Shown here piece after piece: positions 1-63,367 of a DNA stretch of 63,367 nt. Numbering within the stretch: the first letter of the stretch is position 1; every line of letters begins with the position of its first letter. Source of the DNA: Halococcus morrhuae DSM 1307 (GTDB taxonomy: Archaea; Halobacteriota; Halobacteria; Halobacteriales; Halococcaceae); the NCBI RefSeq assembly GCF_000336695.1, contig NZ_AOMC01000161.1:36853-100219 (forward strand), read 5' to 3'. The position numbers and the translations under genes were made by a program. The notes under the pieces are model-generated. The model was not told where the DNA came from, made no database searches, and saw only the letters and a program-made list of their open reading frames with translations.

Positions 1-615
1 GGCGTCCCGCACGGACGCGAGCGCTTGGAGCGCGATCTGGATGCCGCCGTCGAGGTCCGCGTCCGGCCGATAGTTCGTTTCGAGGTCATCGAGAATCGCG
101 TCGCGGTCGGCACCGACGGCGCTCGCCGACCAGCCGGTCGCGGTGCCGGACGGGTCGGTCTCGAACAGTCGCGGCTCGCCGTCCTCGATGCCGGCGACGA
201 GCAGCGCGACGCCGAACGGTCGCGCACCGCCGGTCTGGGTGTACTCTTGGATGTGGTCGGTGAGTTTCCCGGCGAGTGTTTCGACGCCGATCGGTTCGCC
301 GTAGCGCAGTTGCTCGACCTGTGCCTGCTCGCGGGCGAAGTCGACCAGCTGGCGGGCGTCGGCGACGTGGCCGGCCGAGCCGACGGCGATGTGATCGTCG
401 ACCTTGTGCAGTTTCTCGATGCTCGATCCCTCCATCAATGGCGATCGGACCCGCTGTTCGGCGACGAGAACGACGCCGTCGGCGGTCCGGACGCCGAGAC
501 TCGTGCTTCCCCGCTCGACCGCCTCGCGGGCGTACTCCACCTGATAGAGTCGGCCGTCGGGCGAGAAGATAGTGGTACCGCGATCGTAGGCTTGCTGTTG
601 GTTTTGTCCTTGCAT
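1..615 (-). CDS. psmA: Proteasome subunit alpha (N-terminal 205 codons, truncated by window edge)
   Basis: Alpha subunit of the archaeal 20S proteasome, forming the outer rings that gate substrate entry. The frame reads MQGQNQQQAYDRG, then TTIFSPDGRLYQVEYA, the classic alpha-subunit N-terminal signature that separates alpha from beta subunits; there is no propeptide or catalytic N-terminal Thr. The ATG at 613-615 opens a frame that stays open to base 1, so roughly the last fifth of a normal ~250-residue protein is outside the window. It is divergent from panB and preceded by a very clear TATA element (minus strand, 663-668), leaving a leader of about 20 nt. Only the missing C-terminus limits the call. 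Confidence 0.96.
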   Translation of the reverse strand, partial: MQGQNQQQAYDRGTTIFSPDGRLYQVEYAREAVERGSTSLGVRTADGVVLVAEQRVRSPLMEGSSIEKLHKVDDHIAVGSAGHVADARQLVDFAREQAQVEQLRYGEPIGVETLAGKLTDHIQEYTQTGGARPFGVALLVAGIEDGEPRLFETDPSGTATGWSASAVGADRDAILDDLETNYRPDADLDGGIQIALQALASVRDA

Positions 616-660
616 AGCGTGAGACGTCTCCGTTCGAGTTCACCCGAAGTTAGGACTTCT

Positions 661-670
661 CCTATATATG
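661..670 (-). promoter_or_regulatory. TATA box of psmA
   Basis: TATATA on the minus strand, about 48 nt upstream of the psmA ATG in the psmA/panB divergent region, matching archaeal BRE/TATA spacing with a short leader. Confidence 0.6.
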
Positions 671-768
671 GGGTTTGGTTTATCGTGTGGCCGGCGACGC
701 GATCTCGCGCTGCGTGGTCGTAGTATGGAGTCGGAGCCGTTTACTCCCGTCGCGTGTGAGGGTCGCCC

Positions 769-1578
769 ATGCCAACCACGGTCGGTGAGTTCCGTGCCGA
801 CGGCGAGACGCCGCTGACGATGTTGACCGCCTACGATGCGCCGACGGCGGCGGCCTGCGAGCGGGCGGGCGTCGACGCGATCCTGGTCGGCGACAGCATG
901 GGCAACGCGATGCTGGGCTACGATTCGACGCTCCCGGTCACGGTCGACGAGGTCGCCAGCCGGACCGGCGCGGTCGCGCGCGCGACCGACGAGCCGCTCG
1001 TGATCGCCGACATGCCCTTCCTCAGTTTCGGCGTCGACGAGGCCGAAAGCCTCCACAACGCCGGAAAGATGCTGAAAGAGGCGGGCGCACACGCCGTTAA
1101 ACTCGAAAGCGGGTCGCACACCGTCGAGCTCACCGAACGGCTCGCCGAACTCGGCATCCCGGTGATGGCCCATCTCGGACTCACGCCACAGAAGGTCAAT
1201 CAACTGGGCTACGCGCGACAGGGGACCAGCCGGGAGGCCGCCAGCGAGATCGCCGACCTCGCCGTCGCTCACGAGGATGCGGGCGCGTTCGCGCTCGTAC
1301 TCGAACACGTGCCGGCGAACCTCGCTGCCCGGATCACCGACGATCTCTCGATCCCTACCATCGGCATCGGCGCAGGGAAAAACTGTGACGGCCAGGTGCT
1401 CGTCGCCAACGACGTGCTCGGCCTCGGCGAGCGCATCCCACCGTTTGCCACGTCGTTCGGCGATCTCCGCGGCGAGATGGAGAACGCGATCTCGGACTAC
1501 GTCGATGCTGTCGAAGACGAGGAGTTTCCGGCCGACGAGCACAGCCACGTCGAATCGGATCTCGACGATCTCTACTGA
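769..1578 (+). CDS. panB: 3-methyl-2-oxobutanoate hydroxymethyltransferase
   Basis: Ketopantoate hydroxymethyltransferase, a cytosolic enzyme that transfers a hydroxymethyl group from 5,10-methylene-tetrahydropterin to 2-oxoisovalerate, the first committed step of pantothenate/CoA synthesis. The 269-residue length is normal. The N-terminus has the PanB signature TMLTAYDAPTA followed by ILVGDSMGN and HLGLTPQ, with metal-ligand acidic residues in VGDS and the VKLE-type strand. The start is the first ATG after the divergent promoter region; the C-terminus is acidic as in halophiles. No other pantothenate genes are in the window. It ends before a structured T-rich intergenic region shared with the convergent CysD-like gene. 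Confidence 0.95.
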   Translation: MPTTVGEFRADGETPLTMLTAYDAPTAAACERAGVDAILVGDSMGNAMLGYDSTLPVTVDEVASRTGAVARATDEPLVIADMPFLSFGVDEAESLHNAGKMLKEAGAHAVKLESGSHTVELTERLAELGIPVMAHLGLTPQKVNQLGYARQGTSREAASEIADLAVAHEDAGAFALVLEHVPANLAARITDDLSIPTIGIGAGKNCDGQVLVANDVLGLGERIPPFATSFGDLRGEMENAISDYVDAVEDEEFPADEHSHVESDLDDLY

Positions 1579-1912
1579 GGCGGCTGGCGGAGCGGCCGTG
1601 CGGCCGCTGGGCGGCGGCGGGGCGGTTGCGGAGCGGTCCCCTGATGTCCTGGTGGATGAAGGGCGAGCGCGACCGAAGGGAGCGCGAGGGCTTCTGCGGT
1701 ACTGTGCGGGTGCGGGAAGCGGAGAACGATAGCGTCCGCGCGAACGGAGTGAGCGCGGTTCACGAGAGACGCTTCGCGCCTCTCTGGCTCTCGTTCACTC
1801 CCTGCGGTCGTTCACGAGAACACCGCGAGCGCCGTCAGGCGCGAGCGGTCTTTTTTGGTGGAGATTTTTTGGCCTAGTGGTCCGCGAAGCGGACCCGAGG
1901 TCAAAAAAGGTC
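1579..1912. terminator. Structured convergent intergenic region with terminators on both strands
   Basis: No credible gene lies in these 334 bases between the convergent panB and CysD-like genes. A long imperfect hairpin is visible: 1746-1752 plus 1762-1768 (GGAGTGA, ACGAGAG) pair with 1788-1801 (CTCTCGTTCACTCC). T-runs at 1851-1856 and 1865-1870 suit termination of panB. A perfect 7-bp stem with a GAA loop (1879-1895) and an A-run at 1903-1908 (T-run on the minus strand) suit termination of the convergent gene. The GAGCG-rich text resembles common haloarchaeal spacer DNA. Confidence 0.55.
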
Positions 1913-2884
1913 CTACATGTAGCCGAGATCGCGCAGGCGCTCCATCAGGTCTTCTTTGTCCTGGGCGCGGCCGGCGCGCTCGGTCGTGCCTTCGAGGTCC
2001 TGGAGCCAGGCGGGCTCCTCGTCTGCCTTTTCGGTGCTGACTTCGCTGCCGAGTGAGCGGAAGCCGGCGAAGTACTTCGGGCTGATCGGGATGTCCTCGT
2101 TCGTGAGGCCGTTCGGGAGATCGTCGGCGCTCTGGGGGACGTAGCCCTCGTCGGGGTACTCGGCGACCGTCTCGGGCACCGCGAAGTTCCAGAAGGCGTC
2201 CCAGACGTCGCGCTCCTCGAACTGCAGGATCGGTTGAATGCGGTCGTGGGGTGGGTAGATTTCGGGGTCGTGACGCGGGCTGAAGAAGGTCTCGTCGGCG
2301 CGGGCCTCCTGTTCATCCCAGCGCACGCCCGAGATGACGCCGTCGACGTCGTACTCTTTGAGGGCGTCGTTGAGCGCGACCGTTTTCAGGAGGTGGTTGC
2401 CGACGTAGGTGTCGAGCAGGAAGTCGAACGTTTCTTCTTCGTATTCGAGGATCTCGCGGACGTGGTGGCGGTTGTGCTCGGAGAGCTCTGAAATCTCGAT
2501 GTCGTCACCGGGTTCGAGTCCGTGCTCGTCGACGTAGTTGCCGACGTCCTCGTTGCGTGCGTAGCGCACCTCGAGATCCCACTCGTCGGCCCATTTGTCG
2601 ACGAAGTCGTGGATCTCGTCGAAGTGCTGGTAGTGATCGATGAAGATCGCGGGCGGGACGTCGAGATCGAAGCGCTCGGCGACCTCCTTGATGAAGTAGA
2701 GCGTGAGCGTCGAGTCCTTGCCGCCGGTCCACATCACTGCGGGGTTGTCGTACTGTTCGAGCCCCGTTTTGGTGACCTGGATCGCCTTCTCGATCTTGTC
2801 CTCGATGCTCGGGTAGTCCTCGGGGTCTTCGCCCTCGCCGTCGGTGTAGTCGACGTCGAGGTAGTCGGGAAAGTCCTGTGGCAT
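1913..2884 (-). CDS. CysD/PAPS-reductase-family ATP pyrophosphatase (cysteine-free)
   Basis: Member of the N-type ATP pyrophosphatase family that includes sulfate adenylyltransferase subunit CysD and PAPS reductase. The P-loop-like PP motif is WTGGKDST near residue 53; HYQHFDEI and the C-terminal segment TERAGRAQDKEDLMERLRDLGYM-like tail resemble CysD, which also ends in a TSERxGRAxD block. The 323-residue protein contains no cysteine at all, so it cannot work as a classical APS/PAPS reductase, which needs a catalytic Cys. Adenylyl transfer or another ATP-dependent reaction is more likely, but there is no CysN partner nearby. A cysteine synthase lies 2 kb further on the same strand. Family is secure; substrate is inference. 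Confidence 0.8.
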   Translation of the reverse strand: MPQDFPDYLDVDYTDGEGEDPEDYPSIEDKIEKAIQVTKTGLEQYDNPAVMWTGGKDSTLTLYFIKEVAERFDLDVPPAIFIDHYQHFDEIHDFVDKWADEWDLEVRYARNEDVGNYVDEHGLEPGDDIEISELSEHNRHHVREILEYEEETFDFLLDTYVGNHLLKTVALNDALKEYDVDGVISGVRWDEQEARADETFFSPRHDPEIYPPHDRIQPILQFEERDVWDAFWNFAVPETVAEYPDEGYVPQSADDLPNGLTNEDIPISPKYFAGFRSLGSEVSTEKADEEPAWLQDLEGTTERAGRAQDKEDLMERLRDLGYM

Positions 2885-2956
2885 CTCGTAATGAGATATA
2901 ATTAGGACAGTAAAAGCGTTTGTGGCTTCGCGTCGGGGTGGTGTGCTATCGCATAC

Positions 2957-3142
2957 TTAGCGCAGCGCGCGGTACTCGCCGTGCTGGATGCCGATGAACA
3001 GCGTCAGTACGCCGAAGACGAGCAGGCCACCGAGCACCATCATCACGGTGCTCGTTGCCATCGGGCTCATGAACGTGCCGATGGCGATGATGGCGAACAG
3101 CACCACGAACGCCCCGACCGTCTTTCCGAGGTCGAACTCCAT
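2957..3142 (-). CDS. Small two-helix membrane protein
   Basis: A 61-residue protein with an acidic N-terminus (MEFDLGK), two hydrophobic helices of about 20 residues each (roughly residues 9-27 and 33-51, split by a short PMATST loop) and a short polar tail. The ATG follows a plausible promoter region and the coding bias fits its neighbours. It resembles small conserved haloarchaeal membrane proteins of unknown function. It sits between the CysD-like gene and the aldo/keto reductase, all on the same strand but with separate gaps, so an operon is not proven. Confidence 0.7.
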   Translation of the reverse strand: MEFDLGKTVGAFVVLFAIIAIGTFMSPMATSTVMMVLGGLLVFGVLTLFIGIQHGEYRALR

Positions 3143-3205
3143 ATCGACCCTCGGAGTGCTGTGAGAATAAGGGTTGGCAAACCGTTCAATCGCTGCGATC
3201 GGTTC

Positions 3206-4036
3206 TTACCACGGGGCGAAGTCGGGATCGACCTGCCGCTCGCGTTCGTCGATGGCGTCGATTTTCTCGATATCCTCGTCGTCGAGGTCGACGCCGAGCG
3301 ACGCCCAGTTGTCCTCGATGTGATCGGCGCTCGTCGCCTTCGGGATCACGGTCACGTCCTTCTCGTGGAGCCATGCGAGGCTGATCTGTGCCTCGCTGGC
3401 GTCGTGTTTCTCGGCGATCTCGCCGAGTTCGTCGATCTCGAAGACCTTCCCGCGCGCCAGCGGCGAGTAGGCGACGAACTCGATATCGTGGTCGTCACAG
3501 TAGTCGCGGAGTTCTTCTTGTGGCAGAAGGGGATGGCATTCGGCCTGTTCGGCGAAGAGCGGCTCGTCGAGCACCTCACGGGCGGTGTCGAGGTGTTCGG
3601 GCTCGAAATTGGAGACGCCGATGCGATCGATCGCGCCGCGATCCTTCAGTTCGGCGAACGCCGACAGCGTGTCCTCGGGATCGTACTCGCCGGACGGCCA
3701 GTGGGTGTAGAGCAGATCGAGCGACTCGACGCCGAGATCGTCGAGGCTCTCGGTCGTGGAGTGGATCACGTCGTCGTAGCCCAGATTCGAGATCCAGACC
3801 TTGGTGGCGAGGAAGACGTCCTCGCGCGGGACGTCCGCTCGCTCGATACCCTCGCCGACGCTCTCCTCGTTGCCGTAGGCCTGTGCGGTGTCGACGTGTC
3901 GGTAGCCCGTGTCGAGCGCCGTGCGGACGCTCTCGGTACACTGTTCGGGATCCTCGTTCTCCCACGTTCCGAACCCGAGCATCGGCATTCCCTTCGCACG
4001 CTCGACGCTGTCGGGACTGAACTGCTCTGAAGACAT
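3206..4036 (-). CDS. Aldo/keto reductase
   Basis: NAD(P)H-dependent oxidoreductase of the AKR superfamily reducing aldehydes or ketones in the cytosol. The catalytic tetrad is visible: Asp49 and Tyr54 in YRHVDTAQAYGNE, Lys79 in LATKVW, and His112 in YTHWPSG. The cofactor-binding C-terminal part contains PKATS and DHIEDN, and the total of 276 residues is usual. The start is MSSEQFSPDS at 4036; a much longer open frame upstream on the same strand is a GC-bias artefact lying antisense to the neighbouring gene. Substrate cannot be told from sequence. The N-terminus closely resembles the 2,5-diketogluconate reductase-like branch common in haloarchaea. Confidence 0.92.
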   Translation of the reverse strand: MSSEQFSPDSVERAKGMPMLGFGTWENEDPEQCTESVRTALDTGYRHVDTAQAYGNEESVGEGIERADVPREDVFLATKVWISNLGYDDVIHSTTESLDDLGVESLDLLYTHWPSGEYDPEDTLSAFAELKDRGAIDRIGVSNFEPEHLDTAREVLDEPLFAEQAECHPLLPQEELRDYCDDHDIEFVAYSPLARGKVFEIDELGEIAEKHDASEAQISLAWLHEKDVTVIPKATSADHIEDNWASLGVDLDDEDIEKIDAIDERERQVDPDFAPW

Positions 4037-4116
4037 GTACTCGATCGAAGGACCGACGACCGAAAAGCCGTTTGGGAAGCGGCGAATCGGACGATCCCAC
4101 GCTGGAGCGCGAACGA

Positions 4117-4761
4117 TCACGTCGTTCCGCGGCGTCGGTACACGACGTAGGAGTAGACGGTGATGTACGCGACGGCGAGCAGCGCCGGGACGACGACGAA
4201 CGCGATGGCGGCGTCGGGGACGAGGAGGCCGCCGAGCGCGGCGATCCCGGCGAATTTCAGCGCGAGCGCCGCCCGGCGGTTCGTTCGCTCCCACACCACG
4301 TCGTCGTCGAGCGTCCACGGCGTCCGGATCCCGGCGATCCAGTTCGGCTCGGCGCGCTCGACGAGCAGCCCGGCCCCGTAGAGAACGGCTCCGATCGCCG
4401 GCGCGAGCGCGGCCCCGATCGGCGGTCGAACGCCGAGGTTCCAGACCAGCACGAGCGCGTGAACGTAGCCCAGAAACCACATCATCCCGGCGGCGAACCA
4501 CTCGTAGATGCCGCGGAACGCCTCGATGTTTCGCTTTCGCGGGTCGAACCGTGGCGAGACGAGCATGAAGAGATAGACGCCAGCGGCGAGCGTCGGCAGG
4601 AAGAACGCACCCAGCGGACGGGTCATCGTGCCGTTGACGCCCCCGTCGAGACTCCAGTTGGTCGCCAGCCGGGCGGGCAGATCCGGGTAGACGACGGCGC
4701 TGGCGATCCCGGCGAGCACGATGGCCGCGATACCCAGAGCACGTGGACGACGGTACCGCAT
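4117..4761 (-). CDS. SdpI/DUF1648-type integral membrane protein
   Basis: A 214-residue membrane protein with a DUF1648-like N-terminus (YPDLPARLATNWSLDG then VNG), followed by several transmembrane helices and a C-terminal SdpI-like block, NWIAGIRTPWTL...VWERTNR. In Bacillus, SdpI is an immunity and signalling membrane protein; haloarchaea carry many homologues of unknown role. About six hydrophobic helices can be counted. The ATG at 4761 begins MRYRRPRALG, giving positive-inside orientation. No toxin gene (SdpC-like) lies nearby, so an immunity role is not supported here. Confidence 0.8.
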   Translation of the reverse strand: MRYRRPRALGIAAIVLAGIASAVVYPDLPARLATNWSLDGGVNGTMTRPLGAFFLPTLAAGVYLFMLVSPRFDPRKRNIEAFRGIYEWFAAGMMWFLGYVHALVLVWNLGVRPPIGAALAPAIGAVLYGAGLLVERAEPNWIAGIRTPWTLDDDVVWERTNRRAALALKFAGIAALGGLLVPDAAIAFVVVPALLAVAYITVYSYVVYRRRGTT

Positions 4762-4845
4762 GACGTATTCTACGAGCGAACGTGTCGTAAGTTTGGGCCC
4801 GTTCGGATGACTGTCCGGCGGCTGCGGTGCTCCTGTCGTTGCAGC

Positions 4846-5772
4846 TCAGTCGAACATACCGGTCGACATGTAGCGCTCGCCGCTGTCCCAGAAGACGGTG
4901 ATGACGAGCGGATCGTCGGTGGTATCCGTGCCGTCGGTCGCGCTGCCGTCGTCGGCGAGGCGCTCGGCGACCCGGCGGGCGGCGAGGTTCGACGCGCCGC
5001 TCGACTGGCCCACCAGAACCCCCTCCTCGCGGGCGAGTCGTCGGCATTCGTCTTCGGCGGCGTCGAGGGCGACCGTCTCGATCGAATCCAGCAGGTCGGT
5101 GTCGAGAACGTCGCTCACGAACCCCGGCCCCATCCCCTCGAACTCGTCGACGCCGGCTTCACCGGTCGAGAGCACGGCGTTGGTGTCGGGTTCGACCGCG
5201 ACGACCTCCATCTCGGGAAACTCCTCTCGTAGTCGGCTGCCGATGCCAGTGATCGTCCCGCCGGTGCCGACCCCGGCGACGAGCGCGTCCACGGTGCGCC
5301 CCTCGATCTGGTCGAGGATCTCCTCAGCGGTCGTCTCGTAGTGGGCGCGCGCGTTGGCGGGGTTCTCGAACTGGCGGAGCTGGACCATTCCCTCGGCTTC
5401 GAGTTCGTCGGCGCGTTCCCTCGCTTCCTCCATCTCCCCGTCGACGAGATCGACGTCCGCGCCGTAGGCGCGCATGAGGTTGCGTCGCTCCTCGGATTTC
5501 GAGGCCGGCATCACGACCGTGAGATCGTAGCCTTTCGCCGCCGCGACGACCGCGAGCCCGATGCCCGTGTTGCCGCTCGTCGGCTCGACCATGCGGTCGC
5601 CGGGTTCCAGTAACCCCTCCTCCTCGGCGGCCGCGACCATCGCCTTCGCGGGGCGGTCCTTCGCCGACCCGCCCGGATTCTTCGATTCGATCTTCGCGGC
5701 GACGGTCGCGCCGGCCGGCGCGGCGACGGCCACCAGCGGCGATCCGATGGCGTCGAGAACGCTATCGTCCAT
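4846..5772 (-). CDS. cysK: Cysteine synthase (PLP-dependent, CysK/CysM family)
   Basis: O-acetylserine (or O-phosphoserine) sulfhydrylase making cysteine from an activated serine and sulfide. PLP forms a Schiff base with Lys38 in NPGGSAKDRPA; the phosphate-binding loop is GVGTGGTITG; the substrate loop is EPTSGNTG; GQSSGA near the C-terminus is the usual pyrimidine-ring contact. At 308 residues it is the normal length for the O-acetylserine type. The acidic insert ADDGSATDGTDTTDD near the C-terminus is a halophilic decoration. It is preceded on the same strand by the PhoU-like gene with a 40-bp gap, so they might be co-transcribed, although no functional link is obvious. Confidence 0.93.
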   Translation of the reverse strand: MDDSVLDAIGSPLVAVAAPAGATVAAKIESKNPGGSAKDRPAKAMVAAAEEEGLLEPGDRMVEPTSGNTGIGLAVVAAAKGYDLTVVMPASKSEERRNLMRAYGADVDLVDGEMEEARERADELEAEGMVQLRQFENPANARAHYETTAEEILDQIEGRTVDALVAGVGTGGTITGIGSRLREEFPEMEVVAVEPDTNAVLSTGEAGVDEFEGMGPGFVSDVLDTDLLDSIETVALDAAEDECRRLAREEGVLVGQSSGASNLAARRVAERLADDGSATDGTDTTDDPLVITVFWDSGERYMSTGMFD

Positions 5773-5812
5773 CGGCCGTGATAGAGCGCGGGAGCCTAAA
5801 CCGGTGACGGGA

Positions 5813-6847
5813 CTACTCGATCGTCGTGTGGATCGACTCCTCGTCGAGCGCGAGGTTGGTGACGATCTCGGCGTTGCGGACGGCGTACTCGGCGGTCTTG
5901 GCGAGGCTGACGAGCACCTCGCGCACGCGCAGTAATGCCTCGTTGCCCATCTGTGGCAGGTCGTCCAGGATATCGCTCTCGCGATCGTTGAGTTCGGCGA
6001 ACCGTTCGCGCACTTCGACGGTGCGTTCGAAGTCGCGTTCGACGGCGGCTCGCACCGCGAGCTCGGAGATCTCGTCGACGTCGTCGGTGAACTCCCTGAT
6101 GCGCCGCATCGTCGCGTCGTCGATATCGAGCGTGTGGCCCGGCGACTCCATCGCGATCGTGGCGATGTCCTCGGCGTTGTCGGCGGTCAGCTCCAGGTTT
6201 TTCGCGATCGAGCGGTAGCCGATGAGCGGGAAGCCGTCGTCCAGCCCCACCGCCCGCGCGAGCGTCGGGTTCTGGTAGGCGGTAAAGATCAGCCGCAGAA
6301 GGAGGACGAAGATCTTGTTCGCCTGCCGCTCGCGGTTGAGCGCCCGCTCGGCGAAATCGGGATTGCCGAGCGCGAGCGCCTTCATCGCCTCGTCGCGCAT
6401 CGTCGATCCGGTGGATTCGAGCCGTTCGAGAAGGTTGTCGAGCGTGAAGTCCTCCGGATCGACCGAACACCGGATCGCGATCCGTTCGGGCGTCTCCTCG
6501 ATGACGCCGAGACCCATCAGCTGCGTCTCGGCGTTGTAGACGGCGTTGATATGTGCTGAATCGAGCGTTCCCTCCTCGACCTCGACGTGGATGACCCGAC
6601 GGCCGAGGACGTACTGAGCGACGATGGCGCGTTCGAGCACGTCCGCGTCCATGTTCTCGGCGTGGATCGTCGCCCGCGACTCCTCGGTCTGTGAGGATTC
6701 GGGCATCACAGTGAGCGTCCCCTTCCCCCCGGCGCGCAGCGACACCTCGTCACCCTTCTCGACGTCGTGTGAGCGCGCCCACTCGGCGGGCAGCGTCATC
6801 GCCAGCGTCGACGGACCGAGCCGCTGGACTTTTCGCGTTTCGACCAT
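5813..6847 (-). CDS. AbrB-PhoU fusion, phosphate uptake regulator family
   Basis: Haloarchaeal PhoU-type protein of 344 residues. Residues 1-50 form a swapped-hairpin AbrB/SpoVT-like DNA-binding domain (VETRKVQRLGPSTLAMTLPAEWA...KGDEVSL). The rest is helical, with two PhoU-type three-helix repeats containing the acidic metal-binding patches (for example IREFTDDVDEISELAVRAAVERD). In bacteria PhoU modulates PstSCAB and PhoR; the archaeal fusion combines DNA binding with a phosphate- or metal-sensing module, so it may be a direct transcription factor. No pst transporter genes are in the window, so its target is unknown. Confidence 0.88.
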   Translation of the reverse strand: MVETRKVQRLGPSTLAMTLPAEWARSHDVEKGDEVSLRAGGKGTLTVMPESSQTEESRATIHAENMDADVLERAIVAQYVLGRRVIHVEVEEGTLDSAHINAVYNAETQLMGLGVIEETPERIAIRCSVDPEDFTLDNLLERLESTGSTMRDEAMKALALGNPDFAERALNRERQANKIFVLLLRLIFTAYQNPTLARAVGLDDGFPLIGYRSIAKNLELTADNAEDIATIAMESPGHTLDIDDATMRRIREFTDDVDEISELAVRAAVERDFERTVEVRERFAELNDRESDILDDLPQMGNEALLRVREVLVSLAKTAEYAVRNAEIVTNLALDEESIHTTIE

Positions 6848-6926
6848 GCGGTCATGGTGTCCTCAATCACCTTAATCTTCACCATACCCCACTAAACAGC
6901 CCGCCAGGACTACTAGCGATACGCCC

Positions 6927-8003
6927 TTACACGATCTCCAGCAATCGCTGCTCGACACGCCCGATTCTGACCTTTCGCCAGCCCCGCAGCTCCTCGTCGA
7001 GCTCCCTGTCACCGGTATCGACACGCAACACGCCGATATCGTCGAGCTTGGCCCGCGAGGCGACGATCTCGATCTCGGACGCCCGGAGCACGGCCGGCGA
7101 GAGCTGCTGGTTGCCCCGCCCAAAGACGAACCCCTGGCCGCCGATCGGCGAGACCATCACGACGTTCCGCTCGCCGAGATTCCCCTCGATCTCGTCGGCG
7201 CTGCCGTCGCGGACGAGCAGTTCGCCACCCTCTCCGTCGGCTCGCCAGACGTCGACGCCGAGCGGGCTGCCGTCGAAGCCGAGTTCGTGCTTGATCGCGC
7301 CGAGCGTGCTCCCCGGTCCGAGCACGTAGGTCGTGCCCGTATCGACGTCGGCGGCGACGCCTGCCGCGAGCGTCTCGACGCTCCCGCCCGAGAGCTGTTT
7401 GCTCGATTGGAGCTCCTCGGCGACAGGAACCTCGGCGAGCCCCTTCAGCTCGCTCGTCACCTCGCCCGCGCGGTAGGCCTCCTCGTCGATGTCGTTGACC
7501 TCGCGGGTTTCGGTGCGCTCGAAGGTCGCCGCGATCCGTCCGGCCGCGCGCGGCGAGACCGCAAATACTGACGAATAGATCTTGACGCCAGCGGGCACGC
7601 CGAGCATCGGGATTTCGTCGTCGTGCTCGGCAAGCGTCTCGGTGACGTCGACCGCAGTGCCGTCGCCGCCGACGAAGAGAACGAGATCGACGCCCGCGTC
7701 GGCGAACGCCGCGACGGCAGCGCGCGTGTCCGCGGCGCTCGTCTCTCCCGACGACTGGGTACGGACGTCCGGCTCGAACCCGGCGTCGGTGGCGATCATC
7801 TCACCCATCTCGCCGCCGGCGACGAGGAGCTCGACGTCCGGACCGGCGGCCAGCAGTCCGTCGAGCGCCTCGCGGGCGCGTTCCGGAGCCCGCTGTTCCG
7901 CCCCACGCTCACGTGCTTCCTCGACCTTGCCGTCGGTGCCCTTCAGTCCGACTCGACCGCCCATTCCGGCGATCGGGTTCACCACGAAGCCGACACGTCG
8001 CAT
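6927..8003 (-). CDS. ATP-NAD kinase-like protein
   Basis: Member of the ATP-NAD kinase/diacylglycerol kinase-like fold, 358 residues. The hallmark GGDGT motif appears in LVLFVGGDGTAVDV, and the N-terminus has VNPIAGMGGRVGLKG, typical of the AcoX-like subgroup rather than canonical NadK. A second glycine-rich stretch, PIGGQGFVFGRGNQQLSP, is also characteristic of that archaeal subgroup. The enzyme may phosphorylate NAD or a related substrate with ATP; the exact substrate is not established. It is the upstream neighbour of the PhoU gene on the same strand, 79 bp away. Confidence 0.85.
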   Translation of the reverse strand: MRRVGFVVNPIAGMGGRVGLKGTDGKVEEARERGAEQRAPERAREALDGLLAAGPDVELLVAGGEMGEMIATDAGFEPDVRTQSSGETSAADTRAAVAAFADAGVDLVLFVGGDGTAVDVTETLAEHDDEIPMLGVPAGVKIYSSVFAVSPRAAGRIAATFERTETREVNDIDEEAYRAGEVTSELKGLAEVPVAEELQSSKQLSGGSVETLAAGVAADVDTGTTYVLGPGSTLGAIKHELGFDGSPLGVDVWRADGEGGELLVRDGSADEIEGNLGERNVVMVSPIGGQGFVFGRGNQQLSPAVLRASEIEIVASRAKLDDIGVLRVDTGDRELDEELRGWRKVRIGRVEQRLLEIV

Positions 8004-8078
8004 ACCGTCTTCAGTGGGGTCACCGGCAAAAGCCGTCCGACTCGAACGACCTATAGGGGGCGGGCCGGAAACACAGCC

Positions 8079-8198
8079 ATGAACGCGGTGCTCCTTCAGG
8101 AAGGCGTGCAGACGGGTATCATCAACGGGGCCGGCGCACTCGTCACGATCGCGAGTCTGGCCGTCGTCGCCGCGTGGTGGGCGTATCTCTACCGCTGA
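8079..8198 (+). CDS. 39-residue single-pass membrane micro-protein
   Basis: A short ORF from ATG 8079 to TGA 8198: MNAVLLQEGVQTGIINGAGA followed by one hydrophobic helix and WWAYLYR. It lies directly downstream of the divergent start of the ATP-NAD kinase-like gene, with a TATA-like CTATAGG at 8051-8057 about 25 nt upstream, so it looks like a leaderless transcript. It overlaps the end of the convergent CinA-like gene by 10 nt. The coding bias and a clean tail after the helix make it credible, but there is no functional clue. Confidence 0.6.
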   Translation: MNAVLLQEGVQTGIINGAGALVTIASLAVVAAWWAYLYR

Positions 8199-8887
8199 TC
8201 CTCGACGAGCGTGACGTGCTCGGCGAGCCAGTCGGCCGCCGCCGTGGCCTCTTCCTGACTCGCGCTCTGGACCTTGAGACGAACGTGTTCGCCGGGATAG
8301 CTCCCCACGCTCACGTCGAAGCGCTCGCGCACTCCCTCGATCCTGTCGAGCAGCGCGCTCTCGGGCTCGTCGGCGTAGACGAACTCGACGGCCTCGACGG
8401 TGCCCGTGAACTCCTCGGCGACCGACTCGAACATCGCCTTCATCTCGTCGGGAACGCCCGGGAACACGTACACCCCGTCGACGACACAGCCCGGCGCGAC
8501 GCCCTCCTCGTTGTGCAGCACGCGCGCACCGCTCGGGAGATCGGTCGTGCCGGTCGCGAGGTCGTCACGCTCGTAGCCACCGTGCGCTTCGAGCCACTCG
8601 ACGGCCTCGTCGCTCTCTGTGAGTTCGCGGTCGAACGCCCGCGCGACGGCGTCCATCGTCATGTCGTCGTGGGTCGGGCCGAGCCCACCGGTGACGAGGA
8701 CGGCGTCGTAGCGGTCGTGGAGGCTGGCGATGGTGGCAGCGATCTCGTCGATATCGTCGGGAACGACGACCGCGCGCTCGACGTCGGCCCCTCGCTCGGT
8801 GAGGCGCGTGCCGAGCCACGAGGCGTTGGTGTTGACCGTATCGCCGGCCAGCAGTTCGTCACCGACGGAAACCAGCGCGACGCGCAT
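8189..8887 (-). CDS. CinA N-terminal / MoaB-like molybdopterin-binding domain protein
   Basis: A 232-residue protein consisting of the MoCF/CinA-N fold: MRVALVSVGDELLAGDTVNTN, then VLVTGGLGPTHDDMT, the competence-damage protein signature. It lacks the C-terminal nicotinamide-nucleotide amidase domain of bacterial CinA. Stand-alone N-domains of CinA are reported as ADP-ribose pyrophosphatases, whereas MoaB/MogA act in molybdopterin adenylylation; the sequence alone does not decide. The GLGPT and GVPDEM segments favour the CinA branch. The next gene on this strand is the FAD-dependent oxidoreductase with a 51-bp gap between them. Confidence 0.87.
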   Translation of the reverse strand: MRVALVSVGDELLAGDTVNTNASWLGTRLTERGADVERAVVVPDDIDEIAATIASLHDRYDAVLVTGGLGPTHDDMTMDAVARAFDRELTESDEAVEWLEAHGGYERDDLATGTTDLPSGARVLHNEEGVAPGCVVDGVYVFPGVPDEMKAMFESVAEEFTGTVEAVEFVYADEPESALLDRIEGVRERFDVSVGSYPGEHVRLKVQSASQEEATAAADWLAEHVTLVEDQR

Positions 8888-8938
8888 ACCGCAGGCTGGG
8901 TGGCGCGCAGTGAAAAACAGTCGGTTAGTCGCCGATAG

Positions 8939-10093
8939 CTACATGTTCGGCCACGCGCGCGCCGCACGCAGCGTGCCGCCGACGTCGCGGATCCAGCGCG
9001 TGGCGATCCCCTTCTTCAGGATCTCCGCCGCCGGCCCGCCGAAGGTGTTCATCGGAACGCCGACGACGTCGTGGGCGACGGCCTTGTCGCCGACCGAGAC
9101 GACCGTCCCCTTGCTCTCGTGGGTCCACTCGGCCAGCGGCTGGCCGTGGAGCGCGCGGGCGACGTTCTCGCCGGCGACCTCGGCGGCCTGCCAGGCGGCC
9201 TGTGCGGTCGGCGGACACGGTCCGTCGGGCTGATCGACGATCGCCGAGTCGCCGAGCGCGAACACGCGATCGTCGCTCGTCTCGAAGGTTGCGTCGGCGT
9301 TGACGCGGTTGTGTTCGTCGTCGAGGCTCGCATCGCCCATCGCGTCCTGACCGGTGATCCCACCGGTCCAGACGAACACGTCGTGGGCGAGCGACTCGCC
9401 GGATTCGAAGTGGATCTCGCCCGCTTCGGCCTGAGTGATCGGATCGCCGGTCGCGATCTCGATGTCGAGATCGAGCAGGCGCTTTCTGAGCGCCCCCTGG
9501 AGCTCGGGATCGTTACCCGGGAAGATCTCGTCGAGCGCCTCAACGAGCGTGATCTCGATCGGTGCGTGATGCATGTCGCGGAACTCGGCGACCTCGCCGG
9601 CGGTCTGGATGCCGGAGAGCCCGGCCCCGCCGATGGCGACCTGTGCGGGATCGTCCTCTGTCGCCTCGCGAGCGGCCTCCTTGACCTGATCGTGGATCTC
9701 GAAGGCGTCGTCGAGGCCCTTGAGCGTCAGCGAGTGCTCTTCGAGCCCCTCGATGCCGTAGTAGGCGGTCTGGGAGCCGAGCGTGACGAGCGCGTAGTCG
9801 TAGGACACCGTCGATCCGTCGTCGAGGGAGACCTCCTGGTCGTCGCAGTCGAGACCCGTGACTTCGCCCTGGATGAAGCGCGTGCTGGGCGATTTGATCG
9901 AATCGACGGGGATCGTCACGTTCTGTTGGACGCTCGGATCACGGATACAGCGATGGCTCTCGTGAAGAACGAGATGGTAATCGTTGTCGGAGACCCACAC
10001 GAGATCGGTCTCCTCGTCGAGGGCGTCTTCGAGGCTCAGTATCGCGCCGGCCCCGGCATACCCAGCGCCGAGGACGACGACGGTTGCCGTCAT
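8939..10093 (-). CDS. NAD(P)/FAD-dependent oxidoreductase, type II NADH dehydrogenase-like
   Basis: Two-dinucleotide-fold flavoprotein (384 residues) with the N-terminal FAD loop VVVLGAGYAGAGA and a second nucleotide-binding strand VAIGGAGLSGIQTAGE, then the FAD-contact motif VFALGDSA. These are features of non-proton-pumping NADH dehydrogenases (Ndh) and sulfide:quinone reductases. It lacks the two redox-active cysteines of sulfide:quinone reductase, so NADH:quinone oxidoreduction is preferred. An alternative start 6 nt upstream (10099) exists; I prefer 10093 because a TTTGTAA element centred near 10117 then gives a leaderless transcript. It would feed electrons to the membrane quinone pool. 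Confidence 0.85.
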   Translation of the reverse strand: MTATVVVLGAGYAGAGAILSLEDALDEETDLVWVSDNDYHLVLHESHRCIRDPSVQQNVTIPVDSIKSPSTRFIQGEVTGLDCDDQEVSLDDGSTVSYDYALVTLGSQTAYYGIEGLEEHSLTLKGLDDAFEIHDQVKEAAREATEDDPAQVAIGGAGLSGIQTAGEVAEFRDMHHAPIEITLVEALDEIFPGNDPELQGALRKRLLDLDIEIATGDPITQAEAGEIHFESGESLAHDVFVWTGGITGQDAMGDASLDDEHNRVNADATFETSDDRVFALGDSAIVDQPDGPCPPTAQAAWQAAEVAGENVARALHGQPLAEWTHESKGTVVSVGDKAVAHDVVGVPMNTFGGPAAEILKKGIATRWIRDVGGTLRAARAWPNM

Positions 10094-10200
10094 ACCCATA
10101 ATTCCGCGGTCGATCGTTACAAAGGCTTTGAAACACGATGCGGCGGTGAATGGGTGTCATATGCCGGCGTCCCGTCCGACAGTGTATCATCCCGCTTGCG

Positions 10201-10210
10201 GGGGTTTTAA
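10201..10210 (+). promoter_or_regulatory. TATA box of the RCK-DHH gene
   Basis: GGGGTTTTAATC placed 25-30 nt upstream of the ATG at 10235, implying a leaderless or very short-leader transcript; it supports the 10235 start over the earlier in-frame ATG at 10229. Confidence 0.5.
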
Positions 10211-10234
10211 TCGTCGTGGCACCCAGCGGTGGGC

Positions 10235-11704
10235 ATGGTCTCGCGGCTCGTGCTCGGTTGCGGCTCCGTCGGTCGGACGCTCGTGAGCGAGCTCGCCGAC
10301 CGGCCGGGGACGGTGCTGGTCTGCTGTGCGGACGAACATCGCATCGAAACCCTCCGCAGCGACCGCGTCACGGCCCGCCTGGCCGACCCGACCGACCCCG
10401 AAACCCTCGCGGCGGTCGAACGCTCGATCGACATCGTCGTCGTGGCCGACGACGACCCGGCCACCAACCGTGCGGCCGCCGAACTCGCCCGTGAACACCA
10501 TCCCGACGCCTTCGTCCTCGCGTATGCGGGCGAGGAACCCGCTGTCGAAACACGGCTGCAGATCGAGTCGATCGCCGACCGACTCGTCGACAGGGAGGCG
10601 ACCGTCGCCGGCGATCTCGTCGAACGCATCGGCGAGGCGAGCATGCGTCCCCGACGGCTCCGGCGCGTGCTCCGCTCGATCGACGGGCCGCTCGCGGTCG
10701 TCACCCACGACAACCCCGACCCCGACGCGATCGCGAGCGCGCTCGCGCTCTGTAAGGTCGCGCGGACGGTCGGCCGCGAGGCGGAGATCTGCTATTTCGG
10801 TGAGATCACCCATCAGGAAAACCGTGCGCTGATCAACGTCCTGGACGTCGAGCTCCGCGAGCTCGAACCGGGCGACATCGACGAATACGACGGGATCGCG
10901 CTCGTCGATCACTCCCGGCCGGGCGTCAACGATCAACTGCCCGAGGACACCCCCGTGGACGTGCTGATCGACCACCATCCACCGCGTGCGCCGGTCGAGG
11001 CACGGTTCGTCGATCTCCGGAGCGACGTGGGCGCGACGAGCACGCTGCTCGTCGAATATCTCCGCCAGCTCGGCATCGAGATCGACGAGACCGTCGCGAC
11101 CGCGCTGCTCTACGGGATCCGCGTCGACACGGACGACTTCCGACGCGAGGCTTCGACGGTGGATTTCGACGCTGCAGCCTACTTGCTCCCCTTCACCGAC
11201 GAGTCGGTGCTCGAACGGATCGCGACGCCGAGCATGAGCGCCGAGACGCTCGAAACGATGGCGCGGGCGATCACCAACCGCGAGGTCCGCGGCTCGGTGC
11301 TCGTGAGCCATATCGAGGAGCTCCACGAACGCGACGCGCTCGCCCAGTCGGCCGATCAGCTGCTCGACATCGAGGGCGTGCGGACCACACTGGTGTACGG
11401 CATCATCGACGGGACGGTCTACTGCTCGGGGCGGACCCGCGGGGCGACACTCGATATCGGCGAAACCCTGCGCGACGCCTTCGATCGGATCGGCAGCGGC
11501 GGCGGTCACGCCGACATGGCCGGCGCACAGATCCCGCTCGGGCTGCTCGGCGAGAACGAGGAGGCGGCGCTCTCGGAGATCGTCCACGATCTCATCGTCG
11601 AGCGCTTCTTCACGGCCATCGACTCGCGCCCCGACGCGCGCTCGGTCGGCCCGTTCGCCGACGAGGGTGGCGATGCTGACGACGAGGGGTCGCCACGCGA
11701 CTGA
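10235..11704 (+). CDS. RCK_N (TrkA-N)-DHH-DHHA1 phosphoesterase
   Basis: A 489-residue three-domain protein. Residues 1-115 are a Rossmann TrkA-N domain (LVLGCGSVGRTLV, then IVVVADDDPATN), the NAD-binding sensor found in K+ channels. Residues ~150-330 form a DHH phosphoesterase core with metal motifs THDNPDPDA (158-164), VDHSR (225-226) and IDHHPP (246-248). The C-terminal DHHA1 domain carries GSGGGHADMAGAQIP. DHH-DHHA1 enzymes cleave oligonucleotides or cyclic dinucleotides such as c-di-AMP, and haloarchaea make c-di-AMP; a c-di-AMP or pApA hydrolase sensing NAD or nucleotide state is a fair inference, not shown. The CBS-ParB gene follows 38 nt later on the same strand. Confidence 0.9.
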   Translation: MVSRLVLGCGSVGRTLVSELADRPGTVLVCCADEHRIETLRSDRVTARLADPTDPETLAAVERSIDIVVVADDDPATNRAAAELAREHHPDAFVLAYAGEEPAVETRLQIESIADRLVDREATVAGDLVERIGEASMRPRRLRRVLRSIDGPLAVVTHDNPDPDAIASALALCKVARTVGREAEICYFGEITHQENRALINVLDVELRELEPGDIDEYDGIALVDHSRPGVNDQLPEDTPVDVLIDHHPPRAPVEARFVDLRSDVGATSTLLVEYLRQLGIEIDETVATALLYGIRVDTDDFRREASTVDFDAAAYLLPFTDESVLERIATPSMSAETLETMARAITNREVRGSVLVSHIEELHERDALAQSADQLLDIEGVRTTLVYGIIDGTVYCSGRTRGATLDIGETLRDAFDRIGSGGGHADMAGAQIPLGLLGENEEAALSEIVHDLIVERFFTAIDSRPDARSVGPFADEGGDADDEGSPRD

Positions 11705-11742
11705 ACGAGACGCTTTTGTCCGCCCGCGGCGACGGCCTAGCA

Positions 11743-12546
11743 ATGACCGAAGGCAGCGACAAGCCACGGGTCGCCGACTACATGACCCGCGATGTCGCGA
11801 CCGTCTCGCCCGACGACACGGTCGCGGCGGTCGCCAGCCGCATCGCCGAAACCGAGGAACACAGCGGTCTGCCGGTCTGCGAGGGACGCAACTGCATCGG
11901 CTTCGTCAGCGCCCGCGACCTCCTGCTCGCCGACGACAGCGCGCTCGTCTTCACCGTCATGAGCGACGATCTCGTCGTCGCACACCCCGACATGGCGCTC
12001 TCGGACGCCGCGCGCGTCATCCTGCGCTCGGGCATCCAGAAACTCCCGGTCGTCGACGACGCCGGCAATCTCACGGGGATCATCGCCAACACCGACGTCG
12101 TCCGCAGCCAGATCGAGCGCGCCACGCCCGAGAAGGTGGGCAAGCTCTCGCGCACGCTCGAGAACATCCACGGCGTCGAGACGGCCGAGGAGCGCCGGCG
12201 CGTCGCGCTCGCAGACCTGACGCCCACCCAGTCGAAGGTGTACGGCGACGAGCTCGAAGGACGGCGCTACGAACTCGAACACGGGCTGACCGAACCGCTC
12301 GTCGTCATCGACAACGGGGGTGCGAAACTGCTGCTCGCCGACGGCCACCATCGGGTGAAGGCTGCCGCCCAGTCGGGCATCGACGAGATGGACGCCTACG
12401 TCATCGTGGTCGACGAACGCGTCGAGCTCGGGATGGCCCAGACCGCCCGCAACGAGGGGCTCTCGACGATCGACGACATCGCGGTCGTCGACTACGCCCA
12501 CCATCCGCTCATCGAGAGCGTCGAACGTCTCCAGAACCCCGAGTGA
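11743..12546 (+). CDS. CBS-domain pair fused to a ParB-like nuclease domain
   Basis: A 267-residue protein with two N-terminal CBS motifs (residues ~10-125: VADYMTRDVATVSPDDTV, GLPVCEG, then IQKLPVVDDAGNLTGIIANTDVV) and a C-terminal ParB/Srx-like domain (residues ~150-235: DLTPTQSKVYGDELEGRRYE, LLLADGHHRVKAA). CBS pairs bind adenosine nucleotides; ParB-like domains bind nucleotides and can act as nucleases or kinases. DGHHR is the core ParB active-site box. The ATG at 11743 (MTEGSDKPRV) follows the upstream stop by 38 nt, so it is probably co-transcribed with the DHH gene, suggesting a shared nucleotide-sensing role. Its true substrate is unknown. Confidence 0.86.
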   Translation: MTEGSDKPRVADYMTRDVATVSPDDTVAAVASRIAETEEHSGLPVCEGRNCIGFVSARDLLLADDSALVFTVMSDDLVVAHPDMALSDAARVILRSGIQKLPVVDDAGNLTGIIANTDVVRSQIERATPEKVGKLSRTLENIHGVETAEERRRVALADLTPTQSKVYGDELEGRRYELEHGLTEPLVVIDNGGAKLLLADGHHRVKAAAQSGIDEMDAYVIVVDERVELGMAQTARNEGLSTIDDIAVVDYAHHPLIESVERLQNPE

Positions 12547-12602
12547 GGGCACATCTCACTGCCCCGGAACCTTCATTGACGACCCACGCAAAAACTGCGA
12601 GC

Positions 12603-14303
12603 ATGTACGACGAGGAGGACCTCGAAGCGATACGCGAGGGGAAGGAACGGTGGGCCGAGGAGACTCTCGACCCCGTTCTGGAGCACCACGGTGAACGCAA
12701 AGAGAACTTCGCTACGGTTTCGAACCTCGACGTCGACCGACTCTACACGCCCGACGACGTCGCCGACATCGACTACGACGAGGATCTGGGGTTCCCCGGC
12801 GAGGAGCCGTACACGCGCGGGGTCTACCCGACGATGTACCGCGGGCGGACGTGGACGATGCGTCAGTTCGCCGGCTTCGGCACCGCCGAGGAGACCAACG
12901 AGCGCTTCCACTACCTCGTCGACGAGGGTCAAACGGGATTATCGACGGCGTTCGACATGCCGACGCTGATGGGGATCGACTCGGACGACGCGATGGCCGA
13001 CGGCGAAGTGGGGAAGGAGGGCGTCGCGGTCGACACGCTCAGAGACATGGAGATCCTCTTCGACGGCATCGATCTCGAAGAGGTCTCGACGTCGTTCACG
13101 ATCAACCCGAGCGCGCCCGTGGTTTTCGCGATGTACGTCGCCCTCGCCGACGAGCGCGGGGTCCCCCGCGAGAAGCTCCGAGGAACGATGCAGAACGACA
13201 TGCTGAAGGAGTTCATCGCACAGAAGGAGTGGGTCATCCCGCCCGATCCGTCGCTCGATCTCGTCACCGACACGATCGAGTTCGCCGTCGCGGAGACCCC
13301 GAAGATCAAACCCGTCTCGATCTCGGGCTACCACATTCGCGAGGCGGGCTCGACCGCGATCCAGGAGCTCGCCTTCACGCTCGCCGACGGGTTCGCCTAC
13401 GTCGAGGACGCGCTCGATCGCGGGCTCGATATCGACGAATTCGCGCCACAGCTCTCCTTTTTCTTCAACTCGCACAACTCGCTGTTCGAGGAGGTGGCGA
13501 AGTTCCGGGCCGCGCGGCGCATCTATGCGAACGTAATGGACGAGTGGTACGACGCCGAGGATCCGAAATCGAAACAGCTCAAGTTCCACACCCAGACCGC
13601 CGGCCAGAGCCTCACCGCCCAGCAACCCCTGAACAACGTCGCGCGCGTGACGGTCCAGGCGCTCGCGGGGGTGTTGGGCGGAACGCAGAGCCTCCACACC
13701 AACAGCTACGACGAGGCGCTCGCGCTTCCCTCCGAGAAGGCGGTGCGAGTGGCACTCAGAACCCAGCAGATCATCGCCGAGGAGTCGGGTGCAGCGGACA
13801 TCGTCGACCCTCTCGGCGGGAGTTTCGCGGTCGAGAGCCTCACCGACGAAACGGAAGAAAAGGCGATGGCCTACATCGAGGAGATCCGCGAGATGGGCGA
13901 CGGCTCGGTGCGCGACGGCGTGCTCGCGGGTATCGAACAGGGCTACTTCCACCGCGAGATCCAGGACGCCTCCTTCGAGTATCAGGAACGCGTCGAGACG
14001 GGCGAGGAGACGGTCGTCGGGGTCAACGCCTACGAGTCCGACGAGGACACCAAACCAGAGATGCTCCACGTCGACGACGAGGTGCAGGAGCGCCAGCGCG
14101 ATCGCCTCGCCGAGGTGAAAGACGAACGCGACGACGCGGCCGTCGAGGATGCACTCGAAACGCTCGGCGAAGCGGTCGAGAGCGGCGACAACACCATGCC
14201 GGCCATCGTCGAAGCGGTCAAGGTGGGAACGACGATGGGCGAGATCATGGAGCTGTTCGAGCGCCGCCACGGCTCCTACCGCGAGACCGTCGGCGTGGCC
14301 TGA
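12603..14303 (+). CDS. Coenzyme B12-dependent acyl-CoA mutase, large subunit (isobutyryl-CoA mutase-like)
   Basis: Large (catalytic TIM-barrel) subunit of a methylmalonyl/isobutyryl-CoA mutase, 566 residues, without the C-terminal B12-binding domain, which must come from a separate small-subunit gene not in this window. It aligns without gaps to Propionibacterium MutB numbering in the active-site half: Tyr243-His244 (SGYHIREAG) are kept, but residue 89 is Phe (TMRQFAGF) instead of Tyr, and residue 207 is Gln (EFIAQKEW) instead of Arg. Phe plus Gln is the isobutyryl-CoA mutase pattern. Databases would label this methylmalonyl-CoA mutase; I think the substrate is more likely a branched or butyryl-CoA. 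The start is ATG 12603; longer frames upstream overlap the preceding gene. Confidence 0.9.
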   Translation: MYDEEDLEAIREGKERWAEETLDPVLEHHGERKENFATVSNLDVDRLYTPDDVADIDYDEDLGFPGEEPYTRGVYPTMYRGRTWTMRQFAGFGTAEETNERFHYLVDEGQTGLSTAFDMPTLMGIDSDDAMADGEVGKEGVAVDTLRDMEILFDGIDLEEVSTSFTINPSAPVVFAMYVALADERGVPREKLRGTMQNDMLKEFIAQKEWVIPPDPSLDLVTDTIEFAVAETPKIKPVSISGYHIREAGSTAIQELAFTLADGFAYVEDALDRGLDIDEFAPQLSFFFNSHNSLFEEVAKFRAARRIYANVMDEWYDAEDPKSKQLKFHTQTAGQSLTAQQPLNNVARVTVQALAGVLGGTQSLHTNSYDEALALPSEKAVRVALRTQQIIAEESGAADIVDPLGGSFAVESLTDETEEKAMAYIEEIREMGDGSVRDGVLAGIEQGYFHREIQDASFEYQERVETGEETVVGVNAYESDEDTKPEMLHVDDEVQERQRDRLAEVKDERDDAAVEDALETLGEAVESGDNTMPAIVEAVKVGTTMGEIMELFERRHGSYRETVGVA

Positions 14304-14414
14304 TTCCGTCGCCCGATCGTCTCGCTGGCATTCGATCCGCAGACGTCGTCCGGAATCGCCGGGATAACAATTATGTGCCACCGCGCCGTCGGCCACATTT
14401 GGGTACGACAATTC

Positions 14415-16394
14415 ATGACAACCGATGACGAGTTGACGATCGAATCACGACTGGCCGAACAGGAGTATTTCGAGCCGCCGACCGAGTTCGTCGGACAGGC
14501 CAACATGACCGACCCCGGGGTCTACGACCGGTTCGACGAGTTCCCCGAGGGGTTCGAGGAGTACGCCGCAATGCTCGACTGGGACGAACACTGGGACGAG
14601 GTGCTCGACGACTCGAACCCGCCCTTTTACGAGTGGTTCGTCGGCGGGAAACTGAACGCCAGCCACAACTGCATCGACCGCCATCTCGACGAGCGCAAGA
14701 ACCAGACCGCGCTGCTCTGGGAGGGCGAGGACGGCGAGCAGCGCAACGTCAGCTACCAGGATCTCTATCGCGAGGTCAACGAGATGGCCGCCGCGCTGCG
14801 CTCGGCCGGCGTCGGGGAGGACGACATCGTCACGATCCATCTCCCGATGGTGCCGGCGCTGCCGATCACGATGCTCGCGTGCGCGCGCATCGGTGCGCCC
14901 CACAGCGTCGTCTTCGCCGGTTTCTCGGCGAGCGCGCTCGCCGAACGGGTCGACGACGCCGACTCCGATCACGTCGTCACCATCGACGGCTACTATCGCC
15001 GTGGTGACTTCCTCGAACACATCGAGAAGGCCGACGAGGCGATGGACGAGGTCGACAGTGATCCCGACGTGCTCGCGTGGACGCGCCACAACGAGCCACA
15101 AGTCGAGGTCAGCGACGACTACACGCTGGTTTCGGAACTCCTCGCCGACCACCGGGGCGAGCGCGTCGCACCGGTCAGCCGCGACGCCGAGGACCCGCTG
15201 TTCCTCATGTACACCTCGGGAACGACGGGCCAACCGAAGGGCTGCCAGCACCGGACGGGTGGCTATCTCGCCTACGCGACGGGCACCGCCAAGTACGACG
15301 AGGACATCAAGCCGAGCGACACCTACTGGTGTTCAGCGGATATCGGCTGGATCACCGGCCACAGCTACATCGTCTATGGGCCGCTCTCGCTCGGCACCAC
15401 CTCGGTGATGTACGAGGGGACCCCGGACTACCCGCACAGGGGACGGACGTGGGAGATCGCCGAGAAGTACGACGTCGACATCTTCCACACCTCGCCGACG
15501 GCAGTCCGCCAGTTCATGAAGTGGGGCGAGGAGGAGCTGGAGGGGTACGACTTCGACTTCCGGCACATGACGACCGTCGGCGAGCCGATCCAGCCCGAGG
15601 CCTGGCTCTGGTACTACAAACACGTCGGCGACGAGAGCGCCGTCATCGTCGATACCTGGTGGCAGACCGAAAACGGCGGACACATGATCACGAACCTGCC
15701 GGCGATCCAGGACATGAAACCCGGCAGCGCCGGCCATCCGGCCCCCGGAATCGAGCCGGCCATCCTCGACGACGCGGGCGAGGAGATCGCCCCCGAGTCC
15801 GGCGAGGCGGGTAACCTCGCCATCACGCGGCCATGGCCCGGTATGCTTCAAACCGTGCACGGCGACGACGAACGGTTCATCGACGAATACTGGGAGCGCT
15901 TCTCGGACACCGACTCCGACGACTCCGCGGACTGGATCTACGAGGCGGGCGACGCGGCCGTCCAGGGAACGGATGGCTACTACCGGATCCTCGGCCGGCT
16001 CGACGACGTGATGAACGTCGCCGGCCACCGTCTCGGAACGATGGAGCTCGAAAGCGCGATCGCGGAGGTCGAGGACGTCGCCGAGGCGGCCGTCGCCGCG
16101 CGCGACGACGCCGAGAAAGGTGAGGTGCCGGACGTCTACGTCACCGTCAGGGAGGGCGTCGAGGAAACCGAGGAGCTGCGCGAGCGCATCGTCGAATCCG
16201 TCGAGGAGGGTATCGGCAAGTTCGCCCGGCCGTCGAACGTGCTGTTCGTCGACGAACTGCCGAAGACCCGCTCGGGGAAGATCATGCGCCGACTCCTGGA
16301 GGACATCTCCAACGACGAGGAACTCGGCAACACGAGCACGCTCGCCGACCCGAGCGTTCCCGAGACGATCCGCGATCAGCTTCAGGCCGACTAG
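14415..16394 (+). CDS. acs: Acetyl-CoA synthetase (AMP-forming) / acyl-CoA synthetase
   Basis: AMP-forming acyl-CoA synthetase of the ANL superfamily (659 residues), activating acetate or propionate with ATP and CoA. Visible motifs: YTSGTTGQPKG (P-loop, A3), TVGEPIQPEAW, DTWWQTENGGHMI (A5), GRLDDVMNVAGHRLGTMELE (A7-A8), and the terminal PKTRSGKIMRR containing the catalytic Lys that is acetylated in regulation. The Trp in DTWWQTE is typical of acetate-preferring enzymes because it limits the acyl pocket. The start is ATG 14415 (MTTDDELTIE). It follows the mutase by 111 bp on the same strand; acyl-CoA supply to carbon metabolism links them loosely. Confidence 0.93.
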   Translation: MTTDDELTIESRLAEQEYFEPPTEFVGQANMTDPGVYDRFDEFPEGFEEYAAMLDWDEHWDEVLDDSNPPFYEWFVGGKLNASHNCIDRHLDERKNQTALLWEGEDGEQRNVSYQDLYREVNEMAAALRSAGVGEDDIVTIHLPMVPALPITMLACARIGAPHSVVFAGFSASALAERVDDADSDHVVTIDGYYRRGDFLEHIEKADEAMDEVDSDPDVLAWTRHNEPQVEVSDDYTLVSELLADHRGERVAPVSRDAEDPLFLMYTSGTTGQPKGCQHRTGGYLAYATGTAKYDEDIKPSDTYWCSADIGWITGHSYIVYGPLSLGTTSVMYEGTPDYPHRGRTWEIAEKYDVDIFHTSPTAVRQFMKWGEEELEGYDFDFRHMTTVGEPIQPEAWLWYYKHVGDESAVIVDTWWQTENGGHMITNLPAIQDMKPGSAGHPAPGIEPAILDDAGEEIAPESGEAGNLAITRPWPGMLQTVHGDDERFIDEYWERFSDTDSDDSADWIYEAGDAAVQGTDGYYRILGRLDDVMNVAGHRLGTMELESAIAEVEDVAEAAVAARDDAEKGEVPDVYVTVREGVEETEELRERIVESVEEGIGKFARPSNVLFVDELPKTRSGKIMRRLLEDISNDEELGNTSTLADPSVPETIRDQLQAD

Positions 16395-16568
16395 AACGAC
16401 CCCACGCCACCCGATAGAGAGCGGGAATCCGGCACCGCTCGATATCGCGGGATTCGGCCTCACGATCGACCTCCTGACTCTCGTCGACGCTGACCTCCTT
16501 CCGGGCGAAGGCAAGGCGGCCGTACTGTCGCTCGTGTTCGCGTTCGGCGTCCGTGACGCGCGATTGGA

Positions 16569-16940
16569 TCAGTGATCCGGCTCGCCCGCGACCAGCACCG
16601 GACGATCGGCGTTGACGATCACCGACTGTGCACCGCTACGCAGCTGTGCCTTCCCGGCCGGCGAGCGCGTCCGACCACCGACGCAGATGAGATCGGCCTC
16701 GCGCTCGGCCGCTACTTCGACAAGCGCGGTCGGTGGATCGCTGCTCACGGTTTCGACGGTGGTGTCGATATCGTGTTCGTCGAAAAACGCAGTGATCTCC
16801 GACGGGTCGGCGGAGTCATTGCCCGCCCGCACTAGCACGACCGCGAGTGAGTCCGTGGCCGCGGGCAGATCGACGATCGCGCGAGCTTTCCGCAGCGTGC
16901 GTTCGTGGTCCGTACCGGAACCCACGACAACAGTGTACAT
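16569..16940 (-). CDS. Universal stress protein UspA family
   Basis: A 123-residue single Usp domain starting MYTVVVGSGTDHERTL. The C-terminal nucleotide loop is weak: CVGGRTRSPAGKAQLRSGAQSV keeps the glycines but departs from the G-x2-G-x9-G-S/T consensus of ATP-binding members, so nucleotide binding is uncertain. Length is at the short end for the family. It is downstream of, and convergent with, acs; the 174 bases between them hold no gene that I can support. It precedes, on the same strand, the GTG-started membrane protein of the oxidase neighbourhood. Confidence 0.8.
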   Translation of the reverse strand: MYTVVVGSGTDHERTLRKARAIVDLPAATDSLAVVLVRAGNDSADPSEITAFFDEHDIDTTVETVSSDPPTALVEVAAEREADLICVGGRTRSPAGKAQLRSGAQSVIVNADRPVLVAGEPDH

Positions 16941-16964
16941 GATTCGTGAACGGGCCGCGCCGTC

Positions 16965-17249
16965 TTACCGGTCCCGGTCGCCGTAGCGGCGGGAGACGAA
17001 CCGGACCGCGAGCAAGAGCACGCCGAGGATGGTCGCGAGCGTCACCATTCCGTAGACCGCAAGCCCGAGCGGCGTCGGTGGCATCTCGATGAGGAAAAAC
17101 AGCTTCACCGAGCGGAGCGCGTCCGGCCCGATCATTCCGAGGAGAAAGCCCATCACTCCGGCGACGCCGATAGCGACGCAATAGATGCCGAACACGACGC
17201 TGCGGCCGCTGTAATCCGCTTGCCGTCCGCGCGTTGGGGTCTCGGACAC
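16965..17249 (-). CDS. Haloarchaeal two- to three-helix membrane protein of the oxidase neighbourhood
   Basis: A 94-residue protein that starts with GTG (17249). After a polar N-terminus it shows helices at about residues 17-42 and 60-83, separated by a conserved-looking segment KLFFLIEMPPTPLGLAVYGMVT. I recognise it as a small conserved haloarchaeal membrane family often found near cytochrome oxidase genes, but have no function for it. The location next to coxA suggests an accessory or assembly role; that is inference from position only. Confidence 0.7.
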   Translation of the reverse strand: MSETPTRGRQADYSGRSVVFGIYCVAIGVAGVMGFLLGMIGPDALRSVKLFFLIEMPPTPLGLAVYGMVTLATILGVLLLAVRFVSRRYGDRDR

Positions 17250-17308
17250 ACGACTACTACCGCTCGCCGGAAGATTAGCCTTTTGTCCGCGTGTCCGCTA
17301 TGTGTGCC

Positions 17309-17398
17309 ATGAGCGAAAAGGAGATCCTGCTGGCGGTCCTCTCGGGCATCGCACTGTTGATGGCGGTCATGGCCGTCGTTCTCGTCGCCACCAGTTGA
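17309..17398 (+). CDS. 29-residue single-helix membrane micro-protein
   Basis: ATG 17309 opens MSEKEILLAVLSGIALLMAV and runs to TGA 17398, giving one hydrophobic helix with a charged SEKE N-terminus and a short polar tail. An alternative in-frame ATG lies at 17300. It sits between the GTG-started membrane protein and coxA, in a spot otherwise empty. Single-helix subunits of about this size are known in terminal oxidases (for example CydX, CcoQ, CbaD), so an oxidase accessory peptide is a reasonable but unproven idea. Confidence 0.5.
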   Translation: MSEKEILLAVLSGIALLMAVMAVVLVATS

Positions 17399-17595
17399 GC
17401 CGCTCCGAACTGTCGTAGACCTCTTTTCCACGCCCCAGTACCATCTCGAAAAACGGTATCTCAGACGTCGTCGGTAGTGCCAGCAGACGGCAGCGGCGAT
17501 AGCGGATCTCTCGATCGACAGTCGAACCCGTCCAACCGTTCTGTGACAGCGAAAATCGCGACAACAGTCGAACGTTCGGTCGGCGTGTCGAACGC

Positions 17596-19410
17596 CTACT
17601 CGGCGTCGGCCGACCCGTCGACGGGGTCGCCGCCGTCGGTCATCGTTGCCTCCTCTTCCTCGCCGCCGTCGGCGATGGCCGTCTCGAGGCGGCGTTCGTT
17701 CCAGCCCCACTCGTTGGTGAACTGGCCGGTCTCCTTGAGGTCCCAGGGGTCGTTGTCCTGGAGCGTCGGCGCTTCGTACCACGACTGGATCATGTTCCAG
17801 ACCCAGATGATCTGGCCGACCAGCAGGATGAACGCCCCGAGCGTCGTCACCTGATGGAGGACCTCGATTATCTGCTGGGGACCGACGCCGAAGGTGTAGG
17901 TCGCGTACCGGCGGGGCATGCCGAGATAGCCGAGCAGGAGCATGGCGAAGAACGTGATGTTCGTCCCGATCATCGTCAGCCAGAAGTGCCACTTCGCGAG
18001 GCGTTTCTGGTACATCTTGCCGGTGATGATGGGGAACCAGTAGTAGATCCCGGCGAACACCGTGAAGGCGAGCAGTCCCATGAGGATGTAGTGGAAGTGG
18101 CCGACGATGTAGTAGGTGTCGTGCAACACGAGGTCGATCGGGATCGCTGCCGTGAACACGCCGGTGACGCCGCCGAAGATGAAGTTCGAGACCGCACCGA
18201 CACAGAACAGCATCGGCGCGGTGAGCCTGAGATTCCCGCCCCAGAGCGTCGTCGTCCAGTTGAACACCTTGACGGCGCTCGGGATGGCGATCGCGAGCGA
18301 GACGGCCTCGAAGCTCGCGCGGATGCGCGGGTCGATGCCGGTCGCGAACATGTGGTGTGCCCAGACGCCAAAGGAGAGCACGCCGATGGCCAGCGTCGAG
18401 TAGACGACGAACTTGAAGCCGAACAGCTTGCGTCCGGAGAACTTCGGGAGGATGAAACTGACCAGCCCCATCGGCGGGAGCGCGAGGATATAGACCTCCG
18501 GATGGCCGAAGAACCAGAACAGATGTTGCCAGAGGATCGGCCCACCACCCTCCGCGAGGAAGAACGTCGTCCCGAAGTTACGGTCGAGCAGCAGCATGAT
18601 GAGCGCGCTGCCCAGCAGCGGGAACGCGAAGAGGATCAGTCCCGACTGGGTGAGCATCGTCCAGCTGAAGATGTCGAGATTCGCCCAGTTGACGTCGCTG
18701 CCGCGGTCGGTGAAGATGGTCGCGATGAAGTTGATCGCGCCCATCGTCGCCGACAGACCGGTGAAATGCAGTCCCAACAGCATGAAGTCGATGCCGAGCC
18801 CGGAGACGCCGGCCTGCGTACCGGTGCCGACACCGGCCGATAGCGGCGTGTACAGCGTCCAGGCGGTCTGTGCGGGCTGAATATCGGTAAACGGAACGAC
18901 GAGGAAGCCGGCCCAGACCAGCAGCGCCCCCGGCGGCAGCATCCAGAACGCGATGGCGTTGATGCGTGGGAACGCCATGTCCTCGGCATTGACGAGCAGC
19001 GGAATGAAGTAGTTCCCGAAGGCCGCGATCATCGGCGTGCCGAACAGGAACAGCATCGTGATGCCGTGGCTGGTCAGCAGTGAGTTGTAGAACTGCGAGC
19101 CGATGATGGCCTCGTCGGGCGTGAGAAGCTCGGTCCGCATCAGAATGACCATGATGCCACCGACGGCGAACGCGATGATGGAGTAGACCCCGTAGAGAAT
19201 CCCGATGTCCTTGTGATCGACGGTCGTCAGCCATCGGATGAGACCACTCGGCTTTTCGTTGTGCGCGTAGCCGCTCTCCTCGCCGACGGCACCACCGCCG
19301 CCGGCAAGCGGCGTGTACGAACGCCAGTCCTCGATGCGGCTGAGCCAGACGGCCACGCCCGCCAGGAACAGCCCCATCAACGCTGTCAACACCAACTGCG
19401 CTTCTACCAT
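17596..19410 (-). CDS. coxA: Cytochrome c oxidase (heme-copper) subunit I
   Basis: Catalytic subunit of a proton-pumping heme-copper oxygen reductase, 604 residues with twelve or more helices. Ligands can be placed: His115 and His440 for low-spin heme; His438 for the active-site heme; Cu-B by His303, His352 and His353, with Tyr307 cross-linked in GHPEVY. Glu305 in the same motif and NAEDMAFPR (D-channel entrance) mark the A1 type. The N-terminus carries an extra helix, and the C-terminus is a long acidic tail ending DGSADAE. Start ATG 19410 (MVEAQLVL). Subunit II (Cu-A) is absent from the window, though subunit III lies 1.1 kb away, divergent. Confidence 0.97.
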   Translation of the reverse strand: MVEAQLVLTALMGLFLAGVAVWLSRIEDWRSYTPLAGGGGAVGEESGYAHNEKPSGLIRWLTTVDHKDIGILYGVYSIIAFAVGGIMVILMRTELLTPDEAIIGSQFYNSLLTSHGITMLFLFGTPMIAAFGNYFIPLLVNAEDMAFPRINAIAFWMLPPGALLVWAGFLVVPFTDIQPAQTAWTLYTPLSAGVGTGTQAGVSGLGIDFMLLGLHFTGLSATMGAINFIATIFTDRGSDVNWANLDIFSWTMLTQSGLILFAFPLLGSALIMLLLDRNFGTTFFLAEGGGPILWQHLFWFFGHPEVYILALPPMGLVSFILPKFSGRKLFGFKFVVYSTLAIGVLSFGVWAHHMFATGIDPRIRASFEAVSLAIAIPSAVKVFNWTTTLWGGNLRLTAPMLFCVGAVSNFIFGGVTGVFTAAIPIDLVLHDTYYIVGHFHYILMGLLAFTVFAGIYYWFPIITGKMYQKRLAKWHFWLTMIGTNITFFAMLLLGYLGMPRRYATYTFGVGPQQIIEVLHQVTTLGAFILLVGQIIWVWNMIQSWYEAPTLQDNDPWDLKETGQFTNEWGWNERRLETAIADGGEEEEATMTDGGDPVDGSADAE

Positions 19411-19507
19411 GTCCGACCCTGTGACCTACGGGGTAAAGAATCCTTAGATTCCGGTTGCCCACACGCCGATCGCAGGACGTAAGCGGCGTCCCTCGCCGAC
19501 GATGGCG

Positions 19508-19894
19508 TCAGTTCTCGTCGTCCTCGTCGCCGCCAGCGTCGTCGCGCTCGGTATCGTTGCTCTCGTCGTTTTCGGCATCGCTTTCGGGATGATCGTCGCT
19601 CACCGGCTCCTCTTCGACGCCGCTATCGAGAGTTGCGTCGCTCGCCGAGAGTTCGCCGGCGGTTGCAGCGCTCTGTTCGTCCTGTGCGACCGCCCGCCCG
19701 GAGACGAACGTGACCAGAACGAGGACGGCGAACGGGACGACCAACAGCCCGATGCTGATGGCGGTCACGAACGGGTCGAGCTCCCATGGGCTGGCGAACA
19801 GGAAGACGAGGATGAAGAACGTGAGGATCCCGAGCGGAACGATGTTGACCGTGAGGTCGAGGAGCGTCTCGCGGTCGAACGTGCGCTCTGACAT
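19508..19894 (-). CDS. Two-helix membrane protein with long acidic tail (cox-associated)
   Basis: A 128-residue protein beginning MSERTFDRETLLDLTVNIVP, followed by two hydrophobic helices (about residues 17-35 and 44-64) and a roughly 60-residue cytoplasmic tail almost entirely Asp, Glu, Ser and Asn. The family is haloarchaeal and commonly sits between coxA and coxC. The start at 19894 is chosen over an in-frame ATG five codons upstream because it gives the conserved-looking MSERTFDRE. Function unknown; an oxidase assembly or stability role is only positional inference. Confidence 0.72.
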   Translation of the reverse strand: MSERTFDRETLLDLTVNIVPLGILTFFILVFLFASPWELDPFVTAISIGLLVVPFAVLVLVTFVSGRAVAQDEQSAATAGELSASDATLDSGVEEEPVSDDHPESDAENDESNDTERDDAGGDEDDEN

Positions 19895-19963
19895 GATTGG
19901 CCCCTTCACCCGGCCGGATAAATAGGTTGTCGGTTCCCCGGTGTCTCGTTCGATTCCGGACCG

Positions 19964-20368
19964 TCAGATGGACTCGCTCTCGGCGACGCGCCCGCCCGCC
20001 CCGATGACGACCGAGACGATACCCGCGATCAGCAGCTCGACGCCACGGCCGACGATCCCGTTGGGTTGGCCGACGACGGTGGTGATCGCATCGAGCGTGA
20101 CGCTGTCGAGTTGGGTCACCGTGACGAGCGCGCCGAGCACACAGAGCGCGACGCCGAGTCCTGCGAGCAGGTTCCACGGCCGGTCGGCGTAGCCCGATTC
20201 GAGCACGATGCCGGCGATGGCTCCGACGAACAGCAAGAGCCCACCGACGGCGACCGGAAACACGTTGAACAACAGACCGAGCTCCGAAAACAGGAGGCCG
20301 AGCACGACGATGAGCGGCCACGGACTCGACATCCGATACTGGTCGCTCAACCCTGGCTGGTCGTCCAT
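19964..20368 (-). CDS. Four-helix haloarchaeal membrane protein (cox-associated)
   Basis: A 134-residue membrane protein beginning MDDQPGLSDQYRMSSPWPL. The text shows about four hydrophobic segments (residues ~17-33, 35-54, 65-83 and 108-127). It forms part of the minus-strand gene group with the acidic-tail protein and coxA (gaps of 69 and 97 bp), and diverges from coxC. I recognise it only as a haloarchaeal conserved family of the cytochrome oxidase neighbourhood. A longer upstream frame exists but would overlap the divergent promoter region, so the ATG at 20368 is preferred. Confidence 0.7.
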   Translation of the reverse strand: MDDQPGLSDQYRMSSPWPLIVVLGLLFSELGLLFNVFPVAVGGLLLFVGAIAGIVLESGYADRPWNLLAGLGVALCVLGALVTVTQLDSVTLDAITTVVGQPNGIVGRGVELLIAGIVSVVIGAGGRVAESESI

Positions 20369-20460
20369 ACCGATCCATGGGCTGCGAGCGTAACAAACCC
20401 ATCGAAACGACCACCATCCGTGGCGAGCAGCCGGCGGCTGGCTGCCGAGCGGTGTAAGAG

Positions 20461-20470
20461 GGTTTTTAAT
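20461..20470 (+). promoter_or_regulatory. TATA box of coxC
   Basis: GGTTTTTAATC lies 23-32 nt upstream of the ATG at 20493, the spacing expected for a leaderless haloarchaeal transcript; it argues against the GTG start 15 nt further upstream. Confidence 0.55.
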
Positions 20471-20492
20471 CATCGGTGTGCAACCGGCGCGT

Positions 20493-21344
20493 ATGGGAAC
20501 CGCCGACGACACGAGTGAGGGGGAGGGACACAACCTTCCGGCGACCGAGGACTGGCCGCGCGGGTTCGGCGAGGCGAGCTGGTGGCCGTTCATCAGCGCT
20601 GCGGGCGCTGCCGGGCTCTATCTCGGCGCGGCGCTGTTCTTCCTGGGACACGGCGATATCGAACTCGTCCCGCCATCGGCCGGCCCGATCGTCTTCATCG
20701 CCAGCGCCGGCCTCTTCCTTCTCGGACTGTTCGGCTGGCTCTATCACGCCTACGTCGCCGACTACTGGTCGCGCGGCTCGGACAGCCGCGATTCGGGATC
20801 GCTTCGGTTCGGCATGCTGCTGTTTCTGGGTACCGAGATCGCCACCTTCGGTGCCGGTTTCATCTACTTCTTCTTCATCCGCGTGGGCACGTGGCCGCCC
20901 GGTGAACTGCCCCATCTCCTCAGCTCGTTGGTACTGATCAACACGGGGCTGCTGGTCGCCAGCAGTTTCACCGTCCACTTCGCCGAGATCTCGCTGCGCA
21001 AGGACAATCGCAAGGGGTTCCTCGGGCTGCTCGGCGTCACCCTTCTCCTTGGGATCGTCTTCATCGGTGGTCAGGTCTTCGAGTACTACACCTTCATCAT
21101 CGAGGAAGGGTTCACCCTCACCGACGGCATCTTCGCCAGCGCCTTCTTCAGCCTCACCGGGCTGCACGGTCTCCACGTCACGCTGGGTGCGATCCTCCTC
21201 GGGATCGTCTTCGTGCGCGGACTCGCTGGCCAGTACACCGCCGAGCGCCACACCTCCGTGAGCACCGTCTCGATGTACTGGCACTTCGTCGACGTCGTGT
21301 GGCTGTTCCTCGTCGTCGTGCTGTACGTCGGCGGCGCGGCCTGA
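20493..21344 (+). CDS. coxC: Cytochrome c oxidase subunit III
   Basis: Seven-helix core subunit III of the heme-copper oxidase, 283 residues. It carries the family's helix-III to helix-VII landmarks: FGMLLFLGTEIATFGAGFIYFFF (the Glu that lines the proton antenna), FSLTGLHGLHVTLGAILL and the C-terminal YWHFVDVVWLFLVVVLYV. The polar N-terminal stretch GTADDTSEGEGHNLPATEDWP precedes the first helix, and WPRGFGEASWWPF is a typical start of the membrane part. It is divergent from the coxA-side genes and has its own TATA box, so expression can be matched rather than strictly co-transcribed. Confidence 0.94.
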   Translation: MGTADDTSEGEGHNLPATEDWPRGFGEASWWPFISAAGAAGLYLGAALFFLGHGDIELVPPSAGPIVFIASAGLFLLGLFGWLYHAYVADYWSRGSDSRDSGSLRFGMLLFLGTEIATFGAGFIYFFFIRVGTWPPGELPHLLSSLVLINTGLLVASSFTVHFAEISLRKDNRKGFLGLLGVTLLLGIVFIGGQVFEYYTFIIEEGFTLTDGIFASAFFSLTGLHGLHVTLGAILLGIVFVRGLAGQYTAERHTSVSTVSMYWHFVDVVWLFLVVVLYVGGAA

Positions 21345-21440
21345 TCCGAGGCGCGTCCACACCGAAACACGACGCGATACGGCCGAACCATTGCTTGCCC
21401 GGTTCGATGGAAAAATGTCGCACCGTCCGCGAGCCCCCGA

Positions 21441-22583
21441 TCAGATCTCGTTGAGCTTTCTGAGGATCTGCCCGCGGCGCTGCTCGTCGGCCCTGATCCC
21501 CTTTCGTTCGAGGACGTTGCGTTCGAGTTTGTCGAGTGCGACCCGGAAGGCGCTCTCGGCTCCGTAGCCCTCGCCGGTGCCGGCGACCTGGCCCTGGTTC
21601 GTGCGCAGGCGGATCTGACACTGGATCAGCGGCGTGCCACGGAGTTTCTCCTTGTGTTTGTGGAATCGCACGTGGGCGTGGTGGACCTGCATTTCTTGGA
21701 ACTTGTCGGCGACCTTCGTCACCGACTCGCGGAGCCCCTCGCGAGTGATCGTATCGAGCAGGTCGATGTTGGTGATCTGGACGTCCATGTGGTCCTCCTC
21801 GGTGAACGTCAGCGCCCGGAGGACGTCGGTTTTGGTGAGCACGCCGTCGATGGTGCGATCGTCCTCGGGCGGTGTGACGACCAGCCCGTTGTAGTCGTTG
21901 TCGAGCATCCGCGACACCGCCTCGCGCACGGATTCGTCGCCCGAGATCGTCTCGACGGGCGCGCTCATCAGGTCGTAGACGGGGATATCGAGCATGCGAT
22001 CGGAGTCGCCCGAGCGCTCGCCCTCGGTCGGCTGATCCATGTTGCGCACGACGAAATCGACGAGATCGTGGGTCGTCGCCACGCCCGTGAGGTAGCCCGC
22101 CTCGTTCTCGACGGGGAGCCGGGAGACGCCGTGTTCGCGCAGGAGGTTGATCGCCTGGCCGACGCTGGCGTCCTCGGCGATGGTGATGACGTCGTCGGTG
22201 TGGATCTGCGAGACGACGAGCGCGTCGAGGTTGTCGAGAACGGCCTCCAGGATGGCGTCGGCGGTGACGATCCCCCAGAGGCCGTCGCCCTCGACGACCG
22301 GTGCGACCTTCGTGTTGCCCTCAACGAGCATCCGGGCGACGTCCCGCACGTCGCTCGTCCGTTTGACCTGTGGGGCCGAGCTCATCAGCGCGTTCGCCTT
22401 CGTCGAGTCCTCGACGTGTGACTGCATCAGCGAGCGCTGGGTGATCACGCCGGCGTACTCGCCATCGTTGGTGACGATGAGCCCACGCGGGTTCTCCTCC
22501 TCGAAGAGCGCTCGAACCTTCCCGAGGCGCTGGTCGGCGCTCACTTCGGCGTGGTCGGTGGTTGCGATGTCGGCGATGTTCAT
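21441..22583 (-). CDS. CBS-domain protein with C-terminal HPF/RaiA-like ribosome-binding domain
   Basis: A 380-residue protein with four CBS repeats (residues ~1-255; for example GLIVTNDGEYAGVITQRSLM, VSRLPVENEAGYLTGVATTHDLV) followed by a sigma-54-modulation/hibernation-factor-like domain (residues ~265-370: VQITNIDLLDTITREGLRESV, VRFHKHKEKLRGTPLIQCQIRL, ESAFRVALDKLERNVL). CBS pairs bind AMP, ATP or related nucleotides, whereas the HPF fold binds the 30S subunit. The combination suggests energy-sensing ribosome hibernation. Related archaeal CBS-HPF proteins exist; direct proof for this one is absent. It is convergent with coxC. Confidence 0.87.
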   Translation of the reverse strand: MNIADIATTDHAEVSADQRLGKVRALFEEENPRGLIVTNDGEYAGVITQRSLMQSHVEDSTKANALMSSAPQVKRTSDVRDVARMLVEGNTKVAPVVEGDGLWGIVTADAILEAVLDNLDALVVSQIHTDDVITIAEDASVGQAINLLREHGVSRLPVENEAGYLTGVATTHDLVDFVVRNMDQPTEGERSGDSDRMLDIPVYDLMSAPVETISGDESVREAVSRMLDNDYNGLVVTPPEDDRTIDGVLTKTDVLRALTFTEEDHMDVQITNIDLLDTITREGLRESVTKVADKFQEMQVHHAHVRFHKHKEKLRGTPLIQCQIRLRTNQGQVAGTGEGYGAESAFRVALDKLERNVLERKGIRADEQRRGQILRKLNEI

Positions 22584-22717
22584 GCTCTCACCCTCACCAG
22601 TTCAACGGCGGGGCTAATCAACACTTTGCTCATTCACACGATTTCGTGTCGTCGCCGACCACGCCACCGACCTCGGCAGCCCGACAGTTCTTGTCCCCCG
22701 CGCACGTAGTGCATGGA

Positions 22718-23074
22718 ATGATGCTCCCGGACATCGGCGTGTTCGGCCCGTACACCTATCTCGTGACCGAGGTGGTCTTCGGATCGGCCGCGCTCGCGCT
22801 GCTGGCCTACACCGGGTCGCTCAAACGGGCCGCACGAACGGTGCTAGCGCTCTACCCGATCGCGTACGTCTGGGACTGGTACACCCTCCGTGTGGGTGTC
22901 TTCGAGATACAACTCCGCACCGGCGTCGATCTGCTGGGCATCCCGATCGAGGAGCACATCTTCATGATCGTCGTGCCGGCGCTCGTCGTCGGCATCCATG
23001 AACTCGTCAACGGGGTAGCGACGACCGAAGAGGCGACGGTGTCGGACGGGCAGCGAACCGATCGGGCCGATTGA
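22718..23074 (+). CDS. Single-domain lycopene cyclase-like membrane protein (CrtYcd-type)
   Basis: A 118-residue membrane protein resembling one half of a carotenoid lycopene cyclase of the CrtYc/CrtYd type. The motif PIEEHIFMIVVP matches the PxEE(x)3F signature of those enzymes. Three hydrophobic helices are visible (about residues 10-26, 38-50 and 81-95). Haloarchaeal CrtY-type cyclases normally contain two such domains in one chain of more than 230 residues, so this stand-alone half must pair with a partner, form a dimer, or have another task. Start ATG 22718; ATG 22721 is equally possible. A decayed copy of its 3' end exists at 30337-30466. Confidence 0.78.
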   Translation: MMLPDIGVFGPYTYLVTEVVFGSAALALLAYTGSLKRAARTVLALYPIAYVWDWYTLRVGVFEIQLRTGVDLLGIPIEEHIFMIVVPALVVGIHELVNGVATTEEATVSDGQRTDRAD

Positions 23075-23114
23075 GAACGAGACCACGGCGGCGGTCACGA
23101 TATACGAACCCTCT

Positions 23115-24362
23115 CTACCACGCCGCCGCCAGCACCGCCTTGATCCCCTCGCTCGTCGGGTTCAGATCGGCGGGCACGTTCGCCATGAAGCCGTCGGCGA
23201 GAACGGCCTCGGCGACCGCCGGGAACTCGTCCGGTTCGGGACCATCGACGTCACGGAGTCGAGTCGGAAGCCCGAGCGCGTCCCGGACGTCCGCGACGGC
23301 AGTCGTGATCGCGTCGGCCGTGTCGTCGGCATCGGCCATGCCGAGCGCATCAGCCAGCAGATCCCGTCGGCCGTCGACGTGCTCGAAGAGATAGTTGAGG
23401 GCGTGGGGCGCGACGATGCCGTGGGCCGTCCCCTGCTGGATGGGTTGGCCTCGTGTCAGGCCGTGGCTGAGCGAATGGATCAGCGAGAGCGTGCCCGCGT
23501 CCGGCCGCGAGATGCCGTACTGGACGAGCAGGCTGCCACGAGCGAGCGCGTCGAAGACCCAGGGCTCGCGTATCCCGTCGCCGAACGCGAGCAGCCCGTC
23601 CTGATAGAGCGAGAGCCCCCGGATGGCGGTGGCATCGGTCACCGGCGTCGCCGTGCTGGCGTACAGCGTCTCGATGCCCTTGTCGAACCCGTTCATCGCC
23701 GAGGCAGCGAGCACGTCGTCGGGCGTCGTGGCGAACAGCGCGCTATCGGCGACGACGGCCGCCGGCAGCAGAGCGGCGTCCGAGAGGCCGCCGGACACCG
23801 ATTCGCCGACGAGTCCACCCTCGGGCGTCGCCGTGACGCCGCCGCCCTGCGAGACGTCCGCGCCCGCGAGCGTCGTCGGCACCGCGACGATCGGAACGAC
23901 CGTTTCGGGCACGGTGAGCGTCCCCGTCTCGGCGAGTTCCGTCCCTGCGGCGTCGTAGGCGGTCGCTGGATCGTCGTCCGCCGCGGCCGCGCGTGCGGCG
24001 AGAACACTCACCTGTTTGGCAGCGTCGAGGCTGCTCCCCCCGCCGAGTGCGACGATACAGTCGGCGTCAAGCTCGCGCACTCGCTCGGCCCCAGCCGCGG
24101 CCGTCGCCAGCCGCTTTTCGGCCGTCGTTTCGGCGAAAACGCCCGCGAGGCGCTCGTCCAGCCCCGATCGAACGGGATCGATGACCGCCGGCGTCGAGCC
24201 GACGGTTTGCCCGCTGACGACGAGCGCGCGTTCGAGACCCCGGGCGGCGAGCTCCTCGCCCAGCTCGCCGGCGCTGTGGCGGCCACACCGGAGCGTCGGT
24301 GCGTCGTACGCGAAGCGAAACGGCTCGGTAACGCGCGATGGAACCGCGTTGTCATCGTCCAT
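23115..24362 (-). CDS. Iron-containing alcohol dehydrogenase family protein (atypical metal site)
   Basis: Group III (iron) alcohol dehydrogenase fold, 415 residues, NAD(P)-linked oxidation of an alcohol. The nucleotide-binding motif is ALGGGSSLDAAKQ. In the metal site the Asp is kept (NGFDKGIETLY), but the His that normally lies four residues later is Glu; the later ligands appear conserved in LSLIHSLSHGLTRGQ and TAHGIVAPHALN. This departs from FucO/AdhB and suggests an altered metal or reaction. The start is MDDDNAVPSRV at 24362. It is convergent with the lycopene-cyclase-like gene, so the two are not an operon. Substrate unknown. Confidence 0.85.
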   Translation of the reverse strand: MDDDNAVPSRVTEPFRFAYDAPTLRCGRHSAGELGEELAARGLERALVVSGQTVGSTPAVIDPVRSGLDERLAGVFAETTAEKRLATAAAGAERVRELDADCIVALGGGSSLDAAKQVSVLAARAAAADDDPATAYDAAGTELAETGTLTVPETVVPIVAVPTTLAGADVSQGGGVTATPEGGLVGESVSGGLSDAALLPAAVVADSALFATTPDDVLAASAMNGFDKGIETLYASTATPVTDATAIRGLSLYQDGLLAFGDGIREPWVFDALARGSLLVQYGISRPDAGTLSLIHSLSHGLTRGQPIQQGTAHGIVAPHALNYLFEHVDGRRDLLADALGMADADDTADAITTAVADVRDALGLPTRLRDVDGPEPDEFPAVAEAVLADGFMANVPADLNPTSEGIKAVLAAAW

Positions 24363-24465
24363 CCCCGACTCCTCGCGAAGCTGGCCAGTTGAAACGTTCG
24401 TTTGTTGGGGATGTGCACCACCCACGGTTCGACAGTATCGTCAACGGTCACGTGCCCCTCGACGA

Positions 24466-25830
24466 TCAGTCGTCGGTCTCCGCGGGATCGGATCGTCCGA
24501 TGTCTCGATCGACGCTGCCGGTGTCGTCTCTCTTGGGGACGAGATTGTCGAGAACGAGCGCCACTACCGCCGTCATCACGACCGCGTTGCCGAGGAACGT
24601 TTGGGCCTGCTGCGGGAGCTGACTCAGTACGTCGGGACGGACGGTGACACCGAGGCCGAGGCTGATCGCGGCCGCGATGATCACCATGTTCCGGCGGTTG
24701 ATCGGCACGTCGTCGTTGAGGATCGAGAACCCGCTCGACAGGATCATCCCGAACATCACGAGCGTCGCACCGCCGAGGACGGGATACGGGATCGTGGAGA
24801 TGAGCGCGCCGACTTTGGGGACCAGTCCGAGCAACACGAGTATCACGCCCGCGATCGTGACGACGAACCGACTCATGACGCCGGTGAACGTGATGACGCC
24901 GATGTTCTGCGCGAACGACGTGTTCGGGAACGCGCCGAAGACGCCGGCGATCGTGCTCATCACGCCGTCGGCGAGCAACCCACCTTTGAGTTCGTCCACG
25001 TTCGGATTCCGGTTCTCGACGGTAGTCAGCGCCGAGATGTGGCCAACGGTTTCCATCGTGGTGGTGATGTAGATCAACCCCATGATGAGGATCGGTACCG
25101 GCTCGAACGCGACGCCGAACCGCAGCGGGACGGGAACCGCGACCCACGCCGCCTCCCCGATCGGCGAGAGATCAACCATACCGACGGCGAGAGCCACGAC
25201 GTAGCCACCCACGATAGCGATCGCGAGGCTCAGGATGCGCAAGACACCGGAGAAGAGCTGGTTCAACAGGATCGCGACGACGAAAACGAGGCTCCCGACG
25301 CCGAGGTTGATCAACGCCCCGTAGTTCGCGGCGTCGGCACCGCCGGCGAGATAGTCCATCCCGGTCGGGATGAGATAGAGCCCGGTGATCACGACGATCA
25401 GTCCGTTGACCAGGGGCGTGAAATACGAGCGGAACCACTCGAACTTCCAGCCGATGGCGATCTCGACGAACGCTCCCACGATCGCCGCACCGAACGCCGT
25501 CGCGAGTCCGTACTGCGTTCCGATGGCGATGAGTCCGCCGACGAACGTGAAGCTGGTCCCCATCACGATCGGGAGCCGTGCCCCGACTGGCCCGATCGGG
25601 GACGTCTGAACGATCGTCGCCAGTCCCGCGAACAGCAGCGCCATCTGGACCAGAAACGTGGTCTGGCCCGTTGCAAGCCCGATACCTCCGGCGATGATCA
25701 GCGGTGGTGCGATGTTCGGCAGCAACATCGCGAGCACGTGCTGGATGCCCAACAGCACGGACTCTCCCATTGGCGGCTTCTCATCGATACCGTAGAGCTC
25801 GCCGAAATCACTTTGTCCATCGCGTGCCAT
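24466..25830 (-). CDS. NCS2 family nucleobase permease (xanthine/uracil permease)
   Basis: Proton- or sodium-coupled nucleobase symporter of the NCS2/UraA family with 13-14 helices, 454 residues. Motifs: GIQHVLAMLLPNIAPPLII near the N-terminus, PIGPVGARLPIVMGTSFTFVG, and the QH-like site and TM8 segment GLIYITTTMETVGHISALTT, ending with GVFGAFPNTSFAQNIGVITFTGV and the GATLVMFGMI helix. The C-terminus is hydrophilic and acidic. The TTMETVGH helix resembles the xanthine/uric acid clade more than uracil permeases, but substrate is not certain. It has a strong AT-rich promoter with a candidate palindromic operator upstream (25862-25890). Confidence 0.92.
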   Translation of the reverse strand: MARDGQSDFGELYGIDEKPPMGESVLLGIQHVLAMLLPNIAPPLIIAGGIGLATGQTTFLVQMALLFAGLATIVQTSPIGPVGARLPIVMGTSFTFVGGLIAIGTQYGLATAFGAAIVGAFVEIAIGWKFEWFRSYFTPLVNGLIVVITGLYLIPTGMDYLAGGADAANYGALINLGVGSLVFVVAILLNQLFSGVLRILSLAIAIVGGYVVALAVGMVDLSPIGEAAWVAVPVPLRFGVAFEPVPILIMGLIYITTTMETVGHISALTTVENRNPNVDELKGGLLADGVMSTIAGVFGAFPNTSFAQNIGVITFTGVMSRFVVTIAGVILVLLGLVPKVGALISTIPYPVLGGATLVMFGMILSSGFSILNDDVPINRRNMVIIAAAISLGLGVTVRPDVLSQLPQQAQTFLGNAVVMTAVVALVLDNLVPKRDDTGSVDRDIGRSDPAETDD

Positions 25831-25861
25831 TATCTATCACTACTGTCAGAACCGAGCGCTT

Positions 25862-25890
25862 CCATATATCATTTTTGTCCATCATATGAT
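25862..25890 (-). promoter_or_regulatory. Promoter and palindromic operator candidate of the NCS2 permease
   Basis: Minus-strand TATA-like ATATATGG lies 33-38 nt upstream of the permease ATG. A perfect 10-bp palindrome ATCATATGAT (25881-25890) lies just upstream of it, and TTGTCC repeats at 25875 and 25895 flank the palindrome. The rest of the 276-bp AT-rich spacer up to lplA holds no gene. Confidence 0.4.
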
Positions 25891-26106
25891 AGCGTTGTCC
25901 AGATAAATTGTGAAAATGATTTGATTATATAGAAAACCGAAACCTACCCACTACAGTCCGAGAAACGGCGATCAAAAGCACAGTGAACTGTGGAATCTCT
26001 ATCGACAGATGGTGAGAGTGGTGTTCCCGATATATGGTCGAACGCCTCGGATTTTGCTATCCGATCCAGAAAGCCACGGCGGTGCTCCGATTCCGCGCTA
26101 CGAGGC

Positions 26107-26880
26107 CTACAGACGCTTGTTCCACTCGTCCGTCCGGAACGTCGTCTCGGCACGTCGCTCCGCCGCCATCAGCTCGTCATCGGTCAACGATCCCGCTTCG
26201 CCACCGTAGGTGGTGCGGAACTCGTCTTTGAGGCGGTCGATGACGGCTTCATGATCCTCGGCAACGTAGTCCGCGATGCGGGTGACGCGCTTCTCGGCGG
26301 ACGTGACTGCCTTGTCCGAGAGTTTCTCTTCACCGATACGAAGCGTCCGGAGCATCGCCTCGATATCGAGCGCGTAGCTCATCGTGACGTGGTGGAGCAC
26401 CGCGTTCGAGCGCCGGAGCTGGGCTGCACCGCCGATCTTGCCGTCCTCGTGGGCGATATCGTTGAGCGGTTCGTGAACGGCTGCCAGTCCGAGACCACGG
26501 AGTGCGTCGATCGCCCATCGGTTGAGTCGTTCGTAACTCCGCTCGATATCGTCCGCGACTGCCGCGCGCGGGAGATAGATCGAGTAAGTGATCACCGCGC
26601 CGGGTTCGGCGTACATCGCACCGCCACCGGTGATCCGTCGCACGACGTCGATATCGTGGTCGCGGACGTACTCGTCCGCCACTTCGTCGGCATAGGCCTG
26701 GAATCGACCGATCGGCACCGCCGGTCCCGTCCGATACCAGAAGCGGATCGTCGGTGCCATCTCGCCGTCGTCGAGACGATCGATCAACACGTCATCGAGC
26801 GCGTGGTGGACCGGTTCGTCGTGCACACCGTCGTCGATGATCCGCCAGTTTTCGTCGGATGTGACTCCGGGATCGGTCAT
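26107..26880 (-). CDS. lplA: Lipoate-protein ligase, large (N-terminal) component
   Basis: Catalytic half of an archaeal bipartite lipoate-protein ligase, 257 residues, BPL/LplA/LipB fold. It activates lipoate with ATP to lipoyl-AMP and transfers it to lipoyl domains of 2-oxoacid dehydrogenases or GcvH. Motifs: VVRRITGGGAMYAEPGAVITYS (the RRxxGGG lipoyl-binding loop) and the ligase Lys in NDIAHEDGKIGGAAQLR. The accessory C-terminal domain is a separate gene, lplB, upstream, overlapping by 4 nt (ATGA), which implies translational coupling. Same organisation as in Thermoplasma. Confidence 0.92.
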   Translation of the reverse strand: MTDPGVTSDENWRIIDDGVHDEPVHHALDDVLIDRLDDGEMAPTIRFWYRTGPAVPIGRFQAYADEVADEYVRDHDIDVVRRITGGGAMYAEPGAVITYSIYLPRAAVADDIERSYERLNRWAIDALRGLGLAAVHEPLNDIAHEDGKIGGAAQLRRSNAVLHHVTMSYALDIEAMLRTLRIGEEKLSDKAVTSAEKRVTRIADYVAEDHEAVIDRLKDEFRTTYGGEAGSLTDDELMAAERRAETTFRTDEWNKRL

Positions 26881-27149
26881 CGGTCGATCGCCTCCCGGAC
26901 CGCCTCGGCGAGATGGGCGGCCGAAAAGCCGATCAGCTCTGCGTCGACCGTCTCGATCGCGTCAACCAGCTCCTGTTTCGGGACGTCCGTCGGTCGCCCC
27001 TCGATCACCCGTTCGAGCCGCTCTCGCGCCTCGGGCGGTTCGAGGAAGAAATCCCCGGTGATCGTGACCGATTCGATGGTGTCCTCGTAGGTCGCGGTCA
27101 CGGTGACGAGCTTGCCGTCCGGCACTTTCACTGATCCGGTCTGCTCCAT
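26877..27149 (-). CDS. lplB: Lipoate-protein ligase accessory domain protein LplB
   Basis: A 90-residue stand-alone version of the C-terminal accessory domain of lipoate-protein ligase. It carries a beta-sheet-forming DGKLVTVTATYEDTIESVTITGDFFLEPPE segment and a helical tail EELVDAIET-like, as in known LplB proteins needed for lipoyl-AMP synthesis. It precedes lplA on the same strand with an ATGA stop/start overlap. Start ATG 27149. Homology is inferred from the sheet pattern GDFFxxPPE and the operon partner, which together make the call strong. Confidence 0.88.
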   Translation of the reverse strand: MEQTGSVKVPDGKLVTVTATYEDTIESVTITGDFFLEPPEARERLERVIEGRPTDVPKQELVDAIETVDAELIGFSAAHLAEAVREAIDR

Positions 27150-27353
27150 GGTTGCTCGTACGGTTGGCCATGCCGAATATCTGACCCTGATCGACGCTCC
27201 GCGTTCAGAGCGGGCTGTATCGGGTCCACTGCTTCCGATGTTTGCCGGGTCGAACTCGTCATTTTCGTTCTGTCACTCAGCATCTATTTCCTCCATCATT
27301 CTTCATTACACCAACATCTATTTGAGGGTCGGTACCATGGCTATGTACAACCA

Positions 27354-27563
27354 ATGAATCACGAATCACTGACAAAAGGAACGGTGAGTCACGTGAATGC
27401 CGCCAGTCAGTCGGGGTTCATCGAAACCGAGGCGACAGCGAAGGATGTCCTGTTCCTTCCGAACGCTGTACGGGATCACCTGCCCGAACTCGGGGAGGAG
27501 GTCACGTTCGAGATGGTCGAAACGAGAACCGGACCGCGTGCAGCAAAGCTTTCGCGGACGTAG
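27354..27563 (+). CDS. Divergent cold-shock-like OB-fold protein
   Basis: A 69-residue protein resembling CspA-type cold-shock domains: it begins with KGTVSHVNAASQSGFIETE, matching the KGxVxxFNxxxGYGFI pattern but losing the aromatic RNP1 residues (QSGFI instead of GYGFI), and ends with GEEVTFEMVETRTGPRAAKLSR, the standard final beta strands. It probably binds RNA or single-stranded DNA, though with altered aromatic contacts. It diverges from lplB; a TATA-like CATCTATTTG at 27314-27323 leaves a leader of only a few nucleotides. Confidence 0.8.
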   Translation: MNHESLTKGTVSHVNAASQSGFIETEATAKDVLFLPNAVRDHLPELGEEVTFEMVETRTGPRAAKLSRT

Positions 27564-27697
27564 TTCGTTCACCGTTCCGGATCGCACGAGTTCGTTGCCG
27601 ACACCGTCGGACGGACGTCCGTGTAGATCGCGCTTCGAGCAGTGAGGCGTCGGTAGCAAGGTCTTATGTAGGATGTCGACGAACCGCATGGATACTC

Positions 27698-28915
27698 ATG
27701 GGACGATCAGCGAACGATTCCGGTGTCGCGTTCGATATCGACGAGGAAACCCAGCTCATCCTTCGGAGTCTCGACGAGTTCGTGGAACAGGAGGTCGAAC
27801 CGATCGCCGCGGAACTCGGGGAAACGCTCACGAACCCACGACTCGGCCACGAACCCGATGGGCGATTGACCGACGAGGTTCTCGGTGCGATCGGGCGCGT
27901 CCGCAAACGGAGCGCCGAGGCGGGCTACTACGCGATGAACATGCCGAGCGACGTCGGCGGCGAGGACGTGTCGGCGGTGACGTGGTATCGGGCGAACAAA
28001 CGCCTCGCCACATCCGCCGTCCCCCTGTCGAACGAAGTCCTCGCGGGGCCGGCGGGCCCGAAGCCGCTGCTCGCGGCGGCCGAGGGTGACCAGATCGAAA
28101 ACTATCTCGAACCGGCGATGCGCGCCGAGAAGACGACGGCGTTCGCCCAGACCGAGCCCGGGGTGGGCTCCGATTCACCGAACATGGACACCAACGCCGA
28201 GAAGGACGGTGACGAGTGGGTTCTCGACGGCACGAAACAGTGGATCACGAACGCACCCTACGCCGATTTCGTTCAGGTGTTCGCACGGACCACCCCACAG
28301 GCTGAAGCGGGTCGTCACGGCGGGATCACCTGTTTCATCGTCGAAGACGATGAGTTCGAACTCGGATCGCTCAACAACGCCGTCGGATCGGTGGGCCGAC
28401 AGGCCGAGGTCCGGCTCGACGACGTTCGAGTCCCTGCCGATCGCGTGCTCGGCGACGTCGATGCGGCCTTTTACGATGCAATGGGATTTCTCGGCCTCGG
28501 CCGGCTCGAGATCGGTGCCCAAGCGATCGGCAGCGCCGAGTGGCTGCTCGATCGTGCCACCGAGTTCGCCACCGACCGCGAGGCGTTCGACCGCTCGATC
28601 GGCGATTTTCAGGCGATCTCGCACAAGATCGCTCGCGGGCGTGCCAACGTCTACGCCGCCGACGCCGCCGGGTTGCGATGTGCGTGGACGCTCGATGGGG
28701 GCGACCCCGCCATCGCCGAGTCGTCGATCCTGAAGTGGTTCGCGACCAACACGTTCTGGGAAGTCGCCGACGACGTGGTGCAGGTTCACGGCAGTAGCGG
28801 GCTCGCGGAGGAGAACCCGTTCATGGACCGGCTCCACCAGGCACGGATCTTCCGGGTGGTCGAGGGGACCGACGAGATTCAGCTCAACACCATCGCGAGC
28901 CAGTACGGCCTCTGA
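27698..28915 (+). CDS. Acyl-CoA dehydrogenase
   Basis: FAD-dependent dehydrogenase of acyl-CoA thioesters (405 residues), acting in fatty or branched-chain acid degradation. Motifs: AFAQTEPGVGSDSPNM (FAD/substrate loop), LDGTKQWITNAPYAD, then helices ending VVQVHGSSGLAEENPFMDRLHQARIFRVVEGTDEIQLNTIA, the ACAD signature 2 with the Glu-Gly-Thr loop. Electrons go to electron-transferring flavoprotein. It faces the convergent thiolase gene 111 bp downstream, a functional pair in beta-oxidation but transcribed separately. Chain-length preference cannot be read. Confidence 0.93.
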   Translation: MGRSANDSGVAFDIDEETQLILRSLDEFVEQEVEPIAAELGETLTNPRLGHEPDGRLTDEVLGAIGRVRKRSAEAGYYAMNMPSDVGGEDVSAVTWYRANKRLATSAVPLSNEVLAGPAGPKPLLAAAEGDQIENYLEPAMRAEKTTAFAQTEPGVGSDSPNMDTNAEKDGDEWVLDGTKQWITNAPYADFVQVFARTTPQAEAGRHGGITCFIVEDDEFELGSLNNAVGSVGRQAEVRLDDVRVPADRVLGDVDAAFYDAMGFLGLGRLEIGAQAIGSAEWLLDRATEFATDREAFDRSIGDFQAISHKIARGRANVYAADAAGLRCAWTLDGGDPAIAESSILKWFATNTFWEVADDVVQVHGSSGLAEENPFMDRLHQARIFRVVEGTDEIQLNTIASQYGL

Positions 28916-29026
28916 ATCTCCGAACGGATTCGTGATTTCGGGCCGACTGTAAACACTCGGCTCGACGCTATCTCACGGGTACCATCGCCTGCCGCCGCTG
29001 TTCCAATCTCGGCTGAAACGACCGCC

Positions 29027-30178
29027 TCAGATCCGCTCGATGAGCGTGGCGATCCCTTGGCCAAAGCCGATACACATCGTACACAGTCCGTACCGGCCGC
29101 CACACGCGTCGAGTTGGTAGGGCAGCTTTCCGAGGAGTGCCGCACCGGTCGCACCGAGCGGATGACCGTGGGCGATCGCGCCACCCCAGACGTTCGTTCG
29201 GTCCCAATCGGCACCCGTCTCGTCGAGCCACGCCGCGACGACCGACGCGAACGCCTCGTTGACCTCGAAGCGGTCGATGTCGGACACCGCCATGTCGTTC
29301 GCGTCGAGCAGTTCGTTCGTGGCTGGGATCGGTCCCGTGAGCATCGTCACGGGATCGACGCCGACGACGTGGCTGTCGACGATTCTGGCCATCGGCTCCC
29401 AGCCGAACCGCTCACACGCCTCGCCGCTTGCGACCAACGTCGCCGCCGCACCATCGACGATCCCCGAGGAGTTGCCGGCGTGGATCACTCCCTCGCCCTC
29501 CTCGCGAAACGCCAGCGGGAGATTGCCGAGCGTCTCGATGTCCGTCCCCGGACGCGGGTGTTCGTCCGTCTCGACGTGGGTCGTCCCGCCATCGAGCTCC
29601 ACCTCGACGGGCACTACCTGGTCGTCGTAGTGGCCGGCAGCCGCGGCGTCGGCCCAGCGGTTCTGCGAATCGACGGCGATCCCGTCGAGATCGTTTCGGG
29701 AGAACCCCCACTCCTCAGCGATCCGTTCGGCACCTTCGCCCTGTGTGGTGAGCTCGTCGAACTGCTCGAAGTAGGTGTCGGTGAGACTGCTGCCGGCCGA
29801 TCCCATCGGAACCCGGGTCATGTGCTCGACACCGCCTGCGACGAGAACGTCGTGGAAGCCCGCACGGATCTGTCCCGCCGCGAAGTTGATCGACTGCTGG
29901 CCCGACCCGCACATCCGGTCGAGCTGCACACCCGGCACGTCGTCGCCCCAGCCAGCCACCATCGGGGCGATCCGTGCGATGTTGTTGGCCTGTTCGTCCA
30001 CCGGGTCCACACAGCCGTAGATCACGTCCTCGATGTCGTCGGGTCCGGAGAACCCGTTACGCTCTTCGAGCCGTTCCAGCGGCATCGCCGCGAGATCCTG
30101 TGGATGGGTGTCCCGAAACGAGCCACCGTGCTTGCCGAACGGGGTCCGCACCGCGTCGACGATGTACGCGTCTGGCAT
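29027..30178 (-). CDS. Acetyl-CoA acetyltransferase (thiolase)
   Basis: Thiolase, 383 residues, that cleaves 3-ketoacyl-CoA or condenses two acetyl-CoA. The nucleophilic Cys is in LDRMCGSGQQSI (about residue 90); the His of GGAIAHGHPLGATGA and Cys of CTMCIGFGQG complete the active site; FEVNEAFASV is the third motif. The length is normal and the start MPDAYIVDAVRTPFGK is conserved. The terminal sequence ATLIERI is also conserved. Degradative and biosynthetic thiolases cannot be separated here. Its neighbour acyl-CoA dehydrogenase makes beta-oxidation likely, and acetoacetyl-CoA or PHA precursor formation possible. Confidence 0.94.
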   Translation of the reverse strand: MPDAYIVDAVRTPFGKHGGSFRDTHPQDLAAMPLERLEERNGFSGPDDIEDVIYGCVDPVDEQANNIARIAPMVAGWGDDVPGVQLDRMCGSGQQSINFAAGQIRAGFHDVLVAGGVEHMTRVPMGSAGSSLTDTYFEQFDELTTQGEGAERIAEEWGFSRNDLDGIAVDSQNRWADAAAAGHYDDQVVPVEVELDGGTTHVETDEHPRPGTDIETLGNLPLAFREEGEGVIHAGNSSGIVDGAAATLVASGEACERFGWEPMARIVDSHVVGVDPVTMLTGPIPATNELLDANDMAVSDIDRFEVNEAFASVVAAWLDETGADWDRTNVWGGAIAHGHPLGATGAALLGKLPYQLDACGGRYGLCTMCIGFGQGIATLIERI

Positions 30179-30336
30179 GGTCTCCAGTCGTTCTAGATGG
30201 GCTTATTCTTTTGCCCGATCGATCGTTATATTCTGGGGTGTACTCGCGTCTGTCTCGATTGGGCGTCAAACACTACGCCGTCGAACCGCTCGTGCAACGC
30301 CATCTCGTGGACTTTGCGGCCAAGGTTCACGGATCG

Positions 30337-30466
30337 CATCGCGGAACACATCTTCATGATCGTCGTGCCGGCGCTCGTCATCGGCATCCATGAACTCGTC
30401 AACGGGGTGGCGACGACCGAGGACGCGACGGTGTCGGACGGGTAGCGAACCGACCAGGCAAACTGA
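30337..30466 (+). pseudogene. Decayed copy of the 3' end of the lycopene-cyclase-like gene
   Basis: This 130-bp stretch matches 22945-23074 (3' part of the 118-residue gene) with no gap and about 13 differences, close to 90% identity. It still encodes EHIFMIVVPALVIGIHELVN and the following VATTEDATVSDG, but a C-to-T change turns a Gln codon into a TAG stop where the parent continues. The 5' two-thirds are missing; the sequence just upstream (30226-30336) is unrelated. I see no start codon or promoter fitting a shorter gene, so a remnant of duplication is the simplest reading. Nothing else recognisable lies between the thiolase and the next gene. Confidence 0.75.
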
Positions 30467-30618
30467 ACGAGATGAAATGGCAGTCTAAGAGTCTCAACAT
30501 ACGATTGGATGGTTTCACATGGCATTACGATGGCTGCTCTACGAAAATCTGGCTACGATCCCCGTACTTGTTTTACCGACCCCAATGATTATCATCCGAA
30601 AGGTAGCATTGTCGGCCG

Positions 30619-31248
30619 ATGGTCATAACACAGGAAGAGTACGACAGGATGTCTATCAGATTCAAAAGAACAATTCGCACTACCGATTCGGAAGAATACA
30701 TCATCTTTTCCGACGATCCGGATGCGGGTGATGAAGACATTGCCTCTTCCGGATCGCGAGTAGGACATATAATAATTCAATATTTTGAAAATAATCTCTC
30801 AGGCACGTACATATCCGGTACGCTCCTTCTCGAAGGAAACTGGAACAGCACCCCAGCAAGAAATCTGGCGAAGAAATTCGATCGTGATATTGTGGACACC
30901 ATCGGAGCTGGCAACAGAGAACAGAGGGAATCGTTCAACGTGCAGATCTACGCGGGTCAATGGATGGAAGAAATCACCGATGGTGTTACTGACGATAAGG
31001 AAAGGGGCCTGTACGGAATCCACAGACGTTTTGATAAGACTCAAAACATGGTAGAGACACTACCAGAAGAGTTCTCAGAAACGGTCGAAGATGTCGTTGG
31101 TAAGCAATATGACGAAATCGAGGATATCATCGAATCGGATGCGGATGAAGAGGACAAAAGGAGACAGATTCGAGATCAGCTAACCATCGGCCTTGAACGA
31201 GGTTTGCCGACGTTTCTATATGAGAACAGCGTAGAAGAACGTAACTGA
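30619..31248 (+). CDS. Unrecognised 209-residue acidic protein
   Basis: No family recognised. The 209-residue protein starts MVITQEEYDRMSIRFKRTIR, has a beta-rich N-terminal half (EEYIIFSD, GHIIIQYFENNLSGTYISGTLLLEGN) and an acidic, probably helical C-terminal half (VGKQYDEIEDIIESDADEED). No membrane helix or signal is seen. Its base composition is visibly more AT-rich than its neighbours, with many AAA, ATT and TAT codons, which suggests recent acquisition. It lies immediately at the 3' side of tRNA-Val(GAC), a usual spot for integrated elements, with no integrase in sight. A second possible start is Met11. Confidence 0.55.
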   Translation: MVITQEEYDRMSIRFKRTIRTTDSEEYIIFSDDPDAGDEDIASSGSRVGHIIIQYFENNLSGTYISGTLLLEGNWNSTPARNLAKKFDRDIVDTIGAGNREQRESFNVQIYAGQWMEEITDGVTDDKERGLYGIHRRFDKTQNMVETLPEEFSETVEDVVGKQYDEIEDIIESDADEEDKRRQIRDQLTIGLERGLPTFLYENSVEERN

Positions 31249-31315
31249 GTTGTGTCTGACCAAAACCGACGAAAGACGACCAGGTCTAATCAAACGAAAC
31301 CGTTCGTTCCAGTAG

Positions 31316-31390
31316 TGGGTTCGGGCGGATTTGAACCGCCGGCCTCCTCCATGTCAAGGAGGTGTCATAACCAGCCTAGACCACGAACCC
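31316..31390 (-). tRNA. tRNA-Val (anticodon GAC)
   Basis: Minus strand: acceptor GGGTTCG pairs with CGAACCC (31317-31323 with 31384-31390), discriminator A, TTCAAAT T-loop, anticodon stem CCTCC/GGAGG with loop TTGACAT, so anticodon GAC. It is 75 nt without CCA. It separates the AT-rich unknown gene from the divergent trp operon. Confidence 0.95.
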
Positions 31391-31466
31391 TTGCTCTACC
31401 CACAGTTCAGCCGCGGGCCTAATTGAAGGTTTCGGAACGAAGGCACAGTGTGGAATCGCTGACGGT

Positions 31467-31476
31467 AGATTTAAGC
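31467..31476 (+). promoter_or_regulatory. TATA box of the trpDFEG operon
   Basis: AGATTTAAGC sits 47-56 nt upstream of the trpD ATG, giving a leader of about 20-25 nt. No trp operator or attenuator structure was evident to me in the leader. Confidence 0.45.
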
Positions 31477-31522
31477 CGATGTACGATCTTGTGCATTACA
31501 ACGCGAATCAGTACATCCACAC

Positions 31523-32542
31523 ATGCAAGAGTACATCGCACGGGTGGCCGACGGCGAGGATCTCTCGCGATCGGCCGCGCGCACGGCGGCCACGGAGATC
31601 TTCGAAGGGGCGACCGAGGCACAGATGGGAGCGCTGCTCGCGGCGCTGCGGACGAAAGGCGAGACTGAGACCGAGATCGCCGGCTTCGCCCAGGGAATGA
31701 GCGCGGCCGCACGCACGATCGAACCCGACTGCCGACCGCTCGTCGACACCTGCGGGACGGGCGGCGACGATCACGACACGATCAACGTCTCGACGGCGAG
31801 CGCGGTCGTCGCCGCCGGTGCGGGTGTCAACGTCGCCAAGCATGGCAACTACTCGGTTTCCTCCTCGTCGGGCAGCGCCGACGTGCTCCGCGAGCTTGGC
31901 GTGGACATCGACGCCGAGCCCACGGATGTCGAGGCGGCCATCGAGCGCCAGGGGATCGGGTTCATGCTCGCGCCGGTGTTCCACCCCGCGATGAAGGCGG
32001 TCATCGGCCCGCGCAAGGAGCTCGGCACGCGGACGATCTTCAACGTGCTCGGCCCGCTGACGAACCCGGCGAGCGCGGACGCACAGGTCGTCGGCGTCTA
32101 CGATCCCGATCTCGTCCCCGTGCTCGCCCGCGCGCTCGCCCAGCTCGGCGTCGACCGCGCGCTCGTGGTGCACGGCTCCGGCATGGACGAGATCTGTATT
32201 CACGGCGAGACGCGCGTCGCCGAGGTCCGCGGCACGGAGATCGAGGACTACACGCTGACGCCCGAGAAGTTGGGCCTCAATGCAGCCCCCGTCGCGGCGG
32301 TCGCGGGCGGCACGCCCACCGAGAACGCCGCCGACCTCCGGGGGATCGTCACCGGCGAGATCGAGGGGCCGAAGCGCGACATCGTGCTCGCGAACGCCGG
32401 CGCGGCGGTGTACGTCGCCGGCATCGCCGACAGTATCCAGGATGGCGTCGAACGCGCCCGTGAGGCCATCGACACCGGTCGTGCCCGCGAGAAACTCACC
32501 GCGCTGCGCACGGCCGAGGCGGTCGCGAGCGAGGGACGATGA
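31523..32542 (+). CDS. trpD: Anthranilate phosphoribosyltransferase
   Basis: Transfers phosphoribose from PRPP to anthranilate in tryptophan synthesis, 339 residues. The family motifs are clear: PRPP loop VDTCGTGGDDHDTINVSTASA, KHGNYSVSSSSGSADVL, and FAPVFHPAM-like LAPVFHPAMKAVIGPRKELG, followed by RTIFNVLGPLTNPA. It is first in trpDFEG; the ATG of trpF overlaps its stop (ATGA), so translation is coupled. The trpC, trpB and trpA genes are not in the window, as expected for haloarchaea with split trp clusters. Confidence 0.96.
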   Translation: MQEYIARVADGEDLSRSAARTAATEIFEGATEAQMGALLAALRTKGETETEIAGFAQGMSAAARTIEPDCRPLVDTCGTGGDDHDTINVSTASAVVAAGAGVNVAKHGNYSVSSSSGSADVLRELGVDIDAEPTDVEAAIERQGIGFMLAPVFHPAMKAVIGPRKELGTRTIFNVLGPLTNPASADAQVVGVYDPDLVPVLARALAQLGVDRALVVHGSGMDEICIHGETRVAEVRGTEIEDYTLTPEKLGLNAAPVAAVAGGTPTENAADLRGIVTGEIEGPKRDIVLANAGAAVYVAGIADSIQDGVERAREAIDTGRAREKLTALRTAEAVASEGR

Positions 32543-33183
32543 CCCGCACGAAACTCTGCGGGCTGACCCGCGACCGTGATCTCGACGCCGCCATCGATGC
32601 CGGCGCGGACATGGTCGGGGTCGTCTCGCGAGTCCCTATCGAGACGCCGCGTGAACTCGCGCCCGATCGTGCTGCCGCGCTCGTCGATAGGGTTCCCGAA
32701 TCCGTCACAAGCGTTCTCGTCACGATGCCCGACACGCCGGACGAGGGCGAAGCGCTCGTCGACCGGGTCGCGCCCGACGCGATCCAGGTCCACGGCTGCT
32801 CGCTGTCCGAAGTCAGGGAGCTCTCGGCACGCATCGCCATCCCGGTGATCGCCGGCGTCGATGCGGCCGACGACGATCTCGACGAGTACGCGACCGTCGC
32901 CGACGCGCTCGTGCTCGATTCGACCGACGAGCAGGGTGCGGGCGGCACCGGCGAGACGCACGACTGGATGCGTGCCCGGGAGATCGTCGCCGACCTCGAC
33001 GCTCCCGTCCTGCTCGCCGGCGGCCTCACGCCCGAGAACGTCGCCAGTGCGGTCGAGACGGTCGCGCCGTTCGGCGTGGACGTATCGAGCGGGATCGAGG
33101 ACGAGCGAGGCACGGGCACCAAAGACCACGCGAAGCTCCATGAATTCGTCGCGCGTGTCAGCGGGGAGCCGTTGCGCGCATGA
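32539..33183 (+). CDS. trpF: Phosphoribosylanthranilate isomerase
   Basis: TIM-barrel isomerase (214 residues) converting N-(5'-phosphoribosyl)anthranilate to CdRP. The N-terminal catalytic Cys is in TRTKLCGLTRDRDLD, and the Asp general acid lies in the C-terminal half (VLDSTDEQGAGGTGETHDW). The phosphate-binding loops ILLAGGLTPENV-like (PVLLAGGLTPENVASA) and GVDVSSGIEDERGTGTKD are intact. It overlaps both neighbours by four bases (ATGA), showing coupled translation in the trp operon. Confidence 0.95.
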   Translation: MTRTKLCGLTRDRDLDAAIDAGADMVGVVSRVPIETPRELAPDRAAALVDRVPESVTSVLVTMPDTPDEGEALVDRVAPDAIQVHGCSLSEVRELSARIAIPVIAGVDAADDDLDEYATVADALVLDSTDEQGAGGTGETHDWMRAREIVADLDAPVLLAGGLTPENVASAVETVAPFGVDVSSGIEDERGTGTKDHAKLHEFVARVSGEPLRA

Positions 33184-34772
33184 ACGACACCGCTCTGTCG
33201 CCGGGTCGCGAGCGGTTCGTCGATCTCGCGAGCGACCGGGACCGTCCGGCGGTCGTGCGTGCCGTCGCCCGGCTCGACGTCGACAGCGAACCGCTCGCGG
33301 CGTATGCGACGCTCGCCGACGATGCGGACCACACCTTCCTGCTCGAAAGCGCCGAGAAGGTCGCCTCCAGCGACCCCGACGGGGCGTTCGCGCCCACCGA
33401 GGCTGACGGCCACGCGCGCTACTCGTTCGTCGGCTACGATCCGGCGGCGCTCGTCACCGTCGGTCCGGACGGCACCGAGATCGAGTGTTTCGCCGAGCGA
33501 TATCGAGGAGCGTTCGACAGCGACACGGGCGACGTTCTCGACCGGCTTCGCGGCGCGCTGCCCGATGCCGATCGAGTGAATTTCCCCGACACCGATCGCC
33601 AGCAGCTCGACGGCGGGCTCGTGGGCTACCTGGCCTACGACTCGGTTTACGATCTACAGCTCGACGAGATCGGGATCGATCGGCCCGATTCATCGGTGCC
33701 CGACGCGCAGTTCGTCCTGACCACGAAGACCGTGGCATTCGATCACGCGTCCGAGGAAGTCTCGCTCGTGTTCACGCCGCTCGTTCGCCCCGACGACGAT
33801 CCCGCCGCGATCCACGACGCGATGGCTGCCGAGGTCGCGCGCGTTCGCGAGGAACTCACCGCTGCGACGGTCGACGTGGGCGGGTTCGAGCGCCGCGGGG
33901 GGACCGCTGGCTCGCGTGAAGAGTACGAAGAATCCGTTCGACAAGCGAAGGAGCACGTCCTCGATGGCGACAGCTATCAAGTGGTGCTCTCGCGCGCCCG
34001 CGAACTCGTCGGCGAGGTCGATCCGCGCGGGCTGTACGCCGCCCTCCGCGAGATCAACCCCTCGCCGTACATGTACTTGCTCGAATATGGCGACCGCTCG
34101 GTGGTGGGTGCGAGTCCCGAAACACTCGTCTCCGTTCGTGGTAACGAGGTCGTCTCGAACCCGCTCGCGGGCACCTGTCCTCGGGGATCGAGCCCGGTCG
34201 AGGATCGGCGGCTCGCGGGCGAACTGCTCGCCGACGAGAAGGAACGCGCCGAGCACACGATGCTCGTCGATCTGGCGCGCAACGACGTGCGACGGGTGAG
34301 TCGCCCCGGCTCCGTGCGTGTCGCGGAGTTCATGACTGTCCTGAAATATTCTCACGTCCAGCACATCGAATCCACGGTCACAGGAGGATTGACGGAGGAA
34401 CACGATGCATTCGACGCGGTGCGTGCGGCCTTTCCGATGGGCACGCTCTCGGGCGCGCCGAAGGTCCGTGCGATGGAGCTCATCGACGATCTCGAAACCT
34501 CCCCACGGGGACTGTACGGCGGCGGCGTCGGCTATTTCTCCTGGAACGGCGACGCCGACATCGCCATCACGATCCGGACGGCGCTGATCGAGCACGCCAC
34601 GGGGTCGTCGGGAGCGAACGAGGATCGGATCACCGTACGGGCTGGCGCGGGCGTCGTCGCCGATTCGGAGCCAGCGAGCGAGTACGACGAGACCGAACAG
34701 AAGATCGAGGGCGTGCTCGCCGCGCTCGAACGCATCGAACGGCCGTCGATGACGCCGGAGCCATCCCGATGA
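33180..34772 (+). CDS. trpE: Anthranilate synthase component I
   Basis: Chorismate-binding subunit that converts chorismate and ammonia (delivered by TrpG) to anthranilate, 530 residues. The tryptophan feedback motif LLES appears in [14 protein letters not shown] near residue 55, indicating allosteric control. The chorismate domain shows [40 protein letters not shown] and the terminal [29 protein letters not shown]. It is longer than some TrpE because of an N-terminal extension of about 40 residues and an acidic insert. It overlaps trpF and trpG by 4 nt each. Confidence 0.96.
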
Positions 34773-35404
34773 GCGAATCGACGAGCCCCATCGACGCCGC
34801 CGACCGCCCTGAGGTCCTGTTCGTCGACAACTTCGATTCGTTCACCTACAACCTCGTCGAGTACGTGAGCGAACACGCGAACACCCACGTCGTGCGCAAC
34901 ACGGCTTCACTCAACGAAATCCGCGCTGCCGACCCGGACGGGATCGTCATCAGTCCTGGGCCGGGCCACCCGGAAAACGACCGCGACGTGGGTGTCACGC
35001 TCGACGTGCTCCGAGAGATGAGCCCCGGAATTCCGACGCTCGGCGTCTGTCTCGGGCTGGAAGCCGCGGTCTACGCGTATGGAGGATCGGTCGGGCGCGC
35101 GCCGGAGCCAGTACATGGAAAGGCCGTCTCGATCGATCACGACGGTCGCGGCGTGTTCGCCGATCTCGATCAGGGGTTCCAGGCAGGGCGCTATCACTCG
35201 CTGGTCGCCACCGACGTGCCCGACTGTTTCGCCGTGAGCGCGCGCACCGCCGACGGGCTCGTGATGGGGATCCGCCACGGCAGACATCCGATCGAGTGCG
35301 TACAGTTCCACCCGGAAAGCGTGCTCACGAGTGTCGGCCACGACGTCCTTCGGAACTTCGTTTCTGCGCTCGATGGCGAGCGCGTCCCGAGCGCGAATCA
35401 GTAG
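34769..35404 (+). CDS. trpG: Anthranilate synthase component II (glutamine amidotransferase)
   Basis: Class I glutamine amidotransferase, 211 residues, supplying ammonia to TrpE. The oxyanion strand is VLFVDNFDSFTYNLVEYV, the nucleophile Cys94 is in LGVCLGLEAAVYAYGG, and the His-Glu pair is in VQFHPESVLTS. The usual GHQ following CLG is GLE here, a variation that may be a haloarchaeal TrpG feature rather than a defect. It is the last gene of trpDFEG and overlaps trpE (ATGA). A putative exported protein follows 35 nt later. Confidence 0.94.
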   Translation: MSESTSPIDAADRPEVLFVDNFDSFTYNLVEYVSEHANTHVVRNTASLNEIRAADPDGIVISPGPGHPENDRDVGVTLDVLREMSPGIPTLGVCLGLEAAVYAYGGSVGRAPEPVHGKAVSIDHDGRGVFADLDQGFQAGRYHSLVATDVPDCFAVSARTADGLVMGIRHGRHPIECVQFHPESVLTSVGHDVLRNFVSALDGERVPSANQ

Positions 35405-35439
35405 CGTTAACCCGACCAGCCACGCAGTCGGCACAACCA

Positions 35440-36753
35440 ATGCGTTCGCCCTCTCGCCAGCGCCTCGGTGCGCTCCTGGTGGTTCTGGCCGTCATCGTCG
35501 TCGTCGGGCCACTCGCCGTGAGCGCGGCGACCACACCGACTGCCAGCGCGGCCGACAACGATTCGACGCGCGGTGCGACGCTCGTCGGAATGCAGTCCGA
35601 AGGAGCGGTCACACAGTACGACGCGAACGGCGACGAGGTCTGGACCGAGCGCGGCGAGAACGTCGACTACTTCGACGTGACGAAACTCGACAACGGGACG
35701 GTGCTCGCGGGCTTCATCGTCGAGGGCGAGCAGTCCTGTGGCGAGTACGAAGCGCCCTGCTCGCGGACGGGTTATCGACTCATCGAACCCCAGCCCGAGC
35801 CACACGTCGTCAACGAGTGGTCGTTCCCCGTGGCGACGAAGCTCAACAGCGAGGTCCACGACGCGAACATCCTGTCCTCGGGCGAGGTGATCATGACCGA
35901 CATGGACGCCGAGCGCGTGTTCACCATCGCGCCCAACGGCACGACCACCTGGCAGTGGAACGCCAGCAACTTCTACGACGCGCCGCCGGACCCCACCCAG
36001 ACCGACTGGCTCCACATCAACGACGTCGACCCGATCGGCGGCGATCGATACATGGTCTCGGTCCGGAACGCGAACCAGCTGCTCGTCATCGAGCGCGGTG
36101 AGGGCGTCGTCGACGTGATCAACGAGGACACCGAGCGCGGCAACGACCAGAACTGCAAGGCGAACAACGGGCTGGCCGACTACAGCAACGACAGCGGTGG
36201 CGACGTGCGCTGTGGCGATCCGGAGATCCTGAACCATCAGCACAACCCGCAGTATCTCGGACCGGACGCGATCCTCGTCGCCGACAGCGAGAACGACCGC
36301 GTGGTCGAACTCCACGAGCGCAACGGGAGCTGGGAGGTCGTATGGGGCGTCGATTCGTCCAACGGCGTCCGCTTCGACTGGCCGCGTGACGCCGACCGCC
36401 TGCCCAACGGCAACACGCTCATCACCGACAGCCGCAACAACCGCGTCGTCGAGGTCACGCCCGAAGGCGAGACCGTCTGGAACACCGACACCGGGATCTG
36501 GCCCTACGAGGCCGAACGGCTGCCCTACAACGAGATCCTCAATGACGACCAACTCCCGCGGATGAACGGCACCGGCGACACGCCGACGACGAGTGGGGAG
36601 ACGCTCCCGCTGCTCGGACAGGCCCACGCCGGCCTCTCCTACGTGGTGTCGCTGCCGGTCTGGTTCCAGCCCTGGCATATCGGCGCGCTCGCCCTCGGCG
36701 TGATCTTTGCGCTCGTCGGCGGCGTGCTGGTCTGGAGCGGTCGGCGGCGGTAA
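35440..36753 (+). CDS. Exported arylsulfotransferase (ASST)-like beta-propeller protein with C-terminal membrane anchor
   Basis: A 437-residue protein with an N-terminal signal helix (residues ~9-36, GALLVVLAVIVVVGPLAVSA), an extracellular beta-propeller-like body and a C-terminal helix (~413-432) plus RRR anchor. Repeats such as ILSSGEVIMTDMDAERVFTI, VADSENDRVVELHERNGSWEVVW and RLPNGNTLITDSRNNRVVEV resemble arylsulfate sulfotransferase/NHL-like blades, and HDANIL, LHINDV and HQHNPQ carry conserved histidines. ASST catalytic His can be one of these, but no one residue can be confirmed by eye. It has a 35-nt gap after trpG and may be co-transcribed or simply adjacent. Substrate is unknown. Confidence 0.78.
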   Translation: MRSPSRQRLGALLVVLAVIVVVGPLAVSAATTPTASAADNDSTRGATLVGMQSEGAVTQYDANGDEVWTERGENVDYFDVTKLDNGTVLAGFIVEGEQSCGEYEAPCSRTGYRLIEPQPEPHVVNEWSFPVATKLNSEVHDANILSSGEVIMTDMDAERVFTIAPNGTTTWQWNASNFYDAPPDPTQTDWLHINDVDPIGGDRYMVSVRNANQLLVIERGEGVVDVINEDTERGNDQNCKANNGLADYSNDSGGDVRCGDPEILNHQHNPQYLGPDAILVADSENDRVVELHERNGSWEVVWGVDSSNGVRFDWPRDADRLPNGNTLITDSRNNRVVEVTPEGETVWNTDTGIWPYEAERLPYNEILNDDQLPRMNGTGDTPTTSGETLPLLGQAHAGLSYVVSLPVWFQPWHIGALALGVIFALVGGVLVWSGRRR

Positions 36754-36834
36754 CGCTCGCGCCCCGCTTTCGAACGAACCCCTTCACGCTTCGTCTGCAA
36801 CCCACCTTCCATCGGCCGATTTTTCACGGCACGA

Positions 36835-37017
36835 TTACTTCCACTCCGTTCTGGATACGTTTATAACTCTTTGGGGATTATCTAAGGAAACAACCCACGG
36901 ATAGTGATATTCGAGTCGTCTCAACAGTATATTCAAATGAAATTGCAAAAAATCAAATGAAGACGGATAATTTATTTGGATGGCCATTGAACAAGGGATT
37001 CGTCACCGAATGACCGA
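36835..37017 (+). repeat. Upstream copy (A) of a ~183-bp duplicated cis element
   Basis: Copy A of a direct repeat whose partner is 37522-37704. The last 75 bp (36943-37017) differ at only 4 positions from the partner (37630-37704); the first 108 bp align at equal length but are diverged, and both carry a TTTATA element (around 36860 and 37548). A second TTTATTTGG box lies in the conserved part. It ends 71 bp upstream of a small membrane-protein gene. Together with 36754-36834 this is a 335-bp AT-rich gene-free stretch. Confidence 0.8.
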
Positions 37018-37034
37018 CGGATGATCGGACGCCT

Positions 37035-37049
37035 ACGCCAGCCCTAGCA
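37035..37049 (+). repeat. 15-bp direct repeat, copy 1
   Basis: ACGCCAGCCCTAGCA, identical to 37352-37366. The two copies bracket the 77-residue membrane-protein gene. Confidence 0.7.
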
Positions 37050-37088
37050 TCTGGCTCTGCTCCGCGATTCCACGCACCCAAAATCACC

Positions 37089-37322
37089 ATGATGCGCAAA
37101 CCGACACAAGGAGATGAATCTCCGACTTCACGAAATAAGGTAGAGCAGATGGGAGCAGTTGCGATTGTTGTTAGTGCCGCCTACGTAGCAGCACGCTCCA
37201 TCGTCCGGTATCTGATGACATTAGCATCGCTGGAGCAAATCATTGCGGGACTGCTAACTGTTGGTATTACCCTCATAATACTCGCAGTGCTGTGGCTGCT
37301 CTCGATTGTGACATCAGGTTAG
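37089..37322 (+). CDS. 77-residue two-helix membrane protein beneath the duplicated nrdJ-type leader
   Basis: Starts MMRKPTQGDESPTSRNKVEQ and then has two hydrophobic helices (about residues 21-34 and 50-73), with positively charged or polar loop residues between, indicating a small inner-membrane protein. The composition is less GC-rich than the chromosomal average (CAGTTGCGATTGTTGTTAG), and the gene is flanked by identical 15-bp repeats and followed 8 nt later by a hairpin. No family recognised. It lies 71 bp after repeat copy A, which resembles the element upstream of nrdJ, so it may be expressed under the same control. Confidence 0.55.
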   Translation: MMRKPTQGDESPTSRNKVEQMGAVAIVVSAAYVAARSIVRYLMTLASLEQIIAGLLTVGITLIILAVLWLLSIVTSG

Positions 37323-37329
37323 CGTGATC

Positions 37330-37345
37330 CCGGCATGCTTGCCGG
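37330..37345 (+). terminator. Perfect hairpin after the 77-residue gene
   Basis: CCGGCA-TGCT-TGCCGG, a 6-bp stem and 4-nt loop, 8 nt downstream of the stop codon. A terminator or processing hairpin is possible; no T-run follows it. Confidence 0.4.
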
Positions 37346-37351
37346 AGACCC

Positions 37352-37366
37352 ACGCCAGCCCTAGCA
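37352..37366 (+). repeat. 15-bp direct repeat, copy 2
   Basis: Identical to 37035-37049 (317-bp offset). The following 155 bp to repeat copy B are AT-rich and contain no gene. Confidence 0.7.
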
Positions 37367-37521
37367 AAGACTCAATTCGAGGGCATCAACTTAAAGATTG
37401 ATTTTCGTCTGTTGTTTGTGAGTCTATTGATTATACAAATGTCTAATAGATAGGGCCATTAGAAAATACAGTCGCTTCCTCTGGATCATCAAGCGCAGTC
37501 GTGTGGTTTTTCGTCAGACAA

Positions 37522-37704
37522 ATCACTTTCACTCCAGACAGGGTATGTTTATACTGCTCCAGCGGGTACCTTCGGAAGCAACCGCGATCAGTGAAAGCCG
37601 CATAGTACCAACAGCATAATCAACTAAACTTGCAAAAAATCAAATGAAGACGGATAATTTATTTGGGTGGCCATTGAACAGGGAGTTCGTCACCGAATGA
37701 CCGA
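37522..37704 (+). repeat. Downstream copy (B) of the duplicated cis element, nrdJ promoter/leader
   Basis: Partner of 36835-37017; the 3' 75 bp are 71/75 identical. It carries TTTATA near 37548 and TTTATTT near 37660 as candidate TATA boxes and ends 66 bp before the nrdJ ATG. The 448-bp spacer 37323-37770 contains no credible ORF. Confidence 0.8.
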
Positions 37705-37734
37705 TTTTACACCACACCGAAAGGGGAGTTTTGC

Positions 37735-37767
37735 CCGTCAGCGCCCGCACGCTGCCGGAGGGGACGG
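37735..37767 (+). promoter_or_regulatory. Candidate structured leader with embedded Shine-Dalgarno of nrdJ
   Basis: CCGTC (37735-37739) can pair with GACGG (37763-37767), and AGCG (37740-37743) with CGCT (37750-37753). The strong GGAGGGG (37757-37763) falls mostly in the asymmetric internal loop, seven bases before the ATG at 37771. Strong SD motifs are uncommon in this window, so translational control is plausible. Confidence 0.4.
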
Positions 37768-37770
37768 TCG

Positions 37771-40700
37771 ATGAGCCGCGCGGACCGCTCGGCCGACGAG
37801 GTCGTCCTTCCCGTGAAGCGCACCGACGGCGACACGCTCGACGAGCGCCTGACCGCGAACGCCTACGAGAACATCCTGCCGGCGCGCTATCTCCGGAAGG
37901 ACTCCGATGGGGAGCTCGTCGAGACCCAGGAGGATCTCTTCGTGCGCGTCGCGAAGAACGTCGCGCTGGCCGAGGCGGTCTTCGAGGCCGAGCGCAACGA
38001 CATCGAAGTCAGCGTCACGCCCGACCAGCTGAAGCCCGACCATCCGCGCCGCGACCACCTCGCGAGCGAAGTGTTCGGGAAGGGGACGACGGCCGACGAC
38101 GAGGCCGAGACGGCGCTGTCGGCGTACAACGTCAACAAGTTCGCCTACGAGACCGTGGTGCCCGAGCTGCCGGCGGAGATCCGGGACCACGTCGAGGCGA
38201 CCGCGCAGTCGTTCCAGGAGTCGATGGAGGAGCTGTCGTTCATCCCGAACTCGCCAACGCTGATGAACGCCGGCGACGAACTCCAGCAGCTCTCGGCGTG
38301 TTTCGTCGATTCCCCAGCCGACGACATCGACGACATCCACGAGACGGCCAAGGAGGCCGCACAGGTCTTCCAGTCCGGCGGTGGGATGGGCTACGCGTTC
38401 TGGAAGCTCCGCCCGTACGGCGACGCGGTGGGCTCCACGGGCGGGATCGCCTCGGGGCCGATCACGTTCATGCGCACGTACGACCAGATGTGCGAGACGA
38501 TCGCGCAGGGTGGCGCGCGTCGCGGCGCACAGATGGGCGTCATGCGCGTCTCGCATCCCGACGTGATCCAGTTCATCCACGCGAAGAACAAGGACGTCTC
38601 GCTGGCGCACTCGCTGCGACTCAACGATCCCGACGACTTCACGCACACGCAGTTCGTCGACGCGCTGGAGGAGGCCCGCGAGCTCATCGACGACGAGGGG
38701 AAGGTACCCGAACACCTGCGCAACGCCGTCGAGGGCCATCTCTCGAACTTCAACATCTCTGTGGGCGTCACCGACGACTTCATGGACGCGCTCGAAAACG
38801 GCGAGGAGTTCACCTTCACCAATCCACGTACTGAGGAACCACATATCGCCACCGCCGAGACGAAGGAGCTCTACGACTGCTACGATCTCGGCGAGCACGT
38901 CGAGGTCGGCGAAGAGCTGTCGATCCCGGCCGCCGACCTCTGGGAGCATATCGTCGATGGTGCCTACCAGAACGGCGAGCCCGGTGTCATCTATCTCGAA
39001 CGAGTGAACAAGGAGCACTCCTTCGACGTCGAGGAGCATCCCGACCACGAGATCCTGGCGACGAATCCGTGTGTCACGGGTGATACACTCATCAGCACCG
39101 AGCGGGGACTGGTTCCTGCCGAGGAGCTGTACGAGCAAGGCGTCGCGACGGACGTTGTCGTCGACGGCCGGTTGAGTGACGACCGTATCAAGGAAGCCAG
39201 CAGCGTTTACAAGACAGGCGAGAAAGACGTCTACGAACTCTCCACCGAGGAAGGGTACGAGCTCCGGCTGACTGCCGATCACCGCGTGATGACCGACGAT
39301 GGCTGGGTCGAAGCGGGAGAGCTCGACGCCGGCGATACCGTTCATATCGCGGATCGCAAAGGTGCGTTCGGCCAGCACGGCACGGTCGAGGAAGGGAAGG
39401 TGCTCGGCTGGCTCGTCGGTGATGGCCACCTCAAACACGGCGAGGAGCGGGCCGTCCTGAACTTCTACGACGAGGACTGTGCGATTTCCGAGGAGTTCGC
39501 TGACGACGTGAACGACGTGGTACGTGAACCCGTCGGCAACGCGAACTACGAGGTCGGCGTCAGCCAGATTCAGCGTGCCGACGAGTATCGTGGTGTGGAC
39601 GCACGTGAGGAACGCATTCGTTCGTCACGGCTCTACGAACTCGCCGAACAGGCTGGACTCGTCGAGGAGAAACTGCAGGTTCCGAGCAGCGTCTTCCAAG
39701 GGAGCGAGGAGATGGCTCGGGGGTTCCTCAGAGCGCTGTTCACTGCCGACGGAAGCGTACAGGGGACGCGGGAGAAAGGCTTCTCCGTTCGACTATCGAG
39801 TTCGGAACGCGACTTACTTGGCGACGTCCAGCGACTCCTGTTGAATTTCGGTATCCGGAGTACCATCTACGAGAACCGTCGCGATGCCGGCACACGGGAG
39901 CTACCGGACGGCAACGGTGGGACGAAATCATACGACGTGAGGGCCCAGCACGAACTCGTCGTCTCGGGTGCGAGACTTGTCGCGTTCGAGGAGGAGATCG
40001 GCTTCTTGCTCGACGACAAAACCGACGCCCTTGCGGAGCGACTCGACAGCTACGGGCGTGGACCGTATCTCTCGAAAGCCGAGGCCACGGTCGAATCGGT
40101 CGAACTGGACGGCCACGAACCAGTGTACGACCTCACGGAACCGGACACCAACTCGTTCGTCGGCAACGGTCTCGTGGTTCACAACTGCGGCGAGCAGCCG
40201 TTGGAGGAGTACGAAGCCTGCAATCTCGGCCACATCAACCTCTCGACGCTCGCGGCGACCGATGCACCCGACTGGCGGGTCTGGTCCGACGAGCACGCCG
40301 ACGAGTACGACAGTCGGGAAGCAGCGATGGACGCTTACCTCGACGAGGCTATCGACTTCGAGGCGTTCGATCACCGCATCGAACTCGGTACGCGGTTCCT
40401 CGAAAACGTCGTCACGATGTCCGACTTCCCGGTCGAGAAGATCGAGCAGAAGGTACGAGAGATGCGCAAGATCGGGCTCGGCATCATGGGGCTCGCACAG
40501 CTCTACATCCAGTTGGGCGTGCGCTACGGCTCCGAGGAGGGCAACGAGATCGCCCGCCAGCTGATGGAGCACATCAACCACGGCTCGAAGTCCACCTCCC
40601 ACGAACTCGCCGAGCAGCGTGGAAGTTTCGAGGACTGGACGGACTCGAAGTACGCCGATCCCACCGCCTACCGCGAATGGTTCGAGGCCCAAACGGGTGA

Positions 40701-41958
40701 ATCGGCCGACGACTGGGCCGACGGCTACCCCATTCGCAACCACAACACGACGACCATCGCCCCGACGGGGACGACCTCGATGGTCGGCAACACGACGGGT
40801 GGCTGTGAGCCGATCTACAACGTCGCCTACTACAAGAACGTCTCCGACGACGTGCAGGGCGACGAGATGCTCGTCGAGTTCGACGACTACTTCCTCCGGG
40901 TCTTGGAGGCCAACGACCTCGACGTCGACGCGGTGAAGCGCGAGGCCCAGGACCAGATGAGTAGCAATGAGTTCGACGGCGTCGAGGGGCTCGAAACGGT
41001 GCCCGCGGCCATCGGCGAACTGTTCGTCGTCACCTCGGATCTCTCGGGCATCGAGCACGCGGGCGTCCAGGTGGCCTGTCAGGCCGGCGTCGACAGCGCC
41101 ATCTCGAAGACCTGCAACTTCCCGAACAGCGCCACGAAGGCGGACATGGACGAGGTCTACCGCTACATCTACGACAACGGCGGCAAGGGCGTGACGGTCT
41201 ACCGCGACGGTACGCGCTCGAAGCAGGTTCTGACCACGCGGGCGGACAACGCCGAGTTCGCCGACGACGAGGAGGCCGCGGCGGTCATCGCCGAGCAGAT
41301 CGAGGAGGTCTTCGGCGGACTCGCCGAGTTCCTCGACCACGAGGACGTGCGCGGGACGCTTGCGACCGAGGAGGCGTTCGACGAGCCGGTCTACGCGGCG
41401 AAACAGCCCCGGCCGGACGTGCTCCACGGGATGACCCAGCGCATCGATACGGGCTACGGCAAGCTCTACGTCAACATCAACGAGGACGAACAGGGTCGGC
41501 CGTTCGAACTGTTCGCCAACATCGGCCACTCGGGCGGGTTCACCAACTCCTTCACCGAGGCCTTGGCCAAAGTGATCTCGACCGCGCTGCGCTCGGGCGT
41601 CGCGCCCAAGGAGATCGTCGACGAGCTCGACGGCACCCGCAGTCCGAAGGTCGCCTGGGACAAGGGCGAACAGATCCAGTCGATCCCGGACGCTATCGGT
41701 ACCGCGATGCGTCGGTATCTCGACGACGAGATCGAGAAGACCTACCCTCAGCAGCGCAACCTCGCGGAGATCGCCGACGACGAGGGCGCTGAACCGGAGG
41801 CCGACGGCGGCGTCGCAGCCGAATCGGACACGACCGACGACGTCCAGGAACTCATCGACAACGGCGAGAGCCCCGAATGTCCCTCCTGTGGGGCGTTCAC
41901 GCTGTACTACTCCGAAGGCTGCAAGACCTGCGAATCCTGTGGCTGGTCGGAGTGCTGA
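37771..41958 (+). CDS. nrdJ: Adenosylcobalamin-dependent (class II) ribonucleotide reductase with intein
   Basis: Reduces ribonucleotides to deoxyribonucleotides using a cobalamin-derived radical. The 1395-residue precursor contains a 372-residue intein (residues 434-805); the spliced enzyme is 1023 residues. Landmarks: [49 protein letters not shown], the thiyl-radical site [22 protein letters not shown] (interrupted just before Cys), and [15 protein letters not shown]. The C-terminus has a zinc-ribbon-like CPSCGAF...[12 protein letters not shown] supplying redox-active cysteines. Start ATG 37771 is supported by GGAGGGG seven bases upstream. It is preceded by a duplicated cis element. Needs vitamin B12, as does the mutase in the same window. 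Confidence 0.96.
   Translation: [1395 protein letters not shown]
39070..40185 (+). mobile_element. Intein with LAGLIDADG homing endonuclease in nrdJ
   Basis: In-frame protein intron of 372 codons. It starts at Cys ([20 protein letters not shown], splicing block A), contains block B ([20 protein letters not shown] with the His of TADH), ends with block F/G ([21 protein letters not shown]), and is followed by extein Cys+1. Two dodecapeptide motifs, [10 protein letters not shown] and [10 protein letters not shown], retain both acidic residues, so homing may still be active. It is inserted at ATNP^CGEQ, directly in front of the catalytic Cys, a recognised RNR insertion site. The coding text seems slightly less GC-rich at third positions than the extein. 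Confidence 0.95.
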
Positions 41959-41984
41959 ACTGAACGCCGAACACCGATGAACCG

Positions 41985-43571
41985 TTATTTGACCGTTTTC
42001 GAGACCCAGCCGCTCGCGCCGCGCGGGTAGGGTCCGCTGTTTTTCTTCGGCTGCGTCGTTCCGGAGCCGTCGATCGCACGGACGACGACCTCGTGTTTGC
42101 CGCCCGGCGGCTCGTAGCTGTACGCCCACTGCTGCCAGACGTCGCCCCCGAGGTTCGGTTCGAGGACGTCGGAGAGCCGCGCCTCGTTCCACGAGGAGCC
42201 GCCGTCGGTCGAGACCTCCACCTTTCGAATGCCCCGAGTGCCGGCGTTCGCGTGGCCGGCAACCGTGATCTCGCTATCGCCCTTGTTCGTCGCGTGGAGT
42301 TTGGCGACCGTGTTGGCGGGGCCGGTGCCGTGCCAGCCACGTTTCTCCCAGAACCCCTTCGCCGGGCGCTCCAGGATCTCGAGCTCGTCGATCCACTTGA
42401 CGTTGATCTCACCCCAGTGGCCCGGCACCAGCAGTCGGACCGGGTGGCCGTGCTTGCGTGGGAGGGGGTTGCCGTCCTTGCCGTAGGCGAGCATGCCGGT
42501 TGTCAGTGCCTCGACCGGGAACTCCTCGGCGTAGCCGTCGACCGAGCGGGCCATGACGTACTTGCCCTGGAGGTTCGCCGTGTCGAGCAGTTTCGACACC
42601 GGCACGCCCTCCCAGAGCGCGTTGTCCATCTTGTCGCCGTTGAGTGGGTCGCTGACGCAGCGCAGCGTCATGAATCGGAGCTCGCTCGCCATCGACGTGA
42701 GCTGATCGTAGTCGACGGTCCGCTCGTTCCCGACCGCGCCGGTCAGCGACAGCGACCAGTCGTTCGCGTTCACGTTGGGGTTGACGTTCGCCGTGTCGAC
42801 CTCGTAGAAATCCTCGCCGCTGACCAGCCCTTCGAGCCCCGAAATGCCGAGCGAGGCCGATTCGGCCTTCGAGAGGAGCTGGCCGGCAGATGGTCTTCCG
42901 CCACCCCCGCCACCACCGCTGGCGTTGGCCCCACCGCTCGCGTTCCCACCTGCGCTCGCACCGCCGGCAGCGCCCGCACTCGCTGCTGCGGAGTCGCCCG
43001 CCTCCCCGTTGCTGCCGAGCGTGTAGCCGAGCACGCCGATCCCGAGCGTGCCGGCGAGGCTTCCGAGCATCGAGCGCCGCCCCGTCGACACTCCTTCCCG
43101 CCGTTCCGTGCCGGTCGTCGTAGCGATCGCGATAGCGACCACGAGCGCGCTGGCGACGCCGGCCCCGAGCGCGGGCACGATCGCACCGGCCACGATCACC
43201 GTCGCGAGCGAGACGAGGACGCCCGTCAGTCCGATCGAGAGAGTGGCTGTGCCGAACTGGCGACCGGTGGCGAGCGCCGCGAGCGTGAGACAGGCGAACA
43301 GCCCGGTTCCGATGGCGAGCGCGAGCAGGAGGTTCACCTGCTGGCCGAGATGTTCGATCCCGAACGCCTGGCCGAACTGGGTGAGCGGCCCCTTGGCGAA
43401 CGTCAGCAGCGCGGCCGGGACGTTCTGTGCGAGAACGGCGGTGATCGGTGCGACGACGAACGAGGGCGTGTAGCCCGCGAGCGCGTACGATCCGACGACG
43501 CCCGCGATGCCCGCGAACACCGCCGTCACGATCGCCGGGGCGAACGATCCGTCCGTGGAGACGTGGCTCAT
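41985..43571 (-). CDS. Sulfite oxidase-type molybdopterin oxidoreductase with N-terminal membrane domain
   Basis: A 528-residue protein. Residues 1-~165 are about five transmembrane helices, then a flexible Gly/Ala/Ser-rich linker (residues ~175-225), then a sulfite-oxidase-like Mo-cofactor domain: LRFMTLRCVSDPLNGDKMDNALW (Mo-ligand Cys in RCVSD), WEGVPVSKLL, PGHWGEINVKWI, and finally the immunoglobulin-like dimerisation domain IRKVEVSTDGGSSWNEA...WQQWAYSYEPPGGKHEVVVRA. The catalytic part probably faces outward. Substrate (sulfite, nitrate-like or protein methionine sulfoxide as in MsrP) is uncertain. Start at ATG 43571; an in-frame ATG further upstream lies in the divergent promoter region. 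Confidence 0.88.
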   Translation of the reverse strand: MSHVSTDGSFAPAIVTAVFAGIAGVVGSYALAGYTPSFVVAPITAVLAQNVPAALLTFAKGPLTQFGQAFGIEHLGQQVNLLLALAIGTGLFACLTLAALATGRQFGTATLSIGLTGVLVSLATVIVAGAIVPALGAGVASALVVAIAIATTTGTERREGVSTGRRSMLGSLAGTLGIGVLGYTLGSNGEAGDSAAASAGAAGGASAGGNASGGANASGGGGGGGRPSAGQLLSKAESASLGISGLEGLVSGEDFYEVDTANVNPNVNANDWSLSLTGAVGNERTVDYDQLTSMASELRFMTLRCVSDPLNGDKMDNALWEGVPVSKLLDTANLQGKYVMARSVDGYAEEFPVEALTTGMLAYGKDGNPLPRKHGHPVRLLVPGHWGEINVKWIDELEILERPAKGFWEKRGWHGTGPANTVAKLHATNKGDSEITVAGHANAGTRGIRKVEVSTDGGSSWNEARLSDVLEPNLGGDVWQQWAYSYEPPGGKHEVVVRAIDGSGTTQPKKNSGPYPRGASGWVSKTVK

Positions 43572-43670
43572 GCCAACAGGAGGGACGACGGGCGGATGAA
43601 TCTTGACCGAACTCCGACCCAATTTCGCCCGACGGCCAAAGGTTCACCTGCGCGCCGACGAACCTCTCGT

Positions 43671-43793
43671 ATGAACGACTCTGCCAACGGCCGCCCCTGC
43701 CCGGCGTGTGGCACCGGCATGCAGCGCCGCCACTGCAAGTACGTCTGTCCGCGCCACGGCGTCGTCTACGACTGTTCCGATACGTTCTGGTGA
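43671..43793 (+). CDS. 40-residue zinc-finger micro-protein
   Basis: Starts ATG 43671 and reads MNDSANGRPCPACGTG, then CKYVCPRHGVVYDCSDTFW. The CPxCG and CKYVCPxHG boxes form a likely single zinc-binding site (Cys4 or Cys3His). I believe it matches a haloarchaeal small zinc-finger family known by an HVO_2523-type name, recalled from memory. It is divergent from the sulfite oxidase-like gene and its end overlaps the convergent TVP38 gene by 28 nt. Its role is likely nucleic-acid or protein binding. Confidence 0.8.
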   Translation: MNDSANGRPCPACGTGMQRRHCKYVCPRHGVVYDCSDTFW

Positions 43794-44434
43794 GCGCGGC
43801 GATCCCGCAGATACTCGTAGGCCGGGCCGGCGAGCGCGAGAACGGCGATGGCACCCGCCGCGAGCCCGAGTTCCACGCTTGCACTCTCCAGGCCGGCGAC
43901 GGCGAGCGTCGAGAGCGAACTCCCAGCGAACACCGCCGCGACCGTCCACGGCACCTCGCCGACGAGCGTGCCGAGGAGATATCTCCGGAGTCCTACCCCT
44001 GACAGCCCCGCGCCGACGGAGACGGGATCGGCCGGTAGCGGCGCGAGCCGGGCGGCGGCCACGCCACGAGCGCCGCCGGTCCGTGCGAAGAACCGCTCGC
44101 CGGCGTGGCCGATCCGGCCGAGTGCGCTCGCATCGCCCGCGTAGCGGCCGAGCACGTACGGTGGCAGACAGGTGAGGAGCACGCCGGCGAGGGCGAACGG
44201 CGTCCCGACGAGCCCGTAGCCGTAGCCGACCACCGCCGAGCAGAGGCTCATCGGCCACGCGACGAGCGGGCGACCGAGATAGAGCCCGACGACGACCAGC
44301 GCGAAGACGAACGGGCGCGAGCGGAGGCCGGCGATCCGATCGAGCAGCGCGCTCGGCGAGATCGTGAGCGCGGCGAGCGCCACCACACCCACGATGGCCG
44401 CGACCCCCGCGAGACGCCGACGAGCGCGTGACAC
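43766..44434 (-). CDS. TVP38/TMEM64 (DedA-like) membrane protein
   Basis: A 222-residue membrane protein of the VTT/SNARE-associated family with about six helices. Key segments: PLVAWPMSLCSAVVGYGYG (family-typical glycine motif region), LLTCLPPYVLGRYAGDAS, and RLAPLPADPVSVGAGLSGV, corresponding to the re-entrant loop common in DedA relatives. It begins with GTG at 44434. It is probably a lipid scramblase- or flippase-related protein, but substrate is unknown. It is convergent with the zinc-finger gene and divergent from the zinc-ribbon gene that follows. Confidence 0.85.
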   Translation of the reverse strand: MSRARRRLAGVAAIVGVVALAALTISPSALLDRIAGLRSRPFVFALVVVGLYLGRPLVAWPMSLCSAVVGYGYGLVGTPFALAGVLLTCLPPYVLGRYAGDASALGRIGHAGERFFARTGGARGVAAARLAPLPADPVSVGAGLSGVGLRRYLLGTLVGEVPWTVAAVFAGSSLSTLAVAGLESASVELGLAAGAIAVLALAGPAYEYLRDRRAHQNVSEQS

Positions 44435-44514
44435 ACCCGAACCTGTATCCTGGGCGAGAAGCCGGTTTCGATCCGTTTCGCACGACGTTTAGGCGTCGGC
44501 GACCGATCGCCGCC

Positions 44515-44868
44515 GTGAGCGATGTCGTCGAACTCGGCGTGAGCCTCCTCGCGAACTTGGACGACGACGAACTCGATCTCGCCACGGCGATCGATCGGCT
44601 CGAAACCGTCACGAGCGATCCACACACGACGCGTACGATCCTCGACACGGCCGAAAAACGTGGCATCATCGAGCGCGCAGATGGGCGCATCCGGGTTCGC
44701 TCGGGTGGCTTCGTCCGATTCGAGCGCGACGTCGTCACCAGAGAGGGCGAGTTCACCTGCCGGCGCTGTGGTGCATCGATCACGACGGGCTACTTCGTCC
44801 AGTTCGACGCCGGCGAGCACGGCCCCTTCGGCTCGTCGTGTATCAGAAAAGTTATCGGTCGTCGTTGA
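44515..44868 (+). CDS. Small winged-helix-like protein with C-terminal zinc ribbon
   Basis: A 117-residue protein starting with GTG at 44515 (VSDVVELGVSLLANLDDDEL). An N-terminal helical/winged-helix-like half (TAIDRLETVTSDPHTTRTIL, AEKRGIIERADGRIRV) is followed by CRRCGASITTGYFVQFD...GSSCIRKVIGRR with Cys pairs. I recognise it as a haloarchaeal conserved family without assigned function. The start choice is uncertain, because a longer in-frame GTG start at 44428 would overlap the divergent TVP38 gene. Its 3' end overlaps the convergent acidic gene by 17 nt. Confidence 0.7.
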   Translation: MSDVVELGVSLLANLDDDELDLATAIDRLETVTSDPHTTRTILDTAEKRGIIERADGRIRVRSGGFVRFERDVVTREGEFTCRRCGASITTGYFVQFDAGEHGPFGSSCIRKVIGRR

Positions 44869-46027
44869 GGTCGGCGATCTCGGCCAGCCGTTCGAGCGTT
44901 TCCTGCTGTCGTTCGAGCAGTTCCGTCTGGCGCTCGACGTGATCGCGTAGTGCGTCGACCTCGTCGGTCAGTTGGTCCACGTCGGCGGTTCTGCTCTCGT
45001 CCTTGCCTTCCGCACTGGCGGGCCTGCTGTCCGGCTCGTCGTCCGAATCGCTCGATCCACGGCGCGGCTCGGACGGCTCCCGACGCGGCTCGACCGACCG
45101 CTGATCGGGTTCGCTCGGCTGGTTCGGCTCGGCCGGTTCGTGGCTCGATTCGGACGCTTCGGGGATCAGCGGCTCCGTCGACTCGTCGGGCTCGAAACGG
45201 GATCGCGATGGCTGCTCCGTCGGCTGGCCGTCGGCTTCGTCGCCGTTGCGGTCGGTGGGTTCGTGCCGCGCGTCGTCGGGGTCACGAGCAGGCGTTCGAT
45301 CGGCCGGCTCGGCCGGTGTCGGGTCTTCGGTCGTTCGATCGGCTGTCTGGTCGGTGGGCGTCCGGTCGGTAGCCGTCGGCTCCGTCGTGCGTTCGGTGGC
45401 AGTCGATTCGGCCGTGCGATCCGCGAGCTGATCGATGCTGGCGACGCCGTGGTATGCACAGAGCGCGTCTTCGAGGGTTTCGTAGGCTTCGCGTCGGCCA
45501 TCGCCCATGAGATCGATATAGCGGGGTCGGCCGTCGACGTCGATGCGGAGATCATCCTCGAAGCGGAGGTCGGTGATCCGGTCGTAGTCGTAGCTATCGT
45601 GTTCGCGGTCCCAGACGGCCTCGCCGACGGCGGTGAGCAGCTGTCGGTCGGTGACGATGAGCGTTCGATCGCCGAAGCGATAGCTCTCCTCGATCTCCTC
45701 GTCGGGCTCGATGCGGTCGGTGGTCCGGAGCACGCCCGCGAGCACCGGCGGGAGGATCGTCTCGATGCGCTCGCGCGGGGCCGAGAACGCCTCGACGCCG
45801 TGTTCGTATTCGAAGGCGAACGTCGCCTCGCGGCGGTCGGCCGAGACGTCGAAACGACTGACGTCGTGGGGGAACTCTTCGATCGATTCGCTGCTGAACA
45901 GACCCGCGGCGCGGTAGACGAGCGTCTTCGGTGGCGTGACGTAGACCCGGTCGTCGCCGCCGACGTTCACACTGGTCATCCGTCGCTCGTCGGCGAGGCG
46001 CTCGCGGACGATCCCGGGAACGTCCAT
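44852..46027 (-). CDS. Haloarchaeal PH-like domain protein with acidic disordered linker and coiled-coil tail
   Basis: A 391-residue protein beginning MDVPGIVRERLADERRMTSVN. The N-terminal 200 residues are beta-rich, PH/GRAM-like (DDRVYVTPPKTLVYRAAGLF, TLIVTDRQLLTAVG, YIDLMGDGRREAYE). Residues ~205-345 are a low-complexity chain of Thr, Glu, Pro, Arg and Ser with repeats such as TERTTEPTATDRT. The last ~40 residues (VDQLTDEVDALRDHVERQTE then LLERQQETLERLAEI) form a coiled coil. It looks like a scaffold or adaptor rather than an enzyme; no catalytic motif seen. It sits upstream of tRNA-Met. Confidence 0.65.
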   Translation of the reverse strand: MDVPGIVRERLADERRMTSVNVGGDDRVYVTPPKTLVYRAAGLFSSESIEEFPHDVSRFDVSADRREATFAFEYEHGVEAFSAPRERIETILPPVLAGVLRTTDRIEPDEEIEESYRFGDRTLIVTDRQLLTAVGEAVWDREHDSYDYDRITDLRFEDDLRIDVDGRPRYIDLMGDGRREAYETLEDALCAYHGVASIDQLADRTAESTATERTTEPTATDRTPTDQTADRTTEDPTPAEPADRTPARDPDDARHEPTDRNGDEADGQPTEQPSRSRFEPDESTEPLIPEASESSHEPAEPNQPSEPDQRSVEPRREPSEPRRGSSDSDDEPDSRPASAEGKDESRTADVDQLTDEVDALRDHVERQTELLERQQETLERLAEIADLNDDR

Positions 46028-46111
46028 GGTGCGACTGTGCTATCGATCGTCAAAAGACTGCCGAAGCCGAGATGGGAAGGTTAATGAACGCGAGTCCAGT
46101 ACCGATCGGTA

Positions 46112-46234
46112 GCCCGGGTGGCTTAGCTGGACATAGCGCCGCACTCATAGGGTTTCGAGAGCGGTTTTCCCCCGAGGCTGTCGCCTCGGACCTGGGATAT
46201 GCGGAGATCGTGGGTTCGGAGCCCACCCCGGGCA
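46112..46234 (+). tRNA. Elongator tRNA-Met (CAT) with archaeal intron
   Basis: Acceptor GCCCGGG (46112-46118) pairs with CCCGGGC (46227-46233) plus A. D-arm GCTTAGCTGGACATAGC; T-arm GTGGG-TTCGGAG-CCCAC. The anticodon loop is CTCATA with anticodon CAT at 46146-46148, interrupted after position 37 by an intron of about 49 nt (46150-46198) that contains a GAGG...CCTCG stem. The mature tRNA is about 74 nt. An intron in tRNA-Met is the known haloarchaeal pattern. Confidence 0.92.
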
Positions 46235-46395
46235 CTTACCTTTCGTTTCTCATGCCCACAGTGACACGGCTAACCACGAGATAGTTGCCGATGAAATCCT
46301 CTGACGAGCCCAAAACACGAAGACAAAAAACTGCTAACCGCGGCTGATCTCACCCCTCATTAATTGTACTGTCCGATATCTGTTTACTTCATTCT

Positions 46396-47265
46396 CTACA
46401 ACGTGGTCGCATAGAGGTCGTAATCCGAGATGCGAGTTGCATCCTGTGTACTGTATGCTATGTATTCGAGCGAGGTTTGCCATGATTCGCCTGCCGGAAG
46501 TTGCTCAAGGCTGTCGAGTCCATCGCCCAACGCGATGCCATCACCATCGTAAAACACACAGAATGCCGATGGCGAGACTGCACTGTCCGATGTGTTTTCG
46601 ATACGAAGTGAGAGTGTTGGCTCCTCACCGCTATTCAGGTTCTCCTCAGCAACCTTGAGCGAATCCGGAATCCCGAGTTCAGTTTGGAACGTGTCGGCAC
46701 TCGTAATCTCAATCTCGCCACGTGCCGGCTCTTTTTCATCGAGATACGGTGCGTGGATCTCCCACTGTGTTCCGGGTTTGAGGAACGCAATACTCGTCGT
46801 CGTGCTGGTGAGAATTGAATCCTCGCTATCGTAGAATGACACTCTCGCTTCGGGGAGTCGGAGAACGTCGTTGCCTGTATTTTCAACCAGGCCACTCATG
46901 TAAACATCGGTTCCATACTGACCTTCTTCGACGACGAGTTCAGTGTCGGTAACGTTGGTACTTCCCGATCCACCGCCACCAGAGGGTGTGAGAGTGTCGG
47001 CTTCACTCATTTCGGTTCCTCCAGCGGTTGTTGGCTCCGTCGTATCTGCAGCCTCTTTCGACGTCGCTTCAGACCCCCCTCCCGTTGCTGCAGTATCCGT
47101 GCCTTCACTAGTATTGCCGTCGGTACTAGCACCGCTGCTATCGTTTGTTGCTTCACTACTTCCGTTTCCACTACTGCTGTTGTTGCCGCTTCCGCCACCG
47201 CTACAGCCGGCGAGACCGAGGCTCGTTGCAGCACCAACCATCGCTAAATACTTCCGTCGATCCAT
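46396..47265 (-). CDS. Tat-exported lipoprotein with FxLYD-like domain
   Basis: A 289-residue extracellular lipoprotein: MDRRKYLAMVGAATSLGLAGC has a Tat-like RRKYLA motif and a lipobox (LAGC) with Cys21. Residues ~22-110 are a Ser/Gly/Asn/Thr-rich stalk typical of cell-surface haloarchaeal proteins. The rest (residues ~110-289) contains FxLYD/CARDB-like beta sandwich features, for example VYMSGLVENTGNDVLRLPEARVSFYD and EISLRIENTSDSAVSPSAFCVFYDGDG. No enzymatic motifs. The start follows the RR motif position; a longer frame upstream lacks a signal. It is AT-richer than its neighbours. Confidence 0.75.
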   Translation of the reverse strand: MDRRKYLAMVGAATSLGLAGCSGGGSGNNSSSGNGSSEATNDSSGASTDGNTSEGTDTAATGGGSEATSKEAADTTEPTTAGGTEMSEADTLTPSGGGGSGSTNVTDTELVVEEGQYGTDVYMSGLVENTGNDVLRLPEARVSFYDSEDSILTSTTTSIAFLKPGTQWEIHAPYLDEKEPARGEIEITSADTFQTELGIPDSLKVAEENLNSGEEPTLSLRIENTSDSAVSPSAFCVFYDGDGIALGDGLDSLEQLPAGESWQTSLEYIAYSTQDATRISDYDLYATTL

Positions 47266-47370
47266 TCTCAACGGAAAAACACGTTGGGTTGTGATAATGG
47301 TTTCGTTCGCATCAATACAGAAGAGTCTCAAAGAGCGAGAAAGCTACCGTCTCGACGGGTAGGTCGAGAG

Positions 47371-49578
47371 CTATTGGTCGGGATCGAGCAACTGCACCGG
47401 ATGCCGGCTCGGCCGTTCCAGCAGCGAGTCGAGCTGTTCGAGACAGGAGGTGCCGCTCGCGACCACGGTCCGATCGCGTGCCTCCTCGTCTTGGAACTGG
47501 GTTTCGAGCTCGCTGCCGACGTCCATGCTCAGCTCGTAGTATTCGCGCTTGTAGCCGAACGAGCCGGCCATCCCGCAGCATTCGGTCTCGGAGGTGAGCA
47601 CGTCGTAGCCACGGTCTTCGAGGACGGCCACGGTGTGGGCTTCGAGCCCGAGGGTCCGCTGCTGGCAGTGGCTGTGGTAGGCCACGCGCTCGCCGTCGCC
47701 GGCCGGCAGGCTCTCGCCATCACCCCCGTTCTCGAGCAGGCCATAGACGTACTCCATGATCTCGTAGCTGCTGTCGTCGAGGCGCTCGGCCGATCGATCG
47801 GGCAGGAACTTCTCGTACTCGCCGGCGAATATCGCGAGATCGGAGGGTTCGATGACGACGATATCCCGCCCCGCATCGATCCGTTCGGCGAGATCGGCGT
47901 AGACCTCGTGGGCGTGGCGCTCGGCCGTCGCGAGCATCCCCTGCGAGAGCGGCGCGCGCCCGCTCGATGCGACGTCGGGAACCTCGACTGCGACCCCGAG
48001 CGCTTCGAGCACCCTGACGGCGGCCTTCCCGCGCTCGACCTCGATGTGGTTCGTGTAGGCATCGGGGTAGAGCACCGCCTCGCGGTCGGCGTCGGCCGGC
48101 GACACGCGCGATCCTCCCCGGGAGTCGAACCATTTCCGCAACGTTTCGCGCTCGAACTGCGGAAGCGAGCGCCGACGATCGATGCCCAGAACGCGCTCCA
48201 TGAGCGCCCGCGCGGGGGCGGTCCCCGCGATCCAGTTCGATAGCGGTGCGGTGGCGCTCCCGACCTCCGCCAGATCGGCGTAGTTGCCGAAGAACCGTTT
48301 CTGGAGGTCCACGCCACCCGGTTCTTCGTCGGGCGTCAGCCCTTCGACGAGGAAGTCGAACTCCGTGGTCTCGTCGTGGTTGATGCGATCCCTGACCACC
48401 TCGTTGATCCACGGGATGTCGATCTTCACCGGGCAGTTGTTGACACAGCGCGAGCAGCCCGTACAGAGGTCGTTGAACTCCGCCGCACTCTCCTGTCCGT
48501 GGACACCCGCCTCCCAGCCCGTGGCGATCCCGCCCGAGTAGGTCTCGCCGCCGAAGGCGTGGCCGCCGACGTGCTGGAAGTTCGCACACGAGTTCGCACA
48601 CGCGCCACAGCGGATGCAGTAGAGCGTCTCGCGCAGTTGATCGTCCTCGCGCATCGCCGTCCGACCGTTGTCGAGCAGCACGAGATGGAACTCACGGTCG
48701 CCATCCGACTCTGAAAGGGGTGTCTCGGGCTCGTCGAACTCCAGCGTCGGCGTCTCCACGGGCGGCGAGAGCATCGTGACGTACTGGGTGATCGGCTGGC
48801 CGGTCGCCGAGCGCGCGATGAGTTCGACGAACGGCTGGAGGTCAGAGAGCGTGGGGATCAGCTTCTCTACCCCGGCGACAGCCACGTGTGTATCCGGCGT
48901 CACGGCCGATTTCCGGGCGTTGCCCTCGTTGGTGACGAGCGTGATCGTCCCGCTGTCGGCGACGACGAAGTTCGCACCGGTCATCCCGACGTCCGCATCC
49001 CGAATTCGCTCGCCGAGGTAGTCCCGGGCGAACTCGGTGAGCTCCTCGGGCGTCTCCAGGGGTTCCTCGGGATCGAACTGCTCGTTGAACAGCTCGGCGA
49101 TGCCCTCGCGTGATTTGTGGATTGACGGGCCGACGATGTGTGATGGCGTCTCGTCGGCGACCTGCAGGACGAATTCGCCGAGATCGGTCTCGTAGACGTC
49201 CACACCAGCGGTTTCGAGGTGGTCGTTGACGTCGATCTCCTCGGTCGTCATCGACTTCGATTTCACGAGCGTCTCGGCGTCACCCGCCACGTTCTCGATA
49301 TACTGGTTCGCGTCGGTGGCGTCCTCGGCGAGATAGACGTGGCCGCCGTTGGCCTCGACGCTCTCGGTGACCGTGTCAACGAGTTCGGGCAGTCGCTCGA
49401 TGGCGTCCTCCTTGATCTCTCGGACTGTGGTCCGCAGCTCTTCGTACTCGTCGAACTCGTCGATGGCGTCGTACCGGTTCTCGTTGAAATGGCTCGCGTT
49501 CTCGCGGACGTTTTCGCCCTCGGTGTCGAGCAGGTGACGGATCTGCTCGGCTTTCTCCCGTCTGGTTTCTGCACTCAT
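47371..49578 (-). CDS. Fused LutB-LutA-type Fe-S protein (lactate utilisation, LUD plus CCG domains)
   Basis: A 735-residue fusion. Residues ~60-310 form a LUD domain (LutB-like: VKSKSMTTEEIDVNDHLE, GANFVVADSGTITLVTNEGN). Residues 321-382 hold two [4Fe-4S] clusters: C321, C324, C327, C331 (CIRCGACANSC) and C372, C375, C378, C382 (CTGCSRCVNNCP). The C-terminal part carries CCG cysteine-rich domains as in LutA/GlcF (SHCQQRTLG, TECCGMAGSFGYKREYYELS, SGTSCLEQL). In bacteria these are separate LutA and LutB subunits of the L-lactate oxidising complex. It overlaps lutC (ATGA) and is divergent from the FAD/Fe-S protein. It passes electrons toward quinone. Confidence 0.9.
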   Translation of the reverse strand: MSAETRREKAEQIRHLLDTEGENVRENASHFNENRYDAIDEFDEYEELRTTVREIKEDAIERLPELVDTVTESVEANGGHVYLAEDATDANQYIENVAGDAETLVKSKSMTTEEIDVNDHLETAGVDVYETDLGEFVLQVADETPSHIVGPSIHKSREGIAELFNEQFDPEEPLETPEELTEFARDYLGERIRDADVGMTGANFVVADSGTITLVTNEGNARKSAVTPDTHVAVAGVEKLIPTLSDLQPFVELIARSATGQPITQYVTMLSPPVETPTLEFDEPETPLSESDGDREFHLVLLDNGRTAMREDDQLRETLYCIRCGACANSCANFQHVGGHAFGGETYSGGIATGWEAGVHGQESAAEFNDLCTGCSRCVNNCPVKIDIPWINEVVRDRINHDETTEFDFLVEGLTPDEEPGGVDLQKRFFGNYADLAEVGSATAPLSNWIAGTAPARALMERVLGIDRRRSLPQFERETLRKWFDSRGGSRVSPADADREAVLYPDAYTNHIEVERGKAAVRVLEALGVAVEVPDVASSGRAPLSQGMLATAERHAHEVYADLAERIDAGRDIVVIEPSDLAIFAGEYEKFLPDRSAERLDDSSYEIMEYVYGLLENGGDGESLPAGDGERVAYHSHCQQRTLGLEAHTVAVLEDRGYDVLTSETECCGMAGSFGYKREYYELSMDVGSELETQFQDEEARDRTVVASGTSCLEQLDSLLERPSRHPVQLLDPDQ

Positions 49579-50078
49579 CGTTCGAGCACGACGACGTGCA
49601 CTTCGGCAGGGCCGTGGACGCCCTCGACCATCTCGCCCATGTCGGCGGTCGCGCTCGCGCCGGTGGCGAAGACGTAACTGTCTCGCCCGGCGGCGAACTC
49701 CTCGCCGAGCCACGCGAACGCCTCGTCCATGTCGGCGTGGAGCTCCTCCTCGCGCAGGACAGCGACGTGGCGCTCGGGGTAGAGACTCACCGGCTCGCTG
49801 CCCGCCGCGTCGGCTGCGACCGCGAGCGAGCCGTAGGTGGCGATACCCGCTCCGACGGGGGTGACGCCCGTCCGTGCCGATTCGAGCGCTGCGGCCGTGG
49901 GATCGACCGTCACCGCGGTGTCGGCGAGCGAAACGTCGTCGAGACCCAGCGGAACGCCGACGGCCGGCTCGCGGATCGCGTCGTCGAGCGCCCCGGTGAA
50001 CCCGTCGCCGTCGGTTCGTGTCGTTGCGACGTCCAACCCGTCGAGCGACGATTCGAACGTCGTGAGAACGTCACTCAT
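49575..50078 (-). CDS. lutC: LutC-type LUD domain protein
   Basis: A 167-residue LUD (lactate utilisation) domain protein, starting MSDVLTTFESSLDGLDVATT. Motifs GVTPVGAGIATYGSLAVAAD and SYVFATGASATADMGEMVEGVHGPAEVHVVV are those of the LutC/YkgG family, subunit of the L-lactate oxidase iron-sulfur complex. It lies upstream of the fused LutB-LutA gene with ATGA overlap, so the two are translated together. A minus-strand TATATC at 50101-50106, about 23 nt upstream, is a likely promoter. Confidence 0.88.
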   Translation of the reverse strand: MSDVLTTFESSLDGLDVATTRTDGDGFTGALDDAIREPAVGVPLGLDDVSLADTAVTVDPTAAALESARTGVTPVGAGIATYGSLAVAADAAGSEPVSLYPERHVAVLREEELHADMDEAFAWLGEEFAAGRDSYVFATGASATADMGEMVEGVHGPAEVHVVVLER

Positions 50079-50097
50079 CGTCCACCGTTCGGAACTG

Positions 50098-50107
50098 AAC
50101 TATATCG
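50098..50107 (-). promoter_or_regulatory. TATA box of lutC
   Basis: GATATAG on the minus strand, 22-28 nt upstream of the lutC ATG, in the divergent region shared with the fused FAD/Fe-S dehydrogenase gene. Confidence 0.45.
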
Positions 50108-50246
50108 GCCTTTCGCGGAACCGTCGTCATGCGATCCGATCCAGACAGCGTACGCCCGTGTCTCGATCGACTGCCACCGAGACGAATCGATCGATGGTGA
50201 ATTCTCCGATGCCTGTTTACCGTCCGGGGACGAACCGTGTGCCATC

Positions 50247-53200
50247 GTGACGACCGATTTCGCGCGGCGATCGGCCGACGACCCAGCGGACGACGCGAAC
50301 TACGACTATCGCGGCGGCGCGGTCGCCCGCCCGGCGCTCGTCGACGAGCTCGAAGCGCGTGTCGACGGCGACGTCCGCTTCGACGAGTATTCGCGCAACC
50401 TCTACGCGACCGACGCGAGCGCTTACGAGATACCACCCATCGGCGTCGTCTTCCCGGAGTCGACCGCCGACGTCGCCGCCGTCGTCGACTACTGTGCCGA
50501 CCAGGGGATACCGGTGCTCCCGCGCGGCGGCGGGACGAGCCTCGCCGGCCAGGCCGTCAACGAGGCGGTGGTGCTCGATTTCACCCGCAACATGGACGAA
50601 CTGCTCGCCGTTGACCCCGAATCTCGGACGGCCACCGCCCAGCCGGGGATCTATCTCGCCGACATCGACGAGGCGCTCGCGCCCCACGACCTCAAGTTCG
50701 CGCCCGATCCGGCCTGGGGCGACAAGAGCGCGCTGGGTGGAGCGATCGGCAACAACAGCACCGGCGCGCACTCGCTGAAATACGGCAAGACCGACGCCTA
50801 CATCGAATCCTGCGAGGTCGTCCTCGCCGACGGAACTGTCACCGAGCTCGGCGAACTCACGATCGAGGAACTCCGCGAGTGCGCCGACCCCGAGGGCGAT
50901 CTCGAAGCGCGCATCCACGCCGAAATCGCCCGCATCCTCGACGAGGAAAGCGACGCGATCGAGGAGGCCTATCCCGATCTGAAGCGCAACGTCTCGGGCT
51001 ACGATCTCGACATGCTGATCTCGGATGCGGCGGACGGCACGGTGAATCTCGCGCGCCTGCTCGCCGGCAGCGAGGGCACGCTCGCGATCGTCACGGCGGC
51101 GACCGTCGTGCTCGAACCCGTCCCCGAGACGAAGGCCATCGGCCTGCTGACCTACGACTCGCTCGGTGACGCGATGGAGGACGTCGAACCGATCCTCGAA
51201 CACGATCCTGCGGCCGTCGAGGTGATGGACTCCGTCCTCCTGGATCTTGCGCGCGATACCAGCGAGTTCGCCGACGTGGTGGGGTTGCTACCCGACGGGA
51301 CCGACTCCGTCCTCCTCGTCGAGTTCTACGCTGACTCGGATAGAGATGGAAAACAGCAGGTCGCGGATCTCGTCGCCGACCGCGTGGGCAGCGAGTCGGA
51401 CGCCGAGCCGAGCGATGGCGCGCACGAACTGACGGAGAAACGACGGTACGCGAACGCGGCGATGGAGGCCCACGACGCCGACACGCGCGCGCAGTTCTGG
51501 AAGATGCGCAAATCCGGACTGCCGATCCTGCTCTCGCGCACCACGGACGCAAAGCACATCTCGTTCATCGAGGACTGTGCCGTTCCGGCCGAACACCTGC
51601 CCGACTACGTCGCCGACTTCCAGGCGATCCTCGACGAGCAGGACACGTTCGCGAGCTTCTACGCCCACGCCGGTCCCGGCGTGCTCCACGTCCGGCCGCT
51701 CATCGACACGAAAACCGTCGAGGGGCGCGAGCGGATGGACGCCATCGCTGAAGCCGTGACCGATCTGATCGTCGAGTATGGGGGTTCGGTCTCGGGCGAA
51801 CACGGCGACGGCCACGCGCGCACGAAATGGAACCGGAAGCTCTACGGCGAGGATCTCTGGGAAATCTTTCGCGATCTCAAATCGACGTTCGATCCCGACT
51901 GGCTCCTCAATCCGGGACAGGTCTGTGGGCTGCCCGACGATGTCGGCGATAGCGACGCGCCGAGTCCCACTGCGGATCTCCGCTTCGATTCGGAGTACGA
52001 GTTCGATGCGGGCTTCGAGACCGAACTCCGCTGGGAGAACGAGAACGGTTTCCGGGGGATGGCCGAGCTCTGTCACGGCTGTGGCGGCTGTCGCGGCCAC
52101 CAGTCCACGACCGGTGGAACGATGTGCCCGACCTATCGCGCCGCCGAAGAGGAGATCCTCTCGACGCGCGGGCGGGCGAACCTGCTGCGCGATGCGATGA
52201 GCGGCGACCTTGATCGTGGGGGTGATGCAGTCGACGTCGAGTTCATGAACGAGGTGATGGATCTCTGTATCGGCTGCAAGGGCTGTGCGAACGACTGTCC
52301 GAGCGAGGTCGACATGGCGAAGATGAAGGCTGAAGTCACCAACGAGTACCACGAGCGCCACGGCGCGAGCCTGCGCGACCACCTGTTCGCGAACATCGAC
52401 TCGCTCTCGGCGTTCGCCAGCCGGCTCGCGCCGCTGTCGAACTGGGGGACCGAACTGCCGGGCGCGCGTAAGGTGCTGGAGAAGGCGGTCGGTATCGCCA
52501 CGGACCGAACGTTGCCGACCTTCCACGCCGAGAGTTTCGAAGAGTGGTTCGAAGCGCGCGGCGGCGCGCAGGTTTCGATTACTGACGCCGACAGGAAGGT
52601 CCTGCTCTTCCCTGACACCTACACGAACTACAACCATCCGGAGGCTGGCAAAGCTGCCGTGCGAGTGCTCGAAGCCGCCGGTGTCCACGTCGAACTACCC
52701 CTTGGTGTCACCGATAGCGGTCGGCCCGCCTACTCGAAGGGGTTCATCGGGCAAGCGCGTGCGGCTGCTGAACGGAACGTCGCCGCCCTCTCGCCGCTCG
52801 TCCGCCGGGGCTGGGACGTGGTCGTGGTCGAACCCTCCGACGCCGTCATGGTCCAGTACGACTATCCGGACCTGATCCCGGCCACCGATCGGAGCGTGCC
52901 GACGGGTACCGTCGCCGCCGGCGGTAATGGGCAAAAGCCGGCCGCCGATGGGGGCGAAAGCGATGTCGAAACCATTGCCGACAACACCTTCGGCGTCTGC
53001 GAGTATCTCGACCGATTCCGACTCGACGAGGCGCTGAGGTTCGGCGAACGGGACGAATCGCTCACCTACCATGGCCACTGCCATCAGAAGGCCACGAAGA
53101 AGGATCATCACGCCGTTGGCGTTCTCCGGCGGGCGGGCTACGCGGTCGACGCGCTCGATTCGGGCTGCTGTGGCATGGCCGGTTCGTTCGGCTACGAATC

Positions 53201-53375
53201 GGAGCATCTCTCGCTGAGCCGCGCCATCGCCGACGTGCTCTACGAGCAGGTCGACGAGAGCGACGGTGATCGGGTCGTCGCGCCCGGTGCGTCCTGTCGG
53301 AGCCAGCTCGGCGAACACGAGGGCCAGGAGCCGCCACATCCGATCGAGATGGTCGCCGACGCGCTCGCCGATTGA
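50247..53375 (+). CDS. Fused FAD-linked oxidase and (Fe-S) CCG-domain protein (GlcD-GlcF type, D-lactate/glycolate dehydrogenase)
   Basis: A 1042-residue fusion. The N-terminal part (residues ~50-580) is a PCMH/FAD-binding oxidase (VLPRGGGTSLAGQAVNEAV, GAIGNNSTGAHS, LLAGSEGTLAIVT, then SGEHGDGHARTKWN), as in GlcD/Dld. The C-terminal part is GlcF-like: two [4Fe-4S] motifs (CHGCGGCRGHQ...CPTY and CIGCKGCANDCPSEVD) and CCG domains (HGHCHQKATKKDHH, CCGMAGSFGYESEH). The chosen start is GTG 50247 (VTTDFARRSADD); a longer open frame extends upstream into the promoter and antisense of lutC. It oxidises D-lactate or glycolate, feeding the membrane quinone pool with the divergent Lut proteins. Confidence 0.92.
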   Translation: MTTDFARRSADDPADDANYDYRGGAVARPALVDELEARVDGDVRFDEYSRNLYATDASAYEIPPIGVVFPESTADVAAVVDYCADQGIPVLPRGGGTSLAGQAVNEAVVLDFTRNMDELLAVDPESRTATAQPGIYLADIDEALAPHDLKFAPDPAWGDKSALGGAIGNNSTGAHSLKYGKTDAYIESCEVVLADGTVTELGELTIEELRECADPEGDLEARIHAEIARILDEESDAIEEAYPDLKRNVSGYDLDMLISDAADGTVNLARLLAGSEGTLAIVTAATVVLEPVPETKAIGLLTYDSLGDAMEDVEPILEHDPAAVEVMDSVLLDLARDTSEFADVVGLLPDGTDSVLLVEFYADSDRDGKQQVADLVADRVGSESDAEPSDGAHELTEKRRYANAAMEAHDADTRAQFWKMRKSGLPILLSRTTDAKHISFIEDCAVPAEHLPDYVADFQAILDEQDTFASFYAHAGPGVLHVRPLIDTKTVEGRERMDAIAEAVTDLIVEYGGSVSGEHGDGHARTKWNRKLYGEDLWEIFRDLKSTFDPDWLLNPGQVCGLPDDVGDSDAPSPTADLRFDSEYEFDAGFETELRWENENGFRGMAELCHGCGGCRGHQSTTGGTMCPTYRAAEEEILSTRGRANLLRDAMSGDLDRGGDAVDVEFMNEVMDLCIGCKGCANDCPSEVDMAKMKAEVTNEYHERHGASLRDHLFANIDSLSAFASRLAPLSNWGTELPGARKVLEKAVGIATDRTLPTFHAESFEEWFEARGGAQVSITDADRKVLLFPDTYTNYNHPEAGKAAVRVLEAAGVHVELPLGVTDSGRPAYSKGFIGQARAAAERNVAALSPLVRRGWDVVVVEPSDAVMVQYDYPDLIPATDRSVPTGTVAAGGNGQKPAADGGESDVETIADNTFGVCEYLDRFRLDEALRFGERDESLTYHGHCHQKATKKDHHAVGVLRRAGYAVDALDSGCCGMAGSFGYESEHLSLSRAIADVLYEQVDESDGDRVVAPGASCRSQLGEHEGQEPPHPIEMVADALAD

Positions 53376-53410
53376 ATCGCCGGCGATCGCCGCGATAATC
53401 GTATAGAATT

Positions 53411-53420
53411 ATTTATATTT
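53411..53420 (+). promoter_or_regulatory. TATA box of the NRAMP-like transporter gene
   Basis: ATTTATATTT lies about 105 nt upstream of the ATG at 53523, so a leader of roughly 80 nt is implied. The rest of the 147-bp gap after the fused dehydrogenase has no gene. Confidence 0.45.
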
Positions 53421-53522
53421 TCCGGAACGTTTTTGCAGTATCGAGTCTCTTGTTGACTAGTACCATGCGGCAAATACTGCCATCCGGCGTGTGGAGCAGG
53501 CGACCGTCGACGGAGGGGACGA

Positions 53523-55268
53523 ATGACTGACGACGAGGACGAACCGGTAGCGGAGCCCGAAACCGACGGCGGTGTCGCCGATGCGGACGTCTACGCTTCG
53601 GAATCGGAGGGCAGGGAGTACCGCGAGTCGGTCTATACGCCCGTCGACGACGATTCGTTGGAGGAGGCTCCGGCGACCAGCGAGTATCCGAAGTCGGATG
53701 GCGGTGGCGGGTTCCGTATCGCCGACCTCCCGAAGGTGCCGAAGGTCTCGCACATCGTCGGGCCGAGCGCCATCATGCTCGGCGCGTCGCTCGGCTCGGG
53801 CGAGACGATGTTCTGGCCGACGATCGTCGCCGAGGGAAGCTGGGGGCTCTACTGGGCGTTCTGGGTCGGCGTCATCACCCAGTTCTTCATCAACACCGAG
53901 CTCCAGCGGTGGGCGATCGCCACCGGCGAGAGCATCTTCCAGGGGTTCAACCGGCTCAACCGCATCTGGCCGCTCTTTTTCCTCGTCTTCGGCTTCTTCC
54001 AGATCGGCTGGCCGGGCTGGGCCGCGACCGGTTCCGAGGTGTTCGCGGCCTGGACCGGGATCGTCCCGCGGGCGGACTGGTATCTCATCGGCGTCGTCTC
54101 GATGGTGGTCATCTGGCTTTCCTATCAGGCCGGCCCGCTGGTCTACAACGTCATCGAGCGCGCACAGATCGCGCTGATGCTTCTCGCGGTGTTCATCGGT
54201 ATCGTCCTCATGTTCACGCTCAACACGTTCGGCGAGTTCGCCAATCTCCCGGCCGGCGCGGTCAACTTCGGCGCGCTGCCGTCGGACGCGGACTTCGACA
54301 TCGCCACCTTCCTCGGCGGGCTCGCCTATGCCGGTGCTGGCGGCTATACGAACCTCTCGCAGGGTGTGTGGGCACGCGAGAAAGGCTACGGGATGGGGGC
54401 GTATCAGGGCCGGATCAAGAACCCGCTCCGTGGCTCCGGCGAGACGGAAAGTCAGGACGGCAGCTACACCTTCGAGCCGACCGACACCAACATGAAGCGC
54501 TGGCGGGCGTGGTGGAAGGTCACCCAACGTGAACACTTCCTCACCTTCGTCGTCGGCGTGATCGTCGTCGCGACGATCGTTATGTCGATCGCCGCCCAGT
54601 ACGCCGGCGGCGGCGAGTTCGGCGGCAGCGGCGTGGCGATGTGGCTCGACACCATCATCCCCGGTCTCGGCGGCGGTATCAGCGCGTGGCTGCTCTACGC
54701 ACTGCTGTTCATCGCGCTGTTTAGCACGCAGTACGCCCAGATCGAAGTATTCGTCCGCAACAGCGCCGACATCGTCTACCAGAAGATCGGTCGCAGCCGT
54801 GGCTGGGACATGAGCTACATCTTCCTCGGGCTGCTCACGGTGTTCACGCTCTGGGGGATGGCGATCATCGGCTTCCAGGTCGCCCAGCCCTGGATCATCC
54901 TCGTCATCGGCGCGGCCGCCGCCGGCGTGATGATGTGGCCGTACAACGCGCTCACGATCATCCTCAACACGACGCGGATGCCCGAACACACCCAGCCCGG
55001 TTGGGCCAGGATTCTCGCCATGTGGTGGGCGACGGCCTTCTTCGGCTTCTTCAGCATCCTGCTCATCGGCGAGACGCTCGTCACGCGCTTCGGCCTCGAC
55101 GCCTTCGGCACGACCGTCACCGTCATGGGGAGCGCCCCCGGTGGCTACGCACTCTGGCTGTTCGCGCTCGCCGTCCAGATCTACACGATGTATCGCTCCG
55201 CGCGCGCGAAGATCGACGCCAGCGGCACCGTCGAGGACGCCGACGAGGCGTCGGGCTTTCTCGCCTGA
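53523..55268 (+). CDS. NRAMP-superfamily-like transporter with altered metal-binding motif
   Basis: A 581-residue membrane protein with an ~80-residue acidic cytoplasmic N-terminus and about eleven helices. The first helix reads GPSAIMLGASLGSGETMFWP, where canonical NRAMP metal transporters have DPGN; the DPGN motif is therefore replaced by GSGE. The MPH motif normally in TM6 is not seen; the corresponding helix reads FLGGLAYAGAGGYTNLSQG. The fold looks NRAMP/APC (databases tend to label it Nramp). Substrate is unlikely to be Mn or Fe by the standard mechanism. It follows the fused lactate/glycolate dehydrogenase by 147 bp on the same strand, so uptake of an organic acid is one possibility. 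Confidence 0.75.
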   Translation: MTDDEDEPVAEPETDGGVADADVYASESEGREYRESVYTPVDDDSLEEAPATSEYPKSDGGGGFRIADLPKVPKVSHIVGPSAIMLGASLGSGETMFWPTIVAEGSWGLYWAFWVGVITQFFINTELQRWAIATGESIFQGFNRLNRIWPLFFLVFGFFQIGWPGWAATGSEVFAAWTGIVPRADWYLIGVVSMVVIWLSYQAGPLVYNVIERAQIALMLLAVFIGIVLMFTLNTFGEFANLPAGAVNFGALPSDADFDIATFLGGLAYAGAGGYTNLSQGVWAREKGYGMGAYQGRIKNPLRGSGETESQDGSYTFEPTDTNMKRWRAWWKVTQREHFLTFVVGVIVVATIVMSIAAQYAGGGEFGGSGVAMWLDTIIPGLGGGISAWLLYALLFIALFSTQYAQIEVFVRNSADIVYQKIGRSRGWDMSYIFLGLLTVFTLWGMAIIGFQVAQPWIILVIGAAAAGVMMWPYNALTIILNTTRMPEHTQPGWARILAMWWATAFFGFFSILLIGETLVTRFGLDAFGTTVTVMGSAPGGYALWLFALAVQIYTMYRSARAKIDASGTVEDADEASGFLA

Positions 55269-55307
55269 GTGCCCCGACGTTTTTCCCGCTGGTCGCGTAG
55301 AGCACGC

Positions 55308-55721
55308 ATGGCCGACACCGAAACGAGCGAACTCGATGCCCTGTTCGGCGTGCTCGTCGCCTACCGACTGCTGATCTACTTCGGCGGCTTGCTCGTCATC
55401 GGCTCGCCGCTGCTGTTCGGGGCGCTCGGCATCGAACTCGCTGGGACCGTGCGGGTCGTCCTGGTCGTCGTGACGCTCGCGGTGATGATCCTCACCTACA
55501 TCGGCGAGCGTCGCGTCGGCTTCGAGGGTGCGCAGGCCGCGCCCGCCGGCGAGACGTATTCGCTACGGATGCGCCTCGCGCTTGCGCTCGCCGTCGCCGG
55601 CATTGCGATCGGCGTCTACGTCGCTCTCGAAGTGAACACGGTCGCGGGGCTGCTGTTCATCGCCGGAGCGTACTTCTTCGGCTATCTCGGCTATCGCGGC
55701 GGGCTCGGGGAGGAGGCGTGA
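55308..55721 (+). CDS. Four-helix membrane protein
   Basis: A 137-residue hydrophobic protein beginning MADTETSELDALFGVLVAYR with helices at approximately residues 19-38, 46-62, 85-103 and 108-128. It has no recognised domain. Its stop overlaps the start of the next gene (GTGA), so the pair is probably translationally coupled. The acidic N-terminus and bias match the chromosomal average. Start ATG 55308 is the first after the end of the transporter gene. Confidence 0.65.
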   Translation: MADTETSELDALFGVLVAYRLLIYFGGLLVIGSPLLFGALGIELAGTVRVVLVVVTLAVMILTYIGERRVGFEGAQAAPAGETYSLRMRLALALAVAGIAIGVYVALEVNTVAGLLFIAGAYFFGYLGYRGGLGEEA

Positions 55722-56230
55722 GCGACGAGCTCGACCCGGCGGCCTTTGAGGAGCTCCCGAGCACCGACATCGCAGTCCACTACCACGTCCACTACGGGAT
55801 GGCCGGCTCGTTCCCGCTGCGTCTCGCGGACCTCTTCTTCGCCGACGACGGGCTGCACATCGCCGAATACGCCTACATCACGCCGCTGTTCGGGCTCGGC
55901 ACCAGAAAACACCGCCGCGAGTCGCGGGGCATGCAGGCGATCTACGACCATCACGGCCTCGACGAGGTGCTCCTCCAGGCCGATTCGGTCACGTGGCTCG
56001 CCTACGACGCCATCGAGCGCGTTCGCCTCCACGACGGCGGCCGGCTCGGCCGCCCGAAACTCACCGTCTCGACCGACGAGGACTCGTACGCCTACCGTAT
56101 CCACGACGAGGACTCCGCAGAACTCGCCGCCGAAATCGAAACGTGCGCCGACCGTCACGGCTTCCGCGTCGAGACGGTTTCTGGGGTGGGTTTCTCGCCG
56201 ATCGAGAACGTCAGACGATTCCTCCCCTAA
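55718..56230 (+). CDS. PH-like/DUF protein of haloarchaea, unknown function
   Basis: A 170-residue soluble protein starting with GTG (55718), overlapping the upstream stop by four bases. It is beta-rich, with alternating segments such as VHYGMAGSFPLRLADLFFAD, LLQADSVTWLAYDAIERVRL and KLTVSTDEDSYAYRIHDED, reminiscent of PH-domain-like haloarchaeal proteins. The coupled membrane protein suggests a membrane-associated pair. No catalytic motif is visible. It converges on the CFI-box gene by four bases. Confidence 0.6.
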   Translation: MSDELDPAAFEELPSTDIAVHYHVHYGMAGSFPLRLADLFFADDGLHIAEYAYITPLFGLGTRKHRRESRGMQAIYDHHGLDEVLLQADSVTWLAYDAIERVRLHDGGRLGRPKLTVSTDEDSYAYRIHDEDSAELAAEIETCADRHGFRVETVSGVGFSPIENVRRFLP

Positions 56231-56862
56231 CGGCGCTCCCGAAATCGGATGGCGAGATGGCCGACGGCGGCGACGGCGACCCCGACGACGTACAGCGCGA
56301 CCAGCGCTCCGGTGAGGACCGCCCGCCTGACAGAGGAAGCACGCATCCGTCGGCGGGCGAGCGTGCCACACTTCCGGACCAGCCAAGCCACCAGCCGTGT
56401 CGTCCGTGCTCCAGGATGGCGCGCGAGCGTGGCCGCGATCGGCGGGCTCACCGCGTCGTAGGTCGCGACGAGCGCCCGCCCGGGGAGTGACCGCGCGAGC
56501 GCGTCGTCGCGGAACCCCCGCAGCGCGTCGAGTGCCGGCCCCTCGCCGGCGGTCGCCGTCGTGATGAAACACATCGAGTGGTGTTGGGTCACTGCGACGC
56601 GACTGAGATCGTCCTTGGCGTAGCGCGTCGTCGCCCCGTCGGGAAACGACGATTCCGGCGAGACGAGAAACGCCACCGAGGACTGTTTGAGGTAGACGTC
56701 ACCGTGATCGTGGTACTCGTCGCTCCGGGTGCGGACGCTGACGTGCTTCTTTCGGCCGTCGCCCACCGCGGTCGGTCCCGTTTCGACGGCTGCGGATTCG
56801 TCGCTGGGCGACGTGTCGTCAGCCGAACTGTCGGCGGCTTGCTCCGCATCGCCGTCGCTCAT
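56227..56862 (-). CDS. CFI-box-CTERM domain membrane protein
   Basis: A 211-residue protein. The C-terminal half carries the CFI-box: SMCFITTATAGEGPALDALRGFRDD then LPGRALVATYDAVSPPIAATLARHPGARTT, followed by a transmembrane helix (about residues 187-205) and a basic RERR end. The N-terminal ~40 residues are acidic and disordered, with residues ~40-95 a beta-rich segment (KHVSVRTRSDEYHDHG). The family is found in many prokaryotes with unknown function. It is convergent with the PH-like gene, with a 4-nt overlap at stop codons. Confidence 0.75.
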   Translation of the reverse strand: MSDGDAEQAADSSADDTSPSDESAAVETGPTAVGDGRKKHVSVRTRSDEYHDHGDVYLKQSSVAFLVSPESSFPDGATTRYAKDDLSRVAVTQHHSMCFITTATAGEGPALDALRGFRDDALARSLPGRALVATYDAVSPPIAATLARHPGARTTRLVAWLVRKCGTLARRRMRASSVRRAVLTGALVALYVVGVAVAAVGHLAIRFRERR

Positions 56863-56968
56863 GTGTCGGGTTCGTCACGGATCCGCAAATCGTTTCGGGC
56901 GTATTCCAGCACGACCAAGACAGTCGGTCGGCGATTCGCTCGATCGTCCACGCCGATGGCAGTTGCCG

Positions 56969-57163
56969 TCAGGGACGGCGCGGCGGGGCGAACAGTCGCT
57001 CCTCGATCGGCCGACCGCCCCAGCGAGCGAGATAGCCGTAGGCGAGCAACGCGAGCGCGATGCCGGCCGCGAGCGGGTAGACGCCCGCGATGGCGAGTTT
57101 TCCCGTCAGCAACACTGCTGCGCAGAGGATGAGATACACGAGTATCTCGGGTGGAGACAACAT
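56969..57163 (-). CDS. 64-residue two-helix membrane protein
   Basis: Begins MLSPPEILVYLILCAAVLLT, has a second hydrophobic helix (residues ~25-45), and ends with a basic WGGRPIEERLFAPPRRP tail, giving positive-inside orientation. Codon bias matches nearby genes. It stands alone between the CFI-box gene (106 bp away) and the divergent SDR gene, and has no recognised family. The short length keeps confidence moderate. Confidence 0.55.
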   Translation of the reverse strand: MLSPPEILVYLILCAAVLLTGKLAIAGVYPLAAGIALALLAYGYLARWGGRPIEERLFAPPRRP

Positions 57164-57244
57164 TGCGAGCGCTCGGACACAGAGCCGTAAAACGACGCCG
57201 TCTTCGAGCGTCCACCGCCGTCGCTCGGCACGGCCGCTGGCATA

Positions 57245-57255
57245 GATTTATGTAA
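57245..57255 (+). promoter_or_regulatory. TATA box of the SDR gene
   Basis: GATTTATGTAA lies 16-26 nt upstream of the first ATG (57271), a spacing that suits leaderless transcription starting at 57271 or 57277. Confidence 0.5.
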
Positions 57256-57270
57256 TTTGCGATTCATCTC

Positions 57271-57978
57271 ATGGGCATGCCGACCGACTTCGATTTCGAC
57301 GGAGAGGTAGTGCTCGTCACCGGCGCGAGCGGGGCGCTCGGCAGCGGCATCTGCGCGGCGTTCGAGAGCGCGGGTGCGACCGTCCACGCGACCGATCTCG
57401 TCACACCCGACGATGACGACTCGCTGCTCGACGCCGACTGTGAGTTCCACGAGGCCGATCTCACCGACGAGGACGACGTCGAACGCGTCGTGAACGACGT
57501 CGTCGAGGCAGAGGGGCGACTCGACGCGCTCTGTAACATTGCCGGCACCTGGCAGGGGGGCCAGCCGATCGACGAGACGAGTAATGATGAATTCGAGACG
57601 CTGTTCGATATCAACCTCCGGACGATGTTCCTCGCGTCGAAACACGCCATCCCGCAGCTCCGCGAGACCGAGGGCGCGATCGTCTCGGTGTCGGCGAAGT
57701 CGTCGCTGGAGGGTGGCGAGGGCGACGGCCCGTATCGTGCGGCGAAGGCCGGCGTGCGCCTGTTGACGGAGACGATCGCCGCGGAGAACCGTGGCGAACT
57801 GCGTGCGAACGCGATCATGCCGAAGACGATCGACACGCCCGCCAACCGCGAGATGCTCTCGGGCGATCCCGACGACTGGCCAACACCCGAGGAGATCGCC
57901 CCGGTCGTCTGCGCCCTCTGTAGCGACGCCACGGGCGTCACGAGCGGCGCGGCCGTGCCCGTCTACGGCGAGGCCTGA
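57271..57978 (+). CDS. Short-chain dehydrogenase/reductase
   Basis: Classical SDR oxidoreductase (235 residues, or 233 from the second ATG at 57277). The Rossmann motif is VLVTGASGALGSG, then CNIAGTW (NNAG-like), and the catalytic Tyr-Lys are in DGPYRAAKAG with the preceding Ser in IVSVSAKSS. C-terminal IMPKTIDTPANRE matches the classical substrate loop, whereas the substrate is unidentified. NADP versus NAD preference cannot be called; an acidic residue (HATDLVTP) after the second strand favours NAD. It ends 65 bp before the NSS-type symporter gene. Confidence 0.92.
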   Translation: MGMPTDFDFDGEVVLVTGASGALGSGICAAFESAGATVHATDLVTPDDDDSLLDADCEFHEADLTDEDDVERVVNDVVEAEGRLDALCNIAGTWQGGQPIDETSNDEFETLFDINLRTMFLASKHAIPQLRETEGAIVSVSAKSSLEGGEGDGPYRAAKAGVRLLTETIAAENRGELRANAIMPKTIDTPANREMLSGDPDDWPTPEEIAPVVCALCSDATGVTSGAAVPVYGEA

Positions 57979-58013
57979 TTGGAGAGCCGGTCACACGCGA
58001 GCGTTTCACGAAG

Positions 58014-58022
58014 GTTTTTAAC
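58014..58022 (+). promoter_or_regulatory. TATA box of the NSS-type symporter gene
   Basis: GTTTTTAAC lies 22-30 nt upstream of the ATG at 58044, consistent with a leaderless transcript. Confidence 0.5.
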
Positions 58023-58043
58023 TGGGGCGGAACCCCCTCAGCT

Positions 58044-59402
58044 ATGGCAGAACGTGAAACATGGGCCACGAGGGTGGGATTCATCCTCGCGGCCATCGGC
58101 AGTGCCGTCGGACTGGGCAATATCTGGCGCTTTCCGTTCCAGACCTCCGCGAACGGCGGCGCGGCGTTCCTGGTCGTCTATTTGCTCGCCGTGTTGCTCA
58201 TCGGGATCCCCGTGCTCCTCGCGGAGTTCGTCATCGGCCGGCGAGCCAACACCAGCGCCATCGGCGCGTTCCGGAAGCTCGGTCGCCCGGGCTGGTGGTT
58301 CGTCGGTGCCGTCGGCGTCATCGCGGCCTTCTGGACGCTCTCGTACTACAGCGTGATCGGCGGCTGGGTGATCCGATACATCGGCGGGAGCATCACCGGC
58401 GGTGCGCTCGCCGCGCCCGAGTCGTATTTCGGCGCGATTTCGGTCGGGCTCCCCTCGGTCGGCACCCACGCGATCTTCATGCTGATCACCATCGGGATCG
58501 TCGCGCTCGGCATCGAGGACGGTATCGAGCTCGCGACGAAGGTGATGGTGCCGGCCGTCGTCGTCATGCTCGTCGGCCTCGCGGCCTTCGCGGCGACGCT
58601 GCCCGGCGCGAGCGAGGGGTACGCCTTCTTCCTCAACCCGAACCTCGACACCATCATCGCCAACGCCGGCACCGTCCTGCCCGCGGCGTTCGGCCAGGCC
58701 TTTTTCTCGCTGTCGGTCGGGTTCAGCGTGATGATCACCTACGCCTCCTATCTCGGCAAGAACGACAGCCTGCCGGTCGATGGCGTCACGATCGGCATCT
58801 CGAACACCATCATCGGCGTTCTCGCCGGCCTGGTCGTCCTCCCGCTGCTGTTCGCCCAGGGCGTCGAACCCGGCTCCGGCGGGCCCGGTGCGGTGTTCGT
58901 CGCCATCCCGACGGCGCTCGCCGAGCTGCCCGGTGGCGGTCTCGTCGGGCAGGCGGTCGGCGTCGTCTTCTTCGGCGTCATCCTGATCGCGGCGCTGTCG
59001 TCGGCGATCAGCCTGCTCGAAGTCGTCGTCGCCTATCTCGTCGACAACTACGGCTTCTCGCGGCTGCCGACGGCGGCGGGGATCGGCGCGGCGATCTTCC
59101 TCCTCGGGATCCCCTCGGCGTGGGAGACCGCGTGGCTCGACTGGTTCGACGGCATCGGCGTCACCCTCCTGCTGCCGATCACCGTGCTGTTCGTCGTGCT
59201 GTTCGTCGGTTGGGTTCTCGGCCAGGACGCGATCGACGAACTCACCGACGGGTCGGGCATCGGCTCGCTCGCCCCGATCTGGCTGTGGGGGATTCGGACG
59301 TTCATCCTCGCGGTGGTCGTCATCGTCGTCGCGATCAATCTCTGGGATCTGCTGGCCACGCCCGACACGGGCTACTACATCGTTCCAGGTCCCTTACGGT
59401 AA
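58044..59402 (+). CDS. Neurotransmitter:sodium symporter family (LeuT-fold) transporter
   Basis: Na+-coupled symporter of the NSS/SNF family, 452 residues with about eleven or twelve helices. The N-terminal signature WATRVGFILAAIGSAVGLGNIWRFPFQTSANGGAAF is the TM1 region that binds sodium and substrate in LeuT, and FFSLSVGFSVMITYASYLGKN is the TM6 region. Amino-acid or related osmolyte uptake is likely; the exact substrate cannot be named. It follows the SDR gene by 65 bp but has its own TATA box. Confidence 0.93.
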   Translation: MAERETWATRVGFILAAIGSAVGLGNIWRFPFQTSANGGAAFLVVYLLAVLLIGIPVLLAEFVIGRRANTSAIGAFRKLGRPGWWFVGAVGVIAAFWTLSYYSVIGGWVIRYIGGSITGGALAAPESYFGAISVGLPSVGTHAIFMLITIGIVALGIEDGIELATKVMVPAVVVMLVGLAAFAATLPGASEGYAFFLNPNLDTIIANAGTVLPAAFGQAFFSLSVGFSVMITYASYLGKNDSLPVDGVTIGISNTIIGVLAGLVVLPLLFAQGVEPGSGGPGAVFVAIPTALAELPGGGLVGQAVGVVFFGVILIAALSSAISLLEVVVAYLVDNYGFSRLPTAAGIGAAIFLLGIPSAWETAWLDWFDGIGVTLLLPITVLFVVLFVGWVLGQDAIDELTDGSGIGSLAPIWLWGIRTFILAVVVIVVAINLWDLLATPDTGYYIVPGPLR

Positions 59403-59474
59403 TCATCGTTCATCGGAAGACCCTTTTTCGCTGCCCGACCACGCCCGGTATGCACGGTCACGGGGGGACGACTC

Positions 59475-61034
59475 ATGACTGACGATACCGACACCGATCC
59501 CATCGCCGACCTCCGCGAGCGCAAGCGCGCTGCCGAGCTCGGCGGTGGCGAGGAACGCATCGAGTCTCAACACGAGAAGGGGAAGCTGACCGCCCGCGAG
59601 CGCATCGATTACTTCCTCGACGAGGACACGTTCCACGAGTTCGACCAGCTCCGCACCCATCGGAGCACGAACTTCGACATGGACGAGCGGGAAGTGCCGG
59701 GCGACGGCGTCGTCACGGGCTACGGCGAGGTCGACGGCCGGACGGTGTTCGTCTTCGCCCACGACTTCACCGTCTTCGGCGGCTCGCTAGGCGAAGTGTT
59801 CGCCCAGAAGGTCTGTAAGGTGATGGACGAGGCGATGGAGGTGGGCGCGCCGATCATCGGGCTGAACGATTCGGCAGGTGCGCGTATCCAGGAAGGGATC
59901 GATTCGCTGGCGGGCTACGCCGAGGTCTTCCACCGGAATCAGCAGGCCTCCGGCGTCGTCCCGCAGATCTCGGCGATCATGGGCCCCTGTGCGGGCGGCG
60001 CGGTCTACTCGCCGGCGATCACCGATTTCATCTTCATGGTCGAGGAGACCAGCCACATGATGATCACCGGACCGTCGGTCATCGAGACCGTCACCGGCGA
60101 GGAGGTCTCCTTCGAGGAGCTCGGCGGGGCGGCGGCCCACACATCCGAGAGCGGCGTCGCCCACTTCGCCGAGAGCGACGAGAAGGAGGCGCTCGACGAC
60201 ATCAAGCGGCTGCTCTCTTATCTCCCGCAGAACAACGTCGAGGACCCGCCGCGCGTCGAGCCGTGGGACGATCCCGACCGCGAGGACGAGGAGCTGCTCG
60301 ATCTCGTCCCGGACTCGCCGCGCAAACCATACGACATGACCGACGTCATCGGGCGCATCGTCGACGAGGGCTCGTTCTTCTCGGTCGCCGAGTCCTACGC
60401 CCGCAACCTCGTGACGGCCTTCGCGCGCCTCGACGGCCGATCGGTCGGTGTGGTCGCCAACCAGCCCCGGTTCAACGCCGGCACGCTCGACATCGATGCC
60501 TCGCTCAAGGGTTCGCGGTTCGTCCGCTTCTGTGATGCGTTCAACATCCCGATTCTCACCTTCGTCGACGTGCCCGGGTTCATGCCCGGCAAGGAACAGG
60601 AATCGGGCGGCATCATCAAACACGGCGCGAAACTCCTCTACGCCTTCTCCGAGGCGTCGGTGCCGCTGCTGACGACGATCACGCGGAAGGCCTACGGCGG
60701 CGCGTACGACGTGATGGCATCCAAACATATCGATGCGGACGTGAACTACGCGTGGCCCACGGCCGAGATCGCCGTCATGGGGCCGAAGGGAGCGGTCAAC
60801 GTCCTCTACGACGACGAACTCGATGCGGCCGACGACACCGACGCCCGCCGCGACGAGCTGATCGACGAGTACCGCGACACCTTCGCCAACCCCTACACGG
60901 CCGCCGAGCGCGGCTTCGTCGACGACGTGATCGAACCCCAGGAAACGCGCCCGACGCTGATCGAGGACCTCGAAATGCTGTCGAGCAAACGCAAACAGAC
61001 GCCGGAGCGCAAACACGGCAACATCCCGCTGTGA
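59475..61034 (+). CDS. pccB: Propionyl-CoA carboxylase, carboxyltransferase (beta) subunit
   Basis: Beta (carboxyltransferase) subunit that moves the carboxyl group from carboxybiotin to propionyl-CoA (or acetyl-CoA), 519 residues. It has the two crotonase-fold halves with oxyanion glycines: [24 protein letters not shown] and [17 protein letters not shown] in the N-half; [25 protein letters not shown] and [16 protein letters not shown] in the C-half. The C-terminus KHGNIPL is the family ending. In haloarchaea this enzyme has a third small subunit, PccX, and a PccA, both present here. A 1-nt overlap (TGATG) joins it to pccX. Confidence 0.95.
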
Positions 61035-61306
61035 TGGCATCGAACCCGTCCCGCGACGAGCTCGCGGCGGCGATCCCCGACGACGCCGCCGACGACGAGG
61101 CCGCCGCCATCGCCGCCGCGATGAGTGCCCACCTCGCCGACCGCGAGCGCGCGGCGCTCGACGGCGCGGACGAGACCCCATCGTGGGCGGGCGAGCGCTG
61201 GGGGTTCGCCGGTCGCCTCCATGCACTCGGCGGGCGCTCCGCTCGGGTGACGCTCGGCGCGCCGACCGATCCCTGGAGCGCGGCCGGCCGGGTCGACCGA
61301 CTGTAA
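61034..61306 (+). CDS. pccX: Propionyl-CoA carboxylase small subunit PccX
   Basis: A 90-residue protein that overlaps the pccB stop codon by one base (ATG at 61034). It carries the pattern [20 protein letters not shown]-like acidic N-half and a C-half [38 protein letters not shown] typical of small haloarchaeal PccX and of the bacterial acyl-CoA carboxylase epsilon subunit (WGFAGR plus WAAxGR). In Haloferax mediterranei PccX is reported to be essential for activity of the complex. The position between pccB and pccA makes the assignment strong. Confidence 0.9.
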
Positions 61307-61334
61307 GCTCGCCGACCGCTGTGAGTTCATGCGG

Positions 61335-61345
61335 ATAGATTTATC
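61335..61345 (+). promoter_or_regulatory. TATA box of pccA
   Basis: AGATTTATCAC lies about 27-37 nt upstream of the pccA ATG, so pccA can be transcribed from its own start and not only from pccB-pccX. Confidence 0.5.
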
Positions 61346-61371
61346 ACGGAAGTCCCGGTATTGTCGATAGA

Positions 61372-63213
61372 ATGTTCGAGAAGGTCCTCGTCGCCAACCG
61401 CGGGGAGATCGCCGTGCGCGTGATGCGCGCCTGTGAGGAACTCGGCGTCGGCACCGTCGCCGTCTACTCCGAGGCCGACAAGAACGCCGGCCACGCTCGC
61501 TACGCCGACGAAGCGTACAACGTCGGCCCGGCGCGGGCCGCCGACTCCTACCTGGACGGCGAAGCGATCGTCGAGGCGGGCGAGAAGGCCGGCGCGGACG
61601 CCGTCCATCCGGGTTACGGGTTCCTCGCCGAGAACGCCGACTTCGCCGCCCGCGTCGAAGACAGCGAGATGACGTGGGTCGGCCCATCGAGCGGATCGAT
61701 GGAGCAACTCGGCGAGAAGACGAGCGCGCGAAAGGAGATGGCCGCCGCCGACGTCCCCACGGTACCCGGCACCGAGGACCCGGTCGAGTCGGCCGACGAA
61801 ATAACGGAGTTCGCCGACGAGGCGGGCTATCCGGTCGCGATCAAGGCCGAAGGCGGCGGTGGTGGGCGCGGGCTGAAGGTCGTCGAGAGCGAAGGCGAAA
61901 TCGAAGACCAGTTCGAGAGCGCCCAGCGCGAGGGCGAGGCGTATTTCGACAACTCCTCGGTCTACGTCGAGAAGTTCCTCGAATCGCCGCGCCACATCGA
62001 AGTCCAGATCATCGCTGACCACCACGGCAACGTCCGCCACATCGGTGAACGGGACTGTTCGCTCCAGCGCCGCCAGCAGAAAGTCATCGAGGAAGGCCCG
62101 AGTCCCGCGCTCACCGACGACCTGCGCGCGGAGATACAGGAGGCTGCCCGGCGCGGGGCCGACGCCGCCGACTACTACAACGCCGGCACCTTCGAGTTCC
62201 TGGTCGAGGACGAGGGCCGCAACGAGGACGGACTGCTCGACGAGGGCAGTAACTTCTATTTCCTCGAAGTCAACACACGAATTCAGGTCGAACACACCGT
62301 CTCCGAGGAGCTGACGGGTATCGACATCGTGAAACAGCAGCTCCGGGTCGCGGCCGACGCGGAGCTCCCGTTCGCTCAAGACGACGTCGAACTCGACGGC
62401 CACGCGATCGAGTTCCGCATCAACGCCGAGAACGCGGCCGAGGAGTTCGCGCCCGCGACGGGGACGCTCGAAACGTACGATCCGCCCGGCGGCATCGGCG
62501 TTCGCCTCGACGACGCGCTCCGACAGGGCGACGAGATCGGCGGCGATTACGACTCGATGATCGCCAAGCTGATCGTCTGGGGCCAGGACCGCGAGGAGTG
62601 TCTCATTCGGAGTCGGCGCGCGCTCGCGGAGTTCGGCATCGAGGGGATCACCACCATCATCCCGTTCCACCGGCTGATGCTCGACGACGAGGCGTTCACC
62701 GCCGGCGAGCACACGACGAACTATCTCGACGAGGAGCTCGATCCCGAGCGCATCGACGAGGCTCAGGAGAAGTGGGGCGCGGACGAGACCGATGACGAGG
62801 ACGAGGACGAGGAGGTCACCAAGCGTGACTTCGTCGTCGAAGTCAACGACAAGCGCTTCGAAGTCAATCTCGAAGAGCACGGCGCACCGCCGGTGCAGGC
62901 GAGTTCCGGCGGGAGCGGCGGCAACACCCAACAGCTCAGCTCCGCCGGCCCGAGCGGTGGGGGCGACGACGGCGGGAGCAGTAGCGCGAGCACCGCCGAG
63001 GGCGAGCAGGTCACCGCGGAGATGCAGGGGACGATTTTGAACGTGAACGTCGACGCGGGCGACGAGGTCGCCGCCGGTGACGTGCTCTGCGTGCTCGAAG
63101 CGATGAAGATGGAAAACGACGTCGTCGCCTCCCACGGCGGCGAGGTCGTCGAGGTCACCGCAACCGAGGGCGAATCAGTCGACATGGGCGACGTGCTGGT
63201 CGTTCTCGACTGA
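61372..63213 (+). CDS. pccA: Propionyl/acetyl-CoA carboxylase, biotin carboxylase plus biotin carrier (alpha) subunit
   Basis: Biotin carboxylase domain (residues 1-~450: [22 protein letters not shown], the ATP-grasp [61 protein letters not shown]) fused through a Gly/Ser-rich acidic linker to a C-terminal biotin carrier domain whose biotinylated Lys579 is in [13 protein letters not shown], 34 residues from the end. The 613-residue length fits haloarchaeal PccA. Between the two parts lies [21 protein letters not shown], the linking BT-like strand. It completes the pccB-pccX-pccA set with a separate promoter. Confidence 0.95.
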
Positions 63214-63261
63214 ATCCGATCGAAACCCGTTTCGGCGGCGAAAAAACCCGCTACCGGCGGA

Positions 63262-63367
63262 TCAGTTCTCGATGCCGTTCTCTTGGGCGTCGACGACGGC
63301 GACGCTGGCGAGATTGACGATGTCCTTGACCTCGTCGCCTCGCTGGAGGACGTGAACGGGTTTGTCC
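63262..63367 (-). CDS. maeB: C-terminus of NADP-malic enzyme/phosphotransacetylase-like fusion (partial)
   Basis: Only the last 35 codons are present, ending at the stop at 63262-63264. They read DKPVHVLQRGDEVKDIVNLA then SVAVVDAQENGIEN, which matches the tail of PTA-type domains (KPVxxLxRGxxVxDIVN). Haloarchaeal malic enzymes of MaeB type carry a C-terminal PTA-like domain, so this is probably malic enzyme; a stand-alone phosphate acetyltransferase is the alternative. It converges with pccA and extends past the window end. Confidence 0.65.
   Translation of the reverse strand, partial: DKPVHVLQRGDEVKDIVNLASVAVVDAQENGIEN

Follow-up and report, generated by a model that had tools for sequence, protein, structure and literature searches.

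Huber et al. (2019, PMC6728339) described gene pairs of Haloferax volcanii that are coupled by termination-reinitiation; their stop and start codons overlap as ATGA, and the upstream frame carries a Shine-Dalgarno (SD) sequence towards its 3' end. Of 14 overlapping pairs from Haloferax and E. coli, 13 proved strictly coupled (PMC6728339). Short upstream ORFs that deliver ribosomes have also been described (Shell et al. 2015, as cited in PMC12548453). With regard to transcription, a UV-B motif, TTTCACTTTCA, is found at radA1, top6B, vng17 and vng280 of Halobacterium (PMC2556686), where nrdJ is itself UV-induced (PMC1224876, PMC2556686). The haloarchaeal nrdJ control region shares features with all of these. 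It has the ATGA overlap and internal SD sequence of the Haloferax pairs, but the upstream frame is an ORF of 14-30 codons with an unconserved peptide, kept before one gene throughout the order. As in the Shell et al. uORFs, the leader ORF is proposed solely to bring ribosomes; it is, however, archaeal and conserved at a single gene, and the neutrality of its peptide was tested via the substitution pattern. The nrdJ promoter likewise shares ACTTTCA, upstream of a TATA box, with the UV-B motif, although nrdJ is not among the carriers listed in the available part of that report (PMC2556686) and the word here resembles ACTTTCACTCCGG, with a TATA box at an offset of 24 nt in 105/156 leaders.

The window, a 63,367-nt stretch of the Halococcus morrhuae DSM 1307 genome, contains this region twice (Table 1). 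A sequence-only reading had described two direct repeats of equal length, one before a 77-residue two-helix membrane protein and the other before nrdJ, and its measurements were reproduced: both copies span 183 bp, the last 75 bp match at 71 positions, and the gaps from copies A and B to the downstream genes are 71 and 66 nt. Hydropathy of the membrane protein peaks twice (Kyte-Doolittle, 1.84 and 2.70), marking two hydrophobic stretches, and the identity of nrdJ is confirmed by Pfam. Over their full length the copies are identical at 118/183 positions (ungapped). Their first 108 bp, said to be diverged but alignable with TTTATA boxes, agree at 47 positions, against 27.4 +/- 4.5 in shuffles (maximum of 2,000, 44), and are therefore also related. 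Searched against its own genome, copy B retrieved copy A as the sole other strong match (E 1.7e-32; next 0.1), so that a mobile or MITE-like repeat was rejected. The repeat is the nrdJ promoter/control region of haloarchaea, here of a Halococcus.

Table 1. Features of the duplicated control region and adjoining genes (window positions)
Feature	Position	Strand	Remarks
promoter copy A	36835..37017	+	old chromosomal position, behind arylsulfotransferase-like gene
distal promoter P1 of copy A	36837..36865	+	ACTTCCACTCC box and TTTATA (36860-36865); one mismatch to ACTTTCACT
proximal promoter P2 of copy A	36965..36979	+	TTTATT box
CGTCACCGAATG in copy A	37001..37012	+	probable transcript 5' end and probable start of a shortened leader ORF (MTDG, then stop)
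orphan membrane-protein ORF	37089..37322	+	77 codons
promoter copy B	37522..37704	+	adjoins nrdJ
distal promoter P1 of copy B	37525..37553	+	ACTTTCACTCC box and TTTATA (37548-37553); ACTTTCACT core present
proximal promoter P2 of copy B	37652..37666	+	
CGTCACCGAATG in copy B	37688..37699	+	probable 5' end of P2 transcript; leader-ORF start codon
leader ORF	37697..37774	+	25 codons and TGA; overlaps nrdJ start as ATGA (37771-37774)
SD-like GGAGGGG	37757..37763	+	within leader ORF
nrdJ, class II ribonucleotide reductase	37771..41958	+	Pfam; intein at about 39112-40185

It is likely that nrdJ is translated by termination-reinitiation from the leader ORF and that two promoters, one repair-type and one basal, drive its transcription, with the orphan gene placed behind the copy A elements. 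The proximal promoter (P2) would yield a transcript beginning a few nucleotides upstream of the leader-ORF ATG, and ribosomes would load at this mRNA end onto the leader ORF, reach a stop codon that overlaps or lies near the first codon of nrdJ, and restart translation there, often aided by an SD sequence within the leader ORF. What would matter is the translation of the ORF, the sequence of the peptide playing no detectable part. The distal promoter (P1), with a radA-like, ACTTTCACT-like box and TATA 24 nt on, would add nrdJ transcription upon DNA damage or replication stress.

The short ORF overlapping the nrdJ start had been overlooked in the earlier reading. For comparison beyond the order, 196 genomes of the phylum were sampled, and the 33 in which NrdJ was matched at E <= 1e-70 all belong to this same order. 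The haloarchaeal leaders number 157 (77 taken from the 140 order genomes in which NrdJ was matched, and 80 named loci retained from 230); the counts are not independent because several species are present in both sets, and 85 leaders are non-redundant (below 80% identity). An ATG-initiated ORF with its stop within -6..+10 of the nrdJ start, mostly as ATGA or GTGA, occurs in 156/157 leaders (84/85 non-redundant), the exception being G045, so that the overlap or few-nucleotide spacing expected of coupled pairs is nearly universal. Lengths vary from 14 to 30 codons. The ORF lies in the +1 frame in 143 leaders, against 11 and 10 for frames 0 and +2, and 13 of the 14 remaining leaders also have an ORF, in another frame, ending at the nrdJ start (stops at -4..+7). 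An SD-like sequence is found at -26..-3 in 99/157 leaders, and further upstream in 10/157; this second property of coupled pairs is thus not universal. The ATGA overlap is partly automatic because NrdJ begins Met-Ser; the evidence lies in conservation of the ATG and in the frame staying open. Where an ATG lies at -90..-45, the frame ends at the nrdJ start in 127/128 leaders, compared with 17.6 +/- 3.9 (maximum 27) of 157 in dinucleotide shuffles and 19/245 ordinary genes (19/75 of those with an ATG there), the starts of these control genes being the first ATG/GTG of long ORFs and redundancy being kept.

These figures bear on the proposal that the frame is not translated and arises as a by-product when DNA or mRNA is conserved close to the promoter. 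In its favour, the leader-ORF DNA of four Halococcus genomes differs at only 0-1 of 74 nt, and substitutions are spread evenly over codon positions (122/145/132, against 182/152/499 in nrdJ, for pairs restricted to leader ORFs with a stop at the overlapping TGA). Such near-invariance exceeds the needs of peptide-free coupling and counts against the termination-reinitiation model. Nevertheless, the agreement of 127 of 128 frames on the nrdJ start, despite divergence and shifted frames, and its rarity at ordinary genes make the by-product proposal unlikely. Also against the termination-reinitiation model, no TATA-like word was found for 48/127 leader ORFs.

A second proposal, that the ORF encodes an attenuator or arrest peptide sensing B12 or nucleotides, would suit its position and size, and a weak recurring word resembling R-I-A/D-R-Q was noted on visual inspection. 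Against this, pN/pS of the leader ORF is 0.78 (same restricted pairs), no better than in a wrong frame (0.74; the other, 1.17) and well above the 0.28 of nrdJ, and the third-position excess is absent. By these substitution patterns the peptide sequence is unconserved; what is conserved is the open frame. Nor is there excess folding: the leader ORF is less folded than shuffles (mean z +0.82, 0/75 below -2), and lengths range over 14-30 residues. With neither a conserved peptide nor a conserved RNA structure found, an attenuator is very improbable. A structured RNA leader was also rejected, as no common fold was seen by eye among 55 structures; the 170 nt upstream of the leader ORF gave a mean z of -1.0, with 30% of 74 below -2, and an alignment fold was uninformative, its column-shuffled null having zero variance. 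A cobalamin riboswitch was rejected for lack of an Rfam match at gathering score, the window yielding one tRNA only. B12, suggested earlier as a possible common signal, is thus unsupported, and the shared box instead resembles the published UV motif and stands before repair genes.

This ACTTTCACTCCGG-like P1 box is present in 119/156 nrdJ leaders (shuffles, 0.64; backward control word, 8) and, at the threshold used, absent from 37; 105 of the 119 have TATA at an offset of 24 nt. Elements of the repeat recur before nrdJ throughout the order. A TTTCACTTTCA-like word (<=2 mismatches) lies at -58..-60 upstream of radA in 18/20 loci. The exact TTTCACTTTCA 11-mer upstream of TATA is absent from the window copies, which read ACTTCCACTCC and ACTTTCACTCC; the ACTTTCACT core is exact in copy B and has one mismatch in copy A. 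Among ten Halococcus genomes, box and TATA occur together at 19 places (nrdJ 8, radA 2, RPA 3, Mre11-like 1, others 5), the backward control giving one match. The offset is 24 at nrdJ and 25-26 at RPA and radA (26 in the radA hits, counted alike), and the promoter layouts are therefore similar rather than identical. Order-wide, 12/30 box loci examined stand before other genes. The leaders without the box, the control score of 8, the unequal offsets and these other loci weigh against the model. The SWIM, RPA and nth-like labels derive from family searches with one or two members, Mre11-like and nth-like scoring below the NCBIfam cut-offs, and other labels were assigned by eye, as for the TnpB-looking L232 and L235 and the threonine-dehydratase-looking L273, L274 and L277. 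Small hydrophobic ORFs lie 3' of the box at three of the 30 loci (L252, L253, L257).

As regards a regulator, the CdrS motif resembles P1 in being a haloarchaeal global-regulator site upstream of promoters (PMC8406309). CdrS was set aside on a search of that paper's main text for nrdJ and ribonucleotide reductase, neither of which occurs there. For NrdR, no paper was found in the literature search. SidA and YneA are bacterial damage-induced inhibitors of division, and an analogous part has been considered for the small membrane protein, as captured checkpoint effector of a haloarchaeal SOS-like regulon in which ACTTTCACT, with TATA 24-26 nt on, would mark radA, RPA, nrdJ and, in Halococcus, the Mre11-like gene; this reading is speculative and improbable.

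The duplication is of restricted distribution. Two promoter copies exist only in the window genome (G000) and H. thailandensis (G009) among 18 family genomes, or 2/10 of the genus, a 687-bp block comprising the 77-codon ORF and copy B lying between promoter A and nrdJ. The near-identity of the 3' 75 bp had been taken to indicate functional constraint on two old copies. The proximal promoter is indeed also kept in single-copy genomes (G003 matches copy B of G000 at 73/82 and G007, less well, at 65/82). However, copies A and B are more alike within a genome (75/82 in G000, 77/82 in G009) than is copy A between the genomes (70/82; copy B, 79/82), and in G009 the 5' parts are only 55% alike. This pattern is consistent with recombination in the shared 3' part, and near-identity alone is insufficient; pure constraint, given also the two genomes in ten, is decidedly unlikely. 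The nrdJ of G009 differs from that of single-copy G003 at 33 positions and from that of G000 at 60, so that common ancestry of the block requires a further assumption, either its loss in G003 or its transfer.

The 77-codon ORF is convincing in just 2/293 order genomes, these same two; elsewhere (the 293 genomes and a family search) only weak 27-33% matches inside open frames of >360 codons were obtained, and no Pfam family or relative in plasmids or viral contigs was found. These observations, together with a weak P1 box in copy A of G009 (three mismatches to ACTTTCACT; two in the single copy of G003, also weak), accord with the block being a neutral leftover in which the ORF is functionless and the second promoter simply serves nrdJ. 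Conversely, the frame is kept between G000 and G009, with 9/16 differences at third positions and seven, mostly conservative, residue changes. A neutral block is possible, though somewhat disfavoured. The block follows the start of the leader ORF at the old promoter; under the termination-reinitiation model, the orphan gene would thereby have acquired that promoter and nrdJ the new one. The proposed shared control holds in part: both copies contain a full promoter region, and the small gene and nrdJ are therefore plausibly under common control, but as the gene occurs in 2/293 genomes, pairwise co-regulation is not a general feature, in contrast to the nrdJ elements, which recur across the order.

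A literature search by listings, whose scope did not extend to the Haloferax ribosome-profiling papers (10.1093/nar/gkaa304, 10.1093/femsml/uqad001), returned no report of a leader ORF at nrdJ, and earlier notice is possible. If the model is correct, the near-universal leader ORF would offer a clear natural example of a frame maintained solely for translation coupling, at a key gene of DNA-precursor synthesis and among organisms that commonly use leaderless initiation. Likewise, the box joining nrdJ, radA and RPA provides a concrete sequence from which to search for the regulator behind the UV response of haloarchaea, a regulator not named in the available parts of the papers cited above. Both ideas could be tested in Haloferax volcanii with standard tools.

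The two direct repeats that the sequence-only reading had placed before a 77-codon orphan membrane-protein ORF (copy A) and before nrdJ, the class II ribonucleotide reductase gene (copy B), lie at the coordinates tabulated below and are related over their full length, with 118/183 positions identical. Identity reaches 71/75 over the last 75 positions, and in the first 108 positions 47 are identical against 27.4 expected from shuffles. The reported spacing also holds, the small ORF starting 71 nt behind copy A and nrdJ 66 nt behind copy B. With copy B as query, copy A is its only other strong match in the genome.

Features of the nrdJ region of Halococcus morrhuae and a distant relative (window coordinates unless a contig is given; G000, the window's own genome)
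Feature	Coordinates	Description
Arylsulfotransferase-like gene	35296-36753	Pfam
AACCCC then CGCTTC	36777-36792	second conserved element; also upstream of the distal promoter in other genomes
Copy A	36835-37017	before 77-codon ORF
Direct repeat, 24 nt	37026-37049, 37343-37366	88%; flanks 77-codon ORF within inserted block
Copy B	37522-37704	before nrdJ
Leader ORF	37697-37774	25 codons; TGA overlaps nrdJ start as ATGA
Intein with LAGLIDADG domain	39112-40185	in nrdJ (Pfam)
Distant NrdJ relative	G000:C109:32173-32748	29% identity; 851-codon open frame; also in several relatives

Sequence upstream of nrdJ was collected from 77 whole genomes and 80 named loci (n=157), and almost everywhere in this sample a short ATG frame ends on the nrdJ start. 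Such an ORF, with its ATG 36-110 nt upstream, occupies the +1 frame in 143/157 leaders, the other frames giving 11 and 10; 13 of the remaining 14 carry an ORF in another frame with its stop at -4 to +7. Leader ORFs are thus present in 156/157 leaders (84/85 non-redundant), one genome, G045, being the sole exception. An ATG at -90 to -45 is found in 128 leaders, in 127 of which the ORF ends at the nrdJ start, versus 17.6 +/- 3.9 of 157 in shuffles; among ordinary genes of the same loci, 19/245 have such a frame and 75/245 an ATG in that region. In the 29 leaders lacking this ATG, all of them from Halorubrum, Halopenitus, Haloparvum or handle-named genomes of family f5, the ORF is a 14-codon one that starts at -41. 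Shine-Dalgarno-like words occur at -26 to -3 in 99/157 leaders.

Across 33 independent pairs, leader-ORF differences are spread evenly over codon positions (122, 145 and 132), unlike those of nrdJ (182, 152 and 499), so the comparison indicates that frame, start and stop are kept and the peptide is not. The pN/pS ratio is 0.78 for the leader ORF (1.17 and 0.74 in the wrong frames) and 0.28 for nrdJ, and differing sites amount to 16% of the leader ORF versus 27% of the preceding 75 nt. In four Halococcus genomes the 74 leader-ORF nt hardly vary (0-1 differences), which is compatible with a role at the DNA or RNA level in this genus; nrdJ third positions differ at 91-99 of 410 in pairs with G007, another Halococcus genome. 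Folding analysis gave no indication that the leader ORF contains a structured element.

Two putative promoters precede this ORF. For the proximal one, the commonest start of a TATA-like word is 37-38 nt upstream of the ATG (58 of 127 leader ORFs, with no such word found in 48), and three bases are conserved (C-8, C-5 and A-4); together these predict a transcript start a few nt upstream of the ATG. The distal one consists of a ACTTTCACTCCGG-like box with TTA after it, usually some 190-290 nt upstream of nrdJ; the box occurs with <=2 mismatches in 119/156 leaders (shuffles 0.64; reversed word as backward control 8), and its TATA offset is 24 in 105/119. An AACCCC-like element stands ~63 nt before this box in 28/63 leaders versus 1.9 expected; copy A has the AACCCC...CGCTTC element and copy B keeps only TCGCTTC.

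The box recurs at other genes. Box plus TATA occurs at 19 places in 10 Halococcus genomes (backward control 1): nrdJ 8, RPA 3, radA 2, SWIM 2, TnpB-looking 2, Mre11-like 1 (score below the NCBIfam cut-off) and unassigned 1. The distance between the start of the box and TTAT is 24 nt for nrdJ, 25 nt for RPA and 26 nt for radA. The ACTTTCACTCCGG word alone has 10 occurrences (backward control 0): four lie at nrdJ, two at SWIM and one elsewhere, and the other three precede DUF371 and an endonuclease III-like gene (scoring below the cut-off) and lack TTAT at the corresponding distance. In Halococcaceae radA promoters a TTTCACTTTCA-like word lies at -58 to -60 in 18/20 loci (<=2 mismatches). A stricter pattern occurs 149 times (table sum) versus 7 backward in 117 genomes of the order, and 30 fetched loci comprise radA 12, RPA 5, NrdJ 1 and others 12. 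By eye, the box precedes threonine dehydratase-looking genes in three genomes (L273, L274, L277), and box plus TATA precedes genes resembling TnpB transposon proteins at L232 and L235. At three loci from other genomes (L252, L253 and L257) a small hydrophobic ORF, of 44, 44 and 52 codons respectively, lies behind a ACTTTCACT-TATA box, the first two ORFs resembling each other.

By blastn, nrdJ-proximal sequence is matched in 4/10 genus genomes. Two of these four, H. morrhuae and H. thailandensis, have both copies, with no further two-copy genome among 18 family genomes, while G003 and G007 have a single copy between the arylsulfotransferase-like gene and nrdJ. That gene ends just 5' of the nrdJ control region in all four; the other six Halococcus genomes have an apparent trpG end (by eye) in its place. 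In the two-copy genomes the leader-ORF start of copy A, ATGACCGA, is followed by a 687-bp block that has copy B at its end. The 3' parts of the copies are near-identical (75/82 in H. morrhuae, 77/82 in H. thailandensis) and the 5' parts diverged (62% and 55% alike), a pattern that fits either arrival of the segment by recombination in the common 3' part or duplication with later conversion; the 5' part of H. morrhuae copy A is 72% alike to the single copy of G003, to which copy B is less similar there (64-65%). Between the two species the 5' part of copy B is 97% alike, that of copy A only 75%, and the block without its promoter copies matches at 455/505. One insertion event in a shared ancestor does not suffice to explain the block: since H. 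thailandensis nrdJ is nearer G003 (33 differences in 1,230) than H. morrhuae (60), the block was either lost in the G003 line or passed between lines.

Convincing relatives of the 77-codon ORF are confined to H. morrhuae and H. thailandensis among 293 genomes of the order; none was found on plasmids or viral contigs, and Pfam gives no family. Copy A has both promoters and the start region, with a leader ORF truncated to MTDG*; the orphan gene would thus have nrdJ-type transcription in common with nrdJ and would lack translational coupling. Open nrdJ frames of 1,053-1,069 codons in H. thailandensis, G003 and G007 appear to be without the intein.

Each component is already known by itself, namely gene pairs coupled through ATGA, upstream ORFs that deliver ribosomes, and the UV motif; for their near-universal combination at nrdJ no prior report was found in the literature searched, which did not extend to two central Haloferax ribosome-profiling papers. 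The layout of the region and how widely it occurs are direct observations, as are the frame statistics and the distribution of the box; two-promoter transcription and reinitiation are inferred by analogy with other systems. Transcription of nrdJ would use two promoters, one of repair type and one basal, a reading that draws on published Halobacterium UV data (PMC1224876, PMC2556686), and ribosomes that finish the leader ORF would reinitiate on nrdJ, as suggested by coupling tests reported in Haloferax and E. coli (PMC6728339).
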